IMG/VR virus record: IMGVR_UViG_3300009011_000018
Span: 1-51,375 of that record
Length of the DNA: 51,375 nucleotides
Direction: 5' to 3' (one strand)
Origin: a virus
The notes under the pieces are model-generated. The model searched no databases. It had not been told where the DNA came from and was given only the letters and a program-made list of their open reading frames with translations. Positions within the stretch are counted from its first letter, which is position 1. The number at the start of each line of letters is the position of its first letter. Positions 1 to 51,375 of the stretch are shown one piece after another. A program made the translations under genes and the position numbers.

Positions 1-1
1 A

Positions 2-160
2 ACTAAGATTGAAAGCAATGTAGCAACAGACGATGAAGTTAAGTTGTACAATGACATGAGAGATCATGGTTTGAAGCGTGGATTACATATGAATAAGAAG
101 TTATACAGAAATGACGTTGAGTTACAGATGATTGAGTATTATAATACTGGTTGTTTTTAA
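2..160 (+). CDS. C-terminal end of an unknown upstream gene (partial)
   Basis: An open frame enters from the left edge and ends at the TAA at 158-160, giving the last 52 residues of a hydrophilic, charged protein that ends in YYNTGCF. I see no recognisable motif, and the start lies outside the window. It is on the same strand as the RNA polymerase gene that follows after a 45-base gap, and that gap contains the recurrent AT-rich motif described below. The function is unknown. That it is coding is inferred from the clean frame running to a stop just ahead of the next gene. Confidence 0.5.
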   Translation, partial: TKIESNVATDDEVKLYNDMRDHGLKRGLHMNKKLYRNDVELQMIEYYNTGCF

Positions 161-170
161 TACATAATAG

Positions 171-183
171 TTAAATTAATAAA
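171..183 (+). promoter_or_regulatory. Recurrent junction motif TTAAATTAATAAA
   Basis: This is an exact copy of the motif found at eleven gene junctions. It lies 23 bases before the TTG start of the polymerase gene. A candidate phage promoter or RNA-processing site; the role is inferred. Confidence 0.45.
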
Positions 184-205
184 TAAAGAGAGTGGGGAGT
201 ATTTA

Positions 206-2977
206 TTGAAGAGTAACCGTTTTTTTACATATAAATTTAAGTCATCAAGACTTAAAGAGTTCAAGTATGATGTAACACTTAACTTTAATGATGCTTTAGA
301 ATACGGAGAAGTAATTGCGCTATTTGATAACCAAATGTTGCGTTCGATAAGAAAAATTAAGGATAGAGAACTAGATGAAGAGTTGTTGAGACAGCTTCAG
401 ACAGATAAAGATACTTTAAAGAAAGAATTTAATGATAATAAGGATAAGATTGAGGAAATTAATAATAAAATCAACGAAATGCTTTTTGTGCCTGAATACA
501 TAACTATTGTGATGGAACATAATTCTCATTACGACTATTTATACAAAAATAAACTAAAATTGAACAACAAGACATTTGTGCGCTTCTCTTCTTCTGCTGG
601 TCAGGCTCGTGTTTCTACAGTCGTCTTCATTGAAGAGGAAACCGCAAAAGAATTGCAAGTCATCATGGATAATGGTAGAGATTTAAGTAAAAAACTTGTA
701 CCATCTAAATATAATGCTTACAAAGGTCTTGCAGGAAGCGCAACTCAAATTGTATCAACACCAAGATTTTGCGTGGTAAAAGACTATGAGAGTCCGTCTA
801 CTTATGATGTAAACTTTGTTATAGAAACTGAAGATGATGAAGATGATAAGATTGAAGTTCGTGAGGAAACTGAAAGCTTTAATCGCTTTGACGGTCAAGG
901 ACTAATAAGCTATGAACAATCTGAGAAATGGGCTAAAGAGCTAGGGTTAGATTATGTTCCTGCTCAATGGTGTGTACGTCAGAATTTTATCAAGGGTATG
1001 TTAAATACCTTCGATATACATAGATTTTGTGAAGAAAAGAATGGTGAGAACTATGAAGTTGAGACGATTTATACTGATAGTAATGGTAAACAAAAAATCG
1101 TAGACCTTCGAAATGTTGATGTTATTTTAACAGAGAGTCAGTTCAAGTTATGGGATAGTTGGGGCAGTATTGAAGCATACCAAGAGAATTGCGTAAAGAA
1201 TGATTTATATTGGGGCGTATCTTTATATAGCCCTAAAAAAGATAAAGATATTCTACGTATGAATTACCAATTCTTACAGACATTAGACCTTAACAAGAAA
1301 GATATTCAGCAGATTTGTAGTAAGTTTGTAGATTGGATTAATGGTGTGAATTCTGGAAATATTTATTACACTCTTCTTTTCTTACTTGGGACTGAAGCAA
1401 ACGAAGAAAAAATAAGAAACGTACTTAACTATGGAGAGAACAACTGGCTCAAATCATTGATTGTAAATCCAGAATTAATAAAGGATAAATACATCAAAAG
1501 AAAAGTGTATGATTTAATAAAGCGTAAAATCAAAGATGGTTGTATGGGGAAAATTCTCTTAGATGGGAATTTCCAAACATTAGTCAGTGATCCTTATGCA
1601 ATGATGCAATACGTCTGTGGCTTTGAAGAAATCACAGGATTACTAGGAAAAGATGAGCACTACTCTGCTTATTGGAACAACAAGGGAATTAAAACAGTAG
1701 ATGCAATGCGAGCACCCCTCACCTACCGTAGCGAACATGTGCTATTAAACTTACAAAAGAATGATGACACTGAGGATTGGTATAAGTACAGTTACACAGG
1801 AGTAATTATTAACATACATGGTGTAGAAACAGTTAGATTTGCAGGAAGTGATTTTGACTTTGATATTGTAGCAACTACTTCTGATGAAACAGTAATTAAA
1901 GGAGTCTATAAAGATGAGTTACCTATTGCTTATAAAGCTCCCAAACCTCAAAAGATTAATTTCACTGATGAAAATCTGTTTGAAGCTGATAAATTTAGCT
2001 TCGGTAGCATTATTGGCAGCATTACTAATAAAAGCACAAGCGCTTTCGCCCTCCTATCCCAATTAAAGGAAGGAACTAAGGAATATGAAACAACATTGAA
2101 CAGAATTAAAATGTGTACGAAGTTGCAGTCAGCTCAGATTGACAAGGCTAAAATCGGGAAAAAGGTAAAAGGGATTCCTTCTTCTTGGGTTAACTATCAA
2201 AAAATAAAAGACGATGACTCAGAAAAAGACAAAGAATTAAAGAATTTCTCTAATTCAATAATGATTGACCGACACCCCTACTTTTTTACATATTTATATG
2301 GTGGAACAAGGAATAAATACAACAAGCATTTCAAGAGTTATGATATTACATGCCAACAGAGATTTGGTAAAACGCTAAATGAGTTGCGATCTGCTAAAAG
2401 AAAAACTAAAGAGGAGCATGAGTTTTTAACTTTATACGAAAAGTACTCACCTGTAATCGATAGTGATTGTGTCATGAACAATATCTGTCGATACGTAGAA
2501 TCCGTAAACTTTAAAATTAAACATATTCTAAAAGAAGAGTCAGATGACAGTATTTACATGAATTATCTTTGGGATGTAGACAGAAGCTTCGATGACACCA
2601 AAATTGCTACATTGACTCAAATTTACAATAGATATAGAAAGGTTACCAATCAACTTGCTTCTGAGATGAAAAGAAATAAATCGAAGTTTGACGAGGAATT
2701 GTACAATGAGATAAATGGACAGTACGAGAAATTTAAGTCAGATGCATTAGAAGTGGCTTCTAACGAGAAAGAGTTGGTTGATTATCTAGTGTATATCTTT
2801 TATAAGCTAAATCCTAGCTATAATAAAGACTTACTGTGGAATACATACGGAAAAACTATTCATCAAAACGTTAAGTGTAAAATTAATAACTACATTATAC
2901 CGGTTGAAGCTGAAGATGATGTATGCGATTTATACTATTTAAATAAAAAATACAAGTTACAAAAGGTGGAGTGTTAA
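206..2977 (+). CDS. yonO: YonO-like single-subunit DNA-dependent RNA polymerase
   Basis: A 923-residue protein related to the two-barrel RNA polymerase superfamily, which includes eukaryotic RNA-dependent RNA polymerases and SPbeta YonO. Visible family blocks, in order: FDGQGLIS at 228-235, matching the DGxGxIS block of this family; a following QxxF-KGM segment near 257-268; the catalytic metal-binding aspartates D549-F-D551-F-D553 in GSDFDFDIV; and SAQIDKAKIG at 642-651, matching the x-x-D-x-x-K-x-G block. YonO itself is about 900 residues and is reported to transcribe SPbeta late genes. The third position of the usual DxDGD is Phe instead of Gly, which is unusual. The TTG start follows a GGGGAG site. 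It overlaps the next gene at TAATG. Confidence 0.88.
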   Translation: MKSNRFFTYKFKSSRLKEFKYDVTLNFNDALEYGEVIALFDNQMLRSIRKIKDRELDEELLRQLQTDKDTLKKEFNDNKDKIEEINNKINEMLFVPEYITIVMEHNSHYDYLYKNKLKLNNKTFVRFSSSAGQARVSTVVFIEEETAKELQVIMDNGRDLSKKLVPSKYNAYKGLAGSATQIVSTPRFCVVKDYESPSTYDVNFVIETEDDEDDKIEVREETESFNRFDGQGLISYEQSEKWAKELGLDYVPAQWCVRQNFIKGMLNTFDIHRFCEEKNGENYEVETIYTDSNGKQKIVDLRNVDVILTESQFKLWDSWGSIEAYQENCVKNDLYWGVSLYSPKKDKDILRMNYQFLQTLDLNKKDIQQICSKFVDWINGVNSGNIYYTLLFLLGTEANEEKIRNVLNYGENNWLKSLIVNPELIKDKYIKRKVYDLIKRKIKDGCMGKILLDGNFQTLVSDPYAMMQYVCGFEEITGLLGKDEHYSAYWNNKGIKTVDAMRAPLTYRSEHVLLNLQKNDDTEDWYKYSYTGVIINIHGVETVRFAGSDFDFDIVATTSDETVIKGVYKDELPIAYKAPKPQKINFTDENLFEADKFSFGSIIGSITNKSTSAFALLSQLKEGTKEYETTLNRIKMCTKLQSAQIDKAKIGKKVKGIPSSWVNYQKIKDDDSEKDKELKNFSNSIMIDRHPYFFTYLYGGTRNKYNKHFKSYDITCQQRFGKTLNELRSAKRKTKEEHEFLTLYEKYSPVIDSDCVMNNICRYVESVNFKIKHILKEESDDSIYMNYLWDVDRSFDDTKIATLTQIYNRYRKVTNQLASEMKRNKSKFDEELYNEINGQYEKFKSDALEVASNEKELVDYLVYIFYKLNPSYNKDLLWNTYGKTIHQNVKCKINNYIIPVEAEDDVCDLYYLNKKYKLQKVEC

Positions 2978-3780
2978 TGTTCGAGTATAAATATAATGAA
3001 AAAGATCAAGCAGAAAAAATTATAGATGAAGGATTTAGTAGTAATCATCTGAGTGGAGAACTAAAGGTTTTAGCTAAATACTTTAAATACCTAGGTCAAA
3101 AACCCAAAGAGCGTGAAGAATCTTTATATGCTATTTGTAAGAAACATATTACTGATTTCAATAAAGTGTCCTATTTTAGACGTATCAATTCTGCTTTAAA
3201 CTACGCTAAAAAGAAAGATAGCAATATTATTGACATAAAATCGATTCCGGTTTATAAGAGTGAATTGAATTATATAGATAATCTAGGTGTCCCCCACTAT
3301 TATAAAAAAGTTGTCTTTACGCTGCTCATTTTGAGTAAATTAGGTAAAGAAGTTCAATTACTAAGAGATTCTAAAAAAGTGAATGAAGATTATTACTTTG
3401 GTGGCAACCAAAGAAATTATCAGGAGCTTAAGTTATCATCTAAAATACCTCAGCAATCGAAAAGAAATAAAATTAAAGGAATACATGAAATCATCGGTGA
3501 TTTAGATAAAGAAGGGATTGTGCAGATTAGAGGGAAGGGCTATATAAAACTACTGTTCATCTATCCTCTTTCTCAGGATCAGGTAGCTTTCGAGATTGAT
3601 ACATATGATGACATTGGCTATTATTATGATTTACATACTGGTGAGAATAAAGTTAAAAGATGTGAAGAGTGCAAAAAAATAATCAAAATGAAATCTAATC
3701 GAACCAAATATTGTGAAGATTGCTTAAAAGAAAAAAAGCTTGAATCTAAGCGAGAATGGTGGCATAGAAACAAAAACTAG
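2977..3780 (+). CDS. Unknown protein with a C-terminal zinc ribbon
   Basis: I prefer the ATG at 2977, which overlaps the polymerase stop codon and sits 8 bases after AGGTGG; the GTG at 2971 is too close to that site. The 267-residue product has a mostly helical, Lys-rich N-terminal part, a stretch near 155-190 (HEIIGDLDKEGIVQIRGKGY) that could be a winged-helix turn, and a clear C-terminal zinc ribbon with C229-x2-C232 and C246-x2-C249. The translational overlap suggests it is made together with the polymerase. It may assist the polymerase, but that is only inferred from position. I do not recognise the family. Confidence 0.7.
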   Translation: MFEYKYNEKDQAEKIIDEGFSSNHLSGELKVLAKYFKYLGQKPKEREESLYAICKKHITDFNKVSYFRRINSALNYAKKKDSNIIDIKSIPVYKSELNYIDNLGVPHYYKKVVFTLLILSKLGKEVQLLRDSKKVNEDYYFGGNQRNYQELKLSSKIPQQSKRNKIKGIHEIIGDLDKEGIVQIRGKGYIKLLFIYPLSQDQVAFEIDTYDDIGYYYDLHTGENKVKRCEECKKIIKMKSNRTKYCEDCLKEKKLESKREWWHRNKN

Positions 3781-3939
3781 AACTTTAGAAAAACGCTGAA
3801 ACCCTTGTGACTCTAAGGTTCTCAAGTATTTTCGTAAAATTGTACTATATGAAGAAGAAAACTATATAAAACAGCTCTTTTAAAGAGTGTAATTAATAGA
3901 TAATAAAATTTAAACGGATATTCAGGAGGAGATTTATTG

Positions 3940-4563
3940 ATGGAAATGACAATTACTCGTGCTTTAGCTGAATTAAAAATGCTTGATAAACGTATTAACC
4001 GTACTATTAGCGATTCAATTTTATGTGGAATTGTAGTTGGCAAGAAACCAATGACAGGCTATCAAAATATTGAAGAGATTGAGCAAAAAGCAAAATCAGA
4101 CTATCAAAGTGCGAATGATTTAATTTCTAGACGCAACAAGATTAAGTCAGCAATTGTTGTTTCAAATGCTACAACTAATGTGGAAGTAGCTGGTGAAAAA
4201 ATGACTGTGGCAGAAGCAATTGAACGTAAAACTAGCATTGACTATGATAAAAGTTTATTAGCAAGAATGAAAAAACTCTATACCCACTTTGTTAATCAAG
4301 TAGATACAGTCAATGCTGAGGTGCAGATTCGACTAGACAGACAATTAGAAGTTTTATATGGAAAAGAAGGTAAAGTTAAAGCTGGTGAAAACACTGATTT
4401 AACTAAGCTTTTCTTAGAGGAAAATGAAGCAAAATTTATTGATCCTCTAAAGATTAAAGATAAAATTAAAGAATTAACAGATAGAATCGAAGATTTTGAG
4501 AATGAGATTGACTTTGTTCTTTCGGAAATTAATACAATTACACGAATTACTATTGAAGATTAA
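3940..4563 (+). CDS. DIP1984-like / septicolysin-like small helical protein
   Basis: The ATG at 3940 follows AGGAGGAG at 3924-3931 with good spacing; the TTG one codon earlier is also possible. The 207-residue protein is almost entirely helical. It has an N-terminal LAELKMLDKRINRTIS segment, a central NDLISRRNKIKSAI segment, a MTVAEAIERK segment and a C-terminal coiled coil. This order of blocks resembles the DIP1984 family, whose biochemical role is not well established. No signal peptide or membrane segment is present. The gene stands alone between two untranslated stretches. I am moderately sure of the family resemblance and make no functional claim. Confidence 0.6.
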   Translation: MEMTITRALAELKMLDKRINRTISDSILCGIVVGKKPMTGYQNIEEIEQKAKSDYQSANDLISRRNKIKSAIVVSNATTNVEVAGEKMTVAEAIERKTSIDYDKSLLARMKKLYTHFVNQVDTVNAEVQIRLDRQLEVLYGKEGKVKAGENTDLTKLFLEENEAKFIDPLKIKDKIKELTDRIEDFENEIDFVLSEINTITRITIED

Positions 4564-4990
4564 TCATAAGTAAACATCTTGTTAGTTAATCGAAAACTGA
4601 TAAAACTAAACGCCCTTTTGGGGATTGGGTCAATATCCCCTACTTTTACTTTATTCCCAGCGATGGATGATATAAAACTTAACCTGATACGGGTATGTAT
4701 TAAGATACATAACAAAGATGGTAAAAGTTCAAGGTTTAAATCTCAAGGAATCAAAGTTAAAGTCTTAAGTTTCTTTATTATCAACGTTTAGACTTTAAAG
4801 TTATAAATATCGATTAAATCTAGGAGTAATGGCTTTGAGTGGTTGTTTATTGACTCTATTGGTTGCCACCTAGCAGATTAGCTAACAGCACTACTTATGA
4901 CAATGATAGCGTAATGTGGTGCGAGTCCACATATTGTCTTTATAACTTACATACAAATATAAAAATGGATTTCCAAGGAGGAAAATTATT
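4564..4990 (+). ncRNA. Candidate structured RNA region upstream of the HU gene
   Basis: A 427-base stretch without a credible gene; the ATG-less 70-codon frame at 4579-4791 is not supported. It contains many complementary segments. In the 5' half: GGGGAT/ATCCCC around a 9-base loop (4621-4641), ACTTTTAC/GTAAAAGT bracketing a hairpin TATGTAT-TAAG-ATACATA near 4695-4712, and TTAAAGTCT/AGACTTTAA ending about 4797. The 3' half (4798-4948) folds into its own domain, described separately. I do not recognise a known RNA family. It could be an independent RNA or the 5' leader of the HU mRNA. The base pairing is seen directly; transcription and function are inferred. Confidence 0.45.
4798..4948 (+). 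ncRNA. Closed multi-helix domain with a tRNA-like acceptor/T-arm
   Basis: The outer helix AAGTTATAAA (4798-4807) pairs with TTTATAACTT (4939-4948). Directly stacked on it, GACAATG (4899-4905) pairs with TATTGTC (4932-4938), and TGTGG (4915-4919) pairs with CCACA (4927-4931) around the 7-base loop TGCGAGT. The internal arm pairs 4817-4824 with 4869-4879 (GCA bulge), 4830-4833 with 4865-4868, and 4837-4840 with 4853-4856. GCTA at 4881-4884 could pair with TAGC at 4907-4910 as a pseudoknot. The 7+5 base-pair stack and the loop resemble the acceptor/T-arm of tRNA, but there is no D arm, anticodon arm or CCA end. Confidence 0.4.
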
Positions 4991-5266
4991 ATGAACAAAA
5001 CAGAATTAGTAAATGCGGTGGCAGAATTAACAGGATTAACCAAAAAGGATGCAGCAGTAGCAGTTGACGGTACATTTGAAGCAATCAAAGAATCATTAGC
5101 TAAAGGCGAACCAGTAAAATTAACTGGATTTGGTACATTCGAAACTCGTGATCGTGCAGCTCGTAAAGGACGCTCACCTCAAACTGGAGAAGAGATTGAT
5201 ATTCCAGCGACTACAGTAGCAGCATTTAAAGCAGCGAAAGCCCTAAAGGAAACTGTAAAAGGTTAA
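4991..5266 (+). CDS. yonN: HU-type DNA-binding protein
   Basis: A 91-residue, full-length bacterial HU. It begins [13 protein letters not shown], carries the typical GFGTFE turn, and has the DNA-binding arm with the [16 protein letters not shown] signature, ending [15 protein letters not shown] dimers bend and compact DNA. In SPbeta a phage HU homologue (yonN, HU 2) lies at the same place after yonO, which supports the assignment. The ATG follows AAGGAGG by 9 bases. It is preceded by the structured region and followed by the junction motif. It could serve as a phage chromatin protein or packaging/replication accessory factor; that role is inferred. Confidence 0.95.
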
Positions 5267-5279
5267 TTTTATTTAAAAG

Positions 5280-5292
5280 TTAAATTAATAAT
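5280..5292 (+). promoter_or_regulatory. Recurrent junction motif TTAAATTAATAAT
   Basis: A copy of the junction motif, 77 bases before the phoH-like gene and just after the HU stop codon. The spacer after it contains a weak hairpin TTCTCTGTG...CACAGAGAA (5311-5341). The role is inferred. Confidence 0.4.
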
Positions 5293-5369
5293 AATGTACA
5301 TATAAATCAATTCTCTGTGGTATCTGATGTATCACAGAGAAAATCTACCTAATAATAAGGGGTACTCAT

Positions 5370-6665
5370 ATGGAGAAAATTTACCTTTTAGATACAAATA
5401 TTCTGTTAGCAGATGCGCTTTCCATTAATTCCTTTGGCAAAAATACAGTTGCAATCCCCTCTACAGTTATTCAAGAGGTAGATTCCAAGAAACGCTTAAT
5501 GGATGAAGTGGGTAGAAACGCAAGACAAGTGAGTAAGCAACTAGATAAACTACGTGAAAAAGGTAAATTGCATGACGGGGTTGACTTAGATAATGGAGGA
5601 AAATTAATTGTAGTCTTCCCTCCTTCTCAATCTCCTATCTATGAACAATTCATGGATAAATCAAACGATACAATTATTATTGCTACAGCTTTAGATGTTA
5701 CAAATAAAAATGAAGATAAAGAAGTAATCTTAGTAAGTAAAGATGTCCTAGTTCGTGTAAAAGCTGATGTTATAGGAGTAAAAGCTGAAGATTATCAGAA
5801 TGATAAGGTGTTAACGGCTTCCGATGACTCTTATACAGGCTTCACAGAATTAGAAGTAGACCCATCTTATATTAATGAATTTTACGCTGATAAGAAAGCT
5901 ACCTCACCTCAACCTTTCTGTGAGAATCATTATGTTCTATTGAAGAATGGGAAGCAATCTGCAATCACACGTTATAACCACGGCTTCTTACATAAGTTGT
6001 ATTCGTATACGGAAAAGCCTGTATTCGGACTAACTCATAAGAATATTGAACAGATCATTGCTTTAGATTTGCTATTAGACCCTAAAATTCCACTTGTGAC
6101 ATTGCGAGGCAAAGCCGGTACAGGTAAAACTTTATTAGCTTTAGCTGCTGGACTTTCTCAATCACAAGATCACGATACTTACAATAAAGTAAGTGCTGCA
6201 AGACCTATTGTTCCTCTTGGAAATGATATTGGATTCTTGCCGGGAGAGAAAGAAGATAAATTAAAACCTTGGATGCAGCCGATTTTTGATAATCTAGAAT
6301 TCCTATTTGATTGTAAAGATCAACAGGAACTAGAACAAATTTTAGCTGGATATGAAGGTATGATTCAAGTAGAAGCTTTGACTTACATTCGAGGACGCTC
6401 TATTCCTAATCAATTTTTAATTATTGATGAAGCACAGAACTTATCCAAGCATGAAGCAAAGACTATCCTTACTCGAATTGGAGCTAAGAGTAAAATCGTG
6501 TTAACCGGTGATCCAGACCAAATTGACCACCCTTACTTAGATGCTTATTCAAACGGACTTACATATGTAATTGAGAAATTCAAGGAATATAGTCAAGCAG
6601 GACATATTACCTTAACCAAAGGCGAACGATCTGAATTTGCTCAGTTGGCAGCCGATATTCTTTAA
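5370..6665 (+). CDS. PIN domain-PhoH ATPase (PhoH2/YlaK type)
   Basis: A 431-residue fusion. The N-terminal PIN ribonuclease domain (about 1-140) starts with the LLDTNIL block (acidic D8) and includes the later acidic NDTIIIATAL segment. The C-terminal PhoH-type P-loop ATPase (about 215-431) has Walker A GKAGTGKT at 247-254, Walker B FLIIDEAQ with D353-E354, and a sensor-like VLTGDPDQID. Family members of this layout have RNA-unwinding and RNase activity. The ATG follows a GGGG site. It stands alone between the HU gene and a hairpin terminator at 6681-6720. The substrate in the phage cycle is unknown; mRNA turnover is one possibility. Confidence 0.9.
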   Translation: MEKIYLLDTNILLADALSINSFGKNTVAIPSTVIQEVDSKKRLMDEVGRNARQVSKQLDKLREKGKLHDGVDLDNGGKLIVVFPPSQSPIYEQFMDKSNDTIIIATALDVTNKNEDKEVILVSKDVLVRVKADVIGVKAEDYQNDKVLTASDDSYTGFTELEVDPSYINEFYADKKATSPQPFCENHYVLLKNGKQSAITRYNHGFLHKLYSYTEKPVFGLTHKNIEQIIALDLLLDPKIPLVTLRGKAGTGKTLLALAAGLSQSQDHDTYNKVSAARPIVPLGNDIGFLPGEKEDKLKPWMQPIFDNLEFLFDCKDQQELEQILAGYEGMIQVEALTYIRGRSIPNQFLIIDEAQNLSKHEAKTILTRIGAKSKIVLTGDPDQIDHPYLDAYSNGLTYVIEKFKEYSQAGHITLTKGERSEFAQLAADIL

Positions 6666-6680
6666 TACATAAGCTTACCT

Positions 6681-6720
6681 AGAGAGTGCAACTAAACATT
6701 GTGCTCTCTTCTATTATTAT
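6681..6720 (+). terminator. Terminator after the phoH-like gene
   Basis: AGAGAGTGCAA (6681-6691) pairs with TTGTGCTCTCT (6699-6709) with two wobble pairs and a 7-base loop, followed by a T-rich stretch. It lies 16 bases past the stop codon. Confidence 0.6.
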
Positions 6721-6988
6721 GACATGGCAAAAACTATGTCGCCTAAACGTTCTACTCTCACAATACATAAGTAGACAAAGTGACACTTAGTAGAATAAAT
6801 TCCTGATGATAGTCCCTCCTTTGTTCTATTTACACGGCTCATTCTAATTGATTAGGATCGAACAGGAAGAAAATACTTTGTAAATGAGTTAACGACTACG
6901 TTGCTCAATGTCCGTAGAATAGTGATGTCTATCCTGCGGATTTAATCTTGTTGTCAACACGAAACAGCAAATAAAGATAACTATTCCA

Positions 6989-7042
6989 AACCGTATTTCA
7001 CCTACTTAAATGTGTTCGTGAAGTACGGTTATTTAATTTTAT
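6989..7042 (+). terminator. Thirteen base-pair hairpin with T-rich tail
   Basis: AACCGTATTTCAC (6989-7001) pairs with GTGAAGTACGGTT (7018-7030), one wobble pair, followed by ATTTAATTTTAT. It lies just before the yonK-like ribosome-binding site, so it could be a terminator/attenuator for that gene. Confidence 0.5.
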
Positions 7043-7066
7043 AAGGATTACAAGGAGGAGTTTTAA

Positions 7067-7276
7067 ATGGCTACTGGAAAGAAAGAGTACACTTTTAAGA
7101 ATTGTACTATTAGCTTGGAAGATAATGAAATTATTGAATATGATAAAGACGGAAATCCTTCTATTCACGTTCTTTCAGACTTTTTGAAGGAAATTGAGAG
7201 TTCAGAGGATAGAATTAACTTCAATATCAAGATTGAAAAGTCCCTTGTGCCTAAAGAAACAGAAGGGATTATTTAA
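7067..7276 (+). CDS. yonK: YonK-like small protein
   Basis: A 69-residue acidic protein beginning MATGKKEYTFKNCTISL, followed by EDNEIIEYDKDGNPS. Length, position after the HU gene and before the metallophosphoesterase gene, and sequence style match YonK of SPbeta as I remember it; that protein has a solved structure but no assigned function. A strong AAGGAGGAG site precedes the ATG. The next gene starts 3 bases after its stop, so the two are translated together. It is the first gene after the hairpin-rich stretch and may mark the start of a late unit. Confidence 0.65.
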   Translation: MATGKKEYTFKNCTISLEDNEIIEYDKDGNPSIHVLSDFLKEIESSEDRINFNIKIEKSLVPKETEGII

Positions 7277-7278
7277 AT

Positions 7279-8481
7279 ATGACTGAATTAAATCACTTAT
7301 TGAAACATGACTCAGAAAGTTTTCGTGATTTTCATATCCGTTTATTTGAAAATAAAGATGAATATCAAATTGACTCTCATAAGATTGCAGAAATTCTAAA
7401 TAAAGAATACGGTAGCAGTTATGATGAAAGTAAATGGCGAAAAGATTACGCTCAATTCTGTAAATGGCGAGATTATCTAGTTAATAAGAATCTAGATGAG
7501 GAAATTGTTAAGAAGCATGAAGAAATTCGTATCGAGTCTGAAAAAGAAAAGATTCGTAAACAAGACCAACGTAGAGAATATCTAAAGTTAATTAGAGAGC
7601 AAGCACGTATTGAACATGTACGTGATGAAATGATTAAAGAACTACATAAGATTACTAAAGCTAAACCTATGCAATGGTTAAAACGTAGCATCTCCCCTTC
7701 TACTGATGGTAGTGAAGGATTGTTAATTCTTTCAGATTTACATTTCGGCTTATTCGCTAACAACTATTGGAATAAGTTTGACAATGAAGAGTTTAAGAAC
7801 AGAATGAATAAATTAATCTCTAAAACAATCGAACATGGTAAGACTCATAGAGTTAAGAAATTACACTTATTCATGATTGGCGATTTGATTAACGGCTTGA
7901 TTCATCAAGTAACTAGAATTGTTAATACTGAAGATGCTGTTTCTCAAACTATGAGCGTTTCTGAAATTCTTGCAGAAGTAATTACTACTCTAGCAAACGA
8001 GTTTGATGAAGTGAAAATCTACAACTGTCGTGGGAACCATGATCGGGTTACGCCAAATAAAAAGGATGAAATTGCAAAAGAAAGCTTCAATGATTTGATC
8101 CCTTGGTATCTTAAGACTCGTCTTGTTAACGTAGAAAATATTGAATTTATGGTTAATGAGTATGATGACGAAATTATTGTTGCTGAAATAGCAGGAAATA
8201 CTGTCTTTGGCGTACATGGACATAAAGATCGTATCAATACTATTGCTCAAAACTTAATTATGATGACTAAGAAATTCGCTCAGTACATCGTTATGGGACA
8301 TTATCATCACCATGAAGAAAAAGAAGTTCATGATGTGGAAGTTATTATTAACAGTAGCTTTTCCGGTGTAGATGAGTACGCAAAAGATATTCGTGCCACT
8401 AGTAAAGCAGCTCAAAAACTTATTATCTTCACTAAAGAAGATAAGCGTTTATGTACATATAATATTTTATTAAATACATAA
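7279..8481 (+). CDS. yonJ: Calcineurin-like metallophosphoesterase (YonJ/SbcD-like)
   Basis: A 400-residue protein. The first 140 residues are charged and helical, and may form a DNA-binding region. The C-terminal two thirds hold the metallophosphoesterase motifs in order: SDLHFG with D153 and H155, GD with D202, RGNHDR with N253, H254 and D255, VHGH with H313 and H315, and GHYHH with H341 and H343. All expected two-metal ligands are present, so activity is likely. Relatives include SbcD/Mre11-type nucleases and other phosphodiesterases. It is translationally coupled to the small gene before it. Its place ahead of packaging genes suggests DNA processing, but the substrate is not shown by sequence. 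Confidence 0.85.
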   Translation: MTELNHLLKHDSESFRDFHIRLFENKDEYQIDSHKIAEILNKEYGSSYDESKWRKDYAQFCKWRDYLVNKNLDEEIVKKHEEIRIESEKEKIRKQDQRREYLKLIREQARIEHVRDEMIKELHKITKAKPMQWLKRSISPSTDGSEGLLILSDLHFGLFANNYWNKFDNEEFKNRMNKLISKTIEHGKTHRVKKLHLFMIGDLINGLIHQVTRIVNTEDAVSQTMSVSEILAEVITTLANEFDEVKIYNCRGNHDRVTPNKKDEIAKESFNDLIPWYLKTRLVNVENIEFMVNEYDDEIIVAEIAGNTVFGVHGHKDRINTIAQNLIMMTKKFAQYIVMGHYHHHEEKEVHDVEVIINSSFSGVDEYAKDIRATSKAAQKLIIFTKEDKRLCTYNILLNT

Positions 8482-8490
8482 ATTAATAAA
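8478..8490 (+). promoter_or_regulatory. Recurrent junction motif ATAAATTAATAAA
   Basis: A one-mismatch copy overlapping the stop codon of the phosphoesterase gene, 30 bases before the ClpP-like gene start. Confidence 0.4.
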
Positions 8491-8519
8491 TTGTCTCTAT
8501 AATAATGGGAGGTCTATCT

Positions 8520-9104
8520 ATGGCTGAAATGAGCTACATATATCCTGATAGAATTCAAGAAGAAATGAAATTGAACTCAGCTCTAAGAGACAGACGTATC
8601 TTTATTAGCGATGAAGTTGATAGAGAATCAATGTTTAAAGCCTGTTATCTCCTAGATAGATTGGTAGAGCTTGATAAAAAAGACGGTAATAAACCTGATA
8701 TAGAGATAGTTGTGGATAGCTATGGTGGAATTATTTATCACGGTTTAGCTTTAATTTCGAAGATGATTTCTATGCAAAAGAATGGTTATAGAATTATTGC
8801 AACAGTTAACTCTGTGGCAATGAGTATGGGTTTCATGATCCTTATTTGTGCTAGTCATAGACGTGCTTTGGAACACTCTCGTCTTATGTGTCATCAACCT
8901 AACTCTGGAACTTGGGGAACACTACAGGACATGGAAGAATCTCTTGAGGAAACAACTAATTTATGGAATCGACTTAAGAAATTAATTATTGAGTATACAG
9001 CTATTACTAATGAACAACTTGAAGATATTAAGACTCGAAAATATGATTGGTTCATGTGGAGTGAAGAAGCTAAAAAACTAAATGTAATTGATGAAATTAT
9101 TTAG
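8520..9104 (+). CDS. ClpP-like serine protease
   Basis: The ATG at 8520 follows GGGAGGT with normal spacing; the ATG at 8505 overlaps that site and is less likely. The 194-residue protein has the ClpP fold order: IEIVVDSYGG as the oxyanion strand, VAMSMGF with nucleophile S102, MCHQP with H125, and KYDWFMWSEEAKKLNVID with D176, matching the D-x-x-M-S-x-x-E-A-x-x-x-G-x-I-D ending. The full triad is therefore present. No signal peptide is seen. It lies upstream of the terminase rather than next to the capsid gene, so it may act with host Clp ATPases or on virion precursors; neither is shown. Confidence 0.85.
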   Translation: MAEMSYIYPDRIQEEMKLNSALRDRRIFISDEVDRESMFKACYLLDRLVELDKKDGNKPDIEIVVDSYGGIIYHGLALISKMISMQKNGYRIIATVNSVAMSMGFMILICASHRRALEHSRLMCHQPNSGTWGTLQDMEESLEETTNLWNRLKKLIIEYTAITNEQLEDIKTRKYDWFMWSEEAKKLNVIDEII

Positions 9105-9115
9105 GAGGTAGTACT

Positions 9116-9445
9116 ATGGCAGAAGAAAAACAAGAACAAGTAGTAGAACTTGACCCTGAGCAACTACAGGAACTAATGGGAACTCCTGACCAATTACCAC
9201 CTATTGAAATTGATATGAAAGACTATGATGTCGAGGAGTTTCAACGTGGCATTAAGGAAACTTCTCACTTAGTTGGGGCTATTACGGCATTGCTGAATGC
9301 TGGTGTGTCTGAAGGTTTTGTTTTGGACTACTTATTAAATCAAGCGACAATTGAACACAACCTCAAGGCTGCTAAAGTCAATAAAGAAATGAACATTGAG
9401 ATTGCTAAGAATCAGCGTATTGTTGCTGAAAAGAACGAACTTTAA
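9116..9445 (+). CDS. Unknown small acidic protein
   Basis: A 109-residue protein with a Glu/Gln-rich N-terminus (about 1-40, probably disordered) and a helical C-terminal half starting near VEEFQRGIKETSHLVGAITA. The ATG follows TAGGAGG 11 bases after the ClpP-like stop codon, so the two are probably translated together. That coupling hints at a partner or substrate of the protease, but I recognise no domain. A junction motif follows it directly. Confidence 0.75.
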   Translation: MAEEKQEQVVELDPEQLQELMGTPDQLPPIEIDMKDYDVEEFQRGIKETSHLVGAITALLNAGVSEGFVLDYLLNQATIEHNLKAAKVNKEMNIEIAKNQRIVAEKNEL

Positions 9446-9448
9446 TAA

Positions 9449-9461
9449 TTAAATTAATACA
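9449..9461 (+). promoter_or_regulatory. Recurrent junction motif TTAAATTAATACA
   Basis: Lies right after the stop codon of the small acidic gene and 57 bases before the next start. Same orientation as the other copies. Confidence 0.45.
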
Positions 9462-9517
9462 TATATGTAAAATGACTATTTTATATCGATATTATAACGA
9501 GAGCGAGCGTGTGTAAA

Positions 9518-10006
9518 ATGGAACTGTCAAGAAAAGAATATGTTTCTACAGAAGGAGAAAAATTCAATAAAAAATATGAAATCGATCAGATTGACGAATT
9601 CAGCTTAAAAACTCTATTTAATTTACAATATGACTTTATGAGAACTCCAGCCGAACATGTAAAGAACAGAGCTGAAATTCTAAAAATGATTGAGATGATT
9701 AAGTCTAACTTAAAGTTAAAACCTACTCAAGAAGAGGTTAAGTCAGAGAGTAAATTTAAAATTGGGATTATCTGCTCTGTCGAGGCTCAATCAAATGAAA
9801 TGTATAGACACCTTTCTACAAGCTTAAAAGATGTTACGAAAGGAATAAATACTAACACTCAAAAAGAAATACAAACTAAGACTTCAATTTATACGATTCT
9901 AACAAAAAGCAGCCAGCTCCGTGGCAGAAGATTTCATGAATATTGGAACTTAACAGGAGACGCGCAATTTGAAAAAGACGTACTTCGATATTGTGTAATG
10001 AGATAA
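9518..10006 (+). CDS. Unknown phage protein
   Basis: I choose the ATG at 9518 (162 residues) over the GTG at 9509. Both have only a weak purine-rich upstream site (GAGAGCGAG), so the start is uncertain. The product is soluble, helical and basic in its second half, with segments SLKTLFNLQYDFMRTPAEHV and HEYWNLTGDAQFEKDVLRYC. I see no signal, membrane segment or known motif. It is followed by a strong hairpin and then the probable small terminase gene. Confidence 0.65.
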   Translation: MELSRKEYVSTEGEKFNKKYEIDQIDEFSLKTLFNLQYDFMRTPAEHVKNRAEILKMIEMIKSNLKLKPTQEEVKSESKFKIGIICSVEAQSNEMYRHLSTSLKDVTKGINTNTQKEIQTKTSIYTILTKSSQLRGRRFHEYWNLTGDAQFEKDVLRYCVMR

Positions 10007-10048
10007 ATACCTTATATCAAAATACCCCCTCTTTAATTTTTTACAAAC

Positions 10049-10094
10049 ATTCATGCATCTAACCTCCCCTCCTCTAGATGCATGAATCTTTTCT
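10049..10094 (+). terminator. Strong terminator with an anti-Shine-Dalgarno loop
   Basis: ATTCATGCATCT (10049-10060) pairs perfectly with AGATGCATGAAT (10076-10087), followed by CTTTTCT. The 15-base loop contains CCTCCCCTCCT, which could pair with the AAGGAGG site at 10121-10127 of the next gene. Confidence 0.75.
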
Positions 10095-10134
10095 AAAGAA
10101 TTAAATTGAAGTAATCCCGAAAGGAGGATTTTTA

Positions 10135-10977
10135 ATGTCTATTACAATAAAAGACGATCAAAAATTATGTGTCAAATGCGAGACTCCACGTTCAAGAAAA
10201 CGTGCCTTTTATCAAAGCACTTCTCGATGGCATAGTAATGGATTGGTTCCATACTGTAAAGATTGCCTTAAAGAAACTTTAGATGAAAACAATATCAACT
10301 CTGTTAAAAATGTACTTAGACAAATCGATAAACCTTATATAGAAGATTTGTGGACGAGAGCTGTAGAACATGAGAAAGAAACACTTGGAACCTATCTTTC
10401 TTCTCTGAAAGTAGGAAGTAATAAAGATAAAACTTATGATGACAGTGAATTTATAAATTTAGGATTTAAAGACTCAGAACAGCTTGAAGATGAGCCTCAG
10501 CAACCCACTGACTTTAAAGTAACAAATGAAATGAAACGAGTATGGGGTAATAATTTATCTGATATGGATATAGAATACTTGGAAAATTTTTATTTTGAAT
10601 ATAAAAACAACTATTCTACAGACACTCCTGTGCAACGGAATCTTTACCGTAATATTGCTAAAATCCATTTGCAAGCCGAGAAGGAACTAGACGGAGGTCA
10701 AGTTAAAACGTTTAAAGAGCTTATGGAATTATCGTCCAAGTTACATAATGACGGTAATATTAAGCCTATTCAATCGACTGGAGCAAATGACGATAAAGGA
10801 TTATCTGCATATGGATTATGGATAAAAGAAGTTGAATTGAATGAACCTTGTGAGTACTTTGAGAAAAAACCTGTTTATGAAGATGTGGATGGATTCAAGA
10901 AATACATTGACAAATGGTTCGTCCGTCCATTTAAAAACATATTTAATATTTCAAAAGACTTTGATGTGGAAGATTAA
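10135..10977 (+). CDS. Probable terminase small subunit with zinc ribbon (YonG-like)
   Basis: A 280-residue protein with an N-terminal zinc ribbon (C12-x2-C15 and C41-x2-C44), an acidic linker, and a helical C-terminal region with NEMKRVWGNNLSDMDIEYLE and later QRNLYRNIAKIHLQAEKEL. Small terminases recognise the packaging site and stimulate the large subunit. The assignment rests mainly on its overlap with the large terminase gene (TAATG at 10974-10979) and on synteny with SPbeta yonG. A zinc ribbon is not typical of classical small terminases, so another packaging accessory role is possible. AAAGGAGG precedes the ATG. Confidence 0.6.
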   Translation: MSITIKDDQKLCVKCETPRSRKRAFYQSTSRWHSNGLVPYCKDCLKETLDENNINSVKNVLRQIDKPYIEDLWTRAVEHEKETLGTYLSSLKVGSNKDKTYDDSEFINLGFKDSEQLEDEPQQPTDFKVTNEMKRVWGNNLSDMDIEYLENFYFEYKNNYSTDTPVQRNLYRNIAKIHLQAEKELDGGQVKTFKELMELSSKLHNDGNIKPIQSTGANDDKGLSAYGLWIKEVELNEPCEYFEKKPVYEDVDGFKKYIDKWFVRPFKNIFNISKDFDVED

Positions 10978-11850
10978 TGGCTGGACACTCTAATTACCAA
11001 GTAGACAGAAACAAAAACTCAAAGGGACAGAACCACTTAAACAAGGTTCAAAACGTAACTAAAACAAAAGACAATATGAGTCGTGATGATAAGATGCGTA
11101 CTCAAGTAAAAAAGTGGACATCGTTCTATCGACTTAACACTCATAGGTTCATAGAGCATTATTTTGGGATCGAACTATTTTTCTTCCAAAAGATACTTTT
11201 ATATTTTATGAATTTAAACACTTTTTTCATGCTAGTTGCTGCTCGTGGTCTATCAAAATCATTCATAATCAGTATATTTTGTTGTGCTCGTTGTGTGCTG
11301 TATCCTAATACAAAGATTGTAATAGCATCTGGACAAAAATCACAAGCGAAATTGATTATCACAGAAAAAATTGAGAAAGAACTAATGCAATATCCTAACC
11401 TAGCTAGAGAAATAAAACAAATAAAATCTAGTTCGAATGAAGCGAAAGTTGTATTTTGGAATGGCTCAACCATCGAAGCTGTAACTTCAACTGAAGGTAG
11501 TCGTGGGTATCGTTGTAACGTTCTAATTCTAGAAGAGTTCCGTATGATTGACGAAAACATTCTTAAAACAGTTTTAAAACCGTTTTTGAATGTATATAGA
11601 CAACCGCCATATTTAAAAAAAGAAGAATATAAACATTTAACTGAGGAAAACATTGAGATTTATATTAGCTCTGCTTTTTACACCTCCCATTGGATGTGGA
11701 AGTCTATGCAAGCGACACGAGATGCAATGCTCAAAGGGAAAGAATCAGTAATATTTTCTCTAGATTACTTAACCTCTATTCATCATGGCTTACTTAGTAA
11801 GAAGCGTATTGACCGTGAGAAACAAAGCTCAGATTTTGATGAAATTGCAT
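10977..11850 (+). CDS. Terminase large subunit, exon 1 (ATPase part)
   Basis: The first 291 codons plus one base of the large terminase. The Walker A block AARGLSKS is at 88-95 (a typical phage variant of the P-loop), and Walker B VLILEEF at 182-188 has catalytic acids E186-E187. TSTEGSRGYR in between is the expected adenine/coupling region. The open frame continues to a TAA at 11883-11885, but those last codons belong to the intron. The exon ends ...GAAATTGCAT; joined to exon 2 it reads ...DEIAF-LMEYENLMYG, which fits large terminases. The spliced protein would have 593 residues and power DNA packaging at the portal. Confidence 0.92.
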
Positions 11851-12877
11851 TTGTAAAAAAGTGCTTTACAGTGGTGACGCTGTAAATAAACTTTGTGAAC
11901 CCTATTGTTCAGGGGTGTGGTCATACTTATGACTGCTAACGGGGAAACCTCAGCACTTAATGGTGGTGGCAATCCCGTGCCAAGCTTAATTTATATATCG
12001 AAAGGAGAATGTCATTATGGCTATGACATCCAATATATACCTAATAACTAATAAAATTAATGATAAGAAGTACATAGGTCAATCTATCAATATAGAAGAA
12101 AGATGGTATCGACATAGAGCTGATTATCAAAGAATACAAGATAAGTACCTTTACAGAGCTATGAGAAAATATGATTTAGAGAATTTTAAGTTTGAAGTTT
12201 TAGAGACAGAAATACCTATTGACTGTATTGCGGAACATGAAAAATTTTGGATAATTAAGTTAAATACCAAAGCCCCTAATGGTTATAATATGACCGATGG
12301 AGGAGAAGGTTCGTTTGGGCGAGTTGTTTCTGAATCGACTAGAGAAAAGATAAGTAAAGCTAAAAAAGGAATTGCTTACGATGATGAGCATAAAGCCAAA
12401 CTGTCCAAAATTCACAAAGAGCGTATGAGTGATCCCGAAAAGAGAAGGCATTTAAGCGAAAAACTTAAAGGGGTTCCGAAAAACAGTACAAAATATAAGG
12501 AGTATTGGATGACACTTACTAAAGAAGAGCGCATGAAAAATGTATCTCTTGCAATTGAAGCTCGTAAAAAAAATATAATTATGTGTGATATCGAAGACGT
12601 TGGCAAGCACATCAAAGAATTCGAAAGTGTTAGAAGTGCTGCTAAATGGATAAGAGAAAACACTAGTTATGAGAAAGCTGGACATCAAAATATCTCTAAA
12701 GCATGTAAAGGGAAAATAAATTATGTATATGGCTACAAATGGATATATAAACAAGAAGGTGTAACGACTATCCCAAATGGGAGTAGAGCAGAAGATGAAC
12801 TACTGTTCGAAGCGCAAAGCATCTCAAATTGAGATGATGATATAGTCTGTGCCTATGGATAACATAGGAATTACACG
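11851..12877 (+). other. Group I intron (IA type) in the large terminase gene
   Basis: A 1027-base intron. P1: exon GCAT pairs with GTGC (11861-11864), giving the U-G pair at the 5' site. P2: TTACAG/CTGTAA (11865-11884). P3: CTGCT (11933-11937) with AGCAG (12787-12791). P4: CGGG near 11941 with CCCG near 11977. P7: GACTAT (12766-12771) with ATAGTC (12842-12847). P7.1: CCC/GGG around AAAT, typical of IA introns. P8: CATCTC/GAGATG (12820-12836). P9: CCTATG/CATAGG (12852-12868). It ends at G12877. Joining the flanks restores the terminase frame exactly (874 + 908 bases). It carries a homing endonuclease gene. Confidence 0.9.
12017..12832 (+). CDS. Intron-encoded GIY-YIG homing endonuclease
   Basis: A 271-residue nuclease with the GIY-YIG signature at its N-terminus (IYLIT at 7-11, KKYIGQS at 17-23), the metal-binding Glu in IAEHEKFWI (E73 or E75), and NUMOD-type DNA-binding repeats (SESTREKISKAKKG, SEKLKGVPKNS, and a C-terminal NISKACKGKINYVYGYKWIYK helix-turn). 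It cuts intronless terminase alleles to spread the intron. AAAGGAG lies 9 bases before the ATG. The last 20-odd codons run into the intron core (P7, P7.1, P3), so protein and ribozyme share sequence. Its reading frame is independent of the terminase frame. Confidence 0.93.
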   Translation: MAMTSNIYLITNKINDKKYIGQSINIEERWYRHRADYQRIQDKYLYRAMRKYDLENFKFEVLETEIPIDCIAEHEKFWIIKLNTKAPNGYNMTDGGEGSFGRVVSESTREKISKAKKGIAYDDEHKAKLSKIHKERMSDPEKRRHLSEKLKGVPKNSTKYKEYWMTLTKEERMKNVSLAIEARKKNIIMCDIEDVGKHIKEFESVRSAAKWIRENTSYEKAGHQNISKACKGKINYVYGYKWIYKQEGVTTIPNGSRAEDELLFEAQSISN

Positions 12878-13785
12878 TTTTGATGGAATATGAAAACTTA
12901 ATGTATGGTCAAAATGCAGATGCTTTATTTAAGCTAGAAGATATTACGAAGAACAGAAAATTAAAGAATACCTTTTCTCCTATTCCTAGTGCAGACTATC
13001 AAATATTAAAAAACAAACGAAAAGAGAAATTGCGTGAAGGAGAAGTACGTGTTATCGGTTGTGACGTAGCTTTAATGGGCGGAGATAAGAATGATGCCAC
13101 AGTATTTACTTGTGTTCGTTTAATTCCTCATGGTGACAAGTATATTCGTAAAGTTTCTTATATTGAAACAATGGAAGGTCAACACACTGATAATCAAGCA
13201 ATTAGATTGAAGCAATTGTTTGAAGATTTTCAAGCTAGTTATGTAGCACTTGACTGTCATGGTAACGGTATATCCATCTATGATCAACTAGTTAAAGTTA
13301 TGTATGATGAACAGCGTGACGTTGAATATGAGGCTTGGTGTTCCTATAATGATGAAGAAATGAAATCGAGAGCTAAGTCTATCAACCCTCTTCCTGTTGT
13401 GTTTAGTATTAAAGCAGGCAGTAGACTGAATCATGAAATAGCTTCTTCTCTCCGTGTGAACTTGCAAAACTCAAATATAGAACTTCTGATTTCTGAAATG
13501 GATGCAAAAGAAATGTTGAGCGAGAAGAAAGACTATCAAAATAAAAGTCCTGAAGATAGAGCTTTAGCAGTAATGCCCTACCTACAAACAACATCTTTAG
13601 CTAATGAATTAGTTAACTTAGAGCGTGAAATTGTTGGTGGTTTTATTAAAATCAAAGAGAAGTCAGGTAAACGAAAAGACAGATACAGTAGTCTCGCATA
13701 TGCCAACTACTTAGCAAAAACTTTAGAAGCAAATTTGTTAAAAGTTGATGAATATGATGATGATGACGAGTTAGTTTACTATTAA
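12878..13785 (+). CDS. Terminase large subunit, exon 2 (nuclease part)
   Basis: The remaining 302 codons of the large terminase, encoding the RNase H-like nuclease that cuts concatemeric DNA. Visible acidic motifs: GCDVALMGGDKNDATVF with D354 (spliced numbering) near the start of the fold, YVALDCHGNG with the second Asp, and a late DRALAVMPYL Asp. The apparent start codons at 12880 and 12883 are internal codons (LMEY) of the spliced product. The acidic C-terminus DEYDDDDELVYY is typical of a portal-docking tail. The portal gene follows after a short spacer with the junction motif. Confidence 0.92.
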
Positions 13786-13787
13786 AA

Positions 13788-13800
13788 TGAAATTAATAAA
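13788..13800 (+). promoter_or_regulatory. Recurrent junction motif TGAAATTAATAAA
   Basis: A diverged copy just after the terminase stop codon, followed within 3 bases by the GGAGGTGA ribosome-binding site of the portal gene. Confidence 0.4.
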
Positions 13801-13814
13801 TTGGAGGTGAATTG

Positions 13815-15326
13815 ATGAGCAAAAATAACACTGAGATTAAGCGAGAAACCTTTGATTATCAAGATTACATATCTACTTATACAGATGGCTTTATTTCTAA
13901 GCTTTTTTCTGATGGAATTGTTAATGAAGTCCAAACTGACACTCTGAAAAAGTGGTTTGGTAATCCTGATCAGTATCAAAAGGAAATTGAAAAAATTTCT
14001 GAATACTACTATATAAGTAATGGAGAGATATTTCAGTTATTTGATCTAGCACGTACTCTTCCGACTTTGAATTATAAGATTGAAGCTTTTGATAAAAATA
14101 AGACATACGAAAAACACGCTTCTTCACTCAATAAAACCCTCCATAAAATCAGACATAAGAATTTAACACGGGACATTATCACACAAACCATTACAGCAGG
14201 AACTCTTTGTGGTATTTGGCTAGGCGAAAAAACGAATCCTTATTTCTATATATTTGATGATTTAGATTATGTGTTTCCTTCTCATATGGAAAATGGACAG
14301 TGGATTGTGACCTTAGACATGGGTTGGATTGATTCAATGTCTAAAGAAAAGCGTGACATGATGTTGAGCAATTTATCTCCGTATGTTACTGATAAAGATT
14401 ATAAGAATTACAAATCCAATCAAACAAAATACAGATACGTAGACCTGCCTAAAGATAGAGCATGTGTAATTAGAACCCATGCGCTTAAGCGAAATCAAAA
14501 CAGAGGTGTAGGTTGGGCTACTCAAGGTTTATTCAATATCCTACATAAGAAGAAATTGAAAGACTTAGAGAAAGCTGTAGCAAACAAAATCATTAATGCT
14601 GTAGCTGTTCTTACAATTGGTGACGCTTCAAAAATTAAAGAAAACACAAACTTACAACTTCCTAAAGGTGTAAAGAAAAAGGTTCATAGCGGTGTTAAGA
14701 GTGCATTGGAAAAAAGTAGTAAAGATGGAATAACTGTCGTATCTATTCCTGATTTTGCAAATATCACCTTCCCAGACATCAAAAGTGGAGATAGTTTAGA
14801 CCCTAAGAAATTTGAATCAATCAACCAAGACTTAACTTCTAGTCTAGGACTATCACAAACTTTAATGAATGGCGATGGAGCTAACTTTGCTAGTGCAAAA
14901 CTTAATGTAGATGCTTTCTACCGTAGACTAGGTGTGCTATTAGAAGATATAGAAACCGAAGTTTATGGAAAGCTGTTCAATATCGTCCTCCCTTCTACTC
15001 AAGCTGATAATTTCTATATGGAATATGATAAGGAATCTCCTTTAACAAACAAAGAGAAGATAGACATCCTGATGAAATTACACAGTCAAGAAGGATTTTC
15101 TCTTAAAGCAGTTATTGATTGCTTATTCAACGTTAACTTTACTGAATACGTTGAGCAAAGTATTTATGAGCAAGAAGTTCTTAAATTGCCTGAGAAAATT
15201 AAACCTTATTCTTCTGCTTATACAAGTACCGGTGAAGAAGCTGGTCGCCCAACTGAAGAATCTCCTACAAATGAGGATACGATTAAAACCAAAGAAAATG
15301 ATGCTAATAATACCCCTACTAGTTAA
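13815..15326 (+). CDS. Portal protein (YonE-like)
   Basis: The ATG at 13815 is preferred; the TTG at 13812 lies only 1 base past the GGAGGTGA site. The 503-residue protein has the expected portal length and layout: an N-terminal clip/wing region with RTLPTLNYKIEAFDKNK, a central region with SVHSGVKSALEKSS-like helices, and SLGLSQTLMNGDGANFASAKL, close to the SP/GEGxNFATA-type block that is common in portals near the tunnel loop. It has a disordered Pro/Thr/Glu-rich C-terminus. The position right after the large terminase and before the protease/scaffold is canonical. The dodecameric ring forms the DNA channel. Confidence 0.85.
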   Translation: MSKNNTEIKRETFDYQDYISTYTDGFISKLFSDGIVNEVQTDTLKKWFGNPDQYQKEIEKISEYYYISNGEIFQLFDLARTLPTLNYKIEAFDKNKTYEKHASSLNKTLHKIRHKNLTRDIITQTITAGTLCGIWLGEKTNPYFYIFDDLDYVFPSHMENGQWIVTLDMGWIDSMSKEKRDMMLSNLSPYVTDKDYKNYKSNQTKYRYVDLPKDRACVIRTHALKRNQNRGVGWATQGLFNILHKKKLKDLEKAVANKIINAVAVLTIGDASKIKENTNLQLPKGVKKKVHSGVKSALEKSSKDGITVVSIPDFANITFPDIKSGDSLDPKKFESINQDLTSSLGLSQTLMNGDGANFASAKLNVDAFYRRLGVLLEDIETEVYGKLFNIVLPSTQADNFYMEYDKESPLTNKEKIDILMKLHSQEGFSLKAVIDCLFNVNFTEYVEQSIYEQEVLKLPEKIKPYSSAYTSTGEEAGRPTEESPTNEDTIKTKENDANNTPTS

Positions 15327-15335
15327 ATTAATACT
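15323..15335 (+). promoter_or_regulatory. Recurrent junction motif TTAAATTAATACT
   Basis: Overlaps the end of the portal gene (stop at 15324-15326). It lies 26 bases before the TTG start of the next gene. Confidence 0.45.
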
Positions 15336-15361
15336 TTTCCCTTTTAAGGAGGTGATATTTT

Positions 15362-16801
15362 TTGGAGAAGAAACGTCATTTATTTGAGATTCAGTTAAAC
15401 TCAATTATTGATACAGATAACCCGACTAAAAAGGAAGTCGAGTTTATTTTGCACGACTTTTCTGTGTCTGGTAACTATGCGTTTATCGCTAAAGAAACAG
15501 CAGAGAAAACTTTGCCCACATTAAAGGATATGCCTATTGTGGCTCTATATCACGAAAAAAGCTCACCTGATGAAGATGATGATGCACTTGGCTCTCATGA
15601 AGTTAATTTCTCAAAACAAGATAGAGCTACCGGTGAACCAATAATTACTATGGATACTGTGCCAATTGGTGTATTCACAGAGGACGCTTATATCACCACT
15701 ATCAAAGATGAAAAGGGTGAAGATGTAGAAGTTGTCGCTGGTAAAGGTGTGTTATGGGCTTCAAGATTTCCTAATGTAATTGGGTTGCTTAAAGAATGGA
15801 TTGATGAAGGTATTCCAGTTGTATCTAGTATGGAAATCCTTTATGACAGTTATAAAGTTGAAGATGGAATTACTGAAATCTTAAGCTACGTCTATGAAGG
15901 ACATTGTTTATTAAACAGTTCAAATAGAGGTAATCATAAAAAGGTATATCCTGCTTATGATGTTTCAAAATTAACTAAACTTGTTGCTCAGGCAATGAGT
16001 CAAGAAAATATCGAGGAAGGTGAAAAAATGGATAAGTTTAAAAAGGTGTTTGAATTATCTCATGGGGATGTTCGCACATTAATTTACGGTCAATTAGACC
16101 CTACTCTTGCTGAACAGCAATATTCATGGATTGCTGAAGTCTATGATACTTATTTTATCGTTAATATTGATAGTTATGTTGAGGGAGACACATTTGATAA
16201 ATTCTTTAAATTTAACTATACAAAAGATGATAAGGGAGTAACTGTTGACTTTGATTCTAAAGCAGAAGTTTTCTTAAAGCGTAACTGGGAAGAAGTTGTT
16301 CCTGAAGAGGTTCAAACGCAGTTAAACGAAAAAGATCAAACTATCACAGATTTACAAACTCAAGTTTCTGAAAAAGATACTACTTTAGCAACTCTTACAA
16401 ATGAGAAAGATAAAATTGAAAAACAATTCAACTCTGCTTCAGAGACATTAATTGAACTTAATGAAACTGTTAAAGCTTTAGAGCCATTTAAAGCAAAATT
16501 TGAAGCTGCTGAGTTTGAAAAGTCTTTAAGCGAAAAACAAGAATTCTATTCAGCTAAATTCTCTATGTTAGGCGGAGAAGAAAAGTATAAAACTGATGAA
16601 GTTCAAGATTTAGTTAAGAAGGCTGTATATGAAACTGAAGAAGGTAAAGAAGCAGTCCTTCAATTAAACTCTATGCTAGTTGACATGGTTCAAGTAGTAA
16701 CAGAGGTAAAACCAGAAAATCCTGTTGTCAGAGAAATGGCAAGTAGGCGTGAAAACTTAATCCCTGAAAGCTCAGACTTTGAAAGCAGATATTCAATTTA
16801 A
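15362..16801 (+). CDS. Prohead protease fused to scaffold region
   Basis: The TTG at 15362 is 6 bases past a perfect AAGGAGGTGA. The 479-residue product has a beta-rich N-terminal half (1-215) with FILHDFSVSGNYAF, PIVALYHEKSS, IPVVSSMEI and EGHCLLNSSN, resembling phage maturation proteases that use Ser and His. The C-terminal half (223-479) has a coiled coil at about 320-385 (EKDQTITDLQTQVSEKD) typical of scaffolds. An in-frame ATG at 16028 has its own GGAAGG site, so a shorter scaffold is probably made as well. It lies between portal and capsid genes. The protease assignment is from layout and weak motifs. Confidence 0.65.
   Translation: MEKKRHLFEIQLNSIIDTDNPTKKEVEFILHDFSVSGNYAFIAKETAEKTLPTLKDMPIVALYHEKSSPDEDDDALGSHEVNFSKQDRATGEPIITMDTVPIGVFTEDAYITTIKDEKGEDVEVVAGKGVLWASRFPNVIGLLKEWIDEGIPVVSSMEILYDSYKVEDGITEILSYVYEGHCLLNSSNRGNHKKVYPAYDVSKLTKLVAQAMSQENIEEGEKMDKFKKVFELSHGDVRTLIYGQLDPTLAEQQYSWIAEVYDTYFIVNIDSYVEGDTFDKFFKFNYTKDDKGVTVDFDSKAEVFLKRNWEEVVPEEVQTQLNEKDQTITDLQTQVSEKDTTLATLTNEKDKIEKQFNSASETLIELNETVKALEPFKAKFEAAEFEKSLSEKQEFYSAKFSMLGGEEKYKTDEVQDLVKKAVYETEEGKEAVLQLNSMLVDMVQVVTEVKPENPVVREMASRRENLIPESSDFESRYSI
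16028..16801 (+). CDS. Nested in-frame scaffold protein (alternative start)
   Basis: An internal ATG (M223 of the longer protein) lies 7 bases after GGAAGG (16015-16020), inside a GAGGAAGGTG stretch. It would give a 257-residue protein with only the scaffold coiled coil and C-terminal helices, without the protease half. Nested protease/scaffold pairs are well known in tailed phages (lambda C/Nu3). The position of the start, exactly at the domain boundary, supports this, but expression is inferred. Confidence 0.45.
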   Translation: MDKFKKVFELSHGDVRTLIYGQLDPTLAEQQYSWIAEVYDTYFIVNIDSYVEGDTFDKFFKFNYTKDDKGVTVDFDSKAEVFLKRNWEEVVPEEVQTQLNEKDQTITDLQTQVSEKDTTLATLTNEKDKIEKQFNSASETLIELNETVKALEPFKAKFEAAEFEKSLSEKQEFYSAKFSMLGGEEKYKTDEVQDLVKKAVYETEEGKEAVLQLNSMLVDMVQVVTEVKPENPVVREMASRRENLIPESSDFESRYSI

Positions 16802-16814
16802 TAAAATTAATAAA
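16802..16814 (+). promoter_or_regulatory. Recurrent junction motif TAAAATTAATAAA
   Basis: A one-mismatch copy directly after the scaffold stop codon and 29 bases before the next ATG. Confidence 0.4.
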
Positions 16815-16843
16815 TTATAACTTATATTAGGAGGAATTTAATA

Positions 16844-17380
16844 ATGGGTACACGTCAACTTAAAGTGCTTAAAGAGCGTGGAAATCATCACGTGGGCAAC
16901 TTAAATAATTTAAAGGTAAAAACTGTAGCGCATGGTGCAATCGTAGAAGGTGCTCCAGTAGATAACTTTTTAAGCGTCGAGCTTGGATTTAATGCTGAAG
17001 GTGAACGTACTTGCAAAGTGCTTTCAGATGTTACTAAAAAATCATATCTAATTGCTTCTCCTGAAGCTCGTTTTATGGGTGAAGAATTAGTAGACTTCTA
17101 TAATGAAGTTGGAGAAGCTACTCGTATCGTAGTATTCGAAGAAGGATACACTCGTTTCGATACATCTGCTTTCACACTTAACACTGGTGTAACTGAAATC
17201 AAAAACGGTCAAGTTGCTCATTTTGATCCAGCTACTAAAACTTACATTATCTCTGCTGCTGGCTCTGCACATGCTGACTATGCTACAGCTAAAACTAAAT
17301 TTGTAGTTGTTTCTAACGAAGATGATTTAGAATACACAAATGGTAAAGAGTGTGTTCGTTTAGAAGTTGCAGAAGCTTAA
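16844..17380 (+). CDS. Probable head decoration or capsid accessory protein
   Basis: A 178-residue, beta-rich soluble protein beginning MGTRQLKVLKERGNHHVGNL, with short repeats of hydrophobic strands and Gly turns and no membrane segment. TTAGGAGG precedes the ATG. It lies between the scaffold and major capsid genes, each flanked by the junction motif, where decoration or capsid-stabilising proteins are often found. Codon use is rich in T- and C-ending codons, as in the capsid gene, which suggests high expression. Function is inferred from position only. Confidence 0.55.
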   Translation: MGTRQLKVLKERGNHHVGNLNNLKVKTVAHGAIVEGAPVDNFLSVELGFNAEGERTCKVLSDVTKKSYLIASPEARFMGEELVDFYNEVGEATRIVVFEEGYTRFDTSAFTLNTGVTEIKNGQVAHFDPATKTYIISAAGSAHADYATAKTKFVVVSNEDDLEYTNGKECVRLEVAEA

Positions 17381-17383
17381 TAA

Positions 17384-17396
17384 TTAAATTAATAAA
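17384..17396 (+). promoter_or_regulatory. Recurrent junction motif TTAAATTAATAAA
   Basis: An exact copy, immediately after the accessory gene stop codon and 35 bases before the major capsid ATG. Confidence 0.45.
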
Positions 17397-17431
17397 ATAT
17401 TAACTATTTATCCAAGGAGGATTTACTAATC

Positions 17432-18445
17432 ATGACGCTAGACAATCAAAAAATTAAAGGTTTATTTTCTCGTGTTTATAAGAATCAAATGAAAGAAACT
17501 GACGCTGTTGATATTAAAGAATATGCAAAACGTGTTTTCGGAGACGGTTCATTAAATCCAGACCCTTCTCTTTTACATCAATTTAACAACTTAGTAGTTC
17601 AACAAGCTGATGAAGTAGCTAAACCAATGGTAGCTGACTTACTTAGCCTTTTAGCAACTACTAAAACTGCATCTCGTGACCAAGTAGTTAAATATGAAAT
17701 TCCACAAAAATCTAAGGCTCGTGTACGCTGGTCTGCTAACGGTTCAGGCGTAGACTTAGTTCGTGTAGAAGGTAAAAAGTTCGAAGTTGCTGTTCCTAAG
17801 ACATTCTCTACTGGTTTCTACTACGAGCCATTTGGCATGGTAACTGAGCCGGAAGAAAACTTCCGTAAACTTGTAGATGACTTAGCTAATGCTAAAGTGC
17901 GTCTATACTTAGAACAAATCCGCAAACTTACTGATGCTGCTGTATCTTCTGGCGATGTTCCTACTCCTAACCAATTAATCGGTGACAACTTAACATTAGC
18001 AAACTATAACAAATTAGGTTCTGTTATCGCTCGTTATGGTGGTCGTCCTGTATTCGTTGGTGACTCGATTTTAATTGATCACTTCGCAATGCAACAAGCT
18101 ACAGACACTACATACAGCAAGCTTCTTTCAGATCGTTTAAAAGAAGAATTAGCTACTGAATTAAACCCTACTCGTATCGCTCGTACTGATGCAGTTAACT
18201 TAGTTAACCCATTCATCGATGACGAAAACAGTAAAGTTGAACTTCCAGTAAACGAAGGTTATATGTTTGCAGGTTCAGCTACTCAAAAACCATTCATCGT
18301 AACTGAGTTCGGTGGTATGCGTCAATTAACTGAACAAGATATTGAAGACGAGCGTGTGAAATTGAAAATTTCTCAAGATGCTGATATTCAATTAATCTTC
18401 GGTCAAAGCATTGGTGTAGTTCGAGATAATTCTTTATCTCTTTAA
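17432..18445 (+). CDS. Major capsid protein
   Basis: A 337-residue protein with the size and layout of an HK97-fold capsid protein: a helical N-arm (about 1-50), an E-loop region around 80-115 (YEIPQKSKARVRW), a spine helix with ENFRKLVDDLANAKVRLYLEQ, and a P-domain/A-domain with GGRPVFVGDSILIDHFAM. It ends in a strand VKLKISQDADIQLIFGQS, as in many major capsid proteins. It is preceded by AAGGAGG and the junction motif and followed by a GC-rich terminator, as expected for the most abundant virion protein. No long N-terminal delta domain is seen, so a separate scaffold fits. Confidence 0.85.
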   Translation: MTLDNQKIKGLFSRVYKNQMKETDAVDIKEYAKRVFGDGSLNPDPSLLHQFNNLVVQQADEVAKPMVADLLSLLATTKTASRDQVVKYEIPQKSKARVRWSANGSGVDLVRVEGKKFEVAVPKTFSTGFYYEPFGMVTEPEENFRKLVDDLANAKVRLYLEQIRKLTDAAVSSGDVPTPNQLIGDNLTLANYNKLGSVIARYGGRPVFVGDSILIDHFAMQQATDTTYSKLLSDRLKEELATELNPTRIARTDAVNLVNPFIDDENSKVELPVNEGYMFAGSATQKPFIVTEFGGMRQLTEQDIEDERVKLKISQDADIQLIFGQSIGVVRDNSLSL

Positions 18446-18454
18446 TTATTAATT

Positions 18455-18480
18455 GGGTAGGGTTCATCCCTGCCCTTTTC
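18455..18480 (+). terminator. Terminator after the major capsid gene
   Basis: GGGTAGGG (18455-18462) pairs with CCCTGCCC (18468-18475), loop TTCAT, followed by TTTTC. This is the strongest GC hairpin in the window. Confidence 0.85.
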
Positions 18481-18525
18481 TAATTGTGTAAATAACAAAA
18501 AAAGGATTATCAGGAGGAATATTTA

Positions 18526-18996
18526 ATGGAACAAACTATTAAAGTAGCACGTTACCGTACAGCACCTTACATTGTAAACTTCCCTTTTAACGGTGGGCAT
18601 AAGACATACTCATGGTCAGGGAGTAAAGGAAATAAAACAGATATTAAACCCTTACCACAAGAAGTAATCGACTATTTAATGATGAATAGCGCATGTTTTC
18701 GTTTAGGAGAATTAGCTATCATTGAAGATACAAAAGAAGCAAAAGAAGTAGTTGAAAATATCGATGAGGTTGAAGAGTATAAAAATAATACACATTCTAA
18801 AGAACAAGTAGTAAAAATCCTTGAAGGTAATTTCATGAAAATGAAGTCTGAACTAGGTAAAGTAACAAATAAAAGCGAAAAGAAATTTTTCATTGATGTA
18901 GCAAAAGAAATCCAACTTGATAGCACATCTAAACAGAAATTCTTAGCTGAGTGGTTTGGTGTTAAACAAGACATTTTATTTGCAGATGAAGACTAA
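18526..18996 (+). CDS. Unknown head/neck protein
   Basis: A 156-residue protein beginning MEQTIKVARYRTAPYIVNFP, with a beta-rich first 60 residues, an acidic linker (about 65-85), and a helical C-terminal part containing KKFFIDVAKEIQLDSTSKQK and FLAEWFGV. CAGGAGG precedes the ATG. It follows the capsid terminator and is close to the next gene (13 bases). The position suggests a head-tail joining or neck-assembly role; I do not recognise the family. Confidence 0.6.
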   Translation: MEQTIKVARYRTAPYIVNFPFNGGHKTYSWSGSKGNKTDIKPLPQEVIDYLMMNSACFRLGELAIIEDTKEAKEVVENIDEVEEYKNNTHSKEQVVKILEGNFMKMKSELGKVTNKSEKKFFIDVAKEIQLDSTSKQKFLAEWFGVKQDILFADED

Positions 18997-19009
18997 GAGG
19001 TGATTAAAA

Positions 19010-19405
19010 ATGACCTCTTATGACCAATTATGGACAGTATTTCTCACTAACTGTAAGATGTCTGCAAAAGACTTGCCTCAGACAAATGAAAAAATCTATG
19101 ATTGCATCTATAATGCCGTTCTTTACTTTAATAACAAGCTTCGATTAAACGTTGGATGTGTAGATGGTGAAGAACGATTAAGTGAAGAACTATCAAATGA
19201 TCACCTTTTAATTTTAGCTCATATCATTAAATTAAACATTTTGGAAAATGAACTTATCCACTTCTCAACATTATTTCAGCCTTTTCAAAAGGATATTGGA
19301 ATAAAGAATTTTAATGCTCAATTGAATGTATTAGAAAGACGAGTGGAGAATCAAAAAGAATTCATTGGTCGCCTTATTGTGAACACAGAGGAGGACTACT
19401 TATGA
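19010..19405 (+). CDS. Probable head-tail connector protein
   Basis: A 131-residue, nearly all-helical protein starting MTSYDQLWTVFLTNCKMSAKDLP, with a central NDHLLILAHIIKLNILENEL helix. Small helical proteins directly after the capsid gene in siphophages are usually adaptors that bind the portal (HK97 gp6/SPP1 gp15 type). AGAGGTGA precedes the ATG. Its last codons overlap the next gene at 19402. The role is inferred from size, fold class and position. Confidence 0.55.
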   Translation: MTSYDQLWTVFLTNCKMSAKDLPQTNEKIYDCIYNAVLYFNNKLRLNVGCVDGEERLSEELSNDHLLILAHIIKLNILENELIHFSTLFQPFQKDIGIKNFNAQLNVLERRVENQKEFIGRLIVNTEEDYL

Positions 19406-19629
19406 GTGAAAGTAATGCAGTCTTCACGCAAAATGAGCTACAAATTTTCTGCACTAGAATGAGCAAGAAAAACAATTCTGTTTTGTATAAGTTAGAAAAG
19501 TATCTCGATAAACCTCTAATCTCAGACAGTGAACTTGTTGAAATTAGAGATATAATCTTAACAGTTAGCGCAGAGATATCTAGGCTGCCTTCTAACCTTA
19601 TAATAGGTGATAAAGATGAAAGATTATAG
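19402..19629 (+). CDS. Small unknown connector-region protein
   Basis: A 75-residue helical protein (MSESNAVFTQNELQIFC...). GAGGAGG lies 6 bases before the ATG, and the gene overlaps both neighbours by a few bases, which shows tight translational coupling in the head-tail completion block. No motif is recognised. Confidence 0.65.
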   Translation: MSESNAVFTQNELQIFCTRMSKKNNSVLYKLEKYLDKPLISDSELVEIRDIILTVSAEISRLPSNLIIGDKDERL

Positions 19630-20257
19630 TACTTATTATGAAAATGCAGGATTGAATGAAAAAATTAAACGTGATGGCTATGAGCTTTTTGAGTTAACTC
19701 TTCAAGAAGGATACAATTCATATGACATAAGCATTGACGGCTCCCCTTTCAAAGCTGTTATATACAACAAGTATGTAAACAAGAATGGCTCAATGTACTA
19801 TATTTTAACTCATGAAAAGCTTTTCAAAAAAGGTTCTGTTATTGAATGGGATAGTGGCAAATGGCTTGTAATGTCTAGACCTGAGAATAATAGTGTTTAC
19901 GATAAGGCAGAAATGCAGATTTGTAATAGTTCTATTGACTTAAAAGGTGAAACTAAGCAAGTGCAAGTAGGTGTAGGTTCTAAAACTGGAAAGCCGATCT
20001 ATGAAACAATTGAATCCCCTCCTCTCAAAATTCCATGCATTGCTGAAAAAACAATTACTAAAAGTAATACCGATGAAGCTATAAATATGCCTGAAGGAAC
20101 AATTCTTATAACAATTCCCTATGTAGAACATGAGCAGTTGGATATAGATAAAGAATTGGTTATCTATGATACTAAATATAAAATTATAGATGTTGATGAT
20201 ACTGAATCTATTAATGGAGTTGGGTTAAGACGGATAACAGGAAATAGAGTGGTGTAG
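19616..20257 (+). CDS. Probable head-closure / neck protein
   Basis: The ATG at 19616 follows AGGTGAT with normal spacing; the GTG at 19607 lies inside that site. The 213-residue beta-rich protein includes PFKAVIYNKYVNKNGSMYYI, GSVIEWDSGKWLVMSRPEN and a late KELVIYDTKYKIIDVDDTES. The GDxIxxxGxxYxVxxxE-like pattern is common in head-closure (stopper) proteins. It overlaps the small gene before it and is followed 3 bases later by the next gene. Moderately confident from pattern and position. Confidence 0.55.
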   Translation: MKDYSTYYENAGLNEKIKRDGYELFELTLQEGYNSYDISIDGSPFKAVIYNKYVNKNGSMYYILTHEKLFKKGSVIEWDSGKWLVMSRPENNSVYDKAEMQICNSSIDLKGETKQVQVGVGSKTGKPIYETIESPPLKIPCIAEKTITKSNTDEAINMPEGTILITIPYVEHEQLDIDKELVIYDTKYKIIDVDDTESINGVGLRRITGNRVV

Positions 20258-20260
20258 AAA

Positions 20261-20740
20261 ATGAGAATGACTGAGTATCGAATTAAATTTTACAATGTGT
20301 TAACACAAGATGAATCTTTAAAGAAGTTGCTAATTCACGTTCCCACAAATGAAGATGATGATCCTTTGTTAAAAGTAAATATTGGTGATGATTGGGATAA
20401 GATTGAGAAAGTTATTAAGAAGTCAAACAAGGTTGATGATCTTGAAAAAGAGGCAATCTGTCGAGTCTGCATGTATCCGGGCAACCGAACTGTAGGAAAA
20501 GAAAACTATTTCTATGCTGGTCAAGATATTATTTTTGATGTTTATGCACATATAGATACGTATGACAACATTGACTTCAGACTTTCAACTATTTGTGACC
20601 ATTTAAATAAATTAGTGGTTAACAAAAACAGAACAGGTATATCAAAAACTACATTTTTAGCAGGTCAGACTATTACAACCCCTCCTTCTGGTTATGTTGG
20701 CTATAGACTATATTATAGATTTGGAACCTCTACAAAATGA
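20261..20740 (+). CDS. Probable tail completion / terminator protein
   Basis: A 159-residue protein with an alpha/beta pattern: an N-terminal helix, ICRVCMYPGNRT, then FYAGQDIIFDVYAHIDTYDN and a C-terminal strand GYVGYRLYYRFGTS. The late strand-helix-strand with a helix DFRLSTICDHLNKLV resembles tail-terminator proteins (SPP1 gp17/lambda gpU class). Two ATGs (20261 and 20267) are possible and no good ribosome site separates them. It overlaps the next gene at ATGA. The role is inferred from layout. Confidence 0.5.
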   Translation: MRMTEYRIKFYNVLTQDESLKKLLIHVPTNEDDDPLLKVNIGDDWDKIEKVIKKSNKVDDLEKEAICRVCMYPGNRTVGKENYFYAGQDIIFDVYAHIDTYDNIDFRLSTICDHLNKLVVNKNRTGISKTTFLAGQTITTPPSGYVGYRLYYRFGTSTK

Positions 20741-21483
20741 GTAAATTAACAAACATATTTGGTAAGTCTCAGTATGTAGAAGGAATTGGAGAAATCCATC
20801 CAATAAAAGTAAGTGAGTGGGAAGAATTTTCAGAGTACTGTACTATCTTGCAGTTAAAAAAAGAACATTTCACCAAAGGTAAGCCAACGGAGATGAAGCA
20901 TTTAGAAATATTATTTACTCAAAATGAAATCATGATTATCCATGCTTTGAAGCAGACGTTAAAAATGGCATTGCATATTGAACATGATATGTTTGATATT
21001 TTTGTTAACGAAGAAACAGGAAGATTAGGATTTGCCATCACTGATGGTGAAGAATTTAAGATTATTGACCAAGAAAATTTCGATGAGATTAGACGCATTA
21101 TTTTAAATCAAAACTTATTGATTGAGCCAAGAGTATTTAAAAATAAATATATAGAAGAATCATATGAGGCGTGGCTAAAAACTCAGTCTGGAAAAGGTGT
21201 AGAAATTACCTTTGAAGCTAAATTAACCACTGTTGCAGCTTGGGAAGGAAAGCGCCCAAAAGATTATCTAGATTACACTTATTATGAGTTAGAAGCAATA
21301 TTTCAACGAATAAACAAATTCTTTGAATTTACTTCGCAATCAATGATGCTTGCAAATCCTTATGCTGATCCTTCATCTATGAAGATGATACATTTTGCTG
21401 AGTCAATAAATCTATATCGTGACCCTTCAGAAGAATTTGACAAAGGCATTGATTTAAAAACTCTAAAAGAAAGTGTTAATTAG
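20737..21483 (+). CDS. Unknown tail-region protein
   Basis: A 248-residue soluble protein starting MSKLTNIFGKSQYVEGIGEI, with many acidic residues and helices, and ANPYADPSSMKMIHFAESIN near the C-terminus. It is coupled to the gene before it by a 4-base overlap, and a terminator follows directly after the stop. It is expected to act in neck or tail assembly. I do not recognise a family. Confidence 0.6.
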   Translation: MSKLTNIFGKSQYVEGIGEIHPIKVSEWEEFSEYCTILQLKKEHFTKGKPTEMKHLEILFTQNEIMIIHALKQTLKMALHIEHDMFDIFVNEETGRLGFAITDGEEFKIIDQENFDEIRRIILNQNLLIEPRVFKNKYIEESYEAWLKTQSGKGVEITFEAKLTTVAAWEGKRPKDYLDYTYYELEAIFQRINKFFEFTSQSMMLANPYADPSSMKMIHFAESINLYRDPSEEFDKGIDLKTLKESVN

Positions 21484-21515
21484 GAGATTTCTCAATTTGA
21501 GGAGTCTCCTTTTTA
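21483..21515 (+). terminator. Terminator before the tail tube gene
   Basis: GGAGA (21483-21487) pairs with TCTCC (21505-21509), with inner CTC/GAG pairing, followed by TTTTT. It begins at the stop codon of the preceding gene. Confidence 0.7.
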
Positions 21516-21546
21516 TATATTTAAAACCTATTAAGGAGGAAAACAC

Positions 21547-22296
21547 ATGGGATTTATTCCAAACGTATTTAAGATGTTAATCATCGACAGCAAGAACAAT
21601 GTATACGCTACAGATACATTACAAGAATCAAATTTACAACTAGAAACAGAATCAAATGATGTTCGTGGTGGAGACGCCAACGGATTATTAGGTATTTTAC
21701 ACGGTAGTAAAGAGTTTAACATTACTGCTAATGACCCTAACTGGGACTTCGAAGTTTTAGCTTTGCATATGGGTGAAGACATTGTTACAGCTAGTGGTAT
21801 TGCTTATGCTATGCCAGATTATTTTGAAGCTACTGCTGGAACGGCTCCTGATACAGTTGAGATTGCACTTCCTAACACACCTATCGATGGCACGTTAAAA
21901 ATCGAATTAGAAGACGGAACTCCTGTTGCTGGATTTACTGTAACTGACAAGAAAGTAGTCATCAGTGATGTAGTTGTTGATCCGGGCGAGATTGTAAAAG
22001 TTGTTACATACAAATACAATACTCCTGCTGGAACTAAAATCACTGAAATCACTTCTGACAAATTCCCTAAAGATGTAAAAATCATCTTAGAAACAACTGA
22101 GTTTGACTTCGATGAGCAACCTCTACAAAAGATTCAATTCCAATATGACCGTGTAAAACCTACTGCTAACTTTACAATGAACCTTGGTACTGCTCGTGAA
22201 GCTGTTGCACAAGAACGTGCATTCCGAGTTATGAAGCCACGTTACAGTAAGAAACTTGGTCGTATGATGCAGATTCCTATCGAAGACGCTGAATAA
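21547..22296 (+). CDS. Major tail tube protein
   Basis: A 249-residue, beta-rich protein (MGFIPNVFKMLIIDSKNNVY) with an inserted Ig-like domain at about 95-165 (TVEIALPNTPIDGTLKIELE ... VVVDPGEIVKVVTYKYN) and a C-terminal strand region. An Ig-like insertion in tail tube proteins is common in phages of Gram-positive hosts. AAGGAGG precedes the ATG, and terminators lie on both sides, as expected for an abundant virion protein. Position before the tail chaperone and tape measure genes fits. Confidence 0.8.
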   Translation: MGFIPNVFKMLIIDSKNNVYATDTLQESNLQLETESNDVRGGDANGLLGILHGSKEFNITANDPNWDFEVLALHMGEDIVTASGIAYAMPDYFEATAGTAPDTVEIALPNTPIDGTLKIELEDGTPVAGFTVTDKKVVISDVVVDPGEIVKVVTYKYNTPAGTKITEITSDKFPKDVKIILETTEFDFDEQPLQKIQFQYDRVKPTANFTMNLGTAREAVAQERAFRVMKPRYSKKLGRMMQIPIEDAE

Positions 22297-22299
22297 TAA

Positions 22300-22312
22300 T
22301 TAAATTAACAAA
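22300..22312 (+). promoter_or_regulatory. Recurrent junction motif TTAAATTAACAAA
   Basis: A one-mismatch copy just after the tail tube stop codon, placed before the terminator hairpin rather than after it. Confidence 0.35.
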
Positions 22313-22318
22313 ATGATT

Positions 22319-22345
22319 GGGGATACTTATGCTATCCCCTTCTAA
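22319..22345 (+). terminator. Terminator after the tail tube gene
   Basis: GGGGATA (22319-22325) pairs with TATCCCC (22333-22339), loop CTTATGC, followed by TTCTAATTT. Confidence 0.7.
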
Positions 22346-22375
22346 TTTCTAAGGATAACAAGGAGGATAAATAGC

Positions 22376-22873
22376 ATGATTAACCAATTATCACTAACTG
22401 AAGTAAAGAAAGAGAATGAAATTTATAAGGAACGAATTTCATTTGATGTAAAAGTAAATGGGAACGACTTCGCAATCAACATGACCCCCTACTTCTCCCC
22501 TTTTAAAGTCGAAAATTTAGTAGCCTCTTATTCTGAATTTGCAGCCAAGGCGCAGGAAGAAAAAGTAACAATTAAAGATAATGAGGCAATTGATATTATC
22601 CACTGTTTCATTATTAAAGAATTCACAGATGTTAAATTTAGTAATGCAAAAAAGGCAAAGTCTATCCTTGCTGAATTCAAACAGTTGATGAATAACCGTC
22701 TATATAAAGAATTGATGATGGCTTTTCCATCTGAATCATTAAATGACGTGTATGAAGCATTACAGGATAAATTAGCTGCGTTGTCTAAGCTTCAAAATGA
22801 TTTAGTAAAAACAAAACTGGAGATTGATGAACTACCTTTAGAGAATCGAGACATTTTATTTAAGGATGAGTAA
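22376..22873 (+). CDS. Probable tail assembly chaperone
   Basis: A 165-residue mostly helical protein (MINQLSLTEVKKENEIYKER) with a long C-terminal coiled coil LAALSKLQNDLVKTKLEIDE. AAGGAGG precedes the ATG. A chaperone is expected between the tail tube and tape measure genes. I found no clear slippery site giving a frameshift fusion, and the next frame has its own ATG 3 bases after the stop. Moderate confidence. Confidence 0.5.
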   Translation: MINQLSLTEVKKENEIYKERISFDVKVNGNDFAINMTPYFSPFKVENLVASYSEFAAKAQEEKVTIKDNEAIDIIHCFIIKEFTDVKFSNAKKAKSILAEFKQLMNNRLYKELMMAFPSESLNDVYEALQDKLAALSKLQNDLVKTKLEIDELPLENRDILFKDE

Positions 22874-22876
22874 TAA

Positions 22877-23311
22877 ATGACAGATATCACTAGTTTTGAG
22901 GATTTGAAGAAAGAGTTAAATAAAAAAATTAAAAACGTTATGTCTACTAGTGTAAGCAAAGTAGCAAGGCAAACTTTAAAAGAACACATTGTTACCGATG
23001 TCTATGAGCAGTATCAGCCTTCGGAGGAAGGTTATGAACGCACAGGTGGTCTATTACAGGATATTAATATTGACACTATTATGATTGATGATAATACATT
23101 AAGCGTTAGAAGTACTCGTCATGATGGACTTAGAGATATTGGATATATCATTGAGTATGGTGTCGGCTATGATTGGCAGCGTTCTAGGATCGCTCAAATG
23201 CAACCATATCCACGCCCTTTCCATGAGAACACTTACCTTGAAATGAGTAAAGGATCATTTGAGAAGGCACTTGTGAGTGGATTGAAAGCTGAAGGATTGT
23301 ACATTAGTTAA
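22877..23311 (+). CDS. HK97 gp10-like tail protein
   Basis: A 144-residue protein with an N-terminal helix (TDITSFEDLKKELNKKIKNV) followed by IIEYGVGYDWQRSRIAQMQP and RPFHENTYLEMSKGSFEKAL. The x-E-x-G-x ... P-R-P-F pattern followed by a helix is the hallmark of HK97 gp10-type neck/tail proteins. It is coupled to the gene before it by a 3-base gap. Fairly confident in the family, less so in the exact role. Confidence 0.65.
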   Translation: MTDITSFEDLKKELNKKIKNVMSTSVSKVARQTLKEHIVTDVYEQYQPSEEGYERTGGLLQDINIDTIMIDDNTLSVRSTRHDGLRDIGYIIEYGVGYDWQRSRIAQMQPYPRPFHENTYLEMSKGSFEKALVSGLKAEGLYIS

Positions 23312-23320
23312 ATTAATGAA
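23308..23320 (+). promoter_or_regulatory. Recurrent junction motif TTAAATTAATGAA
   Basis: Overlaps the end of the gp10-like gene, 17 bases before the recombinase ATG. Confidence 0.4.
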
Positions 23321-23337
23321 AAGGCGGTGAGAATGTT

Positions 23338-24312
23338 ATGAGTGATAAATTACCTGAAGTTACAGAAAAAGAATGGCAAGAAGTTAATGATTTTAATAGG
23401 CAGATTGTTGCTGAATTTTTAGAGCAAGGTCATCTATCCCCTCACACTCTGCGTCAATATCAATCTGGTCTGAAGATTTTCTTTAGATGGGTAAAAGAGA
23501 ATTGTATGAATAAGCCTATTACAGACTTAAAACCTCGTGATGCTTTACGTTATCAAAACTTCTTAATCGGGAGAGATTTATCTTCTAGTGCGATTAAATT
23601 CAAACGATCAGCAGTCTCTAGTTTGTGTGGATATATCGAGCTTTATTATGCTGAAGACTTCCCTCTTTTCAGAAACATCTACAATAAGAAAATTCCTAAC
23701 CCACCTAAAACATTGAAAAATGAGAAGAAGCCCCTATCTCCTGAAGAGTTTGATTTATTGGTGAAAACTCTAGAAGAACGTGAAGAATGGCAAATGCTTG
23801 CTTATGTGTGGTTTAGTTATAGTACAGGTTGTCGCAGAAGTGAATCCGTCCAATTACTTAAAGAAGTAATTACTTATAATTACGTTAAGGATAAGGATGG
23901 GAATGATAAAGCATACTACATAACGCACAATATTAGATGTAAGGGACGTGGACGTGAAGGGAAAGTCCGAAAGCTGAATTTTGACGATAAGGCAATGAAC
24001 GCTATTAAAAAATGGCTTGAAGTTCGTGGAGAAGACGAATTTGAATATGTCTTTGTTAAGAAGACTAAAAAAGGCGATGTAAATCAATTGTCAACCTCTT
24101 CTCTTAACTACTGGTGTCAAGAAATATTTAGTGACATTGTTGGAAGACGTGTGCATCCTCACCAACTGAGATCGAGTCGGGCTACACATTTAGTAATTTT
24201 TGGAAATAAGGACATAAAAAGCGCGCAAAAACTTTTAGGACATGAATCATCCGAAACAACAGAGCTTTATGTTATCCGTGAAGGTGACGATGATATCGAT
24301 GATGCTTTTTAA
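23338..24312 (+). CDS. yomM: Tyrosine recombinase/integrase family protein (YomM-like)
   Basis: A 324-residue protein with an N-terminal SAM-like core-binding domain (about 20-115; LSPHTLRQYQSGLKIFFRWV) and a catalytic domain with all key residues: R166 in STGCRRSES, H275-x-x-R278 in HPHQLRSS, H302 in LLGHES, and nucleophile Y311 in TELYVI. It therefore looks active. Such enzymes cut and rejoin DNA through a 3'-phosphotyrosine. In SPbeta a homologue, YomM, lies at this same place in the tail block, while prophage integration uses a serine recombinase (SprA). Its job here is unknown. GGCGGTGAG precedes the ATG, and a terminator follows. Confidence 0.88.
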   Translation: MSDKLPEVTEKEWQEVNDFNRQIVAEFLEQGHLSPHTLRQYQSGLKIFFRWVKENCMNKPITDLKPRDALRYQNFLIGRDLSSSAIKFKRSAVSSLCGYIELYYAEDFPLFRNIYNKKIPNPPKTLKNEKKPLSPEEFDLLVKTLEEREEWQMLAYVWFSYSTGCRRSESVQLLKEVITYNYVKDKDGNDKAYYITHNIRCKGRGREGKVRKLNFDDKAMNAIKKWLEVRGEDEFEYVFVKKTKKGDVNQLSTSSLNYWCQEIFSDIVGRRVHPHQLRSSRATHLVIFGNKDIKSAQKLLGHESSETTELYVIREGDDDIDDAF

Positions 24313-24342
24313 ATCAAACTGTACTTTTATGCAGATTTAACC

Positions 24343-24362
24343 TCCCCTACTCAGGGGATTTT
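24343..24362 (+). terminator. Terminator after the recombinase gene
   Basis: TCCCCT (24343-24348) pairs with AGGGGA (24353-24358), loop ACTC, then TTTT. It insulates the lipoprotein gene from upstream transcription. Confidence 0.75.
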
Positions 24363-24384
24363 ACATGTGTATAAAAATAATTAA

Positions 24385-24414
24385 TTCACCTTTCGCTTCC
24401 TCCTATGGTATAAT
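24385..24414 (+). promoter_or_regulatory. Host sigma-A type promoter of the lipoprotein gene
   Basis: A perfect -10 TATAAT (24409-24414) with an upstream TGG (extended -10), and a partial -35 TTCACC (24385-24390) at 18-base spacing. The only convincing host-type promoter I see in the window. It lies between a terminator and the lipoprotein ATG at 24451. Confidence 0.7.
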
Positions 24415-24450
24415 TTACAATAAAAACCTATAACGAGGAAGTGTTTTATT

Positions 24451-24948
24451 ATGAGGAGATTCTTATTAATCATATCTTCTTTAATATTAAGCGTAGCGTT
24501 ATTCGCTTGTTCTAATAAAGAAGAAGAAGTTTCAAAGCCTGAAAATAATAAAGTCAGTGCTGATATTGAATATAATTATCTAGATGATCCAGAATCACTT
24601 GTGAATTCATATGACGAGGCTTTAGAAACTACGTGGAAAAATGCTTCTTTTGATATGGAAAATAATCTACAAAAACCCTTCTTCATCAGAGGAACGGCAA
24701 GCCTATCAAAATACTACAATTATAAATTTACAAACGAACAGAAATTCTTCTGTGTTGAATTAAAGCCTGTAGACGGTGATTTTTCAGATAGATGGTTTGT
24801 ATACTTTGACAGAGATGAATATAAAGATGTGTATAATGATATGATTGATAACGATAACAAAACTATAGAAGTAGTGGCACAGATTCCCCAAAACGCCTAC
24901 GAAAAAGGTCAAGGGAATATGGCGCTTGGATTAACAGTAAGACACTAA
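24451..24948 (+). CDS. Small lipoprotein, probable moron gene (YomL-like position)
   Basis: A 165-residue lipoprotein: a short basic N-terminus (MRRF), a hydrophobic stretch, and a lipobox LFAC with lipidated Cys20, followed by a charged linker. The mature part (about 50-165) has TASLSKYYNYKFTNEQKFFC and DRWFVYFDRDEYKDVYND, resembling an OB-fold of the tRNA_anti-like type; the fold call is tentative. GAGGAAG precedes the ATG. With its own host-type promoter and terminators on both sides, it can be expressed from a prophage. A surface lipoprotein expressed this way often blocks superinfection, but that is inferred. Confidence 0.8.
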   Translation: MRRFLLIISSLILSVALFACSNKEEEVSKPENNKVSADIEYNYLDDPESLVNSYDEALETTWKNASFDMENNLQKPFFIRGTASLSKYYNYKFTNEQKFFCVELKPVDGDFSDRWFVYFDRDEYKDVYNDMIDNDNKTIEVVAQIPQNAYEKGQGNMALGLTVRH

Positions 24949-24976
24949 AGGCATCCTTTCTAGGGTGTCTTTTTTA
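24947..24976 (+). terminator. Terminator after the lipoprotein gene
   Basis: AAAGGCATCC (24947-24956) pairs with GGGTGTCTTT with two wobble pairs around a short loop, ending in a run of T. It begins at the stop codon. Confidence 0.75.
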
Positions 24977-25007
24977 TTTGGACATTTTTAGAAAGGATGT
25001 GGCTGTA

Positions 25008-28000
25008 TTGAGTAAAGACTTAAGAATCCTCTTGAATGCTCAGTTGGACTTCAACAGCACTCAAACTTCAATCAATAATCAAATCGCAGCGTTAGAGAAA
25101 AAGGTAAATAAATTAAAAATTAAGATTGATATTAACGATAAAGCTATTAAAACCATGCAAAAATTCTCTAAAGCTGTTGAAGACTACAAAAGGTCATATG
25201 ATAAGCTCAATCAGACCGTCCAACAAAGTGAAAAGATTATTAAAAATGCTGATGGAACAATTGATCGATATACGAGTAGATTGAAAGCAAATGGTGAAGT
25301 TGTAAAAACTCACACTCAAACAATTGATAATCGTAACAAAGCTTTGCAAAATGAAAGCAAGTTTATTCAGCAAAACATTAAAGCTCTTGAGCAGCAGGAT
25401 AAGATTCAAAAGAGAATTTCCAATAATAAAACTGGAAAGAAAAACGAAACTTATGGTGATAGATATAAGAGTACTAGTTACGAAGTTGATAAAAACGGAC
25501 GAACTAACGGCAATAGTAAAACTACGGAAAACTTCAATAAATTAACTAAAGATGCTGAACGGTTAAAAGCTAAATTAAACGAGTTAAATAATGCTGGAGC
25601 CATTACTGACAAAGTTTTTCAAGGTATTTCAAAAGGCATAAACTCTGCGAAAAGTGAAGCTTCTATTAATAGAATTAGCCAATCATTACAAAAACTTCAA
25701 AATAAGGCTAAAGAAAGCAATCGACTAGATGCATTAGGTGGCAAAGTTTCTAATTTCCAAAGCAACTTTGCCTTAGATGCTGAAAAACTTCGTAGACAAT
25801 TTAGAGGTACAGTTGATAAAACTGCTTTAAGCTCACTAATTGCTCAGAGTAAGGAACTCAAGGCTACTACCCCTAACCTTCAAAATGAAATCCGCAAACT
25901 ACAAACCTCTTTAAAACAACTAAAGTTAGACGCTTCAAGTAGTTCTACTGCATTGAGAGAACTTGGTCATACTTCAATAGACGCTTTTAAAAAGTTTTCA
26001 AGTTGGGTTGGCATTTCGACTATTTTCTTTGGTGCAATTAATGCTGCGAAACAATTAACTCAGACAATCATTGAAGTAGACGGAGCGATGACTGATCTAA
26101 GAAAAGTTATGAGTCCTACTACTAACTTTGATCAAGTTTTAGTTAACGCTACTGCAAACGCTAAAGAACTAGGAAAAACAATTACAGATGTATTAGCCAG
26201 TTATAATGAGTTTGCTAAACAAGGTTATAACGATAAACAAATGGAACAAATGGCTGATGCTGCTTTAATCACTTCTAACGTAGGTGAAATGGAAGCTGGT
26301 CAAGCAGCACAATTCCTTACCTCTGCTATTATCCAATACAAAATGGAAACAAAAGACGCTATCACTGTTGTTGATGCTTGGAATGAAGTGTCAAATAATA
26401 ACGCTACCACGGTAGGAAATTTAGCTCAAGGTTGGTCAAAATCTGCTTCCGTTGCAAAACAATTTGGTTTGGATATGAACGAGCTAAACGCTGCCATCGG
26501 AACAGTAACAGCAAGTACAAAAGTTAGTGGTAATGAAGCAGGAAACTTTTTAAAGAATGTAATGCCTAGACTACTATCTAAACCGGGTAAGAATGCTTTA
26601 GATATGGTTGGAGTTAGTTTAACAAACGGTGCTGGAGAAATGCGAGATGCAATGGATATCTATGCTGAAGTAGCTCAAAAACTACAAGGCGCAGATAAGA
26701 TGACTAAAAACATTGTAGCCGAAGGTCTTGCTGGGAAATACCACATCTCGAAAATGAGTAGTTTACTTTCTTCAATGGACTTATATAACAAGATGCTGAA
26801 AGATAGTGAAAACAGTGCTGGTTCTGCTAGACGTGAAAACGAGACTTATATGGAGTCAATTGAAGCTAAAACGAATATCATGAAAGCTAATTTCCAAGAG
26901 TTGTCATTGAGTATTGGTAAAGCTTTCGTTACAGAAGGTATGATCCAGTTTATAAAAGGATTGACAACAGTAGTAGGATGGCTTACAAAAATGACGAATG
27001 CAGTTGGAGTCCTCCCTCCTTTATTAACTACATTGGCTGTAGCCACTCTCTTATGCAAGAAAAACCTTCTAGGTATGGCAGTCCAAATGGGATTAGTCAC
27101 TAAAGCATCTAAACTTTTACGTATAGAGTCTAAATTGTTACAGGCAGCATTAGCTACAACTATCGTTGGAGCTGGAGTATTTGCTTTAGGTATGGGAATT
27201 GAATTTCTTGTCGGCAAATTAGGTGAAGCTCGTCAAAAATCAGAAGATTTAGCAGCTAAAAACCGTGATATGGTTAATAGTTATAAGGAAAACAAGAAAG
27301 AGATCGGTTCTTTAGCTGATGAGTATGGAAAACTTGAAAGTAAAATTAATAGTGGATCATACACTAATGAAGATTTAGAAAAATTCCAAGCAACAAGAAC
27401 TCAACTTGCTCAACTATACCCTACTCTAGTTCAAGGTGAAGATTCTTACGGTAATGTTGTCCTTGGAACTTCAAAGCAAATTAAAGCTCAAATTGAATTA
27501 GCAGAAAGACAGTTAGCAGTACAAGAAAAATTAAACGCTGCTAAAGCAATGGATGAAGCTAAAGACAACTATGACACTGCTACGAAAGATAATAAAAAAG
27601 CTCAGAAAAAGCTAGATAACGCATTTGCACCTAAGCTTCACCTACTTCCGGGTAATCCTTTCGCTAAAGATTATGAAATGGAATTTAACAATCTCAAGAA
27701 AGCTTCTGATAGATATAAAGAATTACAAGAGAAAGTTGCTAATGGTGACAAGTTAAACCGTTCTGAAAAAGGCGATTACAAGTATTTAAAGAACAAGATG
27801 GATGAGTACACACAGCTAAGTAATGCTGCAAAACAATCTAGTATGACTGTTCAATCTGCTGCAATGGACGTTATTAACAACACTGTTAAGATGGACGATC
27901 AAACTAGTAAATCTGTCGGTTCAATCATCTCTAGCTTTACCCTTTTCGCTTCTACTTCTGATCAATCAGCTAAAACAGTTGAAAGAACATTCTCAGGCTT

Positions 28001-31000
28001 AATGAGCAATCTTCAAAATGATGCAAATGTCAAACCTATGTTTAAAGAATATGCTTCTGCAATTGAGGAGTATAATAAACAAGTTGCGAATGGTCTAACT
28101 GGTGATGAATTAGATGCTTACAAGACAAAGGTTAAGGCTTCTTATAAAGAAATCAAAGATTACTTAGTTTCTATCGCTAAAGACAATGGATTTAGCGATG
28201 CTGCTATTAAAGAGTTAAAGAAGAATCTTGATTCAAGTACAATTGGAACTTTAAATCTTTCTGGCGCACAAGATAAGGCTAATAAATCTACTGGTAAAAC
28301 TGTGGATGAAGTTAAAAATGCTGCTGGAGCTGTGGATGAGTTTAGTGATTCAATGGATGGCGCAAGCACGTCTGCTGAAGATTTAGAGAAGGAACTTAAA
28401 GATGCTCAAGGCGATTTTCAAGCGTTAGCGGCTATTGCGAGTCAACAAGCTCAAGCAGGAAACTTAGACAAAGCAATAACTATCATGCAAGGTCAAGCAT
28501 ATGAAGCTTTATCTGATAAAGTTTCTATTTACAATAAAGTTTTAGAGGACAACGCAAACGGTAAACGCATGTCTGCTGCTGAAGCAATGAACTTAATTGG
28601 TAAAAGTGGAGAATTGTCTAAAGTTATCACTATTGAAAATGGGAGCGTTAAGATAAACAGTAAGGCTTTACTCGAAATGCGTGATTCAGCGATTAAGGCT
28701 TATAGTGATAAGATGGCTGCCACAAAACAAGATGCTATCAACCAAATGAAAGCTACGCTGTCTAATTTGAATATGTTTGACGCTGAGATAAAAGCAATTA
28801 AGACTGTTGCTGACGCTAGAGCGCAATTGGCGAAAGTTAAGGAAAATAGACAGGTAGCATTGGAGAATGGTTTATTTGAGCAGGCAGATGATTACAGAAA
28901 ACAAGAAGAAGAATTGTCATCTGTAACTGAACAATTGGATGCAATGGATGAATTAACTAATATGGCTTCAAAAGGTTTATCTGAAGTCGGTTCCTCTTTT
29001 GAAGATACCTCTAAAGCTGCCGATGGATACACAGGTGCAACGGAAGACGCTGCTGACGCTACTGCTGATGTCGCTGAAGAAACAGAAGAATATGTATTTG
29101 TATTAGATAAGTATAAACGTGAATTAGAGAAAATTGAACTCCTACTTGCTAAACAAACTAGTATTACTTCTAAATATCCTCAACATTCTAAAAAGTATCG
29201 TGAGTCACTTCAAAAGGAAATCGAGATTCTTAAGCAAAAAGAAGCTGCTATTAAAGCTCAAAATGAATCCCTGCAAACTCAAATTGATGACGGCTATATT
29301 CAGCCGACAGGAGTAGTTAATACTGGTAGTACTGGATTAACAGGCTCAGGCACAGGTGGAAGTAGCTATAGTGGTAAATTCGCTCCTATTATCAACCAAG
29401 CAGCTGCTAAGTACGGTGTAGACCCTGCTTTAATTGCTGGTATCATCAAACAAGAGTCCCAATTTAACCCTAACGCTCGAAGTGGTGTTGGCGCAACAGG
29501 TTTAATGCAGTTAATGCCAGCTACAGCTAGAAGTATGGGTGTGAAAAACGCCTATGATCCTACTCAGAATATTATGGGTGGAACAAAGTATATTGCTCAA
29601 ATGCTTAGAAAATACAATGGTAATATCGAGACGGCTTTACGTGCTTATAATGCAGGTCCCGGCAATGTAGCCAACGGCAAAGCTTACAAGTTTAAAGAAA
29701 CAAATGACTATGTAAGAAAAGTTACAGCTAATTATCAGGGTTATAAATCAGGTAGTATGTCTTATGCTAATGCTGGTTCTTCTGTCGCAATGACGGCTGG
29801 TGCTAGTGCAGGAGCTAAGGCTGCTAGTTACTATCTAAACAATTTCCGTATCTCTACTCCATTTTCTCCGGGCAAAGGTCTTAATGACGGATGGCATTCA
29901 GGAGGTCATAACGGTATTGATTTAGCTGGTAAAACTTCTGGAGCAGCGATGGGTAAGCCAATTTATTCCCTGACAAGTGGTAAGGTTACACAGGTATTTA
30001 AGAACAATCCTACTGCTGGAAACGGTGTAGTAGTTTTAGGCGATGACGGAAGAACATACCGTTATATCCACATGAAAAACACCCCTCCTGTCAAACTTGG
30101 GCAAAAAATTTCTGCTGATCAACAGATTGGCAACATCGGTTCTACAGGACGATCAGGGGGTCCCCACCTTGACCTTAAGATTGTTGACAAAAACGGTAAG
30201 TATATTGACCCCCAACAAGTATTAAAACAAATGGCTTCAGGTGGTGGTGGTTCATACAGTGCTACAAATGCTTCACAAGACGCTGCTCAAAACCTATCCA
30301 ACATTGCTGATGCTGAATCTCAAATCATCTCTAATAGTACAGAATTAATTCAAATACAGGATGAGATTGAACAGAAGCGTATAGAAGCTGAAATCAACTC
30401 CCCTCTTGCTGAATTTGACGTTAAAAAAGGTGATGTTGATGAACAAATTCAAGCTTCTGAGGCTAGAAATGAGCGTAATCTTTCTTATTCAGATGCATAC
30501 CGTAAGGAACTTCAAAAACAGATTGATCTAAACAACCAGAAATACAAAATTGAAAAAGATGAGGAAAAATTCCTTACAGATAAAATGAAATCTGGCAAGT
30601 ATAGTGAAGCCGCAGTTTACGAAATGAAGCAACGATTGGATGAGCTTAAAATCTCACAACAAGAAACAATCAACGCTTCTCGTGAAGTTGAGAAACAAAT
30701 GGTTGACTCTAGTGAGGAATTTTTTAGTCGTAAAAGAGATGCTCTTGATGCTGAAATTAGTGCTTCTCAAGCTAGAAATGAGCGTAATAATGACACTTCT
30801 CCCTCTTATCGTAAGGAACTTCAAAAACAATTAGACTTAACAAATGAAAAATATAAAGTTGAAAAAGAAGAAGAGAAGTTTCTACAAGATGCAGCTAAAT
30901 CTGGTAAATTTGATGCTACAAGTATCGATATAATCAACCAGCGTTTAGCAGAGCTTAAGACATCATACGAGGAAACGTATAACGCTGCCCGTGAATTAGA

Positions 31001-33383
31001 GAAGGCATTGGTAGATTCAGGGTTAAACTACTATGAAGAAGAGAAAGGTAAAATAGACCAAGAAGTTCAGTTGCAGGAAATCCGTATAGGCAGACTATCC
31101 GAATCCAGCAAAGAATACAGTGACGCATTAAAAGAACAAGCTTCAACTATAAAGAAAAAACAAAGCTTAAACGAACAGGAAATCAAATTCTTAGAATCTG
31201 CCCTAAAGAATTATAAGTTATCCGGCACGGTTATAGCTGATTATAAAAATCGTCTTGCAGAACTCAAACTTGAGAACGAAGAAATTATACAACAGTATGA
31301 GGAAATTAATGCTAAGATTGAAGCGTTCAGAATCGACAAGATGCTCAAAGAAATGGCTAAAGCTACTAAGAAAGTTAATGATGAATTAGCTAAAATTGAC
31401 CACCAGCTAGGCTTAATTGAAGAAGACGATTATGAAGCTAAAATCGGTTTAAACACCGACAAGTTAGAACAGCAAATGAATTTAGTTGAGCAAGCTAAGT
31501 CTAATATTGATGCATTAAAACGTGAACTTGAGAATACCCACGATGCTGACAATATTGAACGCATTAAAGATGAATTGGAATCTTGGAACGATGCGTTAGT
31601 AGATGCTCAGTATTCTGTAGAGGATTTACAGCACAGCTTTGTTGAAATGCGTGAAGAAATGGCTGATAAAGCTATTGATGCAATGAAGGAATATTATCAG
31701 AAACAGCAAGAGTTAGAGAATAAAGCGTTAGATAAACAAATCGAAAATATTAATAAAGTTTATGAAGCTAAAAAACGCTCCCTTTCTGATGAAATTAGTG
31801 AGAATCAGTATAAAAAAGAATATGACAAATTAACAAAAGACCGACAAGATTTACAACGTCAATATAATCTTACACTAACTGACAACTCACTGGACGCAAA
31901 AGCTAAGCGTAATGATCTTAAGAAGCAGATGGATGATTTAGACCAACAGATTGCTGATTTGAAAGAAAACCGTTCTAATGATCTCCGTCAACAAAGTTTA
32001 GATGATGAGCAGCAAAAAGAGTTGGATGCTAAAGATAAAGAGCGTGAAGCTTTAGATAAGAAATACAGCGACATTCTAGATAACAATAAGTATTGGGAGG
32101 ACTTAAAAGACTCTATTGTTGCTGGAAACTTTAGCGAGACGGCTGATACAATTAATAAATTTATCGCAGATGCTTCAGCTAACTTTGGAGAATTAGGTAC
32201 AGCGATTCAAAGTAACCTAGTTGAACAATTAAAAGAAGCTGCTAGTGTTATGGCTGTTATTAGTGGTACGGATGTTTCTAAGGTTAAAGCTACAGGTGCT
32301 TATGCTGGTGATGGAGGAAAGTTCTCCGAAGCTGACTTTAAGTATGTTGCAGGAAAAATACTTCAAGAAAAATCTGGAAACGTTAAGAATGGTCAACGTT
32401 TTATGGATATGGCTAAAACTGAAGGAGCAACAGTTGACAAATATGACAACATGAGTCTGGATGAAATTATGTCAACGATGTCTGCTGATGAAAAGATGTT
32501 GTTATCCAAGTACATCACGCAGTCTTCAACTAAGGATTTCACTGGTGATAAGAAACTTCAGGAATATGCCAAGAATTTAGCTTCAAGTACAAAAGGCAGC
32601 AATATCTCATCTTCTTCTAAATTCTCAGACGCTTTAGTAAGTTATGGTGGGAAATCGCAAGCTGGTCTTGGAGAAAAAGAACTGAAACAAGAAGATTTCG
32701 AGTTGTTAGCTGGAAAGTATTTAAGTTCTGTCGTAGCTAAACAAATGAAAGATTCTACAAGCATAGACGCATTGAAAAAAGTGAGTGAAACGTGGAAAGT
32801 TACTGCAAGGAATAAAGGAACGACTCTTGATCCAGATAATGCAGGATATACTTTTGATGAGCTTGCAAAAGGTATGTCTGATACACAAAAATCAATAATG
32901 TCTAAATTAATCATGGAGAAGATTATTCCTACTCTTATGGGTGAAGCGAAAGATAAGACTACGAGCATGGTAAAGAGTATGCAAGCTTCTATTGCTAAAG
33001 GTGGTAAAGATACATCAGGAAATTCAACTTTCGATGAGTTAATGCATCAATATAGAGTTTCCATTTTGAACGGAAGTGCTTCTTCTAATACAGCAAAAAG
33101 TAGTCTAGCTTCATTGTTAAGTACAGCATCTCAAGGCAGTGATTTAACAGCTAGCACTATTGACAGTAGTACGCTTTCTAAAATTGCAGACAGTTTGAAG
33201 ACTTTTGCTAATACTCTTCCTAAAGCATCAACTCCTACTTCTACCCTAACTGATTCTATCAGTAAAGTTCTTCAAAGTATTACCATGAACATTAATATCG
33301 ATAAGCTGACTGGAGACGCAAGTGGATTGAAGACTTTCTTCGAAACAATTCAGAAAAACTATACATTGAGAGGTGGAATCTAA
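25008..33383 (+). CDS. yomI: Giant tape measure protein with SLT and M23 peptidoglycan domains (YomI-like)
   Basis: I choose the TTG at 25008, 10 bases past AAAGGA; the earlier TTG at 24978 lies on the terminator. The 2791-residue product has N-terminal coiled coils (1-320), a tape measure core (about 325-700), hydrophobic segments near 670-735, an SLT transglycosylase domain (about 1455-1580) with E1483 in IIKQESQFNP, GLMQLMPAT and AYNAGPGNV, and an M23 domain (about 1617-1738) with HNGID (H1634, D1638) and HLD (H1720, D1722). Repeats and coiled coils fill about 1798-2364. SPbeta YomI (CwlP) has the same two enzymes. The usual final HxH Zn ligand is Asp here. It sets tail length and helps cross the wall. 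Confidence 0.93.
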   Translation: MSKDLRILLNAQLDFNSTQTSINNQIAALEKKVNKLKIKIDINDKAIKTMQKFSKAVEDYKRSYDKLNQTVQQSEKIIKNADGTIDRYTSRLKANGEVVKTHTQTIDNRNKALQNESKFIQQNIKALEQQDKIQKRISNNKTGKKNETYGDRYKSTSYEVDKNGRTNGNSKTTENFNKLTKDAERLKAKLNELNNAGAITDKVFQGISKGINSAKSEASINRISQSLQKLQNKAKESNRLDALGGKVSNFQSNFALDAEKLRRQFRGTVDKTALSSLIAQSKELKATTPNLQNEIRKLQTSLKQLKLDASSSSTALRELGHTSIDAFKKFSSWVGISTIFFGAINAAKQLTQTIIEVDGAMTDLRKVMSPTTNFDQVLVNATANAKELGKTITDVLASYNEFAKQGYNDKQMEQMADAALITSNVGEMEAGQAAQFLTSAIIQYKMETKDAITVVDAWNEVSNNNATTVGNLAQGWSKSASVAKQFGLDMNELNAAIGTVTASTKVSGNEAGNFLKNVMPRLLSKPGKNALDMVGVSLTNGAGEMRDAMDIYAEVAQKLQGADKMTKNIVAEGLAGKYHISKMSSLLSSMDLYNKMLKDSENSAGSARRENETYMESIEAKTNIMKANFQELSLSIGKAFVTEGMIQFIKGLTTVVGWLTKMTNAVGVLPPLLTTLAVATLLCKKNLLGMAVQMGLVTKASKLLRIESKLLQAALATTIVGAGVFALGMGIEFLVGKLGEARQKSEDLAAKNRDMVNSYKENKKEIGSLADEYGKLESKINSGSYTNEDLEKFQATRTQLAQLYPTLVQGEDSYGNVVLGTSKQIKAQIELAERQLAVQEKLNAAKAMDEAKDNYDTATKDNKKAQKKLDNAFAPKLHLLPGNPFAKDYEMEFNNLKKASDRYKELQEKVANGDKLNRSEKGDYKYLKNKMDEYTQLSNAAKQSSMTVQSAAMDVINNTVKMDDQTSKSVGSIISSFTLFASTSDQSAKTVERTFSGLMSNLQNDANVKPMFKEYASAIEEYNKQVANGLTGDELDAYKTKVKASYKEIKDYLVSIAKDNGFSDAAIKELKKNLDSSTIGTLNLSGAQDKANKSTGKTVDEVKNAAGAVDEFSDSMDGASTSAEDLEKELKDAQGDFQALAAIASQQAQAGNLDKAITIMQGQAYEALSDKVSIYNKVLEDNANGKRMSAAEAMNLIGKSGELSKVITIENGSVKINSKALLEMRDSAIKAYSDKMAATKQDAINQMKATLSNLNMFDAEIKAIKTVADARAQLAKVKENRQVALENGLFEQADDYRKQEEELSSVTEQLDAMDELTNMASKGLSEVGSSFEDTSKAADGYTGATEDAADATADVAEETEEYVFVLDKYKRELEKIELLLAKQTSITSKYPQHSKKYRESLQKEIEILKQKEAAIKAQNESLQTQIDDGYIQPTGVVNTGSTGLTGSGTGGSSYSGKFAPIINQAAAKYGVDPALIAGIIKQESQFNPNARSGVGATGLMQLMPATARSMGVKNAYDPTQNIMGGTKYIAQMLRKYNGNIETALRAYNAGPGNVANGKAYKFKETNDYVRKVTANYQGYKSGSMSYANAGSSVAMTAGASAGAKAASYYLNNFRISTPFSPGKGLNDGWHSGGHNGIDLAGKTSGAAMGKPIYSLTSGKVTQVFKNNPTAGNGVVVLGDDGRTYRYIHMKNTPPVKLGQKISADQQIGNIGSTGRSGGPHLDLKIVDKNGKYIDPQQVLKQMASGGGGSYSATNASQDAAQNLSNIADAESQIISNSTELIQIQDEIEQKRIEAEINSPLAEFDVKKGDVDEQIQASEARNERNLSYSDAYRKELQKQIDLNNQKYKIEKDEEKFLTDKMKSGKYSEAAVYEMKQRLDELKISQQETINASREVEKQMVDSSEEFFSRKRDALDAEISASQARNERNNDTSPSYRKELQKQLDLTNEKYKVEKEEEKFLQDAAKSGKFDATSIDIINQRLAELKTSYEETYNAARELEKALVDSGLNYYEEEKGKIDQEVQLQEIRIGRLSESSKEYSDALKEQASTIKKKQSLNEQEIKFLESALKNYKLSGTVIADYKNRLAELKLENEEIIQQYEEINAKIEAFRIDKMLKEMAKATKKVNDELAKIDHQLGLIEEDDYEAKIGLNTDKLEQQMNLVEQAKSNIDALKRELENTHDADNIERIKDELESWNDALVDAQYSVEDLQHSFVEMREEMADKAIDAMKEYYQKQQELENKALDKQIENINKVYEAKKRSLSDEISENQYKKEYDKLTKDRQDLQRQYNLTLTDNSLDAKAKRNDLKKQMDDLDQQIADLKENRSNDLRQQSLDDEQQKELDAKDKEREALDKKYSDILDNNKYWEDLKDSIVAGNFSETADTINKFIADASANFGELGTAIQSNLVEQLKEAASVMAVISGTDVSKVKATGAYAGDGGKFSEADFKYVAGKILQEKSGNVKNGQRFMDMAKTEGATVDKYDNMSLDEIMSTMSADEKMLLSKYITQSSTKDFTGDKKLQEYAKNLASSTKGSNISSSSKFSDALVSYGGKSQAGLGEKELKQEDFELLAGKYLSSVVAKQMKDSTSIDALKKVSETWKVTARNKGTTLDPDNAGYTFDELAKGMSDTQKSIMSKLIMEKIIPTLMGEAKDKTTSMVKSMQASIAKGGKDTSGNSTFDELMHQYRVSILNGSASSNTAKSSLASLLSTASQGSDLTASTIDSSTLSKIADSLKTFANTLPKASTPTSTLTDSISKVLQSITMNINIDKLTGDASGLKTFFETIQKNYTLRGGI
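30456..31080 (+). repeat. 309-base near-tandem repeat in the tape measure gene
   Basis: GCTAGAAATGAGCGTAAT occurs at 30462 and again 309 bases later at 30771, and the following codons stay alike (RKELQKQIDL / RKELQKQLDL, then EEKFL). A third, more diverged unit follows near 31080 (LQEIRIGRLSES ... NEQEIKFL). Each unit is about 103 residues of coiled coil. Confidence 0.8.
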
Positions 33384-33384
33384 G

Positions 33385-34164
33385 TTGTTAGAAAGTATTC
33401 ATTTTAGGTACGGGGATGAAGGAAAGTCTGAAGCAGTGCATTCTTCTAACTTAGGAATCATTAATGTGCAAGTTCAGAGTGGATTGTTCAGCGAAGTCTT
33501 TCTTCCCACAAAAACAATTAACGAAACAAAAATAAGAGGCAGGGATGTTCCTTATCCACAAGGGGTTGAGTATTCTCCCCTTGAATTCCCTCTTACTCTC
33601 TTCTTTGATGAGGGCTACGACTCCAAGAAAATACGTGAAGTAGCAAGATGGCTATGTAAAGATTACTACGCCCCTCTTATCTTCGATTCAAATCCCGAAA
33701 GAATCTTCTATGCTCAATTTGTCAATGAAAGCAAACTTAATCACAATGGATGCAATGAAGGTTATGTTGAGTTAACCGTTAGATGTAACTCCCCTTTTAC
33801 CTACTCTCATTTTAAACATTCCGATGATTTCTACATAGATAACCAAAAATTAATTGAAGTTAGAAATGATGGCGACTTACCTATTAAGCCTGAAATCACT
33901 ATCTATAAAAAAGGGAAAGAACCTCTTTCAATTAGAAATTTATCAAACCAAGATGACCCATTTGAATTTATTGAATTGGAAGATGAAGAAACGGTGTATG
34001 TAGACAATCAGGAAGAATTTATTAAAACAGATATAACTGATATGGATAGATTTGATTCATTCAACGATGAATTTTTAACATTGGAGCGTGGAGTCAATCG
34101 GCTTTTAGTTAAGGGTTCTTGCATCATCCGTTTTAGATATCAGTTTGTATTCTTACAAGGTTAG
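33385..34164 (+). CDS. Distal tail protein (Dit / Sipho_tail family)
   Basis: The TTG at 33385 lies 8 bases past AGAGGTGG; the GTG at 33373 is inside that site. The 259-residue protein begins with a beta-rich ring domain (GIINVQVQSGLFSEVFLPTK, then KIRGRDVPYPQGVEYSPLEF and LTLFFDEGYDSKKIREVARW), the pattern of the Sipho_tail family. WLCKDYYAPLIF and YVELTVRCNSPFTYS are the usual end of that domain, followed by a galectin-like C-terminal half. It forms the hexameric hub that links the tail tube to the tip. It is coupled to the tape measure gene; a terminator follows at once. Confidence 0.85.
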   Translation: MLESIHFRYGDEGKSEAVHSSNLGIINVQVQSGLFSEVFLPTKTINETKIRGRDVPYPQGVEYSPLEFPLTLFFDEGYDSKKIREVARWLCKDYYAPLIFDSNPERIFYAQFVNESKLNHNGCNEGYVELTVRCNSPFTYSHFKHSDDFYIDNQKLIEVRNDGDLPIKPEITIYKKGKEPLSIRNLSNQDDPFEFIELEDEETVYVDNQEEFIKTDITDMDRFDSFNDEFLTLERGVNRLLVKGSCIIRFRYQFVFLQG

Positions 34165-34193
34165 GCACTAGTGAATGCTAGTGTCTTTTTTAT
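34164..34193 (+). terminator. Terminator after the distal tail gene
   Basis: GGCACTAG (34164-34171) pairs with CTAGTGTC (34178-34185), loop TGAATG, followed by TTTTTT. Confidence 0.85.
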
Positions 34194-34214
34194 ATTGGGG
34201 AAAGGAGGAAACTT

Positions 34215-37061
34215 ATGAGTTTTATAGATTATAACCACAGGATCAAACCTAATAAAGTAAGCCTTACACTCTCCCGACTCGATGATGAACAAACGTTTGC
34301 AAGATTAACAGATGCGTACAATATCAATGCAGTATTTAGGTTAGATGGCGAATTAAGTGAACTAAACTTTACTCTCCCCTATGATAAAACTGTTCGTCAT
34401 GTTTTAGTTAAGAATCAAAATGCTGAAAAAATAAAAGAAAATTATCTTGTTAGATTTAAATATATGCATTTTGATGAAGTATTCATTATAACCAACATAT
34501 CAGACAATATGGCTGAAGATGGAGATAGTAAACAAGTTCAAGCTTTATTACTCCCTCACGAATTATCAGGACAGATGATCAATTCATTCAGACAGGATGG
34601 TTTAAATTGTCGTCAAGTTTTATCAGGCGGAGCACCTAAACGTGATGAAGAAGGAAATATTCTTATTGATGATGATGGAAAAGAAGTTGATGTTGGTGGA
34701 ATTCTTCTTAACACAAACTGGATGGTTGGAGAAATTGATGCTGAATTTGAAACAAGTACAAGGTCATATGATTGGGATGGAATCACTGCTTTAGAGGCAC
34801 TGTTTCAATTAGCAGATACATATGATGCGCTAGTCACTTTTGACACTAAACAGAGAAAAATCAATGTAGTGAAACCTGACTCAGTTGGTAAGAATCAAAA
34901 GTTTACTGTCGGCTATGGTAAGTATGCTAAGAGTATGAGTCAAAGTAATGAGATGAGCGATGTTACAACAAGATTAAAAGCAACTGGTAAAGATGGATTA
35001 ACCTTTTCAACTATAAATCCTAGTGGATTAGATTCTATTGACGATTACTCCTTCTTCCTCTACCCTTTCGAACGTGATATCAATACGAAGAAAACCATAA
35101 AATCAAGCTATCATATGCCAGATGATTTATGTCATGCTATTTACGATTATCAAGAATTAGTTGAAAGTAAAAGTGGAGAATTAAATAAATTATTTGATGA
35201 GTTAAATGATCGACAAAAAGAAATAGACAATCGTTCGTATGAATTATCTAATTTAGAAATTGCGTACACAACTATTGAAGATAAGCTTGAAGTTGCAAAG
35301 GCTCAAAATAAAGATTTGACGGATTTAAACTTAGAAGAAGCTGCTAAAAAACGTGAAGTTGATGATAAGAAAGCTCAAATTACTGATCTTGAAAATCTTC
35401 AAACAGAAGTTAGAAAGAAAATAGCAGCATTCCAAGACGAAATAGCTGTAGAAAATAACTTCACTTCTCAACAACTCTATGTATTAAACAAATTTACTAG
35501 AGTGCGAACATTTACAGATGATAAGTGTGTAACTCCTGAAGATTTACTTGAGCAGACTAAAAAACAAATGGATAAAGTAAAATATCCTCAGCTGACAGTC
35601 AACGTAGACATTGTAGACATATTTTCAATCATGGAAGAATATCGGAATTGGAGTAGGTTACAACTTGGCGATACGATTAAAATAAAGTATGAAAAAATAG
35701 GTATTAATGTATTAGCTAGAATTACGGAAATGTCTTTTGACTTTGAAAATCAAACAATCACATTGACTATTTCCAATGTAAAACGTGCTGAAACTGCTGA
35801 GAAAAAAGTAATGGATAAACTTCAACAGTCCTATTCGGGCGCAACATCATTTACTTCTAATAAGTCTAAATATGACAAAATTGAGAAAACAGCTAACCAA
35901 TTAAATGATTACATGAATGGTGAATTAGACGCTACAAAACAAAGAATTATTGCTGGCGTTAATAACTCAGTAACTATTGATCGTAAAGGAATTAGAATTA
36001 CAAACCCTGATTATCCAAATGATGTTGTCATATTACAGGCGGGAGTCACAGCGATCAGTCGAGATGGCGGAAATAACTGGCAAACAGCTATAACTGCTGA
36101 AGGGATTGTTGGAGAAAGAATCTTCGGTAAGATTATCGCAGGTAATAATTTGACCATTGACGCTTCTGATAAAGACGGTAATAAAACATTTACCGTTGAC
36201 TCAAAAGGTGTTTGGCTTAACGGAATGGCGTTGTTTATCACTGGTGAAAATGACGAGAATTTAATTGAACGTTGGAATAAAGCTATTGCTCAAGGTGAAG
36301 TTTATAACGGTGTAAAAATTGATATTGTCGAAGGGTTGACTGTTACTAGAAGTGACGGAAAAGTAAAAACTGTTCTAAATGCTACGGAAGGGATTTCTAT
36401 TTCTCATTACGATGCATCTTCTGAGGGTGATTGGACTAAGAAGTTCTATGTAGACACTGATGGAAAGCTTATTACAAAAGACATTATTGCTGAACGCTTA
36501 ATTATGACAGGCAATGATGGAAAACCTATTATTGATGCCACTACTGGTACAATTAACTTTGATAAATTTGTTAATCAAGTTGGTACGATTTCCCCTAATA
36601 ATATTGATGTAACCAACATTAGAGTTAACGATAGCAACTTCACCGGAACTTTATCTGCCACGAAATTAAACCTCAGTGAAAATTTAAAGAACACAGTTGT
36701 TAAAGATGACAATGGAAATACTGCTTTCTCCATTGATTCAAACGCAAAAGTATCTATTCCCTCTCTAAGTAACACTACTTTAAAAGGTACAACCAAAGTT
36801 CAAGATACATTAGATTTATCTTCTTCTACAATTAAATTAGGAAATAAGCGATGTGGGGTAAATGTTTCTGTTACTGCAAATGCTGCTACGTTCAGTGTAG
36901 CAGGATTAAGTGAGACTGATTCTTCATATGGAGTATCAATTACACCGGCTTGGAACACGAATTATTGGGTAACAAATAAAACAGCTACCAGTTTTGTAGT
37001 TAATTTTGGAACACCTCCCTCTTCTGCTGCTACGTTTGATTGGAACATATACAGAGTTTAA
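34215..37061 (+). CDS. Tail hub / tail spike-associated protein (Tal-like)
   Basis: A 948-residue protein. The N-terminal 400 residues (LDGELSELNFTLPYDKTVRH, LVRFKYMHFDEVFIITNISD, WDGITALEALFQLADTYDAL, LQLGDTIKIKYEKIGI near 490) resemble the gp27-like hub of siphophage Tal proteins of the prophage-endopeptidase tail family. It has a coiled coil at about 320-400, a middle beta-helical region with NDVVILQAGVTAISRDGGNNW, and a C-terminal 70-residue beta domain ending in DWNIYRV. I see no obvious peptidase active site. AAAGGAGG precedes the ATG. Follows the distal tail gene, as expected for the tip protein. Confidence 0.75.
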   Translation: MSFIDYNHRIKPNKVSLTLSRLDDEQTFARLTDAYNINAVFRLDGELSELNFTLPYDKTVRHVLVKNQNAEKIKENYLVRFKYMHFDEVFIITNISDNMAEDGDSKQVQALLLPHELSGQMINSFRQDGLNCRQVLSGGAPKRDEEGNILIDDDGKEVDVGGILLNTNWMVGEIDAEFETSTRSYDWDGITALEALFQLADTYDALVTFDTKQRKINVVKPDSVGKNQKFTVGYGKYAKSMSQSNEMSDVTTRLKATGKDGLTFSTINPSGLDSIDDYSFFLYPFERDINTKKTIKSSYHMPDDLCHAIYDYQELVESKSGELNKLFDELNDRQKEIDNRSYELSNLEIAYTTIEDKLEVAKAQNKDLTDLNLEEAAKKREVDDKKAQITDLENLQTEVRKKIAAFQDEIAVENNFTSQQLYVLNKFTRVRTFTDDKCVTPEDLLEQTKKQMDKVKYPQLTVNVDIVDIFSIMEEYRNWSRLQLGDTIKIKYEKIGINVLARITEMSFDFENQTITLTISNVKRAETAEKKVMDKLQQSYSGATSFTSNKSKYDKIEKTANQLNDYMNGELDATKQRIIAGVNNSVTIDRKGIRITNPDYPNDVVILQAGVTAISRDGGNNWQTAITAEGIVGERIFGKIIAGNNLTIDASDKDGNKTFTVDSKGVWLNGMALFITGENDENLIERWNKAIAQGEVYNGVKIDIVEGLTVTRSDGKVKTVLNATEGISISHYDASSEGDWTKKFYVDTDGKLITKDIIAERLIMTGNDGKPIIDATTGTINFDKFVNQVGTISPNNIDVTNIRVNDSNFTGTLSATKLNLSENLKNTVVKDDNGNTAFSIDSNAKVSIPSLSNTTLKGTTKVQDTLDLSSSTIKLGNKRCGVNVSVTANAATFSVAGLSETDSSYGVSITPAWNTNYWVTNKTATSFVVNFGTPPSSAATFDWNIYRV

Positions 37062-37068
37062 GTAAAAC

Positions 37069-37560
37069 ATGAATTTTAAAGAGTTCAAGATACTATATAT
37101 AGTATTTTATCTGATGATTAAATCTACATATGGTATTTTGAACCCATCTTTTAAGAAGGATGTGAGACATGAAATGAGACAATCAAAAATAACATATCAA
37201 GAATTATCGCAAACACTTTTAGAACAGTTTGACAAATTCATAGCTGCATCCCATGATATTGAATTGATTTCTGATAATGTTAACAATGCTCTAGTTATAA
37301 ATGAAAAAGTCGAAGATTTAACCACTAAGGTTAATTCATTATTAGACGAGATTGATAGAATCTACCTTGCGATTAACGATGCGAACGATACTATACAGAA
37401 TTTAGTCAACTACAGATATACGCTCAGTGATGAAACATCTGTTAGCTATCTCAGCGCACCATTAGAAGAAGATGCTGTTGTTGCTGTAGTTGAAGAAACC
37501 AATCAAACAGGCGACTTTTTCAATGGTGATGATATTCCTTCTTCCCCTTCTACTGACTAA
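37069..37560 (+). CDS. Unknown small tail protein
   Basis: The longest reading is 163 residues from the ATG at 37069, but that ATG has no clear ribosome site, and its first 30 residues are unusually hydrophobic (FKILYIVFYLMIKSTYGIL). An in-frame ATG at 37174 (M36) after AGAAGGATG would give 128 residues: a coiled coil (ELISDNVNNALVINEKVEDL) and an acidic tail. I keep the long form with doubt. It lies between the hub and a large structural gene, so a baseplate-assembly role is possible. Confidence 0.5.
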   Translation: MNFKEFKILYIVFYLMIKSTYGILNPSFKKDVRHEMRQSKITYQELSQTLLEQFDKFIAASHDIELISDNVNNALVINEKVEDLTTKVNSLLDEIDRIYLAINDANDTIQNLVNYRYTLSDETSVSYLSAPLEEDAVVAVVEETNQTGDFFNGDDIPSSPSTD

Positions 37561-37584
37561 ATTTACAAGAAAGGAGTCAATTGA

Positions 37585-39216
37585 ATGAAAAAAATTTTAA
37601 GACACGGAAAAAATCACATTAGTACTGATTATGCTTCGGAAGTGTCTCTTGATATACAAGGTACTACGTTGATCCCCATGTCAAACTCTATACTTAAATC
37701 ATCTGACTACTATGTGTTAGCTAACAAGGATGGGAAAACTTCAGTTCAAGTTGGAAATAAAATTTATAGTGGAGTTGCTAAATTCAAGGGGAATAATTCG
37801 AGAGCCATCATGAGGCGTAAGATTACATTTAAGGATAAGTCACAAGGAAGTACTTTTTATAACCCTCATACTATTGTTAGCAAAGCCAGTAAAACACTAC
37901 TTAAACCTACAGATTCCAACTTATTAGAGTTAAATCAAGACTTTTTGGATAGAGTGTCTATGGATGATTTCGGAGTAACAAATTACACTATTACTGAAAC
38001 TACAAAAGATAATATTCCTCAATTCATTGTATCTCTTAATATTGTAGAAGAGATCGAACGTGAATTTGGCAAAATACCATATGCTACGGTTTCAGGTAAA
38101 AAAGAGTGGATTAAAGTTTATGTGGATGAACTTAATTTTTCAGTTGTTGCTAAAAAAGCCAAAGCAAATGTATTCATCCCCTCTTCCTCTTCTTACGATT
38201 CTAACCTTTTGAAGAAAAATGACACGAGTACTACAAATAGTCTTGATTTTACCTTTTCTAATGATGTATTAACCACCCCTAAACAACTTAAAGACTTAAT
38301 TGATGATAAAGGATACATCCACTTTATTGTTTATGGAGATGTAGCCACCTCTTCTACTACCCCTAGCTCTATCACGGTTGGTTTTATAAATGCGAGTATT
38401 AAATTAAATAGTAATCAGACATTGCAAATTCCACGACTACCTCTATATAAAGTCACTGAATTTGAGTATGAAAGTGTTTTAAGTCGATGGGGAATTGAAA
38501 AAACATGTAACCTCTTCCCTCCTGTTGACGGAGTTCAAGATTTAGTAAATCCGTATATTGGAATTGATTCAGAGTCAGGAAATGAACTATTTGGAGAAAT
38601 TACTCTAAGAGGGCTACTAGGTAAGAATGATTCGTTGAACAAAAGTGGAGATAGTTGGATTCACGTTAAGCATTGGGAAAAACTTGAGCTTGCTGTCAGT
38701 AACAATAAGGCTTCATTTGATGAGCTATATAGTGAAATAGTGCTTATTAACAAAGCTGATAAAACTATTGTTGAAGATTTCATAGTTGAGGATTCTTTTA
38801 TAAAGACACCTTCGATTATGGTAGGTAATATTACCGTTTACTATTCTAAATTGACTCCTGATGCTATCGATGTGACTGATTATGTACATGGAAAGCTTAC
38901 TATTTACGGAGATTCAGATATTCATGTAACTTCAGGAGGAAGCATTTACTACAACCAAACTCAAAACTCATATCAGTATGATCCAATTGACAGAGATGCA
39001 GTATTTGGAGACACACCAAATGTCCAACATGTTGTGGCTGAATACCGTCAATTGCTAGATAGCAGCCTTGGAAGAATTAATATGGAGAATCATTCTAATT
39101 CAGAAGCGGTAGAAGGTCTATATACAATTATTTCAAATCAAGCTGAGACGATTGAAGCGTTACATTATAAGTATAGTCAAATTTATAAACTACTTCAATC
39201 TGTCATTAATAAATAG
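37585..39216 (+). CDS. Large unknown tail/baseplate protein
   Basis: A 543-residue protein with a beta-rich N-terminal region (KGNNSRAIMRRKITFKD), a middle region with alternating strands (QLKDLIDDKGYIHFIVYGD, PLYKVTEFEYESVLSRWGIE) and a helical C-terminus (GLYTIISNQAETIEALHYKY). AAAGGAG precedes the ATG. No enzymatic motif is visible. Placed after the hub, it probably is a baseplate or fibre-attachment component. The family is not recognised. Confidence 0.6.
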   Translation: MKKILRHGKNHISTDYASEVSLDIQGTTLIPMSNSILKSSDYYVLANKDGKTSVQVGNKIYSGVAKFKGNNSRAIMRRKITFKDKSQGSTFYNPHTIVSKASKTLLKPTDSNLLELNQDFLDRVSMDDFGVTNYTITETTKDNIPQFIVSLNIVEEIEREFGKIPYATVSGKKEWIKVYVDELNFSVVAKKAKANVFIPSSSSYDSNLLKKNDTSTTNSLDFTFSNDVLTTPKQLKDLIDDKGYIHFIVYGDVATSSTTPSSITVGFINASIKLNSNQTLQIPRLPLYKVTEFEYESVLSRWGIEKTCNLFPPVDGVQDLVNPYIGIDSESGNELFGEITLRGLLGKNDSLNKSGDSWIHVKHWEKLELAVSNNKASFDELYSEIVLINKADKTIVEDFIVEDSFIKTPSIMVGNITVYYSKLTPDAIDVTDYVHGKLTIYGDSDIHVTSGGSIYYNQTQNSYQYDPIDRDAVFGDTPNVQHVVAEYRQLLDSSLGRINMENHSNSEAVEGLYTIISNQAETIEALHYKYSQIYKLLQSVINK

Positions 39217-39232
39217 AAAGGAGTTGCTATGA

Positions 39233-40093
39233 TTGAGTTTCTTTGATAAAAACATCCCTCAGCCTATTCATATTCTCAAGAGAACAGGAAGTCAAGATAA
39301 TCCCCATTTAGACATTGAAGAAAACATTTCTATGACAGTTAATAGAATCATACTAAAAGAAATACCAGTTCAATATTATGGACTTTTAGTTAGCTCTTCA
39401 TCCGGTGAGTATTTTAATGAAGTTAAGTCTCTTGATAAGTTAAATGAAACTACTTATCATGTGGACTACACTTATGGGGTTGTGACATTTAGTGATTCAG
39501 TTATTGGAAAAACATTAGACTTTACCTATAAAGGTGAAGGTTTTATTTTACTATCAGCAGATCGTATCTTTATTCACGATGAACAAGGATTTGCTGTTGA
39601 AACTCTACAAGAGTTAATTGATTTATGCAAGACATCTACAGAAGAATATACACAGTTAATTACATATAAAGTGCAACAACTTAATCAAAAACTAGTTCAA
39701 GCTGATTCAGCTATCAATAACGCAAATAATGCAGCTTCACAAACTCGACAAGCTACTGCCGATTACCAAGCTGTTACAGATAAAACGAAAAAGATTTATA
39801 AGCCTATGGTGAACACATACGCAGACATTTTATCCACTTACCCTAATCCTGAAAACGGTTGGACAGTTACAGAAAAACAATATGGGTTAACATATCGATG
39901 GGATGAAACGGAATGGGTTAATATTGCTGCTTCTGAAGTATACGAAGGTTTCAATGTCCATATAGGTGAGTATCCTCCTGATAATATTAATATGTTGTGG
40001 GTCAAAGTTACAGGTGTGACTGGTTATAAAGCACGAGTTGTAGCATCTGAAACTCCGCCTCAAGGAAACTCAATTTGGTGGAAAATAGATTAA
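39233..40093 (+). CDS. Baseplate-like protein with carbohydrate-binding type C-terminus
   Basis: The TTG at 39233 is 9 bases past AAAGGAG; an overlapping out-of-frame ATG at 39229 gives only a few codons. The 286-residue protein has an N-terminal beta domain (PIHILKRTGSQDNPHLDIEE, VDYTYGVVTFSDSVIGKTL) like that of phage baseplate upper proteins, a coiled coil at about 145-190 (LNQKLVQADSAINNANNAAS), and a C-terminal part with NGWTVTEKQYGLTYRWDETE and WVKVTG, typical of small sugar-binding or fibre-docking domains. An anchor for the fibre encoded next is likely. The junction motif follows. Confidence 0.65.
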   Translation: MSFFDKNIPQPIHILKRTGSQDNPHLDIEENISMTVNRIILKEIPVQYYGLLVSSSSGEYFNEVKSLDKLNETTYHVDYTYGVVTFSDSVIGKTLDFTYKGEGFILLSADRIFIHDEQGFAVETLQELIDLCKTSTEEYTQLITYKVQQLNQKLVQADSAINNANNAASQTRQATADYQAVTDKTKKIYKPMVNTYADILSTYPNPENGWTVTEKQYGLTYRWDETEWVNIAASEVYEGFNVHIGEYPPDNINMLWVKVTGVTGYKARVVASETPPQGNSIWWKID

Positions 40094-40097
40094 ATAA

Positions 40098-40110
40098 TTA
40101 AATTAATAAA
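40098..40110 (+). promoter_or_regulatory. Recurrent junction motif TTAAATTAATAAA
   Basis: An exact copy, 5 bases past the baseplate gene stop and 15 bases before the TTG start of the fibre gene. Confidence 0.45.
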
Positions 40111-40125
40111 TAAGAGGTGAATATA

Positions 40126-42654
40126 TTGTCAAATTTAATGTATCCCAACCCCGTGACTGGGGAATACGAAGAACTAAAAGTTGATACTAGGTTGACTACA
40201 CTGGAAAATAAAGTGACTATCAATATTGACTCAAGTTTAGTGAACATCGGCATTACAAAATTCAACCCTGTTGATGATGTATTAATGGTTTTTCAAAACT
40301 CCACTTTCCTCTCCCCTGATGAAGAATATACTCTTGATACAGGTCTATTGGCAATCAGACATATTAATTATCCTTTGGAAAAATGGGATAAAAACTCATC
40401 CTTCTTCTTTTTAGTTTTTAAGAATGTTAGAAGAGAAATTGAAACAAATGATGGTGCCTTATTACAGGATGGCTCTGTAACAAATGCGAAATTGGCTTCA
40501 ACAATGCAAATCGGAAGTCTTTTAAATTTAACCACAAATGTAAAAACTGATGTCGTAGCAGCAATTAATTCTACAAAAAGTGAAATTAATGATTTAATCA
40601 TTAAAACTGCTGAATTAGATGAATTACTTGAAGATGCAAGTGAAAAATCAAATGCAAACACTTTAGAATTGTCAAATTCACGTAAGGATACTACTGGATT
40701 TACACATGATACTATTTCAGATCGCTTAAATTCGGACTTTTTAAATCATGAAACTAGACTAAACGACATTGTTATAAGCATTCGAAATTTTAATCACGTA
40801 GGAGACGGCTTGACAGACGAGACTACTCTATTTCAGAGTATTGAGGCTGGGAACGAAAACAAAGTAATTGATTTAATCGGAAAAACATTTGTAGTTACTG
40901 AATTCCCTAGAAAAAATAAATATATTAATGGATTCTTTATTGTTAAGGGGAATAATAATGCTCTTGGGGCAGGATATGTTTCAACTATCCAAGCAGGAAA
41001 CGCAAACGTTATTATTGGACGACACGCTGCTAGAAACTATAGACCGGGGGATCAATACACTACTAGTGGTGCAGGTCACAATCTAATCGCTATTGGTAGT
41101 AATGCAATGCTCAATGCAGGGTCTTATATTAAAAACTCTACTGCTATTGGCATTGGAGCTTTAACATCATGCCAATACGGACGATATAACATTGCAATTG
41201 GTTTAGAGAGTCAATTCTATGTTAATGGAAAATCTGTCAATGGATTTGAAGGAACTCGTAATACATCAGTTGGTGACAATAGTATGCGTTTTAATAAGGA
41301 TGGATACTCTAACATCGCAATGGGGCGAAATGCTCTACAAACAAATGAACATAGTAACTGGAATGTAGCATTAGGTGCTGGATCAATGTCAGGTTTTGCT
41401 CCTCTAGATTTAGATGACAGAACAATCCTCAACCAATCCCCTCAATCAGCAAGTTATCAAACTGCTGTCGGCACAAACTCCCTACAATGGTCAAACGGTG
41501 AAGAAAACGTTGCGATTGGAACTAACTCAGGACGTGATATTAAGATTGCAACACGTAATACTGCTGTTGGAACTTATTCGTTGGAATCTCTTGAGAAAAG
41601 CATGTCAATTGACGGCAAACAAAGGTTTTTCATCAATCCTTTGAATGGTACTTATACATGGACTGGAAACACAATTTCAATAAATATGCCCGGTCATGGT
41701 CTTTCTGTAGGCTTTAAGCCCTTACTTAAGATCGGTACACATGAACCTCGATACTTTACCGTTAATACTGTAAATGGGAATGTATTTTCTGTAACTTCTA
41801 ACATATCTTCTGCTGTGACTTTAACGGGTGTAGCAGTTATGAACGAGTATTCTAATCTTACAACTGTGGAAAAAAGTTGGGACAATGTTGCTATTGGTAT
41901 AAAAGCAATGAGAGCTTCTGAAAAAGGTAATTTTAACACGGCTGTTGGCGGTTTAACCCTACATAATGTTAACGGAAATGGAAACACTGCTGTTGGATAC
42001 CTCTCAGGCAATGCCTTAACACAAGGAAACTTCAACACTTCAATAGGTTACGGTTCATTGCGTTTTGACTTTGAAGGAAATCTTATCCTAAATGTGAACA
42101 ATAGTACAGCTATCGGATATAATTCACGAGTAACTGGAAGTAATCAAATTCAATTGGGTGACGGTCAATCCTCCCTATATGCATTCGGAGCTTTACAGAA
42201 CCGTTCAGATGCTCGTGATAAGGCAGATGTGCGTGATACAGTTTTAGGGCTAGATTATATTAATATGCTTCGTCCTGTAGATTATAGATATGATGCTCGT
42301 GACGATTATAACGAACTTGATGAAAATGGCAATATGGTTAAACTTCCCAAAGATGGTAGCAAAAAGCGGAACAGATACCATCATGGTCTTATTGCTCAAG
42401 AAGTTGAGAAAGTATCACAATTAATTGGTATGGACTTTGGAGGTTTACAGAATCATAGTGTAAATGGAGGAAGCGATGTTTACAGTATCGGATACAGTGA
42501 ATTCGTAGCCCCTTTAATTAAGGCTGTTCAAGAATTAACAGCGAAAAATAAAGAACGTGAAGAAGAAAATGTCTCTTTATTAAAAACAGTTAATCTATTA
42601 GTTGAGCAAGTTTCAACTCTACAAGAAAAAGTAAAAGCATTGGAAACTAATTAA
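40126..42654 (+). CDS. Tail fibre with YadA-like repeats and S74 self-cleaving chaperone domain
   Basis: The TTG at 40126 follows AGAGGTGA; the GTG at 40117 is inside that site. The 842-residue protein has an N-terminal attachment domain (1-210), a pectate-lyase-like block FNHVGDGLTDETTLFQS near 225, and many trimeric-adhesin head repeats (NIAIGLESQ, NIAMGRNALQ, NTAVGTYSLES, NTSIGYGSL) over about 300-680. The C-terminal intramolecular chaperone begins S694-DARD-K699 and contains HGLIAQEVEKVSQL. S74 domains cut themselves off before this Ser after trimer folding; the Ser and Lys are present. A terminal coiled coil ends at VKALETN. The fibre probably binds the cell surface. Confidence 0.88.
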   Translation: MSNLMYPNPVTGEYEELKVDTRLTTLENKVTINIDSSLVNIGITKFNPVDDVLMVFQNSTFLSPDEEYTLDTGLLAIRHINYPLEKWDKNSSFFFLVFKNVRREIETNDGALLQDGSVTNAKLASTMQIGSLLNLTTNVKTDVVAAINSTKSEINDLIIKTAELDELLEDASEKSNANTLELSNSRKDTTGFTHDTISDRLNSDFLNHETRLNDIVISIRNFNHVGDGLTDETTLFQSIEAGNENKVIDLIGKTFVVTEFPRKNKYINGFFIVKGNNNALGAGYVSTIQAGNANVIIGRHAARNYRPGDQYTTSGAGHNLIAIGSNAMLNAGSYIKNSTAIGIGALTSCQYGRYNIAIGLESQFYVNGKSVNGFEGTRNTSVGDNSMRFNKDGYSNIAMGRNALQTNEHSNWNVALGAGSMSGFAPLDLDDRTILNQSPQSASYQTAVGTNSLQWSNGEENVAIGTNSGRDIKIATRNTAVGTYSLESLEKSMSIDGKQRFFINPLNGTYTWTGNTISINMPGHGLSVGFKPLLKIGTHEPRYFTVNTVNGNVFSVTSNISSAVTLTGVAVMNEYSNLTTVEKSWDNVAIGIKAMRASEKGNFNTAVGGLTLHNVNGNGNTAVGYLSGNALTQGNFNTSIGYGSLRFDFEGNLILNVNNSTAIGYNSRVTGSNQIQLGDGQSSLYAFGALQNRSDARDKADVRDTVLGLDYINMLRPVDYRYDARDDYNELDENGNMVKLPKDGSKKRNRYHHGLIAQEVEKVSQLIGMDFGGLQNHSVNGGSDVYSIGYSEFVAPLIKAVQELTAKNKEREEENVSLLKTVNLLVEQVSTLQEKVKALETN

Positions 42655-42656
42655 CA

Positions 42657-42687
42657 GAGTGAGTCTATTTTAGGCTTACTCTTTTTA
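42657..42687 (+). terminator. Terminator after the fibre gene
   Basis: GAGTGAG (42657-42663) pairs with CTTACTC (42675-42681) with one wobble pair, followed by TTTTTATTTT. Confidence 0.75.
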
Positions 42688-42713
42688 TTTTGTCTACGAA
42701 AGGAGAAAGTTGT

Positions 42714-45700
42714 ATGGCAAAAGTCAATAAAGATAGACTCGAAGACCAAATTGTTGATCAGTTGGACGGTTTTGAAGCCTTAACTCAGAAGATTAATTAT
42801 TTGGCTGAAGATATCGATGCTGCTCTTTTAGTTAATAAGATAGTGTATGACACTAATGAAGCTATTGGAGATATGACTAGTTTACAGACCGATCAAAAAG
42901 ATAATTTAGTTAATGCTGTAAACAGTACAAACGTTAAAGTAAGCTCGTTAGCCCAAGCTCCCAATGAATACGAATGGCTGTCAGAAGCAGGTCAATTAGA
43001 GTATACGCTTCCAAACAATTCTTCATATAATCCTAATCTAAAATGGTTAGAAGTTATTGTTGGTGGAGCACCTATCGCACCAAGTCTAATTGAAAGAATC
43101 CCTCCTAACAAATTTAAACTCCTTCTCTCTCCTTCTGATATCCTTGAAGGGTTACGAGTTGTAGCTAGATGGGTTGAGCCAATTATTGCTGGAGATGGAA
43201 GTGAATCTGGAAGGCTTCATCATACTTCTCATGAAATTGGTGGAAATGATGAATTAGATTTAACGAAGCTCAAAGGTTACAAAGAAAACGTGTCTGATAA
43301 GTTAGGAGATTTTAATAATTTAGATACAGCGTCTAAGAATAACCTTGTATCGGCAATTAATGAGACGGTTTTAAAAACTAAAGATAATGCTGAAGCAATT
43401 GGTGAAAATGCTAATAAAATAGAAACTTTATCTAAATCAGCAAATGAATACGAATGGATTTCCTCTGCTGGTCAAGTAGTCTATACCCTCCCTTCTAATA
43501 CTACATATGACCCTAATACAAAGTGGCTTGAAGTTAAAGTTGGTGGTGCTCCGGTTCCCCTAAGTAAAATTCGCAAAGACTCTCCATCTCAATTTACTCT
43601 CCTTGTTGACAGTTCAAAAATTCCGGCAGGTGTTACAGTAGTAGCTAGATGGACTGAAACTTATGTGCCTGCTACATCAGGTCATGAAGCTACTCATTTA
43701 GCTGGTGGCACAGACGAGATTGATATTACTAAGTTAAAGGGATTTAAAGAGAGCATTGATGACAGAATTGGGATTTTACAGACAAGTGTAAATGATAATG
43801 CTACAAAATTGGCAGAAAAAGCGACTTACACAGATAACGTCAACACTATGATTGCGACAAATTTTAAGTTGAAAGATATAGTGAATACATTGGGGTACTA
43901 TTCAGCTTTTGATGGTGGATCAGCAACTTATAAAATCGTTAATTCTGGAACAGCAGATGGTTTTAGCATAATCTCCTTAAACAATGGATTGTTTGCTCAG
44001 TTAGTTACTAAAAATAACACAGTTAACTGCTTTCAACTTGGTATGATTGCTGATGCTGTTCAGTACACATTTACATATTCAGGAACAGGAACATGTTTAG
44101 ACGGAACAAGCAAGCAGTTTTGGAAGAGCTCAGGAAACAATGGCGTGTTAAATACTACAAGGTTTCAAGTCGCCTTGAATAAAGGGTACAAACTTGTTAT
44201 TCCGAAAGCAAGATTCTTTATGGATTGTGATTCAACTGTAGTTCCTTCTCGATTAATTAAAGTACCAGATAATGCAACAATTATTGGAGATAGCAAGTTT
44301 TCTTCTATTTTGGTTAACGCTATGTTCGTGGGATGGTGCAATAATGTTACTCTGAAGAATTTTAGTATGGAGGGTGTATGTGTTGATATAACACCGCCTA
44401 AACCAATTGAACAACCTGACGCTGCTAATGTAAATAATGTGGTTTATTTCAATAATACAGAATATATGGATATTAATAAGGATTACTATATTCATAACCG
44501 TCAAAGTCAAGGGAATGTGAATTACAGTGCCATTGGATTTGTTCCTACCGTAACAGATACGACCTCTGTGAGCGGTTTCATATTTGAAGACATCGTAATC
44601 AAAAACTATTTCAATGGCATTATTGTAGGAGATCGCCCAAATACACCAAGTAACCGCAAAGCCTACAATATGGACGTAAATCGTTGTCACTTCGAAAATA
44701 TATGGTATCATGGCGCTGGCGGTTCACAGATTATTAACATAAAAATTCGCAATTCCTATGCTAAAAATCTATTTTGCGGTTTGATAGGTGACTTCTCTAG
44801 AGGCTGTGAAAACGGGATTTTAGAGAACAACGTACTAGAAAAATGTTCAGCTATGACAAAAGGTGAAACCTACAACCAAACTCTCGATAGCGGCAATACC
44901 TACACAAGTATTCCAAATAAAAATTTATGCATCAAACATAATACATATCGAAATAGTCCTACTCCTTCAGATGTACATTATAAAGGTCAGTCAGTTATTC
45001 GTATTACTGGAGATGGTATTATTGACGGCAATACTATTCATATGCAGCATTACCAAACAAAAGGTATATTCGTTGCTCCGTCAAGAATAGACGAGAAGGT
45101 TCGTGTAAAAGTTATAAATAATGAAATCATCTGTGCTCATAACAAACACCCAAGAGTTAATGGTACAGACGGATTGAGTACTTATGATGTTTTTGCTTTT
45201 TCTGTTATTCCTGATGAAGTGAACGGATTTAATAAAGGTTCAAATATTAAGTTTTCAAACAATACAGTTCGCTTCCGTGATCCAGCGGATAATGGAAATG
45301 CGAAAATGTTTTTGATCCAGAACTGTGTGGACAATGTTATAGTAGAGCATAATACATTAATTAATGAGCGCACAACACCGCAAAACGTTAATTTCTTGAA
45401 TATTGATTATTGGTATAACATGGAAATTGGAAATATCCTAATTAGAGGCAATAAAGTAGACAATGTGAACTACTTTACCTATATGACAAAGGCTATTGCT
45501 GGAAATCTTATTATTAAAAATAATGTAGTGGATAATTGCACATATTTCTTGAGTACTACCAATAACAGCATAACAGCAAACTATTATGCCCAATTGGATG
45601 TAGATAGTAACAAAGTATACAGTGCGCTCAACTTCTTATATTTGATTAATAAAAATCAACCGTCTGTCTATATTCGTAATAACCAAGTGGAAAGCACACA

Positions 45701-46298
45701 ATGGTTTTTAAATACTTTATCGAGTACGTTTGGTGATGTTCATATCACCCGAAACTTTGTAAACTATGCGAACGGTACGTTATCCACCAATAGTGATTAT
45801 CGTTATTTTATTACATTGAATCAAAATGGCTCAGGAGGTCTTTCAATGAACAGTTTTATAATGGAGGGAAATACATTATCCAACCGTTCAGCTAAAGTTC
45901 CTAGTTTATCGGCAAGGTTTGAAGCTATATGGCTATCAAACTTGACAGGAACACTTGATACATTCCAAATGACCAATAACAAACTGATTTGTCAAGATGA
46001 TTGCGTAAAGATCACAATGGTGAGCGGTGGGGCATTGACAATTAATAAAACTATTATTTCTAATAATGATATCAACTTTATAGGTGTTTTGGATGGACGA
46101 ACAGTTTACCTATTGAGTACAACCGCTTCTTATCTAAGCAAAGGATTGGTTAGCAATAACCGTATCACCAACGGATATTCAGGTACGCTAACTCTTAACT
46201 TGTATGGAGTGTTAAATCAATACAATAACTACAATATCGCAAGTTCAGGAACTGTGAACTTATCAAACAATACAGCGACAAGTATGTTGATTTCGTAG
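42714..46298 (+). CDS. Tailspike 1: two adaptor modules plus beta-helix
   Basis: The ATG at 42714 follows AAAGGAG by 8 bases. The 1194-residue protein has an N-terminal helical region, two copies of an adaptor module (each starting NEYEW near residues 80 and 243, with YTLP, KWLEV-VGGAP, VVARW and a DE(L/I)D-KLKG end), and then a long beta-helix (about 400-1190) with repeated Asn-rich turns (IRNSYAKNLFCG, ITRNFVNYANG). A parallel beta-helix of this size is typical of receptor-binding tailspikes, which often degrade surface polysaccharide. I cannot identify catalytic residues. The adaptor recurs in tailspike 3. Confidence 0.75.
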   Translation: MAKVNKDRLEDQIVDQLDGFEALTQKINYLAEDIDAALLVNKIVYDTNEAIGDMTSLQTDQKDNLVNAVNSTNVKVSSLAQAPNEYEWLSEAGQLEYTLPNNSSYNPNLKWLEVIVGGAPIAPSLIERIPPNKFKLLLSPSDILEGLRVVARWVEPIIAGDGSESGRLHHTSHEIGGNDELDLTKLKGYKENVSDKLGDFNNLDTASKNNLVSAINETVLKTKDNAEAIGENANKIETLSKSANEYEWISSAGQVVYTLPSNTTYDPNTKWLEVKVGGAPVPLSKIRKDSPSQFTLLVDSSKIPAGVTVVARWTETYVPATSGHEATHLAGGTDEIDITKLKGFKESIDDRIGILQTSVNDNATKLAEKATYTDNVNTMIATNFKLKDIVNTLGYYSAFDGGSATYKIVNSGTADGFSIISLNNGLFAQLVTKNNTVNCFQLGMIADAVQYTFTYSGTGTCLDGTSKQFWKSSGNNGVLNTTRFQVALNKGYKLVIPKARFFMDCDSTVVPSRLIKVPDNATIIGDSKFSSILVNAMFVGWCNNVTLKNFSMEGVCVDITPPKPIEQPDAANVNNVVYFNNTEYMDINKDYYIHNRQSQGNVNYSAIGFVPTVTDTTSVSGFIFEDIVIKNYFNGIIVGDRPNTPSNRKAYNMDVNRCHFENIWYHGAGGSQIINIKIRNSYAKNLFCGLIGDFSRGCENGILENNVLEKCSAMTKGETYNQTLDSGNTYTSIPNKNLCIKHNTYRNSPTPSDVHYKGQSVIRITGDGIIDGNTIHMQHYQTKGIFVAPSRIDEKVRVKVINNEIICAHNKHPRVNGTDGLSTYDVFAFSVIPDEVNGFNKGSNIKFSNNTVRFRDPADNGNAKMFLIQNCVDNVIVEHNTLINERTTPQNVNFLNIDYWYNMEIGNILIRGNKVDNVNYFTYMTKAIAGNLIIKNNVVDNCTYFLSTTNNSITANYYAQLDVDSNKVYSALNFLYLINKNQPSVYIRNNQVESTQWFLNTLSSTFGDVHITRNFVNYANGTLSTNSDYRYFITLNQNGSGGLSMNSFIMEGNTLSNRSAKVPSLSARFEAIWLSNLTGTLDTFQMTNNKLICQDDCVKITMVSGGALTINKTIISNNDINFIGVLDGRTVYLLSTTASYLSKGLVSNNRITNGYSGTLTLNLYGVLNQYNNYNIASSGTVNLSNNTATSMLIS

Positions 46299-46346
46299 TG
46301 AGTAATTGGAACAAAACACGTATTTAGAAATTAGTTTTTAAACCAA

Positions 46347-46369
46347 GCCTTCTCTTTAGAGGGCTTTTT
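46347..46369 (+). terminator. Terminator between tailspikes 1 and 2
   Basis: Stem GCCTTCT/AGAGGGC (46347-46364) with a 4-base loop CTTT, then TTTTT. Nearly the same hairpin and flanks recur at 50413-50435. Confidence 0.8.
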
Positions 46370-46395
46370 ATATTTCTCAAAAAGGAGGAAAATGT

Positions 46396-47922
46396 ATGGA
46401 TTTTATTGATGCAAGAATGGTTTATGACACTGACGGAAAAAGTGTTATAGATAAAATTGGGATTTTACAGACAAGTGTTAATGACAATTCTTCGCAATTG
46501 GGAGATAGCGTGAAAAGACTAGATGAGATTTCTGTTTCTTTGGTTAAATTTCCTCGCTTAAGCGGTGAAACTTCTGATAGTGGAAGAATAGAAAGGGCGT
46601 TATCTTCAATTGAAAGCGGAGGCATAAGAAAAACACTCCTGTTGCCACCGTATGTGCAAATAGAAAGACCTATTTTATTAAAGTCGTATGCAAAAATAGT
46701 AGGTCAAGGTGAATACCGATCTCAAATAGCCTTAACTTTAGGATTTACTGGTTCTTTTGTTATCGGATTAAATGACTCAAATGTAGGATATATTGAACTT
46801 CATGACATTAATATTGTTGGAACAAATGTAACCTCTAAAGCTATCGATGGACTCAATTTAACAAATGGATTCGATGAAATGATTGGGGAAGCACATCACA
46901 GACTTTCTAACATACTTATACGTGATATGTCCGGTAAAGGTATGGTGTTGGTAGGTAAGGGTGCGCTGTTAGTTAATGGTATATCTGTTTTGCGTACAAA
47001 AGATGTAGGTATAGACGTTAAAGTTTGGGATAGTACATTTAATAACCTAGATGTTGGATTCGGTGGTTCAATTGGTATTAAGATTGATGGAGGTCCTAAC
47101 CGATTCACTAATTGTAAATCATGGGCTAATAACATCGGTTATCAAATTGTTTCTGATAGACACATGTTAATTGCTTGTGAAGCACAAGAAAACTGGGATG
47201 TATCGTTTGAAATATTAGGGAAAAATAACACCTTAGATGTTTTAATCGATGGTGTCGGGTACAATAGGCTAACTTCAACTTTAAGTGATATAGGGTTAGG
47301 TTTTAAGTTACCTTCAACTGCTACAGGAAACAATATACGTGGCTCAGGTTGCAATGGAATATTCGGAGATGTTAGCACCACATGTTTCAAACAGTTGCTA
47401 CAATGTTCAGGGTTTAGCAATATTTTTATATTTACAGGGGCTGATTGGCAGTCCAGTGTTAATGCAGATATTGACAACACAACTAATCAAATTTTTATTA
47501 ATGGTAATTTAAGTTCTTATAGCATTAATAAATCTTCTGTTTTTAGAAGCTCAGCCACTACAAATAAAAATGGTGTATACGTGGGTAACGATGGAGCGAG
47601 AACAAACAGTTCAGGTATTTTTGCTAATACAGGCGGAACAACTAATACGAATCATGGTATATCTTTCAATTCAGACAGTATATCTGTGGTTATGTGCGGT
47701 AACAATGTTTTACCTTTATTCAACACAATGAATATTGGTAGTTCAACTCAGTCATTCAAAAATGGATTTTTCAATGGATTTATAGGTAATGGAGCGTATA
47801 CAACTGCTACAAGACCAAGCACAGGTGTTCCTGTTGGTGGTCAAATCTTTGATTCTACATTAGGTAAACCTATTTGGTGGAATGGGACTGTATGGAAAGA
47901 TGCTACAGGTGCGACAGTTTAA
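46396..47922 (+). CDS. Tailspike 2: short N-terminal adaptor plus beta-helix
   Basis: A 508-residue protein starting MDFIDARMVYDTDGKSVIDK, the short adaptor shared with tailspikes 3 and 4, followed by IGILQTSVNDN, which is also found in tailspike 1. The body (about 60-450) is a beta-helix with a pectate-lyase-like start (RIERALSSIESGGIRKTLLL) and turns such as NRFTNCKSWANNIGYQ. The C-terminus GGQIFDSTLGKPIWWNGTVW is a typical fibre-tip ending. AAAAGGAGG precedes the ATG. Receptor binding is inferred; no catalytic site is evident. Confidence 0.75.
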   Translation: MDFIDARMVYDTDGKSVIDKIGILQTSVNDNSSQLGDSVKRLDEISVSLVKFPRLSGETSDSGRIERALSSIESGGIRKTLLLPPYVQIERPILLKSYAKIVGQGEYRSQIALTLGFTGSFVIGLNDSNVGYIELHDINIVGTNVTSKAIDGLNLTNGFDEMIGEAHHRLSNILIRDMSGKGMVLVGKGALLVNGISVLRTKDVGIDVKVWDSTFNNLDVGFGGSIGIKIDGGPNRFTNCKSWANNIGYQIVSDRHMLIACEAQENWDVSFEILGKNNTLDVLIDGVGYNRLTSTLSDIGLGFKLPSTATGNNIRGSGCNGIFGDVSTTCFKQLLQCSGFSNIFIFTGADWQSSVNADIDNTTNQIFINGNLSSYSINKSSVFRSSATTNKNGVYVGNDGARTNSSGIFANTGGTTNTNHGISFNSDSISVVMCGNNVLPLFNTMNIGSSTQSFKNGFFNGFIGNGAYTTATRPSTGVPVGGQIFDSTLGKPIWWNGTVWKDATGATV

Positions 47923-47982
47923 ATAAAATGTGTATTTTAAAGTATTATTAGTGTCTAAAAACGTTGATATAACGGCATTTCT

Positions 47983-48015
47983 GAAGTCTGCTTTTTCGGT
48001 AGGCTTCTTTATTTT
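47983..48015 (+). terminator. Terminator after tailspike 2
   Basis: GAAGTCT (47983-47989) pairs with AGGCTTC (48001-48007), one wobble pair, followed by TTTATTTT. Confidence 0.65.
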
Positions 48016-48038
48016 GTGATAAAGGAGTGAATTACACT

Positions 48039-48320
48039 ATGTCACGAGGAAATGGTTGGAAAGGCTCGCAAAGTATCACAACATCGACTGCAAATAAAGA
48101 ATTAGTACCAGACTCCCCTCCCGAATGGATTAATGTTAAATTTGGATTTTACAAATTTGAATTTAGAAATCTACAAAGCTGTACGATTAAAGTTAACGAC
48201 AGCTCCCCTATTTTCCTCAATGCAGAGCAGGGATTCACCAGTGACTCTAAAGATGCGCTAATTACTAGTTTCATAGTTGTAGAATCTGGAGTTCAATATC
48301 AGTGGATTGGAGCTTACTAA
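48039..48320 (+). CDS. Small beta-rich tail protein
   Basis: The ATG at 48039 follows AAAGGAGTGA. The 93-residue protein has alternating strands (WINVKFGFYKFEFRNLQSCT, ALITSFIVVESGVQYQWIGA) and no signal or membrane segment. It sits between two tailspike genes, close to the next one. It could be a small fibre-docking or tip protein; I do not recognise a named family. Confidence 0.65.
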   Translation: MSRGNGWKGSQSITTSTANKELVPDSPPEWINVKFGFYKFEFRNLQSCTIKVNDSSPIFLNAEQGFTSDSKDALITSFIVVESGVQYQWIGAY

Positions 48321-48380
48321 CTAAAATTTAAGGAGGAGTGAAAATTGTCTGGTATATTTCTAAACACAAGGAGGAATATT

Positions 48381-50366
48381 ATGGGACTTATTGATGGACG
48401 AATAGTTCAAGATACAGATGGAGTTAGTGTAGTTGAAAAAATAGGCAATTTATCAAAAGCCGCAAATGAATATGAATGGACTTCAACCGCAGGGCAAGTT
48501 GTCTACACTCTCCCCTCTAATGCCGCATACAATCCCAACACAAAATGGCTAGAAGTTAAGGTAGGAGGAGCACCGATTCCTTCAAGTAAAATACAAAAGG
48601 ATTCCCCTACTCAATTTACTTTACTTGTAGATAGTGCGAAAATCTTTGATGGAATGAAAGTAGTTGCCCGATGGGTTGAGCCATATGTACCTGCAACTTC
48701 AGGTCATAAATCAACACACGCTGCTGGTGGTCAAGATGAGTTAGATGTGACTACATTGAAAGGCTATAAAGAAAGTGTTGGGGATAAGATTGGTGCTTTA
48801 CAAACTGACCTACCTCAACGTGCAATTAACGTTAGGCAACCGCCGTATAATGTTAAATTGGATGGAACGGATGAGAGTGCTAAAATAAAACAGGCTGCCT
48901 CAGATTTAAACTCTTTAGGCGGCGGAATTTTATTCTTTCCTAAGGGCGAGTATATCGCTCATGATCTAATTCCCTATTCTAATATGAAATGGGAAGGGTC
49001 ACAAGCTATACTCAAAAGACCTAATCAAACATCGTCAGATACACCTAAGTATATAATTGGTTCTGTTAATAGGAATATAGAAAATTTCTACCTACAAGGC
49101 ATGACAATTGATGGGAATTATAAAAATCTTGGTTACATCAAAAATGGTGTAAAGCCAACAATTCAAGATGTAATGATTCGCAATAATACGACAGGTTACA
49201 AAATTAAAAATCTTCTCTTTGAGAATTGCACATTTATCAACGGAACAAACGAAGCGTTGGGTGTTCATGGGACGTATACAAACGGAGACATTTGCCGTGA
49301 TGTTGAACGTGTAGATGTTATAAATTGCACGTTTGAAAACATATATGGTAATGCTATTTTTATGTGGGGAACGGACTTAACGGTAAAAGGTTGCAAAATG
49401 TACAACGTAGATGATACAGGAATTGGTTTGGATTTAAGTATTAATACAGTTGTGAAAGACAATATTTTGAAATACGACATTAACCATACAGGCTATAAAT
49501 ACTTGAACGGCGTATGCGGAATCGCTGGTGCTTTCTTTGCTCAAAAAGAAACCATTGTAAAGGATAACTATGTCGTTGATTATTTAATTCCGTTAAAAGT
49601 AGACCCTGTTAATATCACAACAGATAAGGCAGCTAGATTAGCACTAATCGAGAGTAATTTTCTTTCTTCCCCTAACCGTACTAGTTCTGACGGTCTGTTA
49701 CGTATAATGGGCGGTTCAAAGCTAATTGTAAGAGGTAATACAATCAATGCATATAACAACTATGGTCATGGTATATCTCTTCAACAGAACGATAACTCAA
49801 TCAATCCTGCCGACATTGTGCTGGAAAATAACCATATTTACGATACTTTACGGGCTGGAATTTACGGGAAAAATACTACAACATTAAAGATAGATGGTGG
49901 TTCGTTAACGGATTGTGGAAAGTCAGGTCAAACCTTTCCTGTTGATTCGATTTACTTAAATACGGTTACTGATTTTTTTATCACAGGTGTTAAAGTTAAA
50001 AATAGTGGTCGTGACTCTATATTTGTTGAGTCATGTACGGATGGACGCATAACGAATAATGATACTACAGGAGCACAAACAGTTTTCACCTCAACGAATG
50101 TTTATAAAAGGTTGAATTATACAGCAGGCAAACCATCTACTAATGAAGGTTTTTCAACATTCAGTGGTACAGGAGTACAAACAACGTTTTTAATTCCGCA
50201 CGGGCTACCTAGTCAGCCGAAAGGAGGAGTTGTTACACCTTGCACAGCAACAGCGGCAGCTCCTTTTTATGCGTCATTCGATGCTACGAATATAAATGTT
50301 GTTTTTACGACAGCACCAGCAACAGGATCGAACAACCTTAAATTTTCGTGGTATGTATTCGTTTAG
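48381..50366 (+). CDS. Tailspike 3: adaptor module plus beta-helix
   Basis: I choose the ATG at 48381, 6 bases past AAGGAGG, because MGLIDGRIVQDTDG lines up with the starts of tailspikes 2 and 4. An in-frame TTG at 48345 with its own AAGGAGG would add 12 residues. The 661-residue protein has one adaptor module (about 22-145; NEYEWTSTAGQVVYTLPSNA) nearly identical to the second copy in tailspike 1, a beta-helix of the pectate-lyase type (SLGGGILFFPKGEYIAHDLI, then ITNNDT-like turns), and a C-terminal beta domain ending FSWYVFV, similar in style to the tail hub C-terminus. Confidence 0.75.
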   Translation: MGLIDGRIVQDTDGVSVVEKIGNLSKAANEYEWTSTAGQVVYTLPSNAAYNPNTKWLEVKVGGAPIPSSKIQKDSPTQFTLLVDSAKIFDGMKVVARWVEPYVPATSGHKSTHAAGGQDELDVTTLKGYKESVGDKIGALQTDLPQRAINVRQPPYNVKLDGTDESAKIKQAASDLNSLGGGILFFPKGEYIAHDLIPYSNMKWEGSQAILKRPNQTSSDTPKYIIGSVNRNIENFYLQGMTIDGNYKNLGYIKNGVKPTIQDVMIRNNTTGYKIKNLLFENCTFINGTNEALGVHGTYTNGDICRDVERVDVINCTFENIYGNAIFMWGTDLTVKGCKMYNVDDTGIGLDLSINTVVKDNILKYDINHTGYKYLNGVCGIAGAFFAQKETIVKDNYVVDYLIPLKVDPVNITTDKAARLALIESNFLSSPNRTSSDGLLRIMGGSKLIVRGNTINAYNNYGHGISLQQNDNSINPADIVLENNHIYDTLRAGIYGKNTTTLKIDGGSLTDCGKSGQTFPVDSIYLNTVTDFFITGVKVKNSGRDSIFVESCTDGRITNNDTTGAQTVFTSTNVYKRLNYTAGKPSTNEGFSTFSGTGVQTTFLIPHGLPSQPKGGVVTPCTATAAAPFYASFDATNINVVFTTAPATGSNNLKFSWYVFV

Positions 50367-50412
50367 TTTACATTTAATTAAAATGTGTATTCAGAAATTA
50401 TCTTTAATCTAA

Positions 50413-50435
50413 GTCCTCTCTTTAGAGGACTTTTT
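50413..50435 (+). terminator. Terminator between tailspikes 3 and 4
   Basis: A perfect 7 base-pair stem GTCCTCT/AGAGGAC with loop CTTT (50413-50430), followed by TTTTT. Homologous to the hairpin at 46347-46369. Confidence 0.85.
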
Positions 50436-50459
50436 ATATTCTATAAAGGAGGTAAATAC

Positions 50460-51375
50460 ATGGATTTTATCGATGCGAGAGCAGTCTATGATATAGATGA
50501 TAAATCAATTTCTGATAAAATTGGAGATTTACAGAAAGATATGACAGGGAGGTGTATTAGTATTCTCTACCCCCCTGCCCCTCTAGTGAGTGCTAAAGGT
50601 GATAATACAAATGAAACGACGGTCATACAGGCTATGCTAGATTATGCAGGGCAAAATGGGATTCCTTTGTATATCCCAAAAGGAACGTTTAGAGCTAATC
50701 TGATAATTAAATATGGTGGAACAACTATTTTGGGTGGCGGAAGAAATAGTATTTTAAAATCTGCTTTAGGTAGTGTAAACCCTATTCTGTCCACACCTTA
50801 TAACGGCACAAAAATAGATAGAATCACTGTATCTAATCTGTACTTGCAAGGTAACTGGACAGAAGATTCTGCAATCACAACTCAAGATGGATTACGTTTG
50901 TTAAGTGGGAATGCTTTTGTATCGAATGTAGAATGTCGTCAAATATGTGGAACGGCATTCTTTTTAGATGGTGCAGGACAAATGATTAATTGTGCCGTGA
51001 ATTATACTAATAAATATGGTTATCACATCGGTACAGATTGTGGTTTATCTAATTGTAGTGTAGGATGCTCTACTAGTCATGGTTTTTATTTAGCTGCCGG
51101 AAATACTAGACTCAACAACTTATTTGCATGGATGAGTGGTACAAGTAGACTGGATGGCAATGGTCAATGGATTATCAATGAAAATGTAAACGGCTTTTAT
51201 TTTTCAGGAGCGCAAGGTTTGATCGGGAACAATCTGCATTCAATGGCTAGTACTGGTGAAGGATTCTACTTACAAAATTCATCCCGAAACAACCTTAATT
51301 TTGTAGCTAGTAAAAATGGTAAAGGCTCTAAATTTAAAAAAGCAGCAGGGATATCACTGTATCGTTCAGCCTTCA
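50460..51375 (+). CDS. Tailspike 4 (partial, runs off the window)
   Basis: An open frame from the ATG at 50460 (after AAAGGAGG) to the right edge, at least 305 residues. It starts MDFIDARAVYDIDDKSISDK, the shared short adaptor, then KGDNTNETTVIQAMLDYAGQ and GIPLYIPKGTFRANLI, a pectate-lyase-like beginning of a beta-helix with TILGGGRNSIL and later turns (GLSNCSVGCSTSHGFYLAAG). Its 5' flank and first codons are homologous to those of tailspike 2, so it is a fourth member of the array. The C-terminus is not visible. Confidence 0.75.
   Translation, partial: MDFIDARAVYDIDDKSISDKIGDLQKDMTGRCISILYPPAPLVSAKGDNTNETTVIQAMLDYAGQNGIPLYIPKGTFRANLIIKYGGTTILGGGRNSILKSALGSVNPILSTPYNGTKIDRITVSNLYLQGNWTEDSAITTQDGLRLLSGNAFVSNVECRQICGTAFFLDGAGQMINCAVNYTNKYGYHIGTDCGLSNCSVGCSTSHGFYLAAGNTRLNNLFAWMSGTSRLDGNGQWIINENVNGFYFSGAQGLIGNNLHSMASTGEGFYLQNSSRNNLNFVASKNGKGSKFKKAAGISLYRSAF

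Follow-up and report, generated by a model that had tools for sequence, protein, structure and literature searches.

Among the few large RNAs described from phages are ROOL and GOLLD, whose roles are a long-standing open question. PMC12286853 describes ROOL and GOLLD as phage-encoded RNAs of 659 and 800+ nucleotides (nt) that lie near tRNA islands and contain pseudoknots and disordered linkers, with tRNAs situated in the linker of GOLLD. Here we describe an RNA, almost certainly real and conserved in its structure, that lies 3′ of a gene for a DIP1984-like protein. Our best reading, to which we assign a probability of about 0.6, is a phage ribonucleoprotein scaffold built with this protein.

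The DNA studied, a 51,375-base virus record from IMG/VR, is referred to here in full as the window. Its left end carries, in order, a YonO-like RNA polymerase (62% to Bacillus phage BUCT082), an unknown ORF, the DIP1984-like gene, a gene-free stretch at 4564-4990, HU, a PIN-PhoH protein, a YonK-like ORF, and a metallophosphoesterase. The gene-free stretch is bounded by the TAA of the DIP1984-like gene (4561-4563) and the HU start at 4991; the original prediction took it to be without a gene, and indeed the only ORFs that overlap it are short mechanical ones. ARAGORN detected no tRNA or tmRNA in the stretch, Rfam gave zero matches at gathering score, and subthreshold matches to RAGATH-32, MIR8024, and caiA were taken as chance. 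Further, blastn of the 427 bases against the phage collection returned chance-level pieces only and no similar DNA. Elsewhere in the record, the YonO-like single-subunit RNA polymerase (206-2977) has the catalytic motif DFDFD against the DFDGD consensus of its relatives (alignment A1), and the terminase large subunit is possibly split into ORFs 10977-11885 and 12017-12832, with a gap of ~130 bases that could reflect a small intron, an insertion, or a frameshift.

Folding of the single sequence bears out the original prediction in part. It had held that pairing is denser than in a simple spacer, but the fold has a z of −1.62 against dinucleotide shuffles, is equaled by 7 of 100 shuffles, and resembles the fold of the minus strand (z −1.87). 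The density argument is therefore insufficient alone, and relatives are needed. Several of the complementary segments are real (P0, P1, P2, P3, and the last domain at 4899-4938), but they are not arranged as adjacent closed domains: P1 encloses nearly everything, and P2 and P3 form a pseudoknot that is invisible to a nested fold. Similarly, the last domain lacks the exact 10-base-pair helix attributed to it and consists of two 6-bp helices stacked on each other, GACAAT/ATTGTC and ATGTGG/CCACAT; 9 bases are left unpaired on one side. The proposal of a new structured RNA is itself supported, by compensatory changes in homologues and by a blind covariance-model match on the window, and the structure is counted as real because relatives show it, not because of the single sequence.

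Among loci of YonO relatives, nhmmer identified L057 (E 1e-15) and L050 (E 4e-5) as homologues, each immediately 3′ of a DIP1984-like gene, and a motif scan of IMG/VR combined with a profile search yielded L062 and L105, likewise after a DIP1984-like gene. A blast search with L062 led to Brevibacillus phage Jenst, Bacillus phage KLEB27-3, and Seunavirus phages including PVP-SE1 and 4MG; the same layout 3′ of the gene is present in Lysinibacillus phage LC76P1, Bacillus phages G and BM15, Dulem virus 39, and T5. Relatives 3′ of the DIP1984-like gene (PHROG 1491) are found in phages of Bacillus, Brevibacillus, Lysinibacillus, Lactococcus, enterobacteria (T5 included), Pseudomonas, and Vibrio, with a Deinococcus plasmid as one further type of carrier. 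No homologue was present in the loci of PhoH-gene relatives, and searches for related loci with the DIP1984-like and YonO proteins as single sequences returned none. In T5 (L211), stable RNAs such as RNAX, RNA1, and RNA2H are annotated (8285-8645, 9809-9980, 10839-11084, and 18849-19567), and the RNA 3′ of T5.085 is unannotated. In Jenst (L117), a skipping-rope RNA (2281-2358, 67.6 bits) lies between the DIP1984-like gene and the new RNA, with a BsrG match further on.

The RNA is closed by a long helix (P1) and contains a P2/P3 pseudoknot, one small hairpin, and a series of imperfect 7-nt repeats (Table 1). From 5′ to 3′, the parts are the P1 5′ strand, GA, the P2 5′ strand within GAAAAC-NNN, a variable 5′ domain with the candidate pseudoknot PK1, the 7-nt repeats, the UCGAUAAAAU motif, the P3 5′ strand, the P4 hairpin, the P2 3′ strand, the P3 3′ strand, CU, and the P1 3′ strand. 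Since the P2 3′ strand sits between the two strands of P3 and the P2 5′ strand lies outside them, P2/P3 is a pseudoknot. PK1 was spotted by eye in the window, L062, L057, and L050, and corresponds to the place of RAGATH-27 in Dulem virus 39. Counterparts of P4 in other members, such as AGGG/CCCT and GCG/CGC, were likewise recognized by eye, the column scan for P4 being hampered by loop gaps. A helix CGAA/TTCG closing the repeats was a first idea; it is broken in other members (e.g., L157 and L191) and was replaced by P2, which has permutation support.

Table 1. Features of the DIP1984-like gene and the adjoining RNA in the window
Feature	Position	Strand	Pairing, content, or basis
DIP1984-like gene	3943-4563	+	PHROG 1491, E 1e-65 over residues 1-205 of 206
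P0 5′ strand TCATAAGTA	4564-4572	+	Pairs with 4892-4900; optional P1 extension, predicted by the minimum-energy fold of the gene-free stretch
RNA core, P1 to P1	4579-4888	+	Descriptor score 51.3, above all 379 control segments
P1 5′ strand TTGTTAGTTAATC	4579-4591	+	Pairs with 4876-4888
Conserved GAAAAC motif	4592-4597	+	Overlaps P2 start; columns G13, A15, and A16 invariant in alignment A8
P2 5′ strand AACTGATA	4595-4602	+	Pairs with 4857-4864; permutation support
Candidate H-type pseudoknot PK1	4612-4640	+	GCCC 4612-4615/GGGT 4627-4630; GGGGAT 4620-4625/ATCCCC 4635-4640
7-nt repeats (GTTCAAG GTTTAAA TCTCAAG ...)	4727-4808	+	Two blocks flanking TTTCTTTATT
Conserved joining motif TCGATTAAAT	4810-4819	+	Consensus UCGAUAAAAU; alignments A8 and A9
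P3 5′ strand CTAGG	4820-4824	+	Pairs with 4869-4873; covariation
P4 hairpin	4837-4856	+	GAGT 4837-4840/ACTC 4853-4856; by eye in A8
P2 3′ strand TATTGGTT	4857-4864	+	Crosses P3, giving the pseudoknot; permutation support
P3 3′ strand CCTAG	4869-4873	+	Followed by linker CA 4874-4875 (CT in most members); alignment A8, covariation
P1 3′ strand GATTAGCTAACAG	4876-4888	+	Covariation
P0 3′ strand TACTTATGA	4892-4900	+	Minimum-energy fold
tRNA-like minihelix	4899-4938	+	Acceptor-like 4899-4904/4933-4938; T-arm-like 4914-4919/4927-4932; without D and anticodon arms

Regions downstream of DIP1984-like genes were scored with structural descriptors. The first descriptor selected on P1 and P3, with P2 not used, and placed 48 of 79 regions above the best of 237 dinucleotide shuffles (45 of 76 with duplicates merged; the loci met twice are L105/L171, L057/L135, and L062/L132). 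In this strict set of 48 members, the P1-to-P1 span is 266 to 397 nt; it reaches 443 nt in Erwinia phage Ea35-70. With a second descriptor, which has a looser 5′ motif and includes P2 in its score, 61 of the 79 regions (58 of 76 with duplicates merged) exceeded the best of 379 controls, comprising 79 reverse complements and 300 segments taken from other parts of these loci. Regions below this line mostly have the 3′ core with a shorter P1. A third, looser descriptor, applied to 12 records picked along the hit lists, found a clear structure in 10 and no clear full structure in Astolliot and Konradin; the 24 controls reached 47.9, and the lower-scoring of the ten (ventosus and a B. velezensis plasmid, both 46.2) rest on layout, not score.

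Because the strict members were picked by P1 and P3, the pair counts of these two helices are biased upward, and the weight is carried by P2, the controls, and the blind model. P2 was examined in 44 of the 48 strict members, leaving out three duplicates (L105, L135, and L132) and L182, which has a false P3. Its strands pair with a mean of 14.33 within their own RNA versus 10.01 ± 0.32 with swapped partners, the maximum over 2000 permutations being 11.64. Covariation was assessed in alignment A8, which holds 38 sequences after omission from the 44 of near-duplicates (L139, L144, L159, and L161) and of two members with odd loop lengths (L184 and L192). Over 24 pairs and 912 cells, 91.3% of cells are paired versus 59.3 ± 1.1% in shuffles, double-change cells number 292 versus 85, and both sides change in 21 of the 24 pairs. 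The covariation score is 0.857 versus 0.211 shuffled, with none of 500 shuffles as good, and sliding the partners leaves 29 to 42% paired and a covariation of 0.10 to 0.15. Among the helices used for selection, P1 is paired in 98.9% of cells over the 38 sequences and has double changes in all 12 of its pairs, and P3 has double changes in 4 of 5.

The blind model, R1, covers 79 positions of the 3′ core and was built from 27 sequences that include neither the window nor its four nearest relatives (alignment A9, which is A8 minus eleven rows: the window, L062, L057, L131, L133, L154, L163, L171, L176, L180, and L202). In the window, R1 scores 51.5 bits at 4808-4887 (E 7.6e-9), and the second-best match reaches 10.3 bits. 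Searched against 18 whole records, it gives a single match in 17 and none in Ea35-70; 12 of 13 records outside the model are matched, PVP-SE1 and 4MG weakly (E 0.03 to 0.04). These results also bear on whether the element acts as DNA, for example as an iteron origin with the DIP1984-like protein as its initiator. Iterons are typically short direct repeats beside a gene, and such repeats are present here. The helices nevertheless covary by base pairing, the orientation relative to the gene is fixed, and 52 of 456 P1 cells are G-U (a share biased by a descriptor that allowed G-U), a pairing possible only in RNA of this strand; we give the DNA reading next to no weight.

The repeat tract has a well-defined period. 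Within up to 122 nt before P3 in the 44 members, identity at lag 7 is 0.439 versus 0.304 in shuffles (z 23.6), and lag 14 has a z of 17.5. The lag-7 signal is positive in each of the 44 members, ranging from 1.9 to 6.7, with z 2.6 in the window alone, and the same autocorrelation detects no 7-nt period in the 5′ part of the RNA. In 21 reexamined regions (19 of the set, together with Astolliot and Konradin), the best lag-7 segment is above the shuffled mean in every case. A period of 7 nt cannot be that of a reading frame.

In the window, the AlphaFold model of the DIP1984-like protein is helical (pLDDT 85.2, pTM 0.59, from 57 sequences), and the most conserved positions include many polar or charged residues (R64, K68, S74, N75, T78, T88, E91, E94, and K96); L170 was omitted from alignment A7 because of a stop within its reading frame. 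The protein's top structural match, 3kdq (Foldseek E 2e-3, probability 1.00), is a Corynebacterium diphtheriae protein of unknown function with 153 residues versus 206 and a weak sequence match (E 0.11). VIA-align gives it a Z of 10.2 and an rmsd of 6.8 over 151 aligned residues, which is above the unrelated rows but a middling Z for a helical model and no proof of kinship. No RNA-binding marker is among the listed fold matches, an absence that proves nothing. The name DIP1984 comes from the original prediction; PHROG 1491 is represented in 749 phage records, which mostly call the protein hypothetical or "tail fiber protein," and the latter, which is also the label of PHROG 1491, looks wrong for a 206-residue helical protein whose gene, in T5 and elsewhere, lies within or close to tRNA regions.

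A type III toxin-antitoxin pair, with the RNA repeats neutralizing a toxic DIP1984-like protein, would likewise place an RNA with repeats next to the gene for a small protein. In ToxIN, long tandem structured (pseudoknot) repeats precede the toxin gene. The order here is reversed, and what lies downstream of the gene is a series of 7-nt repeats, not long pseudoknot units. ToxN is not among the listed structural matches of the DIP1984-like protein, although absence from that list is no exclusion. We regard such a pair as very improbable.

The association of the RNA with the DIP1984-like gene was examined independently of the protein with an IMG/VR pattern scan on the RNA motif only, which returned 46 loci. 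All 17 complete RNAs, in which P1 and P3 were found, have a DIP1984-like match 3 to 103 nt upstream. Gene and motif are both present in L243 and L264, which were missed by the helix test; the other 26 loci lack a DIP1984-like gene, and the weak helix scores of two of them (L231 and L239) are apparently chance (Fisher 1.6e-10, with L250 omitted as its contig ends 161 nt upstream). Similarly, among 299 genomes of the C. citroniae family, R1 matches 10, the protein profile matches 12, and 9 have both (Fisher 4.7e-14). On closer inspection the three protein-only genomes have the RNA downstream on the same strand at 24 to 34 bits, and of 10 loci inspected in this set, 9 have complete P1 and P3 helices. 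The sole exception in the 299 genomes is G293, with a decayed 3′ core of the RNA and no gene, apparently a remnant. R1 has matches in 12 of 18 loci with a DIP1984-like gene and in none of 23 loci that have YonO or PhoH neighbors but no such gene, indicating that the RNA follows the DIP1984-like protein and not HU or YonO. The location between the DIP1984-like and HU genes given in the original prediction is correct for the window, with the upstream gene as the constant partner and HU not.

Two cis-acting readings can be weighed against this pairing. The RNA starts mostly 8 to 100 nt past the DIP1984-like stop, on the same strand and in constant order, as would a structured 3′ untranslated region (UTR) of the DIP1984-like mRNA that controls that gene through stability or through autoregulation by the protein on its own message. 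Other material can intervene between the two, however, namely, the skipping-rope RNA in Jenst and three ORFs in KLEB27-3; G293 keeps the RNA core without the gene, and a 3′ UTR would not usually be this large or have a pseudoknotted core, so that we consider this explanation quite unlikely. In the window the RNA lies directly before HU, where it might be a riboswitch-like leader. Against this, HU does not adjoin the RNA in most annotated relatives read, the downstream gene varies (tRNAs, a gyrase gene, and unrelated ORFs), and terminators follow the RNA in at least Jenst, BM15 (L183), and LC76P1, and by eye in AM11, making an HU leader extremely improbable.

Within 60 nt past the P1 3′ strand, 29 of 57 members have a 3′ signal, and 28 have none: 16 carry a terminator-like hairpin (counted without a shuffled control; KLEB27-3 is a further example), 10 carry a tRNA, and 3 carry a minihelix. 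L057, L133, and (by eye) L050 have the same kind of minihelix as the window, formed by other paired bases. ARAGORN did not call the one at 4899-4938 a tRNA, and the window shows neither the complete arms of a tRNA nor the tag ORF of a tmRNA; a tmRNA reading was dropped on the negative ARAGORN result and the topology. The shape of the minihelix is that of a minimal RNase P substrate, and it may therefore serve to trim the 3′ end of the RNA. Adjoining tRNAs are mostly 3 to 12 nt from the P1 3′ strand. tRNAs adjoin or lie near the RNA in many relatives, with none in the window. In six Lachnospiraceae loci (L279, L269, L270, L273, L276, and L277), a complete tRNA (Thr or Ile) is embedded in the RNA, separating the 5′ domain from the repeats.

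The strongest challenge to a protein-dependent particle would be an assembly of RNA only, in which the RNA folds and multimerizes alone, as ROOL and GOLLD do, and the DIP1984-like protein is a neighbor or cargo. The setting, as described in PMC12286853, is alike (phage, pseudoknots, and linkers, with tRNAs close by in many relatives), and a tRNA is located inside the RNA in 6 of 10 Lachnospiraceae loci and is called there in 2 of 61 members of the DIP set. However, the RNA has no Rfam match to ROOL or GOLLD in the window and 11 relatives, is about half their size, and is paired almost absolutely with one protein gene. We judge an RNA-only assembly unlikely.

We favor the ribonucleoprotein scaffold, in which the RNA probably works with the DIP1984-like protein as a putative complex. 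It starts from results obtained here, namely, that the structure is conserved, that the repeats are periodic, that the pairing with the gene is strict, and that order and strand are conserved; from them we infer a separate transcript, binding by the DIP1984-like protein, and a function of any kind. The plus strand would give rise to a noncoding RNA of ~310 to 375 nt, transcribed together with the DIP1984-like gene or right after it. The long-range P1 junction, carrying the P2/P3 pseudoknot and the small hairpin, would form a core that sets the fold and end points, with the variable 5′ domain and a presumably single-stranded 7-nt repeat tract held between the 5′ strands of P2 and P3. Copies of the DIP1984-like protein could then line the tract, one binding unit per 7 nt; that the repeats act as a binding ruler for this protein is a tentative proposal, with slightly less than even odds. 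The particle would act in trans during infection. The position close to tRNAs in many relatives suggests a role in translation, tRNA handling, or protection from host RNA-cutting defenses, although translation or tRNAs as the target of the RNA is a speculative assignment that we hold to be doubtful. In its broadest form, the proposal is of an unrecognized class of ribonucleoprotein shared by phages, prophages, and phage-like plasmids from three or more bacterial phyla, T5 and phage G included, in which the protein polymerizes on a 7-nt ruler and the particle carries or shields tRNAs during the takeover of translation; this is conceivable, with the odds against it.

Textbook phages such as T5 and G carry, without annotation, a large structured RNA that almost always accompanies one protein family. 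Since T5 grows on E. coli K-12, the function, binding, and structure of the RNA can be tested directly. If the scaffold reading is true, a natural RNA with a strict 7-nt repeat and a dedicated protein would be an unusual case of RNA-guided protein assembly.

Among known families, the nearest in Rfam is RAGATH-27 (RF03100), which passes its cutoff of 76.1 bits in Dulem virus 39 (77.2 bits) and in no other of 14 records. Its 86-nt consensus coincides there with the 5′ part of the RNA, comprising the P1 5′ strand, GAAAAC, the P2 5′ strand, and the PK1 region, and its best weak matches fall at the same place of the RNA in the window (14 bits at 4579-4641, E 0.945, short of membership) and in the L050 record (12.1 bits). 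RAGATH-27 models one hairpin only, without the P1/P2/P3 pairing, the 7-nt repeats, or the 3′ core, and it was not named in the literature searched. Otherwise the window and 11 relatives have no Rfam family for the RNA, so the statement in the original prediction that it could not be matched to a known phage RNA family stands for the window and is qualified by the 5′ domain of this one relative. No description of a DIP1984-associated RNA was found in the literature searched, mainly titles and abstracts of open-access papers; pieces of it may be present in large candidate lists, PMC8040213 among them. On this coverage, the full RNA family and its pairing with a protein appear to be new, and at most a 5′ fragment is already catalogued, as RAGATH-27.

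The noncoding stretch between HU and YonK in SPbeta and BUCT082 has a similar neighborhood (YonO, HU, and YonK) but lacks a DIP1984-like gene and an R1 match, measures ~1.7 kb, and matches Rfam DUF3800-VIII in its 3′ part. The stretches of SPBc2 (L019, 3154-4834) and BUCT082 (L016, 7244-8961) are strikingly alike, with the 3′ part matching DUF3800-VIII at 47.5 bits, and have the appearance of a giant RNA of its own, preceded in BUCT082 by a stretch that is tRNA-like by eye, not by ARAGORN. Psychrobacillus phage Perkons (L018, 6614-7124) has a 511-nt noncoding stretch between YonO and HU without a DIP1984-like gene, and shares the 12-mer ACCTGACAAGAG with the SPbeta stretch.

The window combines P1, the P2/P3 pseudoknot, the 7-nt repeats, and a UCGAUAAAAU-type motif 3′ of a PHROG 1491 gene, the features of the DIP1984-associated RNA family. 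The ROOL and GOLLD models of Rfam are unmatched in the window and 11 relatives. As PMC12286853 portrays these two RNAs, the family resembles them in being a large phage RNA with pseudoknots, flexible linkers, and room for a tRNA inside, and tRNAs are close by in many relatives. It differs from them, on the same account, in its shorter span of 266 to 443 nt, its constant protein gene partner, and its tract of 7-nt repeats.
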